From: Ralstonia sp. ASV6
Lineage (GTDB): Bacteria; Pseudomonadota; Gammaproteobacteria; Burkholderiales; Burkholderiaceae
Reading direction: 5' to 3'
Assembly: GCF_016429285.1 (NCBI RefSeq)
Contig: NZ_JAELUI010000013.1
Coordinates: 1 to 56,149 of the forward strand
DNA length: 56,149 nt
In this document: positions 1 through 56,149 of the stretch, in pieces
Layout: every line of letters begins with the position of its first letter
How positions within the stretch are numbered: position 1 is the stretch's first letter
Program-made: the position numbers and the translations under genes
Notes under the pieces: model-generated
The model's input: only the letters and a program-made list of their open reading frames with translations
What the model was told of the DNA's origin: nothing
Databases searched by the model: none

Positions 1-758
1 CCGACTGCCAACCCACCTGAACAGCCGCATTGACGAGCTGCTTCCTCACAATTGGCGCCTGGCGCGCTGAAGATACTCTCACTCACAACGCAGTTCGACT
101 GGCAAGGTGGTATCGCCGGACGCTTACAGCATAGCGACAACAATGCGTGGAATATTTCAGCTACGCGCCCATCTGGCCAAGCATAGTGAAGCGCAGGGGC
201 TCGGGTAATGTCGGTTCCGCATCGGTGGCACCTTGTAGGTGGATGAGCTTCCAACTGCGATTTGTGCCCAATGTCGCCTCGAAAGAATGCGATCGGCGCA
301 TCGCACACATGACAGGCATCTTGCATGAGAACGCGATGGACATCGCATTCCGTATAAAAGGCTAGGCACCAGCGAGCGCGAAAGTACGGTACTGCATCGG
401 TCGAGAGGCAAGCCGGGCAATACTGCATCCCATGACATTTCCGCGTTCGATGGTAAACACCGGCTGGAAGTAGCCAGCGCGTAGCTCCATACAGATTGAT
501 CTGCTCGAATACGAGGCTCTCGAACTTGTGTAGCGAGGTCGCCTCGATAGTGCTTTGAGGTATGCCAGAAAGTTCAGACAGCCCCGCCAGAAGCCAACTG
601 GGCGCAAGTACGTCGATATTACGGTTCCAAACCTGCTTGTCTCGTCCAAAATAGCTCTGGCAAAAGCTATGCACCTTGAGGCCGTTGCCGTGCGCCAACC
701 GAAGCATCCACGAAGACAACAGCTCGTCGGGACGGGGATGCGGATGGACGGGAAGCAA
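1..758 (-). CDS. tniQ: TniQ-family transposition target-selection protein (partial, C-terminus off window)
   Basis: The reading frame is open from 758 to the window edge (252 codons). The N-terminus LLPVHPHPRPDELLSSW followed by RLAHGNGLKVHSFC is the typical TniQ start. A zinc-binding pattern follows: CPAC at about residues 114-117, C138/H141, CHVC at about 149-152 and CHRC near 175-178. TniQ/TnsD proteins pick the target and connect it to the AAA+ ATPase. I chose a TTG start at 756-758, 22 nt after tniB; no ATG exists in this frame near that point. An ATG overlapping the tniB stop is in another frame and closes after three codons, so a small frameshift at the start cannot be excluded. Confidence 0.85.
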   Translation of the reverse strand, partial: MLPVHPHPRPDELLSSWMLRLAHGNGLKVHSFCQSYFGRDKQVWNRNIDVLAPSWLLAGLSELSGIPQSTIEATSLHKFESLVFEQINLYGATRWLLPAGVYHRTRKCHGMQYCPACLSTDAVPYFRARWCLAFYTECDVHRVLMQDACHVCDAPIAFFRGDIGHKSQLEAHPPTRCHRCGTDITRAPALHYAWPDGRVAEIFHALLSLCCKRPAIPPCQSNCVVSESIFSAPGANCEEAARQCGCSGGLAV

Positions 759-780
759 CCACGCAACGGCTAACGCGACA

Positions 781-1680
781 TCACACGCGCGCGACAGCCG
801 CCCTCCGCTCTGCCGGCGGGACGTAACCGCATGAATCCAGCGCGCGGGCGTCAATCCGTTCCGTCTTCCGCTTGATCGCGTAAATCGCCGCAGCATTGAG
901 CAGCTTAGATAGCTCGCCGATCGTACCGCCGGTCATGTGTAACAGACGAGACGCCATCGCTCGTTCCGTCAGATTCGATGGAAGTGCCAGCGGTATTACC
1001 CGCTCGAAACTTGAAAGTAATCTCGCATAGTCGGCGTTGAGCTCCCAGCGGGGCAGCACTGCGGGAGTAAAGCGGTTTTGTAGTTGAAGGTCCACCTGGA
1101 CAGCGCGAACGGCATCTCCCGTTCCCACACCGACGAGCGGCACTCGCAACTCGTTACCAACGTACTTGAGAACGTTCAGAAAATTCCGCTGCTTCAGCAA
1201 GGGCCCCGCGAGAAGATGGTGAATCTCATCGATGACAATCATGCCAAGATCGACCTGCCGCAATATACCTATCGTCCGGTCTCGCTTTTGATCAGTCGAT
1301 TCGGATGGACGTAGCCGCTGAAATAGGCGGCTAAGGATCGCGTTGTAAAAGCCTCGTTCATCTGGCCCTGGTGGTGCTTGCACGTAAAGGACCGGAATGC
1401 GTACCGCTTCACCGTTTGGGTTGGGATCGGCCGGATGCAATGCGAGGAAATGCTCAATCAACACCGTCTTTCCGTTGTTGGTCTCACCAACGAGGAGCAT
1501 GTTCGGCATGCGCGCTTGGCGCGGATGCCGCAATAGCAGCTCAAGGTCATCGAGCACTTCCTGTGCTCGTGGGTAACCAATCCAACGAGGTTTCAGGATA
1601 TGTTCGATGCGGTCCCCAAGAGGCAAGCACAGCTTTTCCGCTGCCTTGGGAGTCAGGTGCGTAAACTCGGCCGCGCTCAT
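781..1680 (-). CDS. tniB: TniB/TnsC-type AAA+ transposition ATPase
   Basis: A 299-residue AAA+ ATPase. Walker A is GETNNGKT (residues 65-72, Lys71) and Walker B is MIVIDEIHH (Asp151, Glu152). The TniB/TnsC family forms an ATP-dependent filament on target DNA that connects the target selector (TniQ) to the transposase. The start ATG overlaps the tniA stop by 4 nt (ATGA), so the two are probably translationally coupled; tniQ follows after a short gap. Function is assigned from motifs and from the four-gene context. Confidence 0.92.
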   Translation of the reverse strand: MSAAEFTHLTPKAAEKLCLPLGDRIEHILKPRWIGYPRAQEVLDDLELLLRHPRQARMPNMLLVGETNNGKTVLIEHFLALHPADPNPNGEAVRIPVLYVQAPPGPDERGFYNAILSRLFQRLRPSESTDQKRDRTIGILRQVDLGMIVIDEIHHLLAGPLLKQRNFLNVLKYVGNELRVPLVGVGTGDAVRAVQVDLQLQNRFTPAVLPRWELNADYARLLSSFERVIPLALPSNLTERAMASRLLHMTGGTIGELSKLLNAAAIYAIKRKTERIDARALDSCGYVPPAERRAAVARV

Positions 1681-3554
1681 TCGGCCTCCAGGATGTCGTC
1701 AAAGGGACGAATACTGGTCCCTGGGTAGCTGTCCACTGCCTCCGCTTGAGGCTCTATGTTGCCAGCCATGCCCGAAGATTTGGCTTGCCTCCATTGCTTC
1801 CTGCGCTGTTCATTTCGCCGCGCCTGCTTTGCTGCTCGCGTCTTGCCTAGTGCGCCGTTCTCAATCTCGCGCATCTTTCGGATGCCCTCGAAGATCAAAT
1901 CCTCGTTGGGCTGTAGAAAATCATCCTCCTCAATACGTTTAAGCGCGGCGCGCAACTCCCACAGACTTATTGCTGGTCGAGATGAATCCCGATAGGGGAC
2001 CACTACGTAGCTGCGCGTTGTTGGATCCAGGAAGTAGACAACACTGATATCACGCGGGTCCCGCGCGAAAATGAACCGCCGCTTGAGCTTTGGATTGACC
2101 TCATCACGTGCGTGAATCCAGGGCCTGAGTACGTCGGCGTAATAGTGAATGTTGTCGATGAGCACGCCATACTCTTGAATCGTGCGCTCAACATAGGGAA
2201 GAAAATCCAAACGCAGCCTGTCCTCATCCGCAACGAGTGACGGAAGACCGATGCCCGGTCGGTCGGGCGTGCCGAGGATGGATTGCTCGAATAGCTTGAT
2301 TGGCGGCACATTGCTGATGCCCTTATGCACCCGCTGGTGGTAGACCTCCACAACGAATGTGGTGAACCACCGCTCGAACTCGTCCAGCGTCATGCTCGCG
2401 GTGTCATCAGAGCCATAATCCCCGCGTTCTCCGACATTGGAGAACGTTGTACCTGAAACCGTGTGGGTCTTGCTCATGAACGTCCGGAAGGCCCGCTCGA
2501 CATGTCCCCCATAGTTGGGCTGCCCCTTCGGGCGGTACTCAAGGATGATTCCATGCTCGTTACAAGCTCGCTCAAGCATGGAGCCGCGAAATTCCTTCGC
2601 GTTATCAACATGGATCTTCCTCATCCGTCCCCATATTGGCCAGGGTGTGCTTAGTTCGCATTTTGCGAGCCACATATCCTTCTTGAGGATCGCGCGCGCG
2701 ATACAAAGCCCAGCTGAAAGAGCGCCCGGCGGGTCGAGCGTGACGTAAAACCCAGCGATCATTCGCGAGTAGACATCAATTGCGATCGTCAGATAGGGGC
2801 GACCGATCGGCAGCCTATGCGTATCGTCAACCAGAATCAAATCGACTGGTGTGTGGTCGATTTGCACCACAGCGAGCGGGAAATCTGCACCTGGGAACTC
2901 GCCTCTGATCGGTTGGAACCGCTCGCGCGCGGCCTTGTGGCCGAGTCGCTTAGACATGAGCAACTTCTCGGAAAGCAGGGCGATGCGATTGCGCACTGTG
3001 TTTGGATGGGGCTCGGGAAGATTCTGCTCCCGGCAGCGCCGCGCAACTTCAAGGCACGTTTCGCTAACAGGTCGCCGCTGTTTCGTGAGATGGAATGTGT
3101 TGATGACCTCGTCGATCAGCTTTTCGATCTCTGGCGCTAAACGCCGGCTACCCTTGTCTTGCCGCCCGCTGCGCAACAAGGCCGAAACTCGGCCTGTCTC
3201 CTCATATCGCTGGATCCACCGATAGATCGTAGCCGGGTTCCGGCCAGCCGCATCTGCCACTGCGCGGACTGCTTCCGCTGATCGGCTCGAACCAGCTTCG
3301 AGCAGTGGAAGGATCATCTCGTACCTCGTCCATGCCTCCCGCCAGTCCTCGTCCTCAACGAGCATCAGATCCTGGCGCACAAACGTCTGCTCGACTGCTG
3401 CAGGTACAAGCTCGCCAATCGGCGCGAGATTAGTCTCGCCAGTTGCTGCGTCGCGAACAACGGCCTGCCCTAGATTGGCCAGGTCCAGAACAATATGGTC
3501 TCGATTGTGCCAACGCACCGGCACACCTGGAATCAGTCGCCCACGTGCCGGCAT
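1677..3554 (-). CDS. tniA: TniA/TnsB-type DDE transposase
   Basis: A 625-residue Mu/TnsB-type integrase. Helix-turn-helix-like segments lie at about 85-200. The catalytic core carries Asp233 (QIDHTPVD), Asp317 (IHVDNAKEF) and Glu353 (YGGHVERAF), a DD(35)E spacing. A Mu-type C-terminal region follows, ending in a basic tail. The protein cuts and joins the 3' ends of the transposon. Its start lies 22 nt inside the tnsA-like gene and its stop overlaps tniB. All catalytic residues are present, so the gene appears intact. Confidence 0.94.
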   Translation of the reverse strand: MPARGRLIPGVPVRWHNRDHIVLDLANLGQAVVRDAATGETNLAPIGELVPAAVEQTFVRQDLMLVEDEDWREAWTRYEMILPLLEAGSSRSAEAVRAVADAAGRNPATIYRWIQRYEETGRVSALLRSGRQDKGSRRLAPEIEKLIDEVINTFHLTKQRRPVSETCLEVARRCREQNLPEPHPNTVRNRIALLSEKLLMSKRLGHKAARERFQPIRGEFPGADFPLAVVQIDHTPVDLILVDDTHRLPIGRPYLTIAIDVYSRMIAGFYVTLDPPGALSAGLCIARAILKKDMWLAKCELSTPWPIWGRMRKIHVDNAKEFRGSMLERACNEHGIILEYRPKGQPNYGGHVERAFRTFMSKTHTVSGTTFSNVGERGDYGSDDTASMTLDEFERWFTTFVVEVYHQRVHKGISNVPPIKLFEQSILGTPDRPGIGLPSLVADEDRLRLDFLPYVERTIQEYGVLIDNIHYYADVLRPWIHARDEVNPKLKRRFIFARDPRDISVVYFLDPTTRSYVVVPYRDSSRPAISLWELRAALKRIEEDDFLQPNEDLIFEGIRKMREIENGALGKTRAAKQARRNEQRRKQWRQAKSSGMAGNIEPQAEAVDSYPGTSIRPFDDILEAE

Positions 3555-4222
3555 GTAAGCCCCCCCTTCGTCCAGATGCGCGACCGCATGGTAATTGGCT
3601 CGGATAAATCACAGCCGATCTCAAAGTTTGCGATCAAGTTCCACAGGCTAGGCAGAGCTTCAGCACGCTTCCATACGTCTGGGAACAATGACGTGATCAA
3701 CGCTTCTGGATCCGACTCGCGCAAATCCGCGAGCTTGTCCAGCATCCGCATTTTGTCGTTGACGCTACCCGGCGCCGCCAAATAACCCGCCAAGAACCGG
3801 ACGTTGGCCAAATATGGCGTACGTATCTCGTTCTCGGTAAAAACTCGAAAATCCCACCCTCGCTCGGAGGCATAGCGCTTCGCAACCCTGAACTTCGTAA
3901 GCAACGGTCTCCAGTTCGCTCGGAAGTCTGCCCTGTACTTCACTTCACATAAAACGTGGCGCATATCCCTAGCCGGCTCGATGTCCCGCCGATACTCGAT
4001 CAAGCCGTCCGGGGTGTATCTGGATCGGCGGCCATCGTGATCCAGATAGCGGATAGTCAAAGGCTGCGGGGAATAGGTGAGGATATTTTTGTCGAAGCGA
4101 ATCAGCTCCATGAAGTCTCGCTCCAGGGATGATTCGTACTGCCCTAGATTGGGCACGGTGCCCGTCATGCAACGAGAACTCAGGCCAATGCGGCGGACGG
4201 GAGAGGGATTCTGGATGCTCAT
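3533..4222 (-). CDS. tnsA: TnsA-type transposon endonuclease
   Basis: A 229-residue protein matching the TnsA endonuclease family: Glu34 (YESSLERDF), Asp72 (YTPDGLIEY), and Glu93/Lys95 (CEVKYRADF) form a restriction-enzyme-like active site. In Tn7, TnsA cuts the 5' ends while TnsB cuts the 3' ends, giving cut-and-paste transposition rather than a cointegrate. It is the first gene of the operon; its ATG is 55 nt inside the transposon end. The C-terminal half probably contacts the ATPase, as TnsA does with TnsC; that is inference. Confidence 0.9.
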   Translation of the reverse strand: MSIQNPSPVRRIGLSSRCMTGTVPNLGQYESSLERDFMELIRFDKNILTYSPQPLTIRYLDHDGRRSRYTPDGLIEYRRDIEPARDMRHVLCEVKYRADFRANWRPLLTKFRVAKRYASERGWDFRVFTENEIRTPYLANVRFLAGYLAAPGSVNDKMRMLDKLADLRESDPEALITSLFPDVWKRAEALPSLWNLIANFEIGCDLSEPITMRSRIWTKGGLTCRHVGD

Positions 4223-4282
4223 TCGCGTCTAACCATGTAAGGTTGGCCGATTCTCGCACTTAGCGTTGGAATTTACAGCGGT
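4223..4282. repeat. Transposon terminal segment and presumed 5-bp target duplication
   Basis: The 55 nt between the tnsA start and 4277 are non-coding and should hold transposase-binding sites. The terminal bases on the plus strand are TTTACA at 4272-4277. GCGGT at 4278-4282 restores the glycine-rich comM reading frame (..G-G-N-T-P-R-P-G..) and is the presumed duplicated target. The partner copy is beyond the left edge, so the duplication is not proven here. Confidence 0.7.
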
Positions 4283-4936
4283 AATACGCCGAGGCCCGGC
4301 GAGATCTCGCTGGCACATCAAGGCGTTCTATTTTTGGACGAACTCCCCGAGTTCGAGCGCCGCGTCCTCGAAGTCCTGCGCGAGCCACTGGAAACCGGCC
4401 ACATCACCATCTCGCGCGCTGCGCACCAGACCGACTTTCCTGCCAGCTTCCAGTTGATTGCCGCGATGAACCCTTGCCCGTGCGGCTATCGCGGCCATCC
4501 GCTACGCGCGTGCCGCTGCACGCCAGACCAGGTGGAGCGCTACCAGGCACGTATCTCCGGTCCGCTCCTCGATCGCATCGACGTGCAGATCGAAGTGCCA
4601 ACGCCTTCGCAGGAAGAATTGCTGGATGGCCCGCCAGGCGAGCCGACCGCCGATGTGGCCGAGCGCGTATCGGCGGCGCATGCCCGGCAACTCGCGCGGC
4701 AAGGCAAACGCAACGCACTGCTGGCTGGCCACGAGATCGATCTGCACTGCGCCCGCACGGATGCTGCCGATGGCTTGCTGCGTCATGCCATGACGCGCTT
4801 CTCGTGGTCCGCCCGCGCCTATGCACGCGTGCTCAAGCTGGCCCGCACCATTGCTGACCTGACCGGCGACGCGCAGATCGATGCCGTGCACGTGGGCGAG
4901 GCGATCCAGTATCGGCGTGGGGTGAAGGCAGACTAG
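4278..4936 (+). pseudogene. comM: ComM/YifB Mg-chelatase-like ATPase, 3' fragment cut by the transposon
   Basis: An in-frame C-terminal half of ComM: residues read GNTPRPGEISLAHQG, then Walker B LFLDELPEFERR, CPCGYRGHPLRACRC, and the sensor region GPLLDRIDVQIEVP, ending in a normal C-terminus. Walker A and the N-terminal Lon-like domain are absent because the Tn7-like element interrupts the gene upstream. ComM is a hexameric helicase that helps branch migration during natural transformation, so this copy should be non-functional. The stop overlaps the convergent marR stop. Confidence 0.93.
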
Positions 4937-5430
4937 TTCTCGTCCGCGCGCTGCCCGTCGATCAACTTCGCCAACAGCTTTGCCAGTTGCCGCTGCTCGG
5001 CGTCTGTCAGCACCGATAGCACGGCGCGCTGGTTCTCGACATGCGCGCTGACCGCCTTGTCGATCAACGCAAACCCCGCCTTGGTAAGCGCGACCAGCGT
5101 GCCGCGGCCGTCTTCCGGGTTGGGCCGGCGCTCCACCCAGCCGGCCTGCTGCAGGCGATCGATGCGATTGGTCATGCCGCCCGACGACATCATCGCCGCG
5201 TCGTACAACGCGGTGGGCGTGAGCGCATAGGGCGCGCCGCCGCGGCGCAGGGTGGCGAGCACATCGAACTCGCCGGGCTGCAAACCGAATTCCGCAAAGA
5301 GCGGGTTCAGCCGTTCACGCGCGATGATGAGGGCCGCCTCGCCCAGGCGCCCGAGCAGCAGCATCGATCCAACATCCAGGTCTGGGCGTTCGCGATTCCA
5401 TTGTTCGACGGCCTGTGCAGCGCGGTCCAT
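4933..5430 (-). CDS. MarR-family transcriptional regulator
   Basis: 165 residues with the MarR winged-helix fold: a recognition helix near LYDAAMMSSGGMTNRIDRL (about residues 77-95) and the wing PEDGRGTLVALTKAG (about 106-120). Such proteins are dimeric repressors released by aromatic or drug-like ligands. It is divergent from an MFS exporter, and two strong palindromes lie in the shared region, so it most likely represses both itself and the exporter. Confidence 0.92.
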   Translation of the reverse strand: MDRAAQAVEQWNRERPDLDVGSMLLLGRLGEAALIIARERLNPLFAEFGLQPGEFDVLATLRRGGAPYALTPTALYDAAMMSSGGMTNRIDRLQQAGWVERRPNPEDGRGTLVALTKAGFALIDKAVSAHVENQRAVLSVLTDAEQRQLAKLLAKLIDGQRADEN

Positions 5431-5454
5431 TCTCCCTTCCTCCAGCGGTGGTTA

Positions 5455-5497
5455 TCTTGACGTCAAGACAACTCGTTTTTATCTTGACGCCAAGATA
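5455..5497. promoter_or_regulatory. Twin palindromic MarR operators
   Basis: Two inverted repeats lie between the marR start and the exporter start: TCTTGACGTCAAGA (5455-5468, perfect) and TATCTTGACGCCAAGATA (5480-5497, arms TATCTTG/CAAGATA). Both share the half-site TCTTGAC, and their centres are about 27 bp apart. Inference: both are bound by the divergent MarR protein. Confidence 0.8.
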
Positions 5498-5593
5498 GTG
5501 CGATACCGAGCGATACAACGCAAGCCAACCGTCACGGCCAACCCGGCTGACGCGTCTTGCAGGTATCCCCCCCGACCCTTGCTGGAGCCCAAG

Positions 5594-7021
5594 ATGAGTC
5601 CCACCTCGATCACCGCAGACGATGCCTCGTGGCTGGATCTGTTTCGCGGTGCCAATGCGCTGCGCGTGCTGGTGCTGGCCGCTGGCGTGGCGTTGCACGC
5701 CATCAATCTCTACCTGACCACGACGATCCTGCCGAGCGTGGTCGACGACATCGGCGGCGTGGCCTTCTATGCCTGGAATACGACGCTGTTCATCGTCGCG
5801 TCGATCACCGGGGCGGCAGTTGCGGCGCAGGTGATCCAGCATGTTGGGCCGCGCGGCGCCTACCTGCTGGGCGCGGCGGTGTTTGGCGGCGGCTCGGCGC
5901 TGTGTGCGCTGGCGCCCACCATGCCGGTGCTGCTGGTGGGCCGCGTGCTGCAGGGGCTGGGCGGCGGCGTGCTGCTGTCGGCACCGTATGTGCTGATGCG
6001 CAGCGTGCTGCCCGAGCCGTTATGGCCGCGCGCGCTGGCGCTACTCTCGGGCATGTGGGGCATTGCGACGCTGCTCGGACCGGCGGTCGGCGGCATCTTT
6101 GCGCAGTACGCGACGTGGCGGCTGGCGTTCTGGTCGCTGGTCGTGCTGATCGCGTTGGCAGCTGCCGCTGCCGTGGTCGTACTGAAGCCGACGGCTACCC
6201 AGGCGGAACATCCGACGCCAGTGCCCGCGCGTCAACTCGTGCTCCTGGCGGTTGCCGTGGTGGCGGCGTCATGGGCCAGCGTCAGCGACACACCGTGGCT
6301 TGGCGCGCTTGGATTGATCGCAGCAGGCATCACGCTGCTGGCCATCCGCCGCGTGGAGATGCGTTCGTCGCGCCGCATCCTGCCCGCCGATGCATACACG
6401 GGCCGCACGGCGCTCGCCGCACTGTACGGCGTATCTGCGCTGCTGGCCGTGACGGTCACATGCACGGAGATCTTCGTGCCGCTGTTCTTGCAGCGGCTGC
6501 ATGGACAGAGCCCGTTGATTGCGGGCTACATCGCGGCAACGGCCTCGGCCGGCTGGACGCTGGGTGCCATCCTGAGCGCGGCGTTGCGCGAGGCGTCGGT
6601 CACGCGCGTGATCCGCGTGGCGCCGTGGGCCTGCGCGGCGGGTCTGCTGGTACTGGCGTTTCTGGTGCCGATGGGCGCGGGCGATACGTGGGTGACCGCG
6701 CTGATCATCGTCGCGCTTACACTGGTGGGATTGGGCGTGGGCGTTGTGTGGCCGCACCTTGGCAACCGCATCATGACGGCGGCGCCGGCAGTAGATCATG
6801 ACCGCGCCTCGGCGTCGATCGTGACGGTACAACTGGTGGCAACAGCCTTGGGGGCAGCGTTGGGCGGCGTGGTGCTCAACACGCTGGGAGCTGCCGGCCC
6901 GGCTCCAGATCTGGGCACCGCATCGCGCTGGCTGTTCCTGCTGTTTGCGGTAGCGCCCGTGGGCGCGTTGGTGATTGCGCGCGCTGGGCTCGGCACGCGG
7001 CCAGCCCAGCGGGCACGGTAG
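5594..7021 (+). CDS. MFS drug/metabolite exporter
   Basis: A 475-residue major facilitator protein. It has many hydrophobic segments, the motif GRVLQGLGGG (about residues 118-127) and the antiporter-type GPAVGG motif, like DHA-family drug:H+ antiporters. The ATG at 5594 is preceded by GGAG (5584-5587). Upstream in-frame codons cover the operator region and are unlikely to be translated. It is probably induced when the divergent MarR repressor binds its ligand; the substrate is unknown. The stop is 3 nt from the convergent LysE-type gene. Confidence 0.9.
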   Translation: MSPTSITADDASWLDLFRGANALRVLVLAAGVALHAINLYLTTTILPSVVDDIGGVAFYAWNTTLFIVASITGAAVAAQVIQHVGPRGAYLLGAAVFGGGSALCALAPTMPVLLVGRVLQGLGGGVLLSAPYVLMRSVLPEPLWPRALALLSGMWGIATLLGPAVGGIFAQYATWRLAFWSLVVLIALAAAAAVVVLKPTATQAEHPTPVPARQLVLLAVAVVAASWASVSDTPWLGALGLIAAGITLLAIRRVEMRSSRRILPADAYTGRTALAALYGVSALLAVTVTCTEIFVPLFLQRLHGQSPLIAGYIAATASAGWTLGAILSAALREASVTRVIRVAPWACAAGLLVLAFLVPMGAGDTWVTALIIVALTLVGLGVGVVWPHLGNRIMTAAPAVDHDRASASIVTVQLVATALGAALGGVVLNTLGAAGPAPDLGTASRWLFLLFAVAPVGALVIARAGLGTRPAQRAR

Positions 7022-7024
7022 CCG

Positions 7025-7666
7025 TCAGGCCGTCTGACGCTTCACGAAGAACAGCGCGGCACCGATGCTCATCAGCATGCCGCCAAAGAAACGGCTCTGC
7101 CAGCGCAGCGCGCGCGGATTGCGGAACAGGCGCTGCGCACGCGAGGCCAGCAGCGCATAGCCGTGCATGACGATCAGGTCAACGAACACCATCGTTGCCG
7201 CCAGGATGCCGAGCTGCGACAGCAGCGGCTTGGCCGGATCGATGAACTGCGGCAGCACCGCCACCATGAATAGGATGCCCTTCGGGTTCGTCAGATTGGT
7301 CAGCAACCCGACCAGGAAGCGACGGCGCGCGCCGCTGCCGGAAACCTTCACCGGCTCACCCTCGGCGGGCTTGTTGATCTGGATAGGCGTGCGCCACTGC
7401 ACGATGCCCAGATAGATCAGATACAGCGCGCCAACGATCTTGATGGCCGTAAAGGCATGCTCCGACGCGATCAGCAGCGCGCCCAGCCCAGCGCCCGCAA
7501 TGAACAGGATCACCACGATGCCAAGCTCCAGCCCGGCAATCGTGACTGACGTACGGCGCACGCCATGGGTCAGCCCGTGACTCATGCACAGAATCGCGCC
7601 CGAGCCCGGCGAAATGGCGATCACCCAGGCGGCCAGAAAGAAGGCCAGCCAGACTTGCAACGTCAT
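7025..7666 (-). CDS. LysE/RhtB-family amino-acid exporter
   Basis: 213 residues and about six membrane segments. The N-terminal AISPGSGAILCMSHGLTHG and the later GLLTNLTNPKGILFMVAVLPQF are characteristic of LysE/RhtB exporters. The ATG at 7666 is chosen because GGGGAA lies just upstream; a longer frame reaching 7819 would run through the inverted-repeat element. The substrate (an amino acid or homoserine lactone) cannot be told from sequence. Confidence 0.9.
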   Translation of the reverse strand: MTLQVWLAFFLAAWVIAISPGSGAILCMSHGLTHGVRRTSVTIAGLELGIVVILFIAGAGLGALLIASEHAFTAIKIVGALYLIYLGIVQWRTPIQINKPAEGEPVKVSGSGARRRFLVGLLTNLTNPKGILFMVAVLPQFIDPAKPLLSQLGILAATMVFVDLIVMHGYALLASRAQRLFRNPRALRWQSRFFGGMLMSIGAALFFVKRQTA

Positions 7667-7747
7667 GATGGTTCCCCGTGATGTGATGAGGTGAGATGTC
7701 AATCGGAAGACGACGATTGTGCACCGGCTATGGCCGACGCGCTCGGC

Positions 7748-7850
7748 AGGGTCTGTTCCTATTCCGACATGGAACATGCGCACGCAAGGGGCAAATGGGC
7801 TGACCCGAACAAGGGCCAACCTGCATGTGGTCCATGTGGGAACAGACCCT
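7748..7850. repeat. 103-bp inverted-repeat (MITE- or REP-like) element
   Basis: The ends are perfect 12-bp inverted repeats: AGGGTCTGTTCC (7748-7759) and GGAACAGACCCT (7839-7850). Inner arms also pair: ACATGGA near 7766 with TCCATGT at 7830-7836. The whole segment can fold into a long hairpin, without a T-run to suggest a terminator. The right end overlaps the stop codon of the lipoprotein gene. No clear flanking duplication is visible. Copy number elsewhere is unknown; I saw no second copy in this window. Confidence 0.65.
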
Positions 7851-8418
7851 AGTAGGGGTGGAAGCTGGCGAGGAACTGCTCGACCTGCTCCTGCTGCCGA
7901 GCATCTCGTGCAGCATCGCCAGATTCCAGCACGACCGCCTGATAGGCGTGCTTGCCGGTGGCGACCACGCGGGCAGTCAGGCGGCGTGGCGCGGGGTCAT
8001 CGCCGCCGGCCCCCTGCGCAACCAGCTCCACGGCTGGCAGCGACAGCGGTGGTTGTGCGGCTGTCTTCACGGCGATGTCGTGCACGGCCACGTTGCCCTT
8101 GAGATTGGCCGACAGCCCCGCGCGCAGTGCATCCACCGCTTGCTGGCGCCAGACCGGATCATCTGCCGGCAACACCACCACGCCGATGGCGAACAGCGTG
8201 CCGTCAATGCTGGCGGCCTGCATCGTCATCGGCAGGCGCTGGCCGTTGATGACGATGGGGCGAGCCTCGGCGGTGGGCTTGGCGGGGTAGTCGACGGCGT
8301 AGGCCCCTTCGTCAGAGTGCACCGTGCGCCAGTCGTACTTGGGCGAGCACGCCATCAGCAGCACGCACGCTGCCACGCCTAAACCTATCCGCCAACCTGC
8401 CGTTGTTGTGACTGCCAC
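7849..8418 (-). CDS. Putative lipoprotein of unknown function
   Basis: 189 residues with a lipoprotein signal: a hydrophobic stretch then LLMACS (lipobox, Cys24). The mature part has no motif I can name; it resembles envelope proteins of about 160 residues that begin with a surface-exposed DYPAKP segment. The start is GTG at 8418 with GGAGG seven nt upstream. The last codon and TAG stop fall inside the inverted-repeat element, so the natural C-terminus may have been changed by that insertion. Confidence 0.75.
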
Positions 8419-8499
8419 GCCGCCTCCGTCTTGTTTTGTCGGGTCACCAGCGGCCTATTATCGGACAGAGACCGCCGCCTCATCCCCAAGGACAGCGCT

Positions 8500-9015
8500 A
8501 TGCCTCCCCTGACTGCCACCCTGCGAGCCCTGCACGGCGACATCACGACGCTCGACTGCGATGCCATTGTCAACGCCGCCAACAGCTCGCTGCTGGGCGG
8601 CGGCGGTGTGGACGGCGCCATCCATCGCGCCGCCGGGCCGGAATTGCTGGAGGCGTGTCGCGCACTCCATGGCTGCCGCACCGGTGACGCCAAACTCACG
8701 CCGGGCTTCGGCCTGATCGCGCGTTACGTCATCCACACCGTCGGCCCGATCTGGCGCGGCGGGCGCCAGGACGAGGCGACGCTGCTGGCCGCCTGCTACC
8801 GCAGCAGCCTAGTGCTCGCCCGGCAGCATGGCGTACACACGATTGCGTTTCCGTGCATCAGCACGGGCGTATATGGCTTCCCGCCGCACCTGGCCGCGCC
8901 GATTGCCGTGCGCATGGCACGCGAGCACGGCATGGGCCTCGACGAAATCACCTTCTGCTGCTTCTCCGCGGCGGATCTGGTGCTTTACGAAACAGCGCTC
9001 GCCAGCGGAAAGTGA
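8500..9015 (+). CDS. Macrodomain protein, O-acetyl-ADP-ribose deacetylase (YmdB-like)
   Basis: A 171-residue single macrodomain. The ADP-ribose pocket motifs are [22 protein letters not shown] (about residues 21-42) and the loop [10 protein letters not shown] (about 119-128). The family hydrolyses O-acetyl-ADP-ribose or mono-ADP-ribosyl groups. The ATG at 8500 has AAGGA upstream. It is divergent from the lipoprotein gene; a possible -10 TATTAT sits at 8456-8461. Sized like E. coli YmdB and probably monofunctional. Confidence 0.93.
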
Positions 9016-9116
9016 CGCTGAAATCGCAATAGACAGAATGTCGCAGCCAGCCAGCGGGCCCGGCACGACGCGCCTACAATAGATGTTTATTCCCCATTTC
9101 CGGAGCCGTTGCCGAT

Positions 9117-9668
9117 ATGGCCTCGACCCTGACCTCCTCTGCCGCCGCACCCGCTGCCGCTTCCGGCCGCCGCTGGCTGCTGCCTGTCATCGTGCTGGTG
9201 CTGGCCGTTGCCGGTTGGTTCGGCTGGCGCGCGTTCTCGCCGTCGCAACACGTGCCGGCAGCCACCTTCACGCTGCTCGATGGACAGAAACTGTCCACGC
9301 AAGACTTGAAGGGCAAGGTCTACCTCGTCAACTTCTGGGCGACGAGCTGCACCACGTGCGTCAAGGAAATGCCCAACATGATCCAGACATACAACAAGTA
9401 CAAGGGCCAAGGCCTAGAGTACGTGGCCGTGGCGATGAGCTATGACGCGCCGATGTACGTGATGAACTTCAGCCAGACGCGCCAGTTGCCCTTCAAGGTG
9501 GCGATGGATGCCGATGGCTCCGCCGCCAAGGCTTTCGGCGACGTGCAGCTCACCCCCACCACCTTCCTGGTCGACCGTGACGGCCGCATCCTCAAACGCT
9601 ACGTTGGCGAGCCGGAGTGGAGTTCGTTCGATACGCTCCTGAAAGACACACTGGGCAAGCAGGCCTGA
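9117..9668 (+). CDS. TlpA-like membrane-anchored thioredoxin
   Basis: 183 residues: an uncleaved N-terminal membrane anchor (about 20-40), then a periplasmic thioredoxin fold with CTTC at about residues 78-81 (context FWATSCTTCVKEMP) and the cis-Pro region TPTTFLVDRDG. TlpA/ResA-type proteins reduce periplasmic disulfides, often for cytochrome c maturation. The usual Trp before the first Cys is Ser here. A -10-like TACAAT lies at 9075-9080. A strong terminator follows the stop. Confidence 0.9.
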   Translation: MASTLTSSAAAPAAASGRRWLLPVIVLVLAVAGWFGWRAFSPSQHVPAATFTLLDGQKLSTQDLKGKVYLVNFWATSCTTCVKEMPNMIQTYNKYKGQGLEYVAVAMSYDAPMYVMNFSQTRQLPFKVAMDADGSAAKAFGDVQLTPTTFLVDRDGRILKRYVGEPEWSSFDTLLKDTLGKQA

Positions 9669-9686
9669 GCGCTTTCCCCTGCCATC

Positions 9687-9716
9687 AAAACGCCCGGTCG
9701 ATGCCGGGCGTTTTTA
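9687..9716 (+). terminator. Rho-independent terminator after tlpA-like gene
   Basis: A CGCCCGG...CCGGGCG stem with a 6-nt loop, preceded by AAAA and followed by TTTTT, 19 nt after the tlpA-like stop. Confidence 0.9.
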
Positions 9717-9801
9717 TTTGCGGCGCAGCGGGTTCCACACAAGGTTCACGCGGGCCTGCTGCAATGGCAGCCCAGAACGAACACCAAGAGGGCACAATCG
9801 C

Positions 9802-10539
9802 ATGGCCAATCACTACTGCATGTTCAAGGGCAAGCTGAAATTTGGCGTGCCCTACCTCGATGGCTACAACGGCAATCCGCACTATGCGATCGTGGTGCAG
9901 GCGCCGGACGGCTCGGAGTTTGTCGTGCTCGCCAACGTGAAATCCGATTCGACCATGCCCGGTGCCGGTGAAGCCGGCTACCACGTGCTCTATCAGTGGA
10001 CGCAGGACTTCAAGCTGCCGATGACAGCCGATCTGGCTGCGTTAGAACCGGGCCTGCATCAAGACGGCTTCCCGCGCATTGATTACGTGCGCGACACGGG
10101 CATGGTCGACTTCCCAAACATGCAGCCGATTGCGCTCGATACCGCGACCGAGCACAACGACATCAACGCGCTGGTCGACGGCACGCTCACGCTCGACCGC
10201 ACCGCCACGCCAATCGACTACGTCTACCACGGCAGCTCCGGCGACGACGACCGCAAAGGCTGGCCGCCGCGCGCTGACGTGACCGTCTACGGCTTCGGCT
10301 ACCTGTTCGAGCCGCAGCACAACGGTCTGCACGAAACGCACATGAACCAGGGCAACCCGGTCGTGCATCAGCCCGGCGTGAAAGACCATTCGCGCGAGAA
10401 CGGCACGCAGCAGGACGGCGCCGTCATCGTGGAGATCGACGGTCAGTTCCAGGCGCTGTTCATTGCGTTCCAGACGCAGCGGGTTCCGACGGATGCGCGC
10501 GGGTATCCAGTGCCGGGGGCCAAGCCGATTCTTGGCTGA
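9802..10539 (+). CDS. YukJ-family protein (DUF2278)
   Basis: A 245-residue soluble protein matching the YukJ/DUF2278 family (N-terminal YCMFKGKLKFG then PHYAIVVQAPDG; later HETHMNQGNP and DGAVIVEIDGQFQALFIAFQTQ). The family is found in many bacteria and has no established function. No signal peptide is seen. The ATG at 9802 is preceded by GAGGG. The gene stands alone between two nearly identical terminators. Confidence 0.85.
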   Translation: MANHYCMFKGKLKFGVPYLDGYNGNPHYAIVVQAPDGSEFVVLANVKSDSTMPGAGEAGYHVLYQWTQDFKLPMTADLAALEPGLHQDGFPRIDYVRDTGMVDFPNMQPIALDTATEHNDINALVDGTLTLDRTATPIDYVYHGSSGDDDRKGWPPRADVTVYGFGYLFEPQHNGLHETHMNQGNPVVHQPGVKDHSRENGTQQDGAVIVEIDGQFQALFIAFQTQRVPTDARGYPVPGAKPILG

Positions 10540-10548
10540 GCGCCCATG

Positions 10549-10576
10549 CAAAACGCCCGGTTGATGCCGGGCGTTC
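10549..10576. terminator. Bidirectional terminator between DUF2278 and dctD
   Basis: AAACGCCCGG, a short loop and CCGGGCGTT form a stem between convergent genes. A-rich and T-containing flanks suit both directions. It is almost the same sequence as the 9687 terminator. Confidence 0.8.
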
Positions 10577-10596
10577 TGTTGAGCAGGCGTGGCGCG

Positions 10597-11913
10597 TCAG
10601 AGGCCGTAGCGCTTGATCTTGTCGTACAGCGTGGCGCGGCCTACCTGCAGGATGTCCGCCGCCTGGTGCACCGACCCGCCCGTGCGCGCCAGCGTCTCGG
10701 CAATCACCGTGCGCTCGTAGCGCTCGACACGCTCCTTGAGCGGCATGCCGTCTTCCGAAGCATCCGTCACCACCGGCGTGCGGCCAACGCCGAGCACGAG
10801 GCGGTCCGCCGCGTTGCGCAGCTCACGCACGTTGCCGGGCCAGCTCGACTGCATCAGTTCGTGGCGCTGGCGCTCGGCCAGCATCGGCAAGGGGCGCTGG
10901 TAGCGCACGGCAGCTTCGAGCAGGAAATGCTCGAACAGCGGAATGATGTCTTCGCGTCGTTCGCGCAGCGGGGGCAGGTCGATAGCGACCACATTGAGGC
11001 GGTAGTACAGGTCACGCCGGAAACCGCCCGCGTCGATCAGCGCTTCCATGTCGCCCTTCGCGGCCGCCACGATGCGCACGTCGATGCGTACCGATGCGTT
11101 CGAGCCCAGCCGCTCCAGCGCGCCCTCCTGCAGCACGCGCAGCAGCTTCACCTGCAGCGCGATCGGCATGCTCTCGATCTCGTCGAGGAACAGCGTGCCG
11201 CCCGAAGCGTGCTCCAGCTTGCCGATGCGCCGCTTGCCCGCGCCGGTGAAGGCGCCGGCTTCGTGGCCGAACATCTCGCTCTCGAAAATCTGCTCGGGCA
11301 CCGCACCGCAGTTGAGCGCAATGAACGGCTTGTCATGGCGCGGCGACAGCATGTGCAAGCTGCGCGCGACCAACTCCTTGCCGGTGCCGGTCTCGCCGTT
11401 GATGAGCACGGGCGCATCGGTGGTCGCCACGTTTTCGATCAACGCACGCACCGCGCCCATCGCAGGCGAGCGCCCGATGATGCGCGTACCCGCCGCCGGC
11501 CCGGCCAGTTCGCGGCGCAGTGCTCGGTTTTCCAGCTCCAGCGCGCGGCGCTCGACGGCGCGGCGTACGGTCTCGGTCAGGCGCTCAGCAGGGAACGGCT
11601 TCTCGATGAAGTCGAACGCGCCATCGCGCATCGCCTGTACAGCCATGGTGATGTCGCCGTGGCCGGTCACGAGCACCACGGGAATCCCCGTGCCGAACGA
11701 CTGGCAATGCGCGAGCACATCCAGGCCGCTGGCACCTGGCAGGCGCAGATCGCTCACCACCACGCCGGGGAAGTTGGCGTCGATCTTGCCAACGGCGTCT
11801 TCGGCGCTGCCGAACGCCTGCACGTTGAAGCCGGCCAGCTCCAGGCTCTGCGCGGTGGCCTGGCGCACAGGCGGGTCGTCTTCGATGAAGAGAACGTTCA
11901 AGCCTTCGGACAT
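10597..11913 (-). CDS. dctD: DctD, sigma-54 response regulator for C4-dicarboxylate transport
   Basis: 438 residues in three parts. The receiver domain has phospho-acceptor Asp55 (VVSDLRLPG). The AAA+ sigma-54 interaction domain has Walker A GETGTGKE, the sigma-54 contact loop GAFTGA and GTLFLDEIE. The C-terminal Fis-type helix-turn-helix ends in ILQVGRATLYDKIKRYGL. Phosphorylated DctD activates sigma-54 RNA polymerase. The gene starts 38 nt after dctB and almost certainly pairs with it. The predicted target is the sigma-54 promoter of dctA at 15481-15498. Confidence 0.95.
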   Translation of the reverse strand: MSEGLNVLFIEDDPPVRQATAQSLELAGFNVQAFGSAEDAVGKIDANFPGVVVSDLRLPGASGLDVLAHCQSFGTGIPVVLVTGHGDITMAVQAMRDGAFDFIEKPFPAERLTETVRRAVERRALELENRALRRELAGPAAGTRIIGRSPAMGAVRALIENVATTDAPVLINGETGTGKELVARSLHMLSPRHDKPFIALNCGAVPEQIFESEMFGHEAGAFTGAGKRRIGKLEHASGGTLFLDEIESMPIALQVKLLRVLQEGALERLGSNASVRIDVRIVAAAKGDMEALIDAGGFRRDLYYRLNVVAIDLPPLRERREDIIPLFEHFLLEAAVRYQRPLPMLAERQRHELMQSSWPGNVRELRNAADRLVLGVGRTPVVTDASEDGMPLKERVERYERTVIAETLARTGGSVHQAADILQVGRATLYDKIKRYGL

Positions 11914-11951
11914 GGGTCGTATGCGTATGAGAAAGGGATCAAAGCGACAGG

Positions 11952-13964
11952 TCAGGAAGGAGTGGCCGAGGTCACCTCGGCGCGTACCAGTGTCAGCGTA
12001 AATTGCGCGCCGCCACCCGGTACATTGGCTGCCGAGAGCGAACCGCCGAAGTCGCGCGCGATGCTGGTGGAAATCGCCAGCCCCAGGCCCAGGCCCTGGC
12101 CGATCTCCTTGGTGGTGAAAAACGGCTCGAACAGGTGTGGCATGGCATCGGGCGGGATGCCGGCGCCATTGTCGCGCACCGCAATACTCAACTGGTTAGG
12201 TTGCGACGGTGCGCCTTCCGCGGGGCCGATGTCGATGTCGATGCGGCCTGGGTGCCCGGCTTCGCTGGTGCCGATGGCATCCAGCGCATTGCCGATCAGG
12301 TTGATGAGGACCTGCTCTAGCTTAAGCTCATCGGCACGGACGATGGCTTCGACTTCGGGGATACGCCAATGCAGTTCCAACCGCACGTTGCCCAGGCGCG
12401 GACGCAGCAGTGCCAGCGAGTGATCAAGGGCTACGCGCACCTGCACATCGCTGTGCTTGCGGCGCGAACGCCCCGCAAAGAGCTTGAGCTGCGCAGTGAT
12501 CTTGCCCATGCGCTCGGTCAGGTCGGCAATCGCCCGCAGGTTATCCGTGGCCGCACCGTGCTGACCGCGTTCCAGCAGGATGCGCGTGTTGTCGGAGAAG
12601 GTGCGCAGTGCGGCCAGCGGCTGGTTGAGTTCGTGCGTGATGCCGGCCGCCATCTGGCCCAGCGCGGCGAGCTTGCTGGCCTGTACGAGTTCGTCCTGCG
12701 TGGCGCGTAGCTCGGCCTCGGCGCGCGTGCGGTCGACGATCTCGTGCTGAAGCTGCTCGTTGGTGGCCATCAGGTCTGCCGTGCGGTCTTCGACGCGGCG
12801 TTCGAGTTGGTCATACGCGGTCTCAAGCATCCTGCGGCTGCGCAGCATTTCCATCATGCGCAGACGACGCTGGCGCCAATAGAACAGCAGCAGGCACGCA
12901 AACGCAAAAGCAAACGCGGCGGCCACCGTGGCGCTGCGCGCGGCACTCATCACCGGATCGACGGGGGTGAGGTACATCAGCGTCCAGTCGGGCTCGACCA
13001 GATCGCGCGAAACCTGCAGGTAGCGTGTGGCATTGACCCGCTCGCCAATGCGCACCAGCTCGGCGCCCTCGGGCAAGCGCCCGGTCAAGCGCAGGAACGC
13101 GGGCGCCTCAGGCTGCAGCGGCAGCGGCGTGATCTGCTTGCGGTAATACTGGCGGGTGGATTCCAACTGCGCCTGCAGATGCGGCGTCAGGGGCTCGACC
13201 GTGCGGTACTGCCACGCCGGTACGGAGGACAGGAAGATCACGCCGTTTTCGTCGGCCACCATCACCGGCTCCGACGCGTCATGACTCGCGCGACCAAACC
13301 ATTCGAGGTTGAGCTTAACCACCGTCACGCCAATCACGCGGCCGTCTTGCATGACGGGTTGCGAGATGTAGTAGCCCGGCTCTTCACGCGTGATGCCGAT
13401 ACCGTAGAAACGCCCGACGTGGCCCGCCGCTGCCTGCTGGAAGTACGGCCGGAATCGATATTCCGCGCCGACAAAGCTGTCAGGCTGGTTGTAGTTGGAT
13501 GCCGCCATCGCCCGACCGCTGGGGGCAATCACGTACGTGGCGGTGGCATGCGCACGGTCATTGACCTCGCGCAGATAGCGATTGGCGCGATCGACATTGG
13601 CCAGCGTCGGGTTGGCCAGCAGATCGTGGATGAACGGATGCAGCGCCACCAGCGCAGGCAGGTATTCGTAGCGGTCGAGCGTGCTCTTGAGGTTGGCGGC
13701 GTAGCGGTCGACGCGCCCACCTGCCGCCTGTTGTGCCTGCGCGAGACCGCGGTTCCACGTCACCACAAAGGTGGTCGCGCACACCACGGTCATCAGCGCC
13801 ACGAGCCCGACCGCCACCAGCCACCAGAACCCGCGTCGCGAGCCGGAGGCGCTGGTGAACGAGAAATCGGGATCGGACATCGGTTGGAGGTGGGCGGCGG
13901 GGGCAGACGGTGTTGCCGTGCCCTCCAAAGCCACACCATCCATTCGGGCCGTCGTGCGTGTCAC
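11952..13964 (-). CDS. dctB: DctB, C4-dicarboxylate sensor histidine kinase
   Basis: About 670 residues: a membrane segment, a long periplasmic double-Cache sensor region, a second membrane segment, a coiled coil, then the kinase core. The H-box is GITHELNQPLAALR, the N-box is LINLIGNALDAIG, and the G-boxes include DNGAGIPPDAM and GQGLGLGLAIS. The sensor binds succinate, malate or fumarate and phosphorylates DctD. I chose the GTG at 13964 because GGAG lies 6 nt upstream; a longer frame would run back through the dctA terminator. ATG 13943 and ATG 13880 are alternatives without good ribosome sites. Confidence 0.92.
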   Translation of the reverse strand: MTRTTARMDGVALEGTATPSAPAAHLQPMSDPDFSFTSASGSRRGFWWLVAVGLVALMTVVCATTFVVTWNRGLAQAQQAAGGRVDRYAANLKSTLDRYEYLPALVALHPFIHDLLANPTLANVDRANRYLREVNDRAHATATYVIAPSGRAMAASNYNQPDSFVGAEYRFRPYFQQAAAGHVGRFYGIGITREEPGYYISQPVMQDGRVIGVTVVKLNLEWFGRASHDASEPVMVADENGVIFLSSVPAWQYRTVEPLTPHLQAQLESTRQYYRKQITPLPLQPEAPAFLRLTGRLPEGAELVRIGERVNATRYLQVSRDLVEPDWTLMYLTPVDPVMSAARSATVAAAFAFAFACLLLFYWRQRRLRMMEMLRSRRMLETAYDQLERRVEDRTADLMATNEQLQHEIVDRTRAEAELRATQDELVQASKLAALGQMAAGITHELNQPLAALRTFSDNTRILLERGQHGAATDNLRAIADLTERMGKITAQLKLFAGRSRRKHSDVQVRVALDHSLALLRPRLGNVRLELHWRIPEVEAIVRADELKLEQVLINLIGNALDAIGTSEAGHPGRIDIDIGPAEGAPSQPNQLSIAVRDNGAGIPPDAMPHLFEPFFTTKEIGQGLGLGLAISTSIARDFGGSLSAANVPGGGAQFTLTLVRAEVTSATPS

Positions 13965-13973
13965 GAGGCGCTC

Positions 13974-14011
13974 CAAATAAGAAGCGGGGCCGTCTGGAAG
14001 ACAGGCCCCGC
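13974..14011 (-). terminator. Terminator between dctA and dctB
   Basis: On the minus strand a GCGGGGCC/GGCCCCGC stem with a 12-nt loop is followed by TTCTTATTT. It separates the strongly regulated dctA from dctBD. Confidence 0.85.
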
Positions 14012-14064
14012 AATCATACGCTTTCAAGCGGCGGCGCCCGCAGGCGCCTGCCAGTGTTGCCCGA

Positions 14065-15351
14065 TCAGGCTGCCGGGGCGGCCGGCACGCTTGCACCGCG
14101 CTTGCCCGACATCACCTGGGCCAGCTTGCTGCGATCCAGCTCGCGTTCCCATGCCGAGATCACCACGCAGGCCACACCGTTGCCGGTGATGTTGGTCAGC
14201 GCACGGCATTCGCTCATGAAGCGATCGATCCCCAGGATCAGCACCATGCCTGCCACCGGAATGTCGGGCACCACGGCCAGCGTTGCCGCCAGCGTGATGA
14301 AGCCCGCACCGGTGATGCCCGAAGCGCCCTTCGACGTCAGCATGGCAACGGCCAGGATGGTCAGCTGCTGCGTCCAGGTCAGCTCGATGTTCAGCGCCTG
14401 CGAGATGAAGATCACCGCCATCGTCATGTAGATGTTGGTGCCGTCCAGGTTGAACGAGTAACCCGTCGGAACCACCAAGCCCACCACCGACTTCGAGCAG
14501 CCCAGCTTCTCCATCTTCTCCATCAGGTGCGGCAGCGCCGATTCCGACGAGCTCGTGCCCAGCACGATCAGCAGCTCTTCCTTGATGTACGCGACAAAGC
14601 GGAAGATGTTGAAGCCAACCAGCCGCGCGATGATGCCCAGCACCACCACCACAAAGATGATGGCCGTCAGGTAGAACGTGCCGACCAGCTTGAGCAACGG
14701 CACCAGCGAGATCACGCCGTATTTGCCGATGGTGAAGGCCATGGCGCCGAACGCACCGATCGGGGCCACGCGCGTGATGACGTGCACGATGCGGAAGAAC
14801 ACGTGCGAGATCTGGTCGATGAAATCCGTGACCATCTGCGCGCGGTCACCCATGGCGGACAGCGCACCACCAAACAGCAGCGCGATCAGCAGGATCTGCA
14901 GGATGTCGCCCTTGGCGAAGGCATCCACCACCGTGCTCGGGATGATGTTCAGCAGGAAGTCGACCGTGCTGGCCGAGTGCGCCTTGGCGGCGTACTGCGC
15001 CACCGCCTTGGCGTCGATGGTGTTCACATCGACGTTGAAGCCCGCGCCCGGGTTGAAGATGTGGCCCGCAGCCAGACCGATGATCAGCGCGAAGGTGGAA
15101 ACGACCTCGAAGTAGAGCAGCGCCTTGCCACCCACGCGGCCCACCTTCTTCATGTCGCGCATGCCGGCAATGCCGGAGACGACCGTGCAGAAGATGATCG
15201 GCCCGATCACCATCTTGATCAGTTGGATGAAGCCATCGCCCAGCGGCTTCATCTTCACGGCCAGCTCGGGCGAGTAATGGCCCAGCAGAACGCCGATGAC
15301 GATGGCCGTCAGCACCTGTACGTACAGGATTTTGTAGAACGGTTTTTTCAT
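14065..15351 (-). CDS. dctA: DctA, C4-dicarboxylate:H+ symporter
   Basis: A 428-residue inner-membrane carrier of the DAACS family. Signatures: [12 protein letters not shown] in the first re-entrant loop, [18 protein letters not shown] in TM7, the second loop [14 protein letters not shown], and [17 protein letters not shown] in TM8. It takes up succinate, fumarate, malate and possibly aspartate. The ATG at 15351 is chosen over 15369 because AGGAAGAC lies just upstream. A sigma-54 promoter lies about 130 nt before the start, so expression should depend on DctB/DctD. Confidence 0.95.
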
Positions 15352-15480
15352 GTCTTCCTCGAGTGTCACAGACCGGCCGTGCGCTCAACTGCTCGCCCGG
15401 TCCGACCCGCCCTGGTGTGGTCTCTCTCCTGCCTCGCACCGCCGACGCATCCGGCGTTTCCTGCGGCAGGGCGTTCTTTA

Positions 15481-15498
15481 TTGCAAGGGCTATGCCAG
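15481..15498 (-). promoter_or_regulatory. Sigma-54 promoter of dctA
   Basis: The minus strand reads CTGGCATAGCCCTTGCAA: the -24 element TGGCAT, five bases, then the -12 element TTGCA, close to the sigma-54 consensus TGGCAC-N5-TTGCW. This fits the sigma-54 activator DctD encoded downstream. Confidence 0.88.
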
Positions 15499-15556
15499 TG
15501 TTGATTTTGTTGACCGACAACCCGCCAGCCCTTGTGCCACCTAGTATCAGCTTGGT

Positions 15557-15572
15557 GTGCCTACGATGGCAC
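15557..15572. promoter_or_regulatory. Candidate DctD enhancer site
   Basis: The inverted repeat GTGCC-N6-GGCAC lies about 70 bp upstream of the sigma-54 promoter, where an activator-binding site is expected. Assignment to DctD is inference from position only. Confidence 0.4.
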
Positions 15573-15690
15573 CCGCCCCACCCGTCGTCAATCCCGGAAT
15601 CCGCGCACACGGGCGTCCAGACATCCGGAAAACGTGTTGCGACGCAGCATCGCGCAGCGACATCACGGGGAATGCCCGCCTTGGCGGCCG

Positions 15691-15696
15691 TATAAT
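15691..15696 (+). promoter_or_regulatory. Candidate -10 box for the ferredoxin gene
   Basis: A perfect TATAAT lies about 105 nt before the ferredoxin start. No convincing -35 hexamer is present at the usual spacing. The rest of 15352-15800 holds the dctA regulatory region and no gene. Confidence 0.45.
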
Positions 15697-15800
15697 GCCG
15701 GGTCGTTACGCAAATCCACACTGTGTGCGCGGCGCGTGGAAACCCTCCACACCGGCTCCGCGCACTGTCACCCAGCCCGCCGAGCCCGACCTGTCCGCCC

Positions 15801-16130
15801 ATGAGCAGCCACTACCAGCACCACGTTTTCTTCTGCCTGAATGAACGCGAGGACGGCTCGCGCTGCTGCGCCGACTTTGGCGCCAAGACCATGCAGGAAT
15901 ACGCCAAGAAGCGCTGCAAGGAGCTCGGCATCAACGGCGAAGGCCGTGTGCGCATCAACAAGGCCGGCTGCCTCGACCGCTGCGAACTCGGCCCGGTGAT
16001 GGTGGTCTACCCCGAGGCCGTCTGGTACACCTTCGTTGACAAAGAGGACATCGACGAGATCATCCAGAGCCACCTGATTGAAGGCAAACCGGTCGAACGC
16101 CTGATGGTCGACCGGCCAGCCACCGCCTGA
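15801..16130 (+). CDS. Thioredoxin-like [2Fe-2S] ferredoxin
   Basis: 109 residues with the cysteine pattern of Shethna-type/thioredoxin-fold ferredoxins: Cys12 (VFFCLNE), Cys22/23, then CLDRC near residues 57-61, followed by GPVMVVYPEAVWYTFV. It should carry one [2Fe-2S] cluster in the cytoplasm; the electron partner is not evident. A hydrolase gene follows 31 nt downstream and may be co-transcribed. Confidence 0.9.
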   Translation: MSSHYQHHVFFCLNEREDGSRCCADFGAKTMQEYAKKRCKELGINGEGRVRINKAGCLDRCELGPVMVVYPEAVWYTFVDKEDIDEIIQSHLIEGKPVERLMVDRPATA

Positions 16131-16161
16131 GCCGCTTGAGCCTTACCGCATCCGCATTTCC

Positions 16162-16818
16162 ATGAACGTGCATACCGAAGAACGCCTGATCGCCGGCCCT
16201 GTTGGGCAGATCGACCTGTCGATCGACCTGCCCGATGCGACCACGGGCGCACCCCGTGGCCTGGCGCTGGTTGGCCATCCGCACCCGCTGTTTGGCGGCA
16301 CCAAGGACAACAAGGTCGCGCAGACATTGGCACGCACCTTCGTCGGCTTGGGCTATGCGACGGTGCGCCTGAACTTTCGCGGTGTGGGCAAGACCGAAGG
16401 CACGCACGACAACGGCATCGGCGAGCAGGACGACGTGCTGGCCGTGCTCGACTGGATGCGTACGCAAACCGGATGGTCGGCCGATGTGCCCACGCTGCCG
16501 CTGGCACTCGGCGGCTTTTCGTTCGGCAGCTTCGTGATCTCGCAGGTGGCACGTCGCCTAGCCGAGGCCGGCACGCCTGCCGAGCGCCTGGCGCTGGTCG
16601 GCACCGCCACCTCGCGCTGGGACGTGGCACCCGTGCCCGCCGACACCATCGTCATCCACGGCGAGCAGGACGACACCGTGCCCCTTGTCGACGTACTCAA
16701 CTGGGCGCGCCCGCAGGAATTGCCAGTCATCGTCATCCCGGGCGCGGACCATTTCTTCCACCGCAAGCTGCACCTGATCAAGCAGCTCATTACCGGCGCC
16801 TGGGCGCCACGGCCCTAA
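16162..16818 (+). CDS. Alpha/beta hydrolase (YcjY/CC-type)
   Basis: 218 residues with an intact alpha/beta-hydrolase triad: nucleophile Ser in GGFSFGSF (about residue 118), an acidic residue in GEQDDTVP and His in GADHFFHRKL. The N-terminal GHPHPLFGGTKDNKV forms the oxyanion strand typical of the family of small serine hydrolases found across proteobacteria. Substrate unknown. It follows the ferredoxin gene closely. Confidence 0.85.
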   Translation: MNVHTEERLIAGPVGQIDLSIDLPDATTGAPRGLALVGHPHPLFGGTKDNKVAQTLARTFVGLGYATVRLNFRGVGKTEGTHDNGIGEQDDVLAVLDWMRTQTGWSADVPTLPLALGGFSFGSFVISQVARRLAEAGTPAERLALVGTATSRWDVAPVPADTIVIHGEQDDTVPLVDVLNWARPQELPVIVIPGADHFFHRKLHLIKQLITGAWAPRP

Positions 16819-16834
16819 CCCCTTTGTTTTTCCG

Positions 16835-16863
16835 GATGCCGCGCCTCCCCCCTGCGCGGCATC
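16835..16863. terminator. Hairpin between hydrolase and dacC
   Basis: A perfect 10-bp stem GATGCCGCGC/GCGCGGCATC with a 9-nt loop. There is no downstream T-run on either strand, so it may be a weak terminator or an mRNA-stabilising hairpin. Confidence 0.5.
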
Positions 16864-16894
16864 GTTGAACTTCAAGCAGACCGCAGGACCCGCC

Positions 16895-18088
16895 ATGCAG
16901 ACCCGTTTCACCGCTTCCGTCTTCTCTTCCGCCGCTGCCACCGTTGTTGCTGCAGCCTCGCTCGTCACAGCGTTGCCGGCCGCGGCGCAGTCCGTGCCCG
17001 CCCCGCAAGTCGCGGCCCGCTCGTGGATGCTGACTGACGTGACCAGCGGCCAGGTGCTCGCTGGCGCCAACATGGACGAGCGCATCGAGCCCGCCTCGCT
17101 CACCAAGCTGATGACGGCCTACCTGGTGTTCGAGGCCGTGCGCGACGGCAAGCTCAAGTACGACCAGATGGTCACGCCCACCGAGACCGTGCGCAGCGTC
17201 AAGACGGATGAATCACGCATGTTCCTGCAGCCGGGCAAGCCCGTGTCGGTACGCGACATGACGCAGGGCCTGATCGTGCAATCGGGCAACGACGCCGCGC
17301 TGGTGCTCGCCGAGGCCGTGGGCGGCACGGAGACCAACTTCGTGATGCTGATGAACCGCGAAGCGCAGCGCCTGGGCATGAAGAACACGCACTTCGCCAA
17401 CGCCGCCGGCCTGCCTGATCCGAACCACTACTCCACGGCACGTGATCTTTCGATCCTGACGGCAGCGCTGATCAAGGATTTCCCGCAGGACTACAAGTTC
17501 TATTCGCAGAAGGATTTCACCTATAACAACATCAAGCAGCCCAACCGCAACCGCCTGCTGTGGCTCGACCCGACCGTTGACGGCGGCAAGACGGGTCACA
17601 CCAAGTCGGCCGGTTACTGCCTGGTCACGTCGGCCAACCGGCCGCTGCCGGATGTGCCGGGTGCAAACCGCCGCCTGCTGTCGGTCATCGTCGGCACCAA
17701 GAGCGACGCCATCCGCACACAGGAAAGCCTGAAGGTCCTGAACTACGGCTACCAGTTCTTCGACACGGTGCGCCTGTACCAGGCCCAGCAGCCGCTGCAG
17801 ACGCCAGACGTGTACAAGGGCCAGGCCAAGACCGTGAAGCTGGGCGTGGCCGAAGACAAGTGGATCACCGTGCCCAAGGGCGCAGGTGCCCGCCTGAAGC
17901 CGGTGCTTGAGCGCCGCGACCCGCTGATCGCCCCGATCACGCAGGGCCAGCAGCTCGGCACGGTCAAGGTGATGGATGGCTCGACCGTGGTATCGGAGTT
18001 CCCGGTGGTGGCGCTGGAAGCCGTGCCGGAAGCCGGCTTTGTGGGCCGCACGATCGACTCGGTCAAGCTGTGGTTTAAAAAGAAGTAA
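16895..18088 (+). CDS. dacC: D-alanyl-D-alanine carboxypeptidase (PBP5/6 family)
   Basis: 397 residues. A Sec signal peptide ends near LPAAAQS. The penicillin-binding motifs are SLTK (Ser68, Lys71), SGN (130-132) and KTG (232-234), then a C-terminal beta-rich domain and a probable amphipathic membrane anchor (TIDSVKLWFKKK). It trims the fifth D-Ala from peptidoglycan stem peptides. The ATG at 16895 has AGGA upstream and gives a normal signal peptide, unlike the earlier TTG. It is followed by ybeD, as in the enterobacterial dacA-ybeD-lipB-lipA arrangement. Confidence 0.94.
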   Translation: MQTRFTASVFSSAAATVVAAASLVTALPAAAQSVPAPQVAARSWMLTDVTSGQVLAGANMDERIEPASLTKLMTAYLVFEAVRDGKLKYDQMVTPTETVRSVKTDESRMFLQPGKPVSVRDMTQGLIVQSGNDAALVLAEAVGGTETNFVMLMNREAQRLGMKNTHFANAAGLPDPNHYSTARDLSILTAALIKDFPQDYKFYSQKDFTYNNIKQPNRNRLLWLDPTVDGGKTGHTKSAGYCLVTSANRPLPDVPGANRRLLSVIVGTKSDAIRTQESLKVLNYGYQFFDTVRLYQAQQPLQTPDVYKGQAKTVKLGVAEDKWITVPKGAGARLKPVLERRDPLIAPITQGQQLGTVKVMDGSTVVSEFPVVALEAVPEAGFVGRTIDSVKLWFKKK

Positions 18089-18108
18089 TCGACCCCATTT
18101 ACTTCGAC

Positions 18109-18408
18109 ATGACCTCTTCGCACACACCCCCGCCGGGCCACATCCCGCCCGAGCAATCGCTGATCGAGTATCCGAGCGACTTCCCCATCAAGGTGATGGG
18201 GGCGATGCAGGATGATTTTGCCGAGACGATCGTACAGCTGGTTCAGCAGCACGATCCGGAGTTCCATGCCGGTCGCCTGGAAATGCGCCCGTCGTCGAGC
18301 GGCAATTACCTCGGCCTGACCGTCATCGTGCGCGCCACCAGCCGCGAGCAGCTCGATGCGCTGTACCAGGCGCTGACCAGCCACCCGATGGTCAAGATCG
18401 TGCTGTAA
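18109..18408 (+). CDS. ybeD: YbeD-family protein (DUF493)
   Basis: A 99-residue small regulatory-type protein: YPSDFPIKVMGAMQDDF near the start and GNYLGLTVIVRATSREQLDALYQAL near the end match the DUF493/YbeD family, an ACT-like fold. Function is not established; the gene is classically found between the D-Ala carboxypeptidase and lipB. Here it follows dacC by 20 nt and is closed by a terminator. Confidence 0.92.
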   Translation: MTSSHTPPPGHIPPEQSLIEYPSDFPIKVMGAMQDDFAETIVQLVQQHDPEFHAGRLEMRPSSSGNYLGLTVIVRATSREQLDALYQALTSHPMVKIVL

Positions 18409-18427
18409 GACACCTCGCGCGCCAAGC

Positions 18428-18455
18428 AAAACGCCCCGGTCATGCCGGGGCGTTT
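18428..18455. terminator. Bidirectional terminator after ybeD
   Basis: AAACGCCCCGG/CCGGGGCGTTT stem between the convergent ybeD and LysR genes. Confidence 0.82.
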
Positions 18456-18487
18456 GCATTTGCGACATGTGCGAAGCCGGTCAGGCG

Positions 18488-19450
18488 TCACCCTTTGGCG
18501 ACGTGACCCAGGCAGACGGTGTTGTCGTCCATCAACCGCTCCAGCTTGAGCTTGAATGCGGCAATCTCGGGCAGCAGCCACGCACGGAACGCCTGCATCT
18601 TGGGCGTTTGCAGCGCGCTGTGGGGGCAGACGAAGTAGTAGTTCCATGGGCACGGCGTCGTCGTCTCGAACAGGCGCACCACGCGGCCCGCAAGCAACTC
18701 GTTGAAGGCCAGCGTCGGGCGGATCAGCGCAATGCCCTGCCCGGCCGCCGCGGCCTGCAGCAGCAGCGATGAATCCTGGAACATCAGCCCGCCGCGCGGC
18801 TCGACAAACCCCTCCATGCCAGCGGCCTCGAACCAGGGCGTCCAGTCCTCCCCCTCGCTGCGCAGCAGGGTCATGCCCGCCATTTCGGACAGCGTGCGTG
18901 GCAAGCGGCCACCGTTGTACGACGGGCTGCAGATCGGGAAGAACACGTCGTCGAGCAGCTTCTCCACATACAGGCCCGGATAGTTGCCCGAGCCCATGCG
19001 CAAGGCCACATCCACCTCTTCGCGCCCGAAATCGACCAGCGCAGGGCTGGAGAACAGCTCCACCTCCAGCTCCGGATGACGCTCGATGAAGGTGCCGATA
19101 TGCGGCGTCAGCCAGCGCGCCGCAAACGACGGCATGGTGCTGATGGCCAGGCGGTTGTCGCGGTTGCCGGCGCGCAGTTGATGCGTGGCCTGGGCGATCT
19201 GGTCGAGCGCCTCGCGCACGCGATCGGCATAGACACGGCCCGCATGCGTGAGCGTGACACGCTTGCCGCGCCGCTCGAAGAGTGGCACACCCAGCTCCTC
19301 CTCCAGGGTGCGCATCTGATGGCTGACCGCACCGTGCGTGACGAACAACTCCGTCGCTGCACGCGAAAAGCTCTCATAGCGGGCTGCCGCCTCGAACACG
19401 CGCAGCGCGCCCAGTGGCGGTAGGCGCATCGGTTCGCGGATCTCCGTCAT
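18488..19450 (-). CDS. LysR-family regulator (GcvA-like)
   Basis: 320 residues: an N-terminal helix-turn-helix (LPPLGALRVFEAAARYESFSRAA, FVTHGAVSHQMRTLEEEL) and a C-terminal effector-binding domain with FAARWLTPHIGTF and DVALRMGSGNYPGL. It resembles the GcvA subgroup. GGAGGG precedes the ATG at 19450. It is divergent from a DUF2917 gene, the probable target. Confidence 0.92.
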   Translation of the reverse strand: MTEIREPMRLPPLGALRVFEAAARYESFSRAATELFVTHGAVSHQMRTLEEELGVPLFERRGKRVTLTHAGRVYADRVREALDQIAQATHQLRAGNRDNRLAISTMPSFAARWLTPHIGTFIERHPELEVELFSSPALVDFGREEVDVALRMGSGNYPGLYVEKLLDDVFFPICSPSYNGGRLPRTLSEMAGMTLLRSEGEDWTPWFEAAGMEGFVEPRGGLMFQDSSLLLQAAAAGQGIALIRPTLAFNELLAGRVVRLFETTTPCPWNYYFVCPHSALQTPKMQAFRAWLLPEIAAFKLKLERLMDDNTVCLGHVAKG

Positions 19451-19527
19451 ATTCCCTCCGGATTCTTGTTGTGCCGCTTCTGGCCTCTATGTGAGCTGCA
19501 CTATCAAAGACAGCAATATATATCGTT

Positions 19528-19555
19528 TTGTACTAGGCAACCAAACACCTAGACT
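19528..19555 (+). promoter_or_regulatory. Candidate sigma-70 promoter of the DUF2917 gene
   Basis: TTGTAC (-35), 16 nt, TAGACT (-10), in an unusually AT-rich stretch between two divergent genes; the -10 is 45 nt before the ATG. Confidence 0.5.
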
Positions 19556-19599
19556 ACTTCCACGGCAGCCCCCGCCTCGATGCCGTGAAGGAGCCGATC

Positions 19600-19959
19600 A
19601 TGAAAGCTGTACTAACAAAAATTGTATTCACTCTCCAACCCGGTGAAGTGGTGGCACTGCGTATGCCAGCGAACCAGAACCTGCGCGTTGAAGAGGCCCA
19701 TGGCCGTGACGTATGGGTCACGCATGAGAACAAAGCCGGCGATGAATGGCTGCATGCCGGCGGTAGCGTCGCTGTAAAGCGTGGTGAAGAAATTGTCGTC
19801 TCGGTGGACCCGAAAGCCGCCGGTCCGGTGTCGCTGGCCGTGGAAGCGCTGGACGGCCACATGCCGCGCAAGCCGTGGCACGTGACGGACGGCTGGCGCC
19901 ATACGCTCGCAGCACTCGGCTGGAACGAGCACGCCGAAACGCCGATCGTGGCCGCCTGA
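19600..19959 (+). CDS. DUF2917 domain protein
   Basis: 119 residues, cupin-like beta-rich: LQPGEVVALRMPANQNLRVEEAHGRDVWVTHE and GDEWLHAGGSVAVKRGEEIVV match DUF2917, whose role is unknown. The ATG at 19600 is chosen because AAGGAG is 7 nt upstream; the GTG at 19585 is less likely. It is divergent from a GcvA-like LysR gene. Confidence 0.85.
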   Translation: MKAVLTKIVFTLQPGEVVALRMPANQNLRVEEAHGRDVWVTHENKAGDEWLHAGGSVAVKRGEEIVVSVDPKAAGPVSLAVEALDGHMPRKPWHVTDGWRHTLAALGWNEHAETPIVAA

Positions 19960-20022
19960 ATGGACCACCTGAGCACGCCAAACCTGTTTTAGCCTCCTTT
20001 CGCGGCGTATGCCGTGAAAGCC

Positions 20023-20065
20023 CGATGCCGGCGCGATGCCTCCCATCGCGCCGGCATCGTTTTTT
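20023..20065 (+). terminator. Strong terminator upstream of lipB
   Basis: A perfect 16-bp stem (20023-20038 with 20044-20059), a 5-nt loop and TTTTTT. It isolates the DUF2917 gene from lipB. Confidence 0.95.
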
Positions 20066-20137
20066 GGGGCCAACCCTGCAAGAGAGTTGGACAAAGGCAC
20101 CCGGCACCATCGGCGGCCCTGCGATACACTCGCGAGC

Positions 20138-20839
20138 ATGATTCCGATTGACATCGTCGAACGCGGCTTGCAGGACTACGCCGCGTGCTTCGACGAAATG
20201 CAGACCTTCACCGCCAACCGCAACAAACCCGGCGGTCCCGACACCCCCGACACGATCTGGCTGGTCGAACACCCGCCGGTGTTCACGCTTGGGTTGGCGG
20301 GCGATCCAGCACATCTGTTGGCCCCCGGCAACATCCCGTTGGTAAAAGTCGACCGTGGCGGACAGATCACCTATCACGGCCCCGGCCAAGTCGTTGCCTA
20401 CCTCTTGCTGGATCTGCGCCGTCGCGGGCTGTTCGTGAAGGCGCTGGTCGACGCCATCGAGGCCGCCGTTATCGAGACGCTCGCCACGTATAATGTCGCC
20501 TCCGAACGCAAGGCTGGCGCCCCCGGCATCTACCTGTCGAGCGGGCCGCATCAAGGTGCGAAGATCGCCGCGCTGGGGCTGAAGATCCGCAACGGCTGCA
20601 GCTACCACGGCGTGAGCCTGAACTTGGCGATGGACCTGTTGCCCTTCACGCAGATCAACCCGTGTGGCTATGCCGGCCTGGAAACCGTCGATATGGTGAC
20701 CGCTGGTGCCCACGATGCGTCCGGGCGCACGGTCGATGCAAGCGACTGGCAACCCGTTTCCCGCGTACTGGCCAATGCGCTGGTCGCCCAATTGCAGCAA
20801 CGCGCGCAAGCGCAACCCGCCGAGGTCGCTACCGCGTAG
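20138..20839 (+). CDS. lipB: LipB, octanoyl-ACP:protein N-octanoyltransferase
   Basis: 233 residues. The LipB signature [14 protein letters not shown] is at about residues 71-84, the catalytic Lys142 in [11 protein letters not shown] and Cys176 in [10 protein letters not shown]. It moves octanoate from acyl-carrier protein to lipoyl domains, the first step of lipoate assembly. I chose the ATG at 20138; the earlier in-frame codon would run into the terminator. lipA follows 57 nt downstream. Confidence 0.97.
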
Positions 20840-20896
20840 TGATTGGCAAGCAGGACCTGACCCAAGCGTGTGTCACAAGCGCACGCGGAGAACACG

Positions 20897-21898
20897 ATGA
20901 CCGATTCCGCCACCGGCGCCGCTGAAAGCGCCGTCACCTCCGTCCCGTCGAACAAACCTTACGACGCCACGGCCAAGCAGAAGTCACTCGACAAGACTGC
21001 GCGCATCCCCATCAAGATCGTGCCGGCCGAGAAGCTCAAGAAGCCGGACTGGATTCGCGTCAAGGCCGCCACCGGCAATTCGCGCTTCTACGAAATCAAG
21101 GACATCCTGCGCGCCAACAATCTGGTGACGGTGTGCGAAGAGGCAAGCTGCCCGAACATCGGCGAATGCTTTGGCAAGGGCACGGCCACGTTCATGATCA
21201 TGGGCGACAAGTGCACGCGCCGCTGCCCGTTCTGCGACGTAGGCCACGGCCGCCCGGACCCGCTGGATGTGAACGAGCCGGAAAACCTGGCCAAGACCAT
21301 CGCCCAGCTCAAGCTCAACTACGTCGTCATCACCAGCGTCGACCGCGACGACCTGCGTGACGGCGGTGCCCAGCATTACGTCGATTGCATCTCGCGTACG
21401 CGCGCACTGTCGCCGGCCACGCGCATTGAGGTGCTGGTGCCGGACTTCCGTGGCCGCCTGGAGAAGGCGCTGGATATCCTCCAGGAATGCCCGCCGGACG
21501 TAATGAACCACAACCTCGAAACCGTGCCGCGTTTGTACAAGCAGGCGCGCCCGGGCGCGGACTACGCGCACTCGCTCAAGCTGCTGAAGGACTTCAAGGC
21601 CCGCAACCCGAACGTGCCGACCAAGTCCGGCCTGATGGTCGGCCTGGGTGAAACGGATGAGGAAATCCTGGAAGTCATGCGCGACATGCGCGAGCACGAC
21701 ATCGACATGCTGACCATCGGCCAGTACCTGGCTCCGTCGGGCCACCACCTGCCGGTGCTGCGCTACGTGCACCCGGACACCTTCAAGATGTTCGAGGAGA
21801 AGGCCTACGAAATGGGCTTCACGCACGCCGCCGTGGGCGCCATGGTGCGCAGCTCGTACCATGCCGATCAGCAGGCGCACGAAGCCGGCGTGGTCTGA
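20897..21898 (+). CDS. lipA: LipA, lipoyl synthase
   Basis: A 333-residue radical-SAM enzyme. The auxiliary [4Fe-4S] cluster is bound by Cys80, Cys85 and Cys91 ([12 protein letters not shown]), and the radical-SAM cluster by Cys106, Cys110 and Cys113 (CTRRCPFC). The C-terminal VRSSYHAD holds the conserved Ser that ligates the auxiliary cluster. It inserts two sulfurs into protein-bound octanoyl groups. GCGGAG precedes the ATG. Confidence 0.98.
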
Positions 21899-21925
21899 TC
21901 GCCAGCCAGAAACGCGGCACAAACA

Positions 21926-21959
21926 AAAAGGGCCTTGGGGTTGAACCCAAGGCCCTTTT
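21926..21959. terminator. Bidirectional terminator between lipA and repeat protein
   Basis: AAAAGGGCCTTGGG/CCCAAGGCCCTTTT stem with a 6-nt loop between convergent genes. Confidence 0.95.
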
Positions 21960-21976
21960 GCTTTGGTGCAGTTCGA

Positions 21977-22438
21977 TTAGACGTTCGAAGCAGCGTCCTT
22001 CGGATACGAAGCATCGCCGTTCCACGACAGGTAACCGTAGGTGTCAGCCTGACGGTCAGCACCTTGCGTGTACGGGTCGAACTTGGCTGCAGCGCCATCC
22101 GTGTACGGATCAGCCTTGGCGATTGCACCATCGGTGTACGGGTCAGCCTTGCCGACGGCACCTTGGGTGTACGGGTCAAAGCGATCGCCCTTCCACGACA
22201 GGTAGCCGTAGGTGTCAGCCTGACGATCGGCGCCTTGCGTATAGACATCGTACTTGGCGGCAGCGCCCTGGGTGTACGGATCAGCCTTGGCGACAGCACC
22301 TTGCGTGTACGGATCGGCGCCGGTTTGCACAGCGGCGGCAGCCGGTTGGGCCGACAGCAGTGCAGCGGAAGCGGACACGGTGGCCACCAGGGCCAGCAGA
22401 GCATTACGGGAAAAGCGGGTTGCGAGACGGGTGTTCAT
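21977..22438 (-). CDS. Secreted tandem-repeat protein (DPYTQGA repeats), unknown function
   Basis: 153 residues. A signal peptide (about 1-36, ending QPAAAA) precedes an array of 11-residue units of the form xDPYT(Q/D)GA(V/A/I)xK: seven units in two blocks, each block closed by ADTYGYLSW(K/N)GD. The mature protein is small, Asp/Tyr/Thr-rich, has no cysteine, and should lie in the periplasm or outside the cell. Spacing of charged and aromatic residues suggests a repetitive beta or solenoid-like fold, but I know no family with this motif. AAGGAG precedes the ATG. It is expressed alone, with a terminator behind. Confidence 0.8.
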   Translation of the reverse strand: MNTRLATRFSRNALLALVATVSASAALLSAQPAAAAVQTGADPYTQGAVAKADPYTQGAAAKYDVYTQGADRQADTYGYLSWKGDRFDPYTQGAVGKADPYTDGAIAKADPYTDGAAAKFDPYTQGADRQADTYGYLSWNGDASYPKDAASNV

Positions 22439-22766
22439 GATTGGCTCCTTGTGTGCCTAGGTATTCGGTTGCGCTCAGTTCGTTGCGCTTGAGATCAGAA
22501 TAGATCGTTGCCTCTCATGAATAAATAACCATATCAAGAAAAGACTGTTCTTCATACATCAACAATTAATATGTGAACAAGACGGCACATACGTCGCGCC
22601 AAACCTAGGGCTGACATGGGATAACGGCGTGCTGCCGCGCAGCGTTTTCTGTGGCTGGTCGCCTGATTGGTCAACGATGCCTTGGCACAGAACCGCACCA
22701 AGGAGCGTGCACTGCCCTTGGCGCTGGCGCAGCATCGCGCACCCAGCGCCTCCACGCTGAACCAAT
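22439..22766. other. Intergenic stretch with no gene seen
   Basis: 328 bp between the repeat-protein start and the MDR oxidoreductase stop. It holds the repeat protein's leader and an AT-rich part (about 22500-22580) that probably contains its promoter; no convincing -35/-10 pair, RNA gene or open frame was recognised. Confidence 0.6.
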
Positions 22767-23756
22767 TCAGACCGTCACAACGATCTTGCCGAACTGCTGG
22801 TTGGATTCCAGATAGCGGTGGGCCTCGACGATCTGCTCCAGCGGAAACACACGGTCGATCACCGGCTTGAGCGCGCCAGAGGCCAGTCCATCGAGGATGA
22901 ACTGCTTGGCAGCGGCCAGCTTGGCGGGGTCCCGCACCACCAGCTTGTACTGATAGCCCTGCACCGTCAGTTGCTTGCCCAGCACCGGGAACAGCGGGAA
23001 CACGGTCGCCCCCGCGCTCAGTGCGCCGTACTCGATCAGGATGCCGTCTTCCGCCAACGCCTCGGCCAGTTGCTGCAGAACCGGGCCGGCGATCGGGTCG
23101 AAGGCCACGCGCGCGCCCTTGCCTTGCGTGATGTCCGTCACGCGGGTAACCAGATCCTCTTCATTGGTGACGATCACGTGGTCGGCGCCCGCCTCGCGCA
23201 ACGCCCGCGCCTTGTCGCTGGTGCGCGTGCTGGCAATGGCAGTGGCGCCCACCATGCGCGCCACTTGGATCGCCGCCAGCCCGACGCTGCTCGACGCGGC
23301 GGTGATGATGACCACGTCACCGCGCTTGAGCTTGGCGATGTCGATCAGCGCACCCCATACGGTCACGTACTGCATCCATAGCGCTGCGGCCTCGGTCCAG
23401 CCCAGCGAGGCCGGGTGCTTGACCACCACCTCCGCCGGCACGGTGGCCACTTCGCCATACATGCCCCAGCGGGTGATCGACAGCGGCGGTACCACGCTCA
23501 CTGCATCGCCAATTGCAAAGCCCGTCACCCCCGCGCCGATGGCGCTGACGATGCCGGCTGCCTCATAGCCGAGTCGGGCCGGAAACACCGGCGCCTCGAC
23601 GTATTGCCCCGAGCGGAACATTGATTCGGCCCGGTTCAGGCCGAGTGCCTTGACCTGCAGGGTGATTTCGCCCGGCCCCGGCGGCGCGACTTCGATGTCG
23701 TCAAAGCGCAGCACTTCCGGGCCGCCGTTTTCGTGAATGCGTACAACGCGCGCCAT
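22767..23756 (-). CDS. MDR-family NADPH:quinone oxidoreductase / alcohol dehydrogenase-like
   Basis: 329 residues of the medium-chain dehydrogenase fold: GYEAAGIVSAIGAGV near residue 63 and a nucleotide-binding stretch ITAASSSVGLAAIQVARMVGA (about 150-170). The Cys ligands of zinc alcohol dehydrogenases are lacking, so it is more likely a zinc-free quinone or enone reductase. GGAGAG precedes the ATG. It is divergent from a LysR gene that probably regulates it. Confidence 0.88.
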   Translation of the reverse strand: MARVVRIHENGGPEVLRFDDIEVAPPGPGEITLQVKALGLNRAESMFRSGQYVEAPVFPARLGYEAAGIVSAIGAGVTGFAIGDAVSVVPPLSITRWGMYGEVATVPAEVVVKHPASLGWTEAAALWMQYVTVWGALIDIAKLKRGDVVIITAASSSVGLAAIQVARMVGATAIASTRTSDKARALREAGADHVIVTNEEDLVTRVTDITQGKGARVAFDPIAGPVLQQLAEALAEDGILIEYGALSAGATVFPLFPVLGKQLTVQGYQYKLVVRDPAKLAAAKQFILDGLASGALKPVIDRVFPLEQIVEAHRYLESNQQFGKIVVTV

Positions 23757-23807
23757 GTTGGCTCTCCGTTAAAGAATCGAGCCCTGACTATAATTAGCGT
23801 CAATTCG

Positions 23808-23819
23808 GAGATAAATCTC
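23808..23819. promoter_or_regulatory. Candidate LysR operator
   Basis: The inverted repeat GAGAT-N2-ATCTC lies in the 101-bp region shared by the divergent oxidoreductase and LysR genes. Confidence 0.45.
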
Positions 23820-23857
23820 GACTCTGATCCATCTATTGAAACGATTGGTTTGTAATC

Positions 23858-24751
23858 ATGGATCGACTCACCAGCATGGCGGTCTTTGTCAAAGCCGCCG
23901 AAACAGGTTCGTTTGCCTCGGCCGGCATAGCGCTGGGGCTGTCTTCGCAACTGGTGGGCAAGCACGTGCGCTTTCTGGAGGCGCACTACGGCATGCGTCT
24001 GATCAACCGCACCACGCGCCGCCAGAGCCTGACCGAAGCCGGCCGCGCGTTCTACGAGCGCAGCCGCGCCGTGCTGGCGGAGTCCGAAGCGGTCGATGCG
24101 CTGGCCGCCAATCTGCAAGCCGAGCCACGTGGCACGCTGCGTATCAACGCGCCCATCAGCTTTGGCGTGCATTGTCTGGTGCCGATGCTGGCGTCGTATC
24201 TGCGCACCTATCCCGAAGTGCAGGTCGACCTGACGCTGTCCGATCGTATTGCCGATGTGGTGGACGAAGGCTATGACGCGGTGATCCGCATCGCGCCGCT
24301 GGCCGATTCCGGACTGATCGCCCGGGCACTGATGCCGTACCGGTTGGTGGTGTGTGCCTCGCCCGCGTACCTGGCCACACATGGCACGCCACAGCACCCG
24401 AACGAACTTGCGGAGCACGAATGCCTGGGCTTTGCCTACTGGGCGCTGCCCACCGCGCTCGACTGGCAGTTCACCGATGCACACGGACAGGAGCACGCCG
24501 TGCGCGTGAAGAGCCGCTTCTCGATCAACAACGGGGCCGGGCTGCGGATGGCGGCGCTCGAAGGGCTGGGCATCATCCTGCAGCCCGTGGAGTTGGTGCA
24601 GGAAGACCTCGCCCGCGGCAAGCTGGTCCAACTGCTGACGGAATACGAACCGCCGTCTCGGCCGATCCACCTGCTCTACTCGCCCGACCGGCGGCCCACG
24701 CCCAAGCTGCGCAGCTTCATCGATGCCGTGATCGCTGCATTCGGCAAATAG
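23858..24751 (+). CDS. LysR-family transcriptional regulator
   Basis: 297 residues: an N-terminal helix-turn-helix (MAVFVKAAETGSFASAGIALGLSSQLVGKHVRFLE) and an effector domain with GTLRINAPISFG and DAVIRIAPLADSGLIAR, typical of the CrgA/DsdC-like subgroup. It is divergent from the MDR oxidoreductase. The inducer is unknown. Confidence 0.92.
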   Translation: MDRLTSMAVFVKAAETGSFASAGIALGLSSQLVGKHVRFLEAHYGMRLINRTTRRQSLTEAGRAFYERSRAVLAESEAVDALAANLQAEPRGTLRINAPISFGVHCLVPMLASYLRTYPEVQVDLTLSDRIADVVDEGYDAVIRIAPLADSGLIARALMPYRLVVCASPAYLATHGTPQHPNELAEHECLGFAYWALPTALDWQFTDAHGQEHAVRVKSRFSINNGAGLRMAALEGLGIILQPVELVQEDLARGKLVQLLTEYEPPSRPIHLLYSPDRRPTPKLRSFIDAVIAAFGK

Positions 24752-24759
24752 CGCAGGCG

Positions 24760-24786
24760 AAAAAAAACCGCGCTCGAAAGCGCGGT
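24760..24786 (-). terminator. Terminator downstream of the small membrane protein gene
   Basis: On the minus strand ACCGCGCT/AGCGCGGT with a 4-nt loop is followed by TTTTTTT. The LysR stop on the other strand is just beside it. Confidence 0.9.
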
Positions 24787-24806
24787 CCTGGCAAAACAAC
24801 ACGAAC

Positions 24807-25109
24807 CTACTGCTGCGCGGGCTGCCCCGGGCGCGGTGCCCCAGGGGCTTCCGCCACTGGCCGCCCTGCCTGCTTGTTCCGCCACCAGCCCATCAGCGTC
24901 AACGCAAGCCAGAAGAATTGCGTCAGGAACGACGACAGGTTGAACGAACCCATCAGCGAAATCAGGATGCAGATCGGCCCGATCATGTTGAGCCGGACGG
25001 CAAATGCACTGGTTGGCGATTTATGTAAGACCTGCACGCCGAAGTGCGCAGAAACATAAGCGGCGACGCCGACCAGACCGACAACGTCGGTAAAACCCAG
25101 GGAGGCCAT
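24807..25109 (-). CDS. Small inner-membrane protein, unknown function
   Basis: 100 residues with about three hydrophobic segments (VVGLVGVAAYVSAHF, MIGPICILISLMGSF, FWLALTLMGWW) and a Pro/Ala/Gln-rich tail. It resembles the CBU_0592-type small permease-like family. It follows the porin gene on the same strand by 63 nt and may be part of the betBA-porin transcript. Confidence 0.75.
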   Translation of the reverse strand: MASLGFTDVVGLVGVAAYVSAHFGVQVLHKSPTSAFAVRLNMIGPICILISLMGSFNLSSFLTQFFWLALTLMGWWRNKQAGRPVAEAPGAPRPGQPAQQ

Positions 25110-25172
25110 GGTGTGTTGCTCTCAGAGCGAAGGTTGTGGGGAAAGGGTTAAAGGAAAGACGCCGCCTGCCGC

Positions 25173-25991
25173 TCAGTACGTCGCCGTCATCTTGAGCACG
25201 ACCGTGCGCCGGCCGAGCGTCATGCGGTCGGCGCCATTACGCGCCGACACCTGGTGGGCATAGGCAGACGCGTCCGCACCTGTGAGGGCGGCGGATAGCG
25301 TCAGAAACTTGTTGATGGGCCGCGACAGCTCGACGCGGTAATCGGTAAAGCTGAACGCGCTGTGGTTGCGCACGTGCTCATGGCCGATGTGCAGGCCTAG
25401 CGTGAAATTGTTAGGCAGTGGCACAGCCCAGTTGGCCTCGGCATAGGTCGAGCCGCGGCTGCCTTTGTCGATGCCGTCGGCCAGCGAGTTGCCATCAAAG
25501 CCGAAGTAGTTCGACAACGATGTCCACAGCTTGACCGACACGCCGTGCCACCCCGTGCCGACCATCCATTCCGTATAGCCGTAGCCGGTGGCTGGGCCGC
25601 CTGCAAAGGCCTTGTCATAGCGGGCACCCGGATACCAGTAGCGATACAGCCCGGTGGTCAGCTCGATGTCGTGCGCGATGGTGGTGGCGTAGCCAACGTA
25701 GGTGTCGATCTCCGCATGGCCGCCAGCGATGACGTGGTCGCTGATCTGCGAGCCCCATGCGCCAATGTGGAGGCCGTTCGGCATCGCGTAATCGATGCCG
25801 GCCTGCAGCGCAGGCTTGCCCCACGTCTGGCGCAGGCCGCGCGACACGTACTGCGAGACGACGGAAGCGTTGGCCGACCAGCGTTTGTCCTCACTGGCCG
25901 GTGCCTCATCGGCAAACGCAGTGGACGTGGGGAGTACGGCAGCGCAAGCCGCTGCCCCACCCAGCATCGTCGCGACCTTGCGCCAGCGCAT
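25173..25991 (-). CDS. TorF-family putative outer-membrane porin
   Basis: 272 residues. A signal peptide ends at TAFADEAP; the mature part is beta-rich with alternating aromatic residues (SANASVVSQYVSRGLRQTW, YTEWMVGTGWHGVSVKLW) and ends in an aromatic residue (KMTATY), as in outer-membrane barrels of the TorF/Gcw_chp family. Its ATG overlaps the betA stop (ATGA at 25991), so it is translationally coupled to choline dehydrogenase. Likely role, by context: passage of choline or related compounds. Confidence 0.85.
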   Translation of the reverse strand: MRWRKVATMLGGAAACAAVLPTSTAFADEAPASEDKRWSANASVVSQYVSRGLRQTWGKPALQAGIDYAMPNGLHIGAWGSQISDHVIAGGHAEIDTYVGYATTIAHDIELTTGLYRYWYPGARYDKAFAGGPATGYGYTEWMVGTGWHGVSVKLWTSLSNYFGFDGNSLADGIDKGSRGSTYAEANWAVPLPNNFTLGLHIGHEHVRNHSAFSFTDYRVELSRPINKFLTLSAALTGADASAYAHQVSARNGADRMTLGRRTVVLKMTATY

Positions 25992-44810: not shown

Positions 44811-45509
44811 ATGTTGTTTTCCGCCATCGCTGTCGCACCAAATCGACGCTCGCATTGGCGCCTGCACCCGCACGCTTCGGGCGTGCTGCGCCGGCACCAC
44901 CTGCTGATCCTTGCAATCGCCATTGTCATCGGCGTCATTGCCCTGCTGCTGCCGCGCACCGGGCGCGCTGCAACGGCTGCGCCCAACGCGCAGCAGCCGG
45001 CCGCCGCCGCGTCGGGCAGTTGCCCGGCCAGCCTGAACTTCCGCGTCAAGCGGCTGCAAGACGATGCACCGCAAGACCTCTGCCAGTACGCAGGCCGCGT
45101 GGTGCTGGTGGTCAATACCGCCAGCTATTGTGGCTACACGTATCAGTACGAGGGGCTGGAAGCGCTCTACGCAAAGTACCGCGACAAGGGGCTGACGGTA
45201 CTCGGCTTCCCGTCCAACGATTTCGAGCAGGAACCCGGCAATAGCAAGCAGATCGCCGATTTTTGCTACAACACATACGGCGTGAAGTTCCCGATGTTCT
45301 CGAAGACGGCGGTGGTGGGGCCGGGAGCCTCGCCGCTCTACACGTGGTTGACTGAGCAGACGAAGCAACCGCCCAAGTGGAACTTCCACAAGTACCTGCT
45401 GGACCGCAGCGGACGCGTGGTGGCGGTGTATCCAAGCAAAGTCGAGCCAGGCGATCCGGCGCTCACCAAGCGCATCGATGCGCTATTGGCGGAACCCGTG
45501 CCGCACTGA
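44811..45509 (+). CDS. Membrane-anchored glutathione peroxidase-family protein
   Basis: 232 residues: a membrane segment at about 30-48 and Ala-rich linker, then a glutathione peroxidase domain with peroxidatic Cys107 (NTASYCGYTYQYEGLEALY) and the Trp-Asn pair KWNFHKYLLDRSGRVV (Trp190). The usual FPCNQFGGQEP loop is FPSNDFEQEP, lacking the Gln and the resolving Cys. It should face the periplasm. GGAGG precedes the ATG. Confidence 0.88.
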   Translation: MLFSAIAVAPNRRSHWRLHPHASGVLRRHHLLILAIAIVIGVIALLLPRTGRAATAAPNAQQPAAAASGSCPASLNFRVKRLQDDAPQDLCQYAGRVVLVVNTASYCGYTYQYEGLEALYAKYRDKGLTVLGFPSNDFEQEPGNSKQIADFCYNTYGVKFPMFSKTAVVGPGASPLYTWLTEQTKQPPKWNFHKYLLDRSGRVVAVYPSKVEPGDPALTKRIDALLAEPVPH

Positions 45510-45513
45510 TGAA

Positions 45514-46698
45514 TCAGGCGGCTCGCATGGTGTCCGGCACCACGCCGTAGAGGAACGCGGCCAGTTCATCGCGTCGCGCCTCAACATCGCGCTCACCCAG
45601 GTCGATCAGCTCCTGCGTGTACTCCGGCTCGAACAACAGATAGCTGGCGAACGCCGCACCGCGCGCTTCGGTGCCGCCCAACGGCTTAAGCAGCGCACGC
45701 ACCGTGCTCGGCAGACGCTGCACGTGGCGCGAGGCAATCAGCTCGATGCGCTCGGACGGCGCCATCACCAGCACTTCGATCTTGCGCCAGCCGTCGCGCG
45801 CGTCGGCAATCTCGGGGTTGCGGCTCACCATGGAGTTGATGTGCTGCAGCCGCTCGATGTCGGCTGACAGACCATCGAGAAAGATGCTCGCCAGTGCCTG
45901 CCCGGCAATCTGCGCCAATGATGGATAGCCGGAAGCCGGCACCGTGTCGTACCACCCTGGTTGCGCACGCGAGGCCGCGCCCACCACCAGAATGCGATTC
46001 GCGCCCAGGTGGATGGCCGGGCTCAGCGGCGACATCTGCCGCATCGTGCCGTCGCCAAACCACTCGTCGTTGCCCTCAAGCTGCACCGGTTCTGCCGGAA
46101 AGATGAACGGAATACTCGACGAGGCCAGCATGTGCGACACGCCGATCTGATCGGCCACCGAAATCCGTTGCGAGCGCCGCCACGGCAGTACCACGTGCGG
46201 CGACTGATAGAACGTGACATGGCGCCCCGTCGTGTACGACAACGCGGTGATGGCGAGCGCGCGCAACGCACCGGCATCGAAGGCAGCCTGGACCTGCTGG
46301 CCGTCGTGCTGGGCCGCCAACAGTTCGCGTAGCGGCGTGTTGTCGAACAGCGCGCGCGGCGTGTGCCCGGTCATCCAGCCAAACGCCAAGGCGGTCAGCC
46401 AGCGCGCGCCGCTGGCGCCCAGACGGCTGACGTCGGTGCGATAGACGCGATCGGCATGCAGGCTTGCCCACAGTTGCGTGAGCGCTTCGGTAGCCTGCGT
46501 GAAATCCTGCGCACCGCGTGCCATGCCCATGCTGTTGATGGCGCCGGCCGAGGTGCCGCAGATGACGTCAAATGGCGTGCGCGACACGCCCGGCGCATAC
46601 TCGCGCGCCAGCCCGGCAATGCCGCGCAGCACACCCACCTGATAGGCGGCGCGGGCTCCGCCGCCCATCATCAACAGCGCGGTGCAATCGACCGACAT
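45514..46698 (-). CDS. Patatin-like phospholipase
   Basis: 394 residues. The oxyanion loop is MGGGARAAYQVG (11-22), the nucleophile Ser50 lies in CGTSAG and the catalytic Asp216 in FGDGTMR, which gives a Ser-Asp dyad. No signal peptide, so probably cytoplasmic. It begins 3 nt after the phaM stop and is probably co-transcribed with it. Confidence 0.9.
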   Translation of the reverse strand: MSVDCTALLMMGGGARAAYQVGVLRGIAGLAREYAPGVSRTPFDVICGTSAGAINSMGMARGAQDFTQATEALTQLWASLHADRVYRTDVSRLGASGARWLTALAFGWMTGHTPRALFDNTPLRELLAAQHDGQQVQAAFDAGALRALAITALSYTTGRHVTFYQSPHVVLPWRRSQRISVADQIGVSHMLASSSIPFIFPAEPVQLEGNDEWFGDGTMRQMSPLSPAIHLGANRILVVGAASRAQPGWYDTVPASGYPSLAQIAGQALASIFLDGLSADIERLQHINSMVSRNPEIADARDGWRKIEVLVMAPSERIELIASRHVQRLPSTVRALLKPLGGTEARGAAFASYLLFEPEYTQELIDLGERDVEARRDELAAFLYGVVPDTMRAA

Positions 46699-46701
46699 CG
46701 A

Positions 46702-47658
46702 TCAGGGCGTATCGTTGGCCGGCTTGCGCGGCGCAGTCTTGGTCGGCGCCTTCTTGGCAGCGGTCTTGGCGGGGGCCTTCTTCGCGGCGGTTGTCTTCGT
46801 AGCCGGCCCGGCAGACTTGCCAGCGGGCGCCTTGGCTGCCGTCTTGGGCGCTGCCTTGGCTGCCGCGCGCTTCGGCGTGGCCGGTGCGGTTTTCTCTTCG
46901 ATGTCTTCCGGCGCCGAGTCGAGTCCCTCCGCACCTGGCGCGCCGCCAAACCCTGGGAAACCGCCGGGGAAACCCGGCATCAGGTTCTGCGGCATGGGCA
47001 TGGCAGCCGCGGCGGAACTGGCGATCTGGTTGAATTGTTGCTGCAGCATGTTCCACCACGGTGACGGGTCCAGCGCAGCGGCGGCCGCGCGCGCTGCAGC
47101 GTGGGCCTGGGCTTGCGCCTGCGCAGCGGACTGCGCTCGCGCCTCGGCTTCGTCATCGTCGGCGTCTTCGGCTTCGATCTCGGGCTCGTCTTCGGCTTCG
47201 ATCTCGGGCTCGTCTTCGGCTTCGATCTCGGGCTCGTCTTCGGCGGTGGGTGCGTCGGCTTCGGTCGCCTTGGTGGTGGCGGTGTGCGGCCACGCCGGCT
47301 TGGGCTCGGCGGCGGACTTGGCCGCGCTGCCCGACAGCCCGTCGAACGTGGCTTTCATTGCATCGGGCGACAGCGCCGAGCCGAACGTTTGCAATGCGAC
47401 CAGCGTGGCGCGCTGCACCTCCAGCCCCTGGATGGCCGTGCGCAGCAGGCTGGCATTCAACTGCAGCCAGCTCTCCACGGCGCGCAGATCGTGGATGCGC
47501 TTGTCGAGCTCCTCCAGGTCCATCGGCGGTGCAGCAAAATTGGCCATGTTGGGCATCCCGGCACCTGACATACCGGCCATCCCCGCCAGGCCGCCGCCCC
47601 ACAGCTTGCGCAGAAATTCAAAACCGCCTTCAGCGAAGTTGGGCATCTGGGTGAACAT
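46702..47658 (-). CDS. phaM: PhaM-like polyhydroxyalkanoate granule protein
   Basis: 318 residues. The N-terminal PhaM region (about 1-95: [51 protein letters not shown]) is followed by an acidic repeat DEPEIEAE x3 and an Ala/Lys/Pro-rich C-terminus ([16 protein letters not shown]) like histone tails. PhaM of Cupriavidus binds PHB synthase and DNA, attaching granules to the nucleoid. It is longer than the Cupriavidus protein because of the acidic insert. The patatin gene follows immediately. Confidence 0.88.
47171..47242. repeat. 24-bp tandem repeat in phaM
   Basis: Three identical in-frame 24-bp units (47171-47194, 47195-47218, 47219-47242) encode DEPEIEAE. Their identity at DNA level points to a recent or unstable repeat. 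Confidence 0.95.
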
Positions 47659-47696
47659 GGTGTCTCCTACAAGATCGGTCTGGGATCGGGTGCCGC

Positions 47697-48515
47697 TCAG
47701 GCACCGTCGAACGTGGGTGGGCGCTTCTGGCGCAGGCTCGCAATACCCTCGCGCACATCGGGGCCGGCAAACCCCATGAATTCGAGCGCCAGCGAGGTAT
47801 CAAAGCTCGGCCCGGCCAGACGCAGCCAGTTGTTGAGTGCGTACTTGGTCCAGCGGATGGCTGTTTGCGAACCGGCAGCCAAACGCTCGGCAACCTCGAA
47901 CGCGCGGTTGATGAGGTCCTTCTCATCCACCGCCAGCGACACGAGGCCGATGCGCTCGGCTTCATCACCCGTCACGGATTCGCACAGCAGCAGGTAGTAC
48001 TTTGCCTTGGCCATGCCGCACAACAGCGGCCAGACAATCGCGGCGTGGTCGCCCGCCGCCACACCCAGGCGCGTGTGACCATCAACGATGCGCGCATCCT
48101 TGGCGGCAATCGAGATATCCGCCAGCAATCCAGCGACCAGCCCTGCCCCCACAGCGGGGCCATGCATGGCGCTGACGATCGGCTTGTCGCAATTGATGAG
48201 GTTGTAGACGAGGTCGCGCGCTTCATGCCAGACACGGGTGCGCACGGCAAAGTCATCGGCCATCTGCTCGACGAGGTGCAGATCCCCACCGGCAGAGAAG
48301 CCCTTGCCCTCGCCACGAATGAGTGCCACGCGCACCGAGGGCTCGGCGGACACGTCGCGCCAGATCTCGGCCAGTTCGCGGTGCAGGCTGGCATCGGCGG
48401 TGGACAGCTTGCGATTGGCCGATTGCGCGGCACCCATCACGATCTCGAGGATGGGGCCATGCTGGATGAGCGTAAGCGCCTGGTAGCGGGCGAAGCGGGG
48501 AGCGAGCGAGGTCAT
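47697..48515 (-). CDS. Enoyl-CoA hydratase/isomerase family protein
   Basis: 272 residues of the crotonase fold: [15 protein letters not shown] (about 68-82, oxyanion) and [23 protein letters not shown] (about 115-137). The second catalytic Glu position ([13 protein letters not shown]) holds a Gly-Asp, so hydratase activity is not certain. Located 40 nt upstream of phaM, which may link it with (R)- or (S)-hydroxyacyl-CoA supply. Confidence 0.88.
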
Positions 48516-48577
48516 GATGGGTCGGAATGTGAATCAAGCATAGCGGATGAGGCCGCGCCTGCAACGCCAGATGTGCG

Positions 48578-49759
48578 TCATGGTGACTTTGCCTCGTCAG
48601 CCAAATGCCATTCGCCACGGCGTATCTGTGCCATCACGCGGGCGCGCTGGTCCAGGCCCACATGGTCCTGCCGGCTCATATTGACGACGCCGGTGCTGGT
48701 CGGCAGATCACGCACCTGTTCCAGCGCATCGCGCAGCGCTTCACGAAAGGCTGGCGTGCCCGGCTTGGCCCGCTTGAGGGCCACCGGCACGGCGCGCTGC
48801 AGCAGCAGGCCGATGTCGCCCGTGTAGGCGGCGAAGATCGACACGGTCCGTTTGCCGAACGCGGCCTCGTAGCGGCGGGTGAAATCGAGCGCCTGCGCCT
48901 TGGCGGAATTGCTGTCGGGCAACTGCGCGGCAACCATCACCGGCCCGGTGGGCACGTAGGCACCTTCGCACTCCTTGCCGCACAGCTTGACGAACTCGTT
49001 GTTGGACACGCCGTGGTTGAAGTAGATCTTGCCGGTGTAGCCGCGTTCGGCCAGCGCACGTGCCGGCAGCGCGGCCGGCGTGCCCGAGCCGCCGATGACC
49101 ACCGCATCCGGCTTGCTTGCCAGCAGGTGCAGCACCTGGGCTGTCACGCTGTTGTCGGTGGGCGAAAAGCGCTCGGTATCGGTGATGCGAATGTGTTTGA
49201 GATCAGCAAAGCGCTGCACCTCGGTCAGGAAGGCCTCGCCCAGTGCGTTGGCAAACCCGATATAGGCGATGGTCTTCACGCCATGCGCGGCGGCGTGCTC
49301 GGCAATGAGCGACGCCATGTGCGAATCCGAATGCGGTGTCTTGAAGATCCAGCGTCGACGCGCATCCATCGGTTCGATCAGCCGGGCGGACGACGCCAGC
49401 GAGATCACCGGCGTCTTACCCTCGGCCGCCACGTCGATCATCGCCAGCGTATTGGGCGTGGTGGACGAGCCGACGATCAGGTCCACATTGGACTCGGTCA
49501 TCAGCTTGCGTGTGTTGGTGACGGCGCGCGTGGTGTCAGAGGCGTCGTCAAGCACGATCACCTCGACCTTCTCGCCTGCGATCTCGCGCGGCCACAGCGT
49601 GGTGGCGTTCTTCTCGGGAAACCCCAGCGATGCCTGCGGGCCCGTGGCGGACACCGTCACGCCGATGCGGATGTCCGCCAGCGCGGTGGAGGAAAGCAAC
49701 GCCAAACCAACCAGTCCGCCAACATATCGCCAATTCGGTCGCTGCATCGGTCGCCGCAT
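48578..49759 (-). CDS. Branched-chain amino-acid-type ABC substrate-binding protein
   Basis: 393 residues: a signal peptide (about 1-28, LLSSTALA) then a periplasmic binding fold of the LivJ type (IRIGVTVSATGPQASLG; VDLIVGSSTTPNTLA; ALGEAFLTEV; AALPARALAERGYTGKIYFNHGVSN). No permease or ATPase gene lies beside it, so it is an orphan receptor. ATG 49759 follows GGAGGAG and is preferred to the longer frame. Confidence 0.9.
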   Translation of the reverse strand: MRRPMQRPNWRYVGGLVGLALLSSTALADIRIGVTVSATGPQASLGFPEKNATTLWPREIAGEKVEVIVLDDASDTTRAVTNTRKLMTESNVDLIVGSSTTPNTLAMIDVAAEGKTPVISLASSARLIEPMDARRRWIFKTPHSDSHMASLIAEHAAAHGVKTIAYIGFANALGEAFLTEVQRFADLKHIRITDTERFSPTDNSVTAQVLHLLASKPDAVVIGGSGTPAALPARALAERGYTGKIYFNHGVSNNEFVKLCGKECEGAYVPTGPVMVAAQLPDSNSAKAQALDFTRRYEAAFGKRTVSIFAAYTGDIGLLLQRAVPVALKRAKPGTPAFREALRDALEQVRDLPTSTGVVNMSRQDHVGLDQRARVMAQIRRGEWHLADEAKSP

Positions 49760-49847
49760 GGGTGTCTCCTCCCGTGGTTTTGGGGGAAAGCGTAGCGGTT
49801 TTGCGGCGGTTTGGCGATGCGGGCACGCCCGAACGTCCAGCGCCCTC

Positions 49848-50510
49848 TCAGGCTGCCGCTGTCTGCTCCGGCACGCGCTCGCCCAGCTGGCGCAGTGCAT
49901 CGCCATAGGCTTGGGTATCCATTTCTGTGCTGGACTTGGCCAGGTAGTACGCCAGCCCAAGGCGCGACGACGTGCGGGTGAAGAGTTGGTAAAAATCGCC
50001 CAGGTCATGCAGGCGCGCGACCTTCTGCCACGGGATCACCGCCGTCTTGCCAGAAGGCACCTGCACTGACAGCGCGGCGGGCAACAACGCCCACCGATGA
50101 AGCCCTTCCAGACGCGCGACGCTGCGTCGCACCGATCGCCGGGTGATGTTCGCGACAAAGGGATCGGTGACCCGGTCGAGCCGTGCCCTGAGCCATTGCG
50201 CGATGCGCAGAATGAAGCGGACCACCGCTGCGCCACAGCGCCACCAGAGCACGCCGTAGATGAGCGCGACCACAACAAAGGGCAGCAGCGTTCCCGCAAC
50301 GCTCCCGCGGGACGGCATCGTCAGCACCACCAGCGCGGCCCCCGCAAGGGGAAAGACCAGCAGCATGAACGCCAGAAACCGCTGAAAAAACGCATCAATA
50401 CGCGCCTGCATGGCCACCTTCCTGGCGGCGATCCGCGCGATGCGCTTGGCGGTGATGCGGTCAGCCAGCGCCTGACATTGCTCGGCGCTGATCCGGAAAC
50501 GTAATTCCAT
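49848..50510 (-). CDS. YcxB-like membrane protein
   Basis: About 220 residues: an N-terminal helical part, two membrane segments (about 50-100), and a C-terminal part SVQVPSGKTAVIPWQKVARLHDLGDFYQLFT resembling the YcxB C-domain. Function unknown. Start at ATG 50510. Confidence 0.75.
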   Translation of the reverse strand: MELRFRISAEQCQALADRITAKRIARIAARKVAMQARIDAFFQRFLAFMLLVFPLAGAALVVLTMPSRGSVAGTLLPFVVVALIYGVLWWRCGAAVVRFILRIAQWLRARLDRVTDPFVANITRRSVRRSVARLEGLHRWALLPAALSVQVPSGKTAVIPWQKVARLHDLGDFYQLFTRTSSRLGLAYYLAKSSTEMDTQAYGDALRQLGERVPEQTAAA

Positions 50511-50569
50511 GGCGGTGCCCTCGACTCGGTTCGGCCGTGATTCTAGGGCCACGCACGCCGAATGAGAAT

Positions 50570-51574
50570 CTACGCAGCCAGTGCCGTCAGCCCCGCGCGC
50601 GGAAGCGCATCCTGCATCAGCGCGCGCATCGATTCCAGCACAACAGCCTGCGGCATCAGGCCGAAGTTGTACAGCGCCATGACGTGGTCGACGCCCATGT
50701 CGGACAGCCGCGCAAGCTTGTCGGCCACCGCAGCCGGTGTACCGAACAGGGACAGCCCACTCGCCAGCACGTCGTCATACGTTTGCCGGCGCGCATAGAG
50801 CCGCGTCGCAACGTACAGGTCGAACGGCAGCGCAGCGGCCTCGCGCACCGCCGCCTCCGTCGGGCCGACATGCGTGTGCAGCGCCACCGCCGCCATGCCG
50901 CGCATGTCGTGAATGCCAGTTTCTGCCAGACCGCGCCGGTAGTCGTCCATCAGCACGCGAATCTCGTCGAAGCCCTCCACCGAGGCGTAGGGCACGAACA
51001 ACATGCGCCGCCCCTGCCGGCCAATGTGGTACGCCGCCTCGCGCCGCAGGATCGCCACGTGGATCGGCACCATGGCCTGTACAGGCAGCACGTTCAGGCG
51101 CACGTCGCGCAGCGTATGGAACTGGCCCTCGTAACGCACGCGCTCGCCGGCGAGCAAACGTTCGACCAGCATCAGCGCCTCATCAAAGCGCTCGCGCTTG
51201 GTGGCCGGGTCAACGCCGTAGCCCTCGAACTCGTGCTTCAGATACCCCGAGCCCACGCCCAGCGACAGCCGCCCGCCCGAGAGCGCATCGACCATCGCGT
51301 AGTTCTCAGCCACAGTGGCCGGGTGGTGGAATGTGAGGATGGAGATGGCGGTGCCCAGCCGCAGCCGATGCGTCTGCGCGGCCAGGTGCGACAGGAAGAC
51401 CGCTGGATTGGGTACGGCGCCGTACTCGTGAAAGTGATGCTCGGCCACCCAGAAGGTGTCGTAGCCCAGCGCCTCGGCGTGGCGCGCCTGGGCGATGACG
51501 TCTGCGTAGAGTTGCGGCAGACTGCGTTGCCGGTCCGGATAGTGGTCCTGCACGGAAAAGATCGACAGCTTCAT
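50570..51574 (-). CDS. LLM-class flavin-dependent oxidoreductase
   Basis: 334 residues with the luciferase-like barrel: AEALGYDTFWVAEHHFHEYGAVPNPAVFLSHLAAQT and GGRLSLGVGSGYLKHEFEGYGVD. The family uses reduced FMN or F420 for monooxygenation. Divergent from an IclR regulator that may control it. Substrate unknown. Confidence 0.88.
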   Translation of the reverse strand: MKLSIFSVQDHYPDRQRSLPQLYADVIAQARHAEALGYDTFWVAEHHFHEYGAVPNPAVFLSHLAAQTHRLRLGTAISILTFHHPATVAENYAMVDALSGGRLSLGVGSGYLKHEFEGYGVDPATKRERFDEALMLVERLLAGERVRYEGQFHTLRDVRLNVLPVQAMVPIHVAILRREAAYHIGRQGRRMLFVPYASVEGFDEIRVLMDDYRRGLAETGIHDMRGMAAVALHTHVGPTEAAVREAAALPFDLYVATRLYARRQTYDDVLASGLSLFGTPAAVADKLARLSDMGVDHVMALYNFGLMPQAVVLESMRALMQDALPRAGLTALAA

Positions 51575-51678
51575 GGCGTCTCCAGGGTTTTCGTGTCTTT
51601 TCCAGCGCGCAGGCCGCCGCGCCGGTTGTATCTTTTTGCGTAACGCGTATCTTATAAAGCGACACCCGAGACTTCAAG

Positions 51679-52587
51679 ATGCTCCCTGAAGACACCCTGC
51701 CGATTGGCGACGCCGCCGACGAACCGCTCGCCGAAGACACGCCCCCCGAGCGCACCAGCGCCGGCATCCAGTCCGCCGAAATCGCGCTGACGGTGCTCTC
51801 GGAGATGGCGCGCACTGGCGGCGCACATGCCGTCTCGGAACTGGGCCGGCAACTCGGCATGCCGCGTGCCAAGGTGCATCGCTATCTGGTGTCGCTGGAG
51901 CGCATGGGCTTTGTCGAGCAGGACCCGGCCTCGGCGCGCTACCGGCTGGGCTCGCAGGCATTGCAGGTGGGGCTGTCAGCGCTGTCGGACGTGGACTTCG
52001 TACGCGAAGGCAGCAACATGCTGCCCAAGCTGGCCGAGCGGTTGAACGAGAGCGTATTCCTCTCGGTCTGGACCGATCGCGGCCCGGTCATCGTGCGCTG
52101 GGAAGATGGCGGCCGGCCGGTCACGGTAAATGTGCGGGTGGGTTCGGCCATGCCGCTGCTGAACTCGGCGACAGGCCAGGCGTGTGCCGCATGGATGCCC
52201 GAGATTCAGATCGTTTCGCTCATCGACCGCGAGCTGCGCGGCCCTGGCGCCGGCAAGGCCGGCCTGACCGATTGGCTGAACTGTCGCGCGCGCTGGCAAA
52301 CGGTGCGGCATGAAGGCGTGGCGCGCATTGCCGGCACGCTCATCAACGGGATCGACTCGGTGGCCGTGCCGGTGCTCGATGCGCAAGGCAAGCTGGCGGG
52401 GGCCATCACCGCGCTGGGGTTATCCAGCGTGTTCGATGCCACCCTGGAAGGGCCGGCCTCACGGCTGTTGCGCGAAGCCGGGCGGGCGCTGTCGCTGCGG
52501 CTGGGTTATCACGGTCAGGCGATGACGGCCGGTGCGGCGCAACCCAGGCGCGGGCGCCGTGCAAAGGCCGCACCTGAATCAGCGTAG
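51679..52587 (+). CDS. IclR-family regulator
   Basis: 302 residues: an N-terminal winged helix (SELGRQLGMPRAKVHRYLVSLERMGFV) and a ligand-binding domain with MLNSATGQACAAWMP and GTLINGIDSVAVPVLDAQGKLAGAITALG. Divergent from the LLM oxidoreductase, with the FAH-family gene convergent 3 nt behind. Closely related in layout to the second IclR gene at 53669. Confidence 0.92.
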   Translation: MLPEDTLPIGDAADEPLAEDTPPERTSAGIQSAEIALTVLSEMARTGGAHAVSELGRQLGMPRAKVHRYLVSLERMGFVEQDPASARYRLGSQALQVGLSALSDVDFVREGSNMLPKLAERLNESVFLSVWTDRGPVIVRWEDGGRPVTVNVRVGSAMPLLNSATGQACAAWMPEIQIVSLIDRELRGPGAGKAGLTDWLNCRARWQTVRHEGVARIAGTLINGIDSVAVPVLDAQGKLAGAITALGLSSVFDATLEGPASRLLREAGRALSLRLGYHGQAMTAGAAQPRRGRRAKAAPESA

Positions 52588-52590
52588 TGC

Positions 52591-53583
52591 TCAGCTTTGC
52601 GTGCCAGGCGCGACGACTTCCTGGTCGATCGCCCCGAAAATCGACACGCCGCTGGCGTCAAACATCTCAATCTTTACCGTATCGCCGTAGCGCATGAACT
52701 CGGTCGTGGGCGCGCCGGATTCGATGGTCTCCAGCATGCGTTTTTCGGCAATGCAGGCGTACCCCTTGCTGCGGTCCACGTTGGAAATCGTGCCCGATCC
52801 GACGATACTGCCCGCACGCACGTTGCGCGTCTTGCAGATGTGCGCGATCAACTGGCCGAAGTCGAACACCATGTCGGTGCCGCACTCGGGCTGGCCGACC
52901 TTCTTGTTGTTCCAGCGCACGGTCATCGGCAGGTGCACCTTGCGCTCGCGCCAGGCGTCGCCCAGCTCGTCGGGCGTGACGGCCACGGGCGAAAACGCGG
53001 TCGCCGGCTTGCTCTGAAAGAAGCCGAAACCCTTGGCCAGCTCCGCCGGGATCAGGTTGCGCAACGACACATCGTTGGCCAGCACGACCAGGCGGATGGC
53101 CTCCGCGGCAACCGCAGGCTCGGTGCCCATCGGCACGTCGCCGGTGATGACAGCCACCTCCGCCTCGAAGTCGATGCCGAAAGCTTCGCTGCGGCAGACG
53201 ATCGGGTCATGCGCACCAGCCAGGTCATCGGAGCCGCCCTGGTACATCAGCGGGTCGGTCCAGAACTCAGGGGGCATCTCGGCGCCGCGGGCTTTGCGCA
53301 CCAGCTCCACGTGGTTCACATAGGCGGAGCCGTCCGCCCACTGGTAGGCGCGCGGCAGTGGCGCCATGCAGTTGGCTGCGTTGAACGCGAACGGATGCCG
53401 GGCTCGCCCGGTGTTGAGCTGCTCGTACAGTTCCTGCAGTTGCGGTGCATAGAAGCCCCAGTCGTCGAGCGCGCGTTGCAGCGTCCCGGCGATGTGCGTG
53501 GCGTAGTGCGCGGTCTTCAGGTCGCGCGAGACCACGGCCAGTTGGCCGTCGCGCGAGCCATCCTTGAGGGTGGCGAGTTTCAT
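52591..53583 (-). CDS. Fumarylacetoacetate hydrolase-family protein
   Basis: 330 residues with FAH-family motifs: metal-binding EAFGIDFEAEVAVITGDVP (about 130), GSIVGSGTISN, and CIAEKRMLETIE. The N-terminal part is as in fumarylacetoacetase-like enzymes of aromatic degradation (FAHD/2-hydroxyhepta-2,4-diene-1,7-dioate type). The ATG at 53583 gives MKLATLKDGSRDGQLAVVS. Divergent from the second IclR gene. Confidence 0.88.
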   Translation of the reverse strand: MKLATLKDGSRDGQLAVVSRDLKTAHYATHIAGTLQRALDDWGFYAPQLQELYEQLNTGRARHPFAFNAANCMAPLPRAYQWADGSAYVNHVELVRKARGAEMPPEFWTDPLMYQGGSDDLAGAHDPIVCRSEAFGIDFEAEVAVITGDVPMGTEPAVAAEAIRLVVLANDVSLRNLIPAELAKGFGFFQSKPATAFSPVAVTPDELGDAWRERKVHLPMTVRWNNKKVGQPECGTDMVFDFGQLIAHICKTRNVRAGSIVGSGTISNVDRSKGYACIAEKRMLETIESGAPTTEFMRYGDTVKIEMFDASGVSIFGAIDQEVVAPGTQS

Positions 53584-53668
53584 GGGCGTCATGTGCAGAG
53601 AAAGGCTGCGCGGATGGTACACCTTGCATCGGCTAAACTGGGCCGAACCGATCCACCGCACCCGCCCC

Positions 53669-54562
53669 ATGTCCACGCTGCCCACCGACGCTGATCTCGA
53701 CCTGGAGACCGATGTTGACGGCGACATCGCGTCCGACCTCATGTCCGACGATATGCCTGCGCGCTCGGGCATCCAGTCCATCGAGGTCGGCTTCCGCCTG
53801 CTGGACGTGCTTACGCACACCAATGGCCCGATGATGCTGCGCGACCTCGCGCGCGCGGCGCCCATGAACCCTGCCAAGGCGCACCGCTACTTGGTGAGCT
53901 TCGCGCGCCTTGGACTGGTCACGCAAACACCCGAGGGCCGCTACGACCTCGGCCCGTTTGCGCTGGAAATGGGCCTGGTGAGCCTGAACCGGCAAGATCC
54001 GATGCGCCGTGCGCGCCCCGCCGCTGCAGCGCTGCGCGACGAAATCGATCACACCATCGGCCTGGCCGTATGGGGCAACCTGGGCCCGGCCATCGTGCAC
54101 TGGGAAGAGGCCAGCCACCCTGTCACGGTCAGCCTGCGCCTGGGCGATGTGATGCCGATGCTGAACTCGGCCACAGGCCGCGTGTTCGGCGCTTACCTGC
54201 CGCGCGCGCAGACGCTGCCCTTCATCCAGCGTGAGCTGGAACGCGCCGCCGCAAAGCATGACAACAGCGCGAACGACAACCCCGAACTGCCGCGCACGCT
54301 TGAGGCCTACGACGCCCTGTGCGCCGACGTGCGCGCGCACGGCGCCTCGCGCATCCACGGCGGTGTGCTGCCGGGCATCAACGCGATGTCGCTACCGGTG
54401 TTCGATGCCAACGGCCAGTTGTGCCTCGTCCTGATCGCCCTGGGCGCGCAGAGCACCTTCGACACCACGTGGAGCAGCCCGCTGGAGCGGCGCTTGCGGC
54501 AGGCCGCACAACAGCTCTCCTCTGACCTTGGATACGCTGCACCCCTTGCCTCGCAGTCCTGA
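53669..54562 (+). CDS. IclR-family regulator (second)
   Basis: 297 residues: a winged helix (LRDLARAAPMNPAKAHRYLVSFARLGLV) and an effector domain with MLNSATGRVFGAYLP and GGVLPGINAMSLPVFDANGQLCLVLIALG. It shares phrases with the IclR at 51679, so the two are paralogues. Divergent from the FAH-family gene, its likely target. Confidence 0.92.
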   Translation: MSTLPTDADLDLETDVDGDIASDLMSDDMPARSGIQSIEVGFRLLDVLTHTNGPMMLRDLARAAPMNPAKAHRYLVSFARLGLVTQTPEGRYDLGPFALEMGLVSLNRQDPMRRARPAAAALRDEIDHTIGLAVWGNLGPAIVHWEEASHPVTVSLRLGDVMPMLNSATGRVFGAYLPRAQTLPFIQRELERAAAKHDNSANDNPELPRTLEAYDALCADVRAHGASRIHGGVLPGINAMSLPVFDANGQLCLVLIALGAQSTFDTTWSSPLERRLRQAAQQLSSDLGYAAPLASQS

Positions 54563-55655
54563 AGAGCGGACGGCCACGCGCGCACGCCGCTGGCGCCGCT
54601 GGGGGCTGATCGCACTGGCTGTGCTGGTTGCGCACGGCATTGCCGTCGTGTGGATCGCACGCAGCCACCAGATGGCCTGGCCGCCGGAGCCGGAACAGAT
54701 CATCCCGACCTTGCTGCTGCAACCGGAACCCGTCAAGCCGCCGGTGCCACCCGCCCCCAAGGCGCCGCCGAAACCCGCGCCGTCCAAGCCTCGCCCAGCG
54801 CCGCACGAGCCTGCACAGCCCCCCACGCCAGCGGCAGTGCCTGCCCCCGAGAATTCCAACATCCCGGTGGGTGCCGCTGCGGGAGAATCTGCCAATACCG
54901 GCATGATCCGCGATCTAGGCAGTGAAAGCGTTGAAGGCGGTGAGGGCAACGCACCGTCGGCACCTGAGGCGCGCTTCTCGCCGCCGCCCTCAACCACGCT
55001 GCACTACGCCACCTACGTCAACGGTGTGCGCAATGAAGATGGCGTGATCCGCTGGACTACGGACGGCAAAACTTACACGCTGTCGGTCGAAATTCCGCTG
55101 CCGCTGTTCTTCGGGGCGCTCGCCTTCCGCAGCAATGGCGTCATCGATACGTATGGTCTGACACCAGCACGCTACGAAGAAGTGCGCGGGCGCCGACAAC
55201 CCGACGTGACGACCTTCCACTACGCCCAAGCGACACCCGCCTCCGGCGTAGCGGGCGCCCCAACCATCACATTCACACGTACGCCCAATGTGCTGCCATT
55301 GCCGGTGGGCACGCAAGATCGCTTCAGTGTGTTCCTGCAACTGACGGGACTGGCGCGCGGCAACCCCGAGCGCTTCACCAGCCCGGGCCTGACGCTGGAA
55401 ATCCCCGTCGCCGATACTGACAGCGTGGAAGTTGCGCGCGTCCAGCACGTGGGCGAAGACACCATCGACACCCCCGGGGGCACGATCCATGCGCAGCACT
55501 TCATACGGCTGCCACGGCGCGAGGGCGACCAGCGGCGCGTAGAGATCTGGCTGTCTGCCGAGCGCGGCTGGCTGCCCGTGCGCCTGCGCCAGACCGAGCC
55601 CAGTGGCATGCAGTTCGAGCTCGTCTATCAATCCCAGGAAGGGGGCCAACCATGA
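54528..55655 (+). CDS. DUF3108-family protein with TonB-like N-terminus
   Basis: 375 residues: an N-terminal membrane anchor (about 25-45), a Pro/Lys-rich linker (KPPVPPAPKAPPKPAPSKPRPAPHEP) and a C-terminal DUF3108 beta-rich domain. The layout resembles TonB-like periplasmic spanners. The start is TTG at 54528, inside the preceding IclR gene, with no better codon before the anchor; it is uncertain. Role unknown. Stop overlaps the next gene (ATGA). Confidence 0.75.
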   Translation: MDTLHPLPRSPEERTATRARRWRRWGLIALAVLVAHGIAVVWIARSHQMAWPPEPEQIIPTLLLQPEPVKPPVPPAPKAPPKPAPSKPRPAPHEPAQPPTPAAVPAPENSNIPVGAAAGESANTGMIRDLGSESVEGGEGNAPSAPEARFSPPPSTTLHYATYVNGVRNEDGVIRWTTDGKTYTLSVEIPLPLFFGALAFRSNGVIDTYGLTPARYEEVRGRRQPDVTTFHYAQATPASGVAGAPTITFTRTPNVLPLPVGTQDRFSVFLQLTGLARGNPERFTSPGLTLEIPVADTDSVEVARVQHVGEDTIDTPGGTIHAQHFIRLPRREGDQRRVEIWLSAERGWLPVRLRQTEPSGMQFELVYQSQEGGQP

Positions 55656-56149
55656 GCGCCAATGCCGTCGCCGGTTCAGGCACCGTGCACGCCAATGGTA
55701 TCGACATCCACTACCGCATCGACGGTGTCGATGGCCCCTGGGTCATGCTTGCGCACGCGCTGGGCGTCGACCACCAACTCTGGGACGGCATCGCCCAGCG
55801 CCTTGCCGTGCGCCGCCGCGTACTGCGCTATGACGCGCGCGGGCACGGCAAAACCACCGCGCCACATGGTGCCTACACGCTGTTCCAGATGGCCGACGAT
55901 GCGGCCTGCCTGCTTGATGCGCTGTCGATTCCACAGGTGCATTTCATCGGCCTGTCGATGGGCGGCATGGTGGCGCAAATCCTCGGTGTGCGGCATCCGC
56001 AGCGGCTGCTCTCGCTCACGCTGTGTGACACCGTGTGTGTCACACCGTTGACAGCACATGCGATGTGGGACGAGCGCATCGGCCAGGTCGAGGCGCACGG
56101 CATGGCTGGCATCGTCGAGCCCACGCTGCAACGCTGGCTGACCGCGCCC
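55652..56149 (+). CDS. 3-oxoadipate enol-lactonase-like alpha/beta hydrolase (partial)
   Basis: 166 residues visible; cut by the right edge. The pattern MLAHALGVDHQLWD, RVLRYDARGHGKTTAP and nucleophile motif GLSMGGM match PcaD-type enol-lactonases of the beta-ketoadipate pathway. AGGAAGG precedes the ATG at 55652. Without the C-terminal half (His, Asp) a broader hydrolase role is possible. Confidence 0.8.
   Translation, partial: MSANAVAGSGTVHANGIDIHYRIDGVDGPWVMLAHALGVDHQLWDGIAQRLAVRRRVLRYDARGHGKTTAPHGAYTLFQMADDAACLLDALSIPQVHFIGLSMGGMVAQILGVRHPQRLLSLTLCDTVCVTPLTAHAMWDERIGQVEAHGMAGIVEPTLQRWLTAP

What the first reader, a model, noticed from the sequence alone, without database searches (positions are those of the whole stretch)
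1..4936. Tn7-like element with TniQ seated in the comM hotspot
TnsA, TniA, TniB and TniQ genes end at 4277 in ..TTTACA, and comM resumes in frame after GCGGT. As I recall, Tn6022/AbaR islands of Acinetobacter use the same spot (ACCGC = complement of GCGGT). Finding it in what looks like Ralstonia suggests that TniQ recognises the conserved comM glycine-rich Walker region across phyla, and that unseen cargo lies to the left. It also should remove a transformation helicase, which could protect the element from being cured by transformation.
Basis: partly seen in the sequence, partly recalled or inferred. Interest (0 to 1): 0.75.

Follow-up and report, generated by a model that had tools for sequence, protein, structure and literature searches.

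The report
comM-inserted Tn7-like transposon without TnsF
This is a jumping DNA element carrying phage-defence genes that has landed inside the transformation gene comM; it belongs to a lineage that hits comM without the guide protein known to do that job, so how it finds its target is an open and testable question.

Summary
The window starts inside a Tn7-like transposon (tniQ-tnsC-tnsB-tnsA) ending at 4277 in TTTACA, with the 3' part of comM from 4278. Contig C23 of the same genome holds the 5' comM part, the other end, a tnsE-like gene and defence cargo (IetAS, type XI retron, caspase-helicase). The target duplication matches 4 of 5 bases. tniQ is split by an IS66-family insertion, so this copy is probably crippled. 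At E 0.01 a TnsF profile finds nothing in this genome or in 30 genomes of comM-inserted relatives, but hits all 6 positive controls. TnsB places this element in a TnsF-free clade; grouping with TnsF elements is rejected. TnsF-free comM elements occur in Pseudomonadota and Bacteroidota; 9 of 15 examined show perfect 5-bp duplications in comM. TnsB, TnsC and TniQ were the only proteins in all 18 elements clustered, so TniQ is the likeliest comM reader (inferred). Many relatives' TniQs carry a C-terminal helix-turn-helix that this copy lacks. New variant of a known kind.

The parts
1..127 (-). right-hand end of an IS66-family insertion sequence inserted in tniQ (the other end is at L013 18758-19962 on contig C23)
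   Evidence: sequence: inverted terminal GTAAGCGTCC / GGACGCTTAC and 8-bp duplication AGCATAGC on both sides; IS66-type matches on C23 (Pfam LZ_Tnp_IS66 8.2e-6); end sequence recurs on contigs C561 and C69
128..135 (.). 8-bp target duplication AGCATAGC of the IS66-family insertion
128..782 (-). tniQ, N-terminal part (interrupted; the C-terminal part is at L013 18400-18757). Start codon not settled; homology begins near 770
   Evidence: Pfam TniQ E 1.2e-27; profile A2 match 15-770, and a weak match (E 0.01) to the C-part on C23
781..1680 (-). tnsC (TniB-type AAA ATPase)
   Evidence: Pfam TniB E 1.3e-69
1677..3554 (-). tnsB (DDE transposase, 625 aa)
   Evidence: Pfam Mu-transpos_C, HTH_29, rve
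3533..4222 (-). tnsA (229 aa)
   Evidence: Pfam Tn7_TnsA-like_N and Tn7_Tnp_TnsA_C
4223..4246 (-). second TnsB-binding-like site of the right end
   Evidence: rank 7 of 152,130 with a matrix from other elements
4254..4277 (-). terminal TnsB-binding-like site and transposon tip (TGTAAATTCC... read on -)
   Evidence: rank 3 of 152,130
4278..4282 (+). right copy of the 5-bp target site, GCGGT (left copy on C23 reads GCGGC)
4278..4936 (+). 3' part of comM (Walker B region GVLFLDELPEF and C-terminal domain)
   Evidence: Pfam Mg_chelatase, Mg_chelatase_C; homologues 83-90% identical in the 15 other genus genomes searched

Best explanation
A Tn7-like transposon (at least 18.5 kb held: 14,248 bp on contig C23 and 4,277 bp in the window, plus an unassembled IS66 interior) inserted in the glycine codons of comM, tnsA end towards the Walker B part. 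Shown: both ends, both comM parts, tnsABC, a split tniQ, a tnsE-like gene at the far end, defence cargo, no TnsF detected. Inferred: TnsB/TnsA cut and join the ends, TnsC links them to the target complex, and in this lineage TniQ itself reads comM near Walker B (in many relatives probably through a C-terminal helix-turn-helix, in a few with a further tail), with the TnsE-like protein serving a second route. This copy lacks the tail and its tniQ is split, so it is probably no longer able to target comM.
For: Genes; both comM parts and ends; TnsB sites. TnsF profile: 6 of 6 positive-control genomes hit (E 9.6e-55 or better; none is in the profile), 0 of 31 others at E <= 0.01, own included. TnsB tree: own in a 13-row TnsF-free clade (100/99), 10 of 13 in comM with own; own + TnsF rows as one clade rejected (p-AU 3.4e-6). 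9 of 15 TnsF-free relatives' elements have a perfect 5-bp duplication inside comM. Of 18 elements clustered (16 TnsF-free, 2 with TnsF) TnsB, TnsC and TniQ are in all 18 and TnsA in 16; TnsE-like clusters in 8 and 3. TniQ model of a relative (L122, pLDDT 88.9) ends in three helices; best PDB match TnsD 8v32 (E 4.6e-6, TM 0.36 by query). The helix-turn-helix tail profile hits 19 relatives' TniQs at E <= 1e-6 (13 of them built it) and none of the large non-comM clade at E <= 0.01. TnsE-like family: the best seven PDB fold matches of a relative's model are TnsE C-terminal domains.
Against: No binding or transposition data. This copy's TniQ has no helix-turn-helix tail, nor do the Bacteroidota TniQs in A5, most of which also sit in comM. 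The tail also occurs in L077 (beside a umuC-like gene, by eye), L108 and L144, not shown in comM. Own duplication is 4 of 5. 6 of 15 elements gave no duplication in comM by my script. Eight of the 31 genomes gave weak TnsF-profile matches between E 0.01 and 1, read here as noise (best 0.0118, G416). A second TniQ next to an AAA protein exists on contig C149. PMC10293859 takes a small TniQ as the sign of an additional selector.
Confidence: 0.6

Rival explanations
1. The ancestor's comM reader was a longer TniQ: a helix-turn-helix plus recombinase-like tail fused to TniQ, as in L068, L070 and L108, which this copy has since lost. The insertion was then made by a TnsD-like fusion, not by a short TniQ.
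For: Own TniQ N-part groups with L068, L070 and L108 (81/89, not starred); own C-part is most like L068 (29% against 13-21% for the other ten rows); L068 and L070 sit in comM; own tniQ and the retron gene end 4 bases apart, stops included.
Against: No trace of the tail in the element; nine other members of the clade sit in comM with 375-394 aa TniQs that have only the helix-turn-helix; the tail's kinship to recombinases is not significant (XerD E 1.1).
Confidence: 0.25
2. TnsF was supplied in trans by another element (Tn6022-type or Tsy) at the moment of insertion, and the TnsF-free elements exploit it.
For: PMC10293859 suggests that elements with a short TniQ and no partner may recruit selectors in trans; own insertion is at the same codon position as TnsF elements.
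Against: TnsF found in 0 of 31 genomes at E <= 0.01, own included; TnsF-free elements occupy comM in many genera of two phyla, at positions that vary by a few nt, unlike the fixed position in the nine readable TnsF elements.
Confidence: 0.12
3. The TnsE-like protein is the comM reader.
For: Present at the far end of this element (L013 5793-7595) and in many relatives.
Against: Also present in relatives not in comM (for example L076, L078, L082, L092) and clustered in only 11 of 18 elements; TnsE is described as structure-specific, aimed at replication forks of conjugative plasmids (PMC10293859).
Confidence: 0.06
4. An ordinary member of the Tn6022/AbaR family.
For: Same gene set apart from TnsF, same site, same orientation.
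Against: No TnsF; clade with TnsF rows rejected; TnsB about 43% identical to Acinetobacter elements against 52% to the nearest TnsF-free one.
Confidence: 0.03

Closest known systems
Tn6022 (AbaR backbone), PMC10293859
   Same: TnsA, TnsB, TnsC, TniQ, TnsE; insertion in comM at the same codon position and orientation as TnsF carriers; comM disrupted
   Different: Tn6022 uses TnsF with TniQ; here no TnsF was found and TnsB belongs to a different clade
Tn7-like transposons with defence cargo (PMC8649781)
   Same: TnsABC + TniQ element with defence genes as cargo
   Different: that paper's text does not hold the whole word comM; TnsF-free comM attachment is not described in the passages I saw
Tsy (PMC10293859)
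   Same: inserts in comM
   Different: tyrosine recombinase element with an active TnsF-like protein and no Tn7 genes
Type I-B1 CAST with a comM crRNA (review PMC11406308, passages)
   Same: Tn7-like element that adopted comM
   Different: uses a guide RNA and Cas proteins; no Cas match among the 8 cargo proteins scanned here

Membership tests
Tn7-like transposon | TnsA endonuclease, TnsB DDE transposase, TnsC ATPase, TniQ in one operon | tested here: met
   tniQ is split by an IS66-family insertion
Tn7-like transposon | TGT...ACA ends with repeated TnsB sites | tested here: met
   (four sites in the top 10 of 152,130 positions)
Tn7-like transposon | 5-bp target duplication | tested here: inconclusive
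   own 4 of 5 (GCGGC/GCGGT); perfect in 9 of 15 relatives examined
Tn6022 family | TnsF gene next to tniQ | tested here: not met
   0 hits in own genome at E <= 10; 6 of 6 positive controls hit
Tn6022 family | TnsB groups with TnsF-carrying elements | tested here: not met
   p-AU 3.35e-6 on 36 of 90 rows
Tn6022 family | insertion in comM at the glycine codons | tested here: met
Tn6022 family | TnsE gene on the opposite strand | tested here: met
   L013 5793-7595+; profile E 2e-216 (own sequence is part of the profile); fold of a relative matches TnsE C-terminal domains; no sequence hit of own in Pfam, none useful of its family in PDB
CRISPR-associated transposon | Cas effector genes in the element | tested here: not met
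   8 cargo proteins against PADLOC; the IS66 interior is not held
Tsy | YRec + HTH + active TnsF, no Tn7 genes | tested here: not met
   Tn7 genes present, no TnsF

The most novel reading that the evidence does not exclude
A TnsF-independent lineage of Tn7-like transposons, spread over Pseudomonadota and Bacteroidota, reads comM directly with TniQ; comM has thus been adopted as attachment site by several different target selectors, and 'short TniQ without partner' does not always mean a missing selector.
Probability: 0.5. Interest if true: 0.7.

Novelty: new variant of a known kind. Interest (0 to 1): 0.56.

Why it matters
PMC10293859 reports many Tn7-like loci whose TniQ seems too short to choose a target and that show no partner, and proposes selectors in trans. 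Here is a set of elements without TnsF that share one precise target (comM), several with both ends and perfect 5-bp duplications, in genomes where TnsF was not found. That makes the question testable with a small reconstitution. It also suggests that breaking comM is favoured repeatedly by mobile DNA, in line with the published idea that it limits transformation.

Tried and rejected
Tn6022 membership: rejected. A conserved extra gene in TnsF-free comM elements: not found; clusters in three or more elements were TnsA/B/C, TniQ, the comM parts, TnsE-like and, in five Bacteroidota elements, a protein that looks by eye like a resolvase. TnsE by sequence: no useful PDB hit and no Pfam hit for own; settled only by the fold of a relative. 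Simple repeat search at the ends gave nothing useful. Host name: the plasmid search gave no clear genus. Pattern search and a Pfam scan of a 33-aa stretch led nowhere.

Rows dropped or relabelled: of 95 TnsB sequences 5 were dropped before the 90-row tree, near-duplicates or second copies; L104 was labelled comM there and corrected afterwards, since its comM is intact elsewhere in the locus; trees used 53, 57 and 36 rows chosen by hand. Of 413 relatives the scan kept 80. The list of 18 Bacteroidota rows was typed from the tree.
Full report
Observation. The window is the whole contig C82 of a 5.9-Mb draft genome in 718 contigs. On the minus strand it carries tniQ (cut), tnsC, tnsB and tnsA (Pfam). 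The sequence ends the element at 4277 (TTTACA), reads GCGGT at 4278-4282 and continues in frame through the 3' part of comM to 4936.

The unseen half. A search of the same genome with the Pfam family of the ComM N-terminus found the 5' part on contig C23. It ends ...GTCGGCGGCGGC and is followed at once by TGTAAGAACC, so the other end of the element starts at C23:43214. The two 5-mers are GCGGC and GCGGT, 4 of 5. In the other 15 genomes of the genus searched, the site could be read in 14; the closest (90% identical) reads GGC at the variable codon and one of the 14 reads GGT. A matrix built from the ends of 8 other elements, own not used, placed four sites of this element's two ends at ranks 1, 3, 7 and 10 of 152,130 positions.

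Cargo. From the 5' comM side: a tnsE-like gene (L013 5793-7595), a 1001-aa protein with caspase and DEAD-helicase domains, a 169-aa protein with no match in PADLOC or Pfam at E 0.001, an S8 protease and AAA ATPase pair matching IetS and IetA (E 1.5e-39, 6.2e-78), a HAD-type hydrolase and a reverse transcriptase-trypsin protein matching the type XI retron (E 5.1e-164). Own TnsE-like protein has no Pfam hit, and its family profile no useful PDB hit, by sequence; the predicted structure of a relative (L076, pLDDT 78.9, 28% identical to own in A4) has TnsE C-terminal domains as its best seven PDB matches, the first at E 3.9e-4.

tniQ is split. A TniQ profile matched the window (15-770) and, weakly (E 0.01), C23:55914-56210. 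Between them lie the two ends of an IS66-family element: GTAAGCGTCC from L013 18758 and GGACGCTTAC up to window 127, with AGCATAGC repeated on both sides. Its end sequence recurs on contigs C561 and C69, which explains the contig break. The element held is 14,248 + 4,277 bases plus the missing interior of the insertion sequence.

What guides it? PMC10293859 (passages, and sections 8 and 15 read) reports that Tn6022 targets comM through TnsF, which binds near the Walker B motif, with TniQ as the bridge, and that removal of any of TnsA, B, C, TniQ or TnsF impaired transposition. A profile of five TnsF sequences gave nothing in this genome at E <= 10. In 37 whole genomes it hit all 6 positive controls, none of them in the profile, at E 9.6e-55 or better, and none of the other 31, own included, at E <= 0.01; eight of these 31 gave matches between 0.0118 and 1. 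The 31 are own, 25 genomes with a TnsF-free element in comM and 5 with the opposite orientation.

Relatives. A scan with four TnsB sequences kept 80 loci of 413. In 31 of 80 a 3' comM part lies at the tnsA side; 6 of these carry TnsF and 25 do not. Five more carry a 5' comM part beside tnsA, i.e. the opposite orientation. Of 18 Bacteroidota rows 13 sit in comM. In a 53-row TnsB tree this element sits in a 13-row clade (100/99), all TnsF-free, 10 of 13 in comM with own; TnsF-carrying elements and Bacteroidota elements are elsewhere (the 90-row tree agrees). On that tree the comM state needs at least 8 changes and TnsF 2. Holding own together with the TnsF rows is rejected (p-AU 3.35e-6), and so is one clade of all comM rows of the usual orientation (2.3e-10), on 36 rows. 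So comM has been adopted, or kept while guides changed, in several lineages. Of the three clade rows without comM, L066 and L071 end just beyond tnsA and cannot be judged, as also L088 and L118 outside the clade; L077 sits beside a umuC-like gene, by eye.

Junctions (by eye). In nine of ten TnsF-carrying comM loci the junction could be read, and all nine are at one codon position, which this element shares. Readable TnsF-free ones lie from 7 nt upstream to 2 nt downstream of it (L073 and L124 could not be read so). Of 15 TnsF-free relatives' elements examined, 8 in the usual orientation and 1 inverted (G432) show a perfect 5-bp duplication in comM, the eight 0 to 5 nt upstream of own's position; in the other 6 the script found none in comM. 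Proteins of 18 elements were clustered (own, these 15 and two TnsF carriers): TnsB, TnsC and TniQ are in all 18, TnsA in 16, TnsE-like in two clusters of 8 and 3.

TniQ. Alignment A5 shows a C-terminal addition of about 45 residues in its 13 Pseudomonadota rows of own's clade and neighbours (three of them not shown in comM), absent from its 12 Bacteroidota rows and from its 6 rows of the non-comM clade. AlphaFold models it in L122 as three helices (residues 334-346, 353-360, 364-380; whole model pLDDT 88.9); the best PDB match of the model is TnsD 8v32 (E 4.6e-6, TM 0.36 by query). As a profile the tail hits its 13 members and six further TniQs at E <= 1e-6 (L108, L070, L068, L144, L111, L110), L106 at 0.0096, and nothing convincing in the element here (best E 0.27). 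Own TniQ N-part groups with L068, L070 and L108 (81/89), whose TniQs of 516-541 aa carry the helix-turn-helix and a further tail that looks to me like a degenerate tyrosine recombinase; by sequence this is not significant.

Mechanism. Shown: anatomy, ends, target, lack of TnsF, clade. Inferred: TnsABC act as in Tn7; TniQ reads comM in this lineage, since it is the only selector candidate found in every element clustered; the helix-turn-helix is a likely reading head in part of the lineage, while the Bacteroidota TniQs and this copy must do without it, or this copy lost it after insertion. This copy, with tniQ split and no tail, is probably stuck. The loss of ComM should lower transformation: PMC7508600 (title, abstract and outline seen) reports raised transformability after AbaR removal with comM repaired, and PMC10293859 suggests that comM disruption limits transformation of other mobile elements.

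Literature. Whole-word searches for comM with TniQ (4 papers), with Tn7-like and Bacteroidetes (0), with Tn7-like transposon and defense (2), with Tn7 and Ralstonia (3, the one opened using 'comm.' for a personal communication) and a prefix search for TnsF with comM (421 papers, 20 listed) showed no description of a TnsF-free comM family; of the four comM-TniQ papers I opened two, for passages and sections. Subscription papers and preprints outside the library were not searched.

Host. No call names the genus. Two 'same family' genomes have contigs of the same lengths as named contigs of Hydromonas duriensis and Formosimonas limnophila (119,644 and 236,622 bases), which fits Burkholderiaceae (family placement recalled). 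Ralstonia is likely but unproven.

Noticed in passing
L180, L181 (G015, same genus): comM of another genome of the genus is split about 43 kb apart at a different place (nt 174-179 of the 3' part present on both sides) by an island whose edge gene looks, by eye, like a tyrosine recombinase.
   Followed up: partly
L068:6580-8169, L070:12871-14496, L108:12808-14358: TniQ proteins of 516-541 aa with a helix-turn-helix and a recombinase-like tail (not significant by sequence), a possible TnsF-like fusion of separate origin.
   Followed up: partly
L101:12688-15609: 973-aa open frame with TniQ and TnsF-profile matches, i.e. a TniQ-TnsF fusion, in a comM-inserted Sedimenticola element.
   Followed up: no
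L105, L107, L110, L111, L138: A clade of Pseudoalteromonas, Planctobacterium and Marinomonas elements sits in comM in the opposite orientation (duplication AAACC in G432) with a 140-193 aa ORF after tniQ.
   Followed up: partly
G000:C149:24304-24576 (L059): A second TniQ-like protein (431 aa) beside an AAA ATPase in the same genome, probably of another transposon.
   Followed up: partly
L057 (NZ_CP104448.1): A 4.09-Mb record listed as a plasmid is of chromosome size.
   Followed up: no
L045, L046, L054: TnsF-free relatives outside comM: near lipA/lipB-like genes (L045, L046) and a tldD-like gene (L054), by eye; their sites were not worked out.
   Followed up: no
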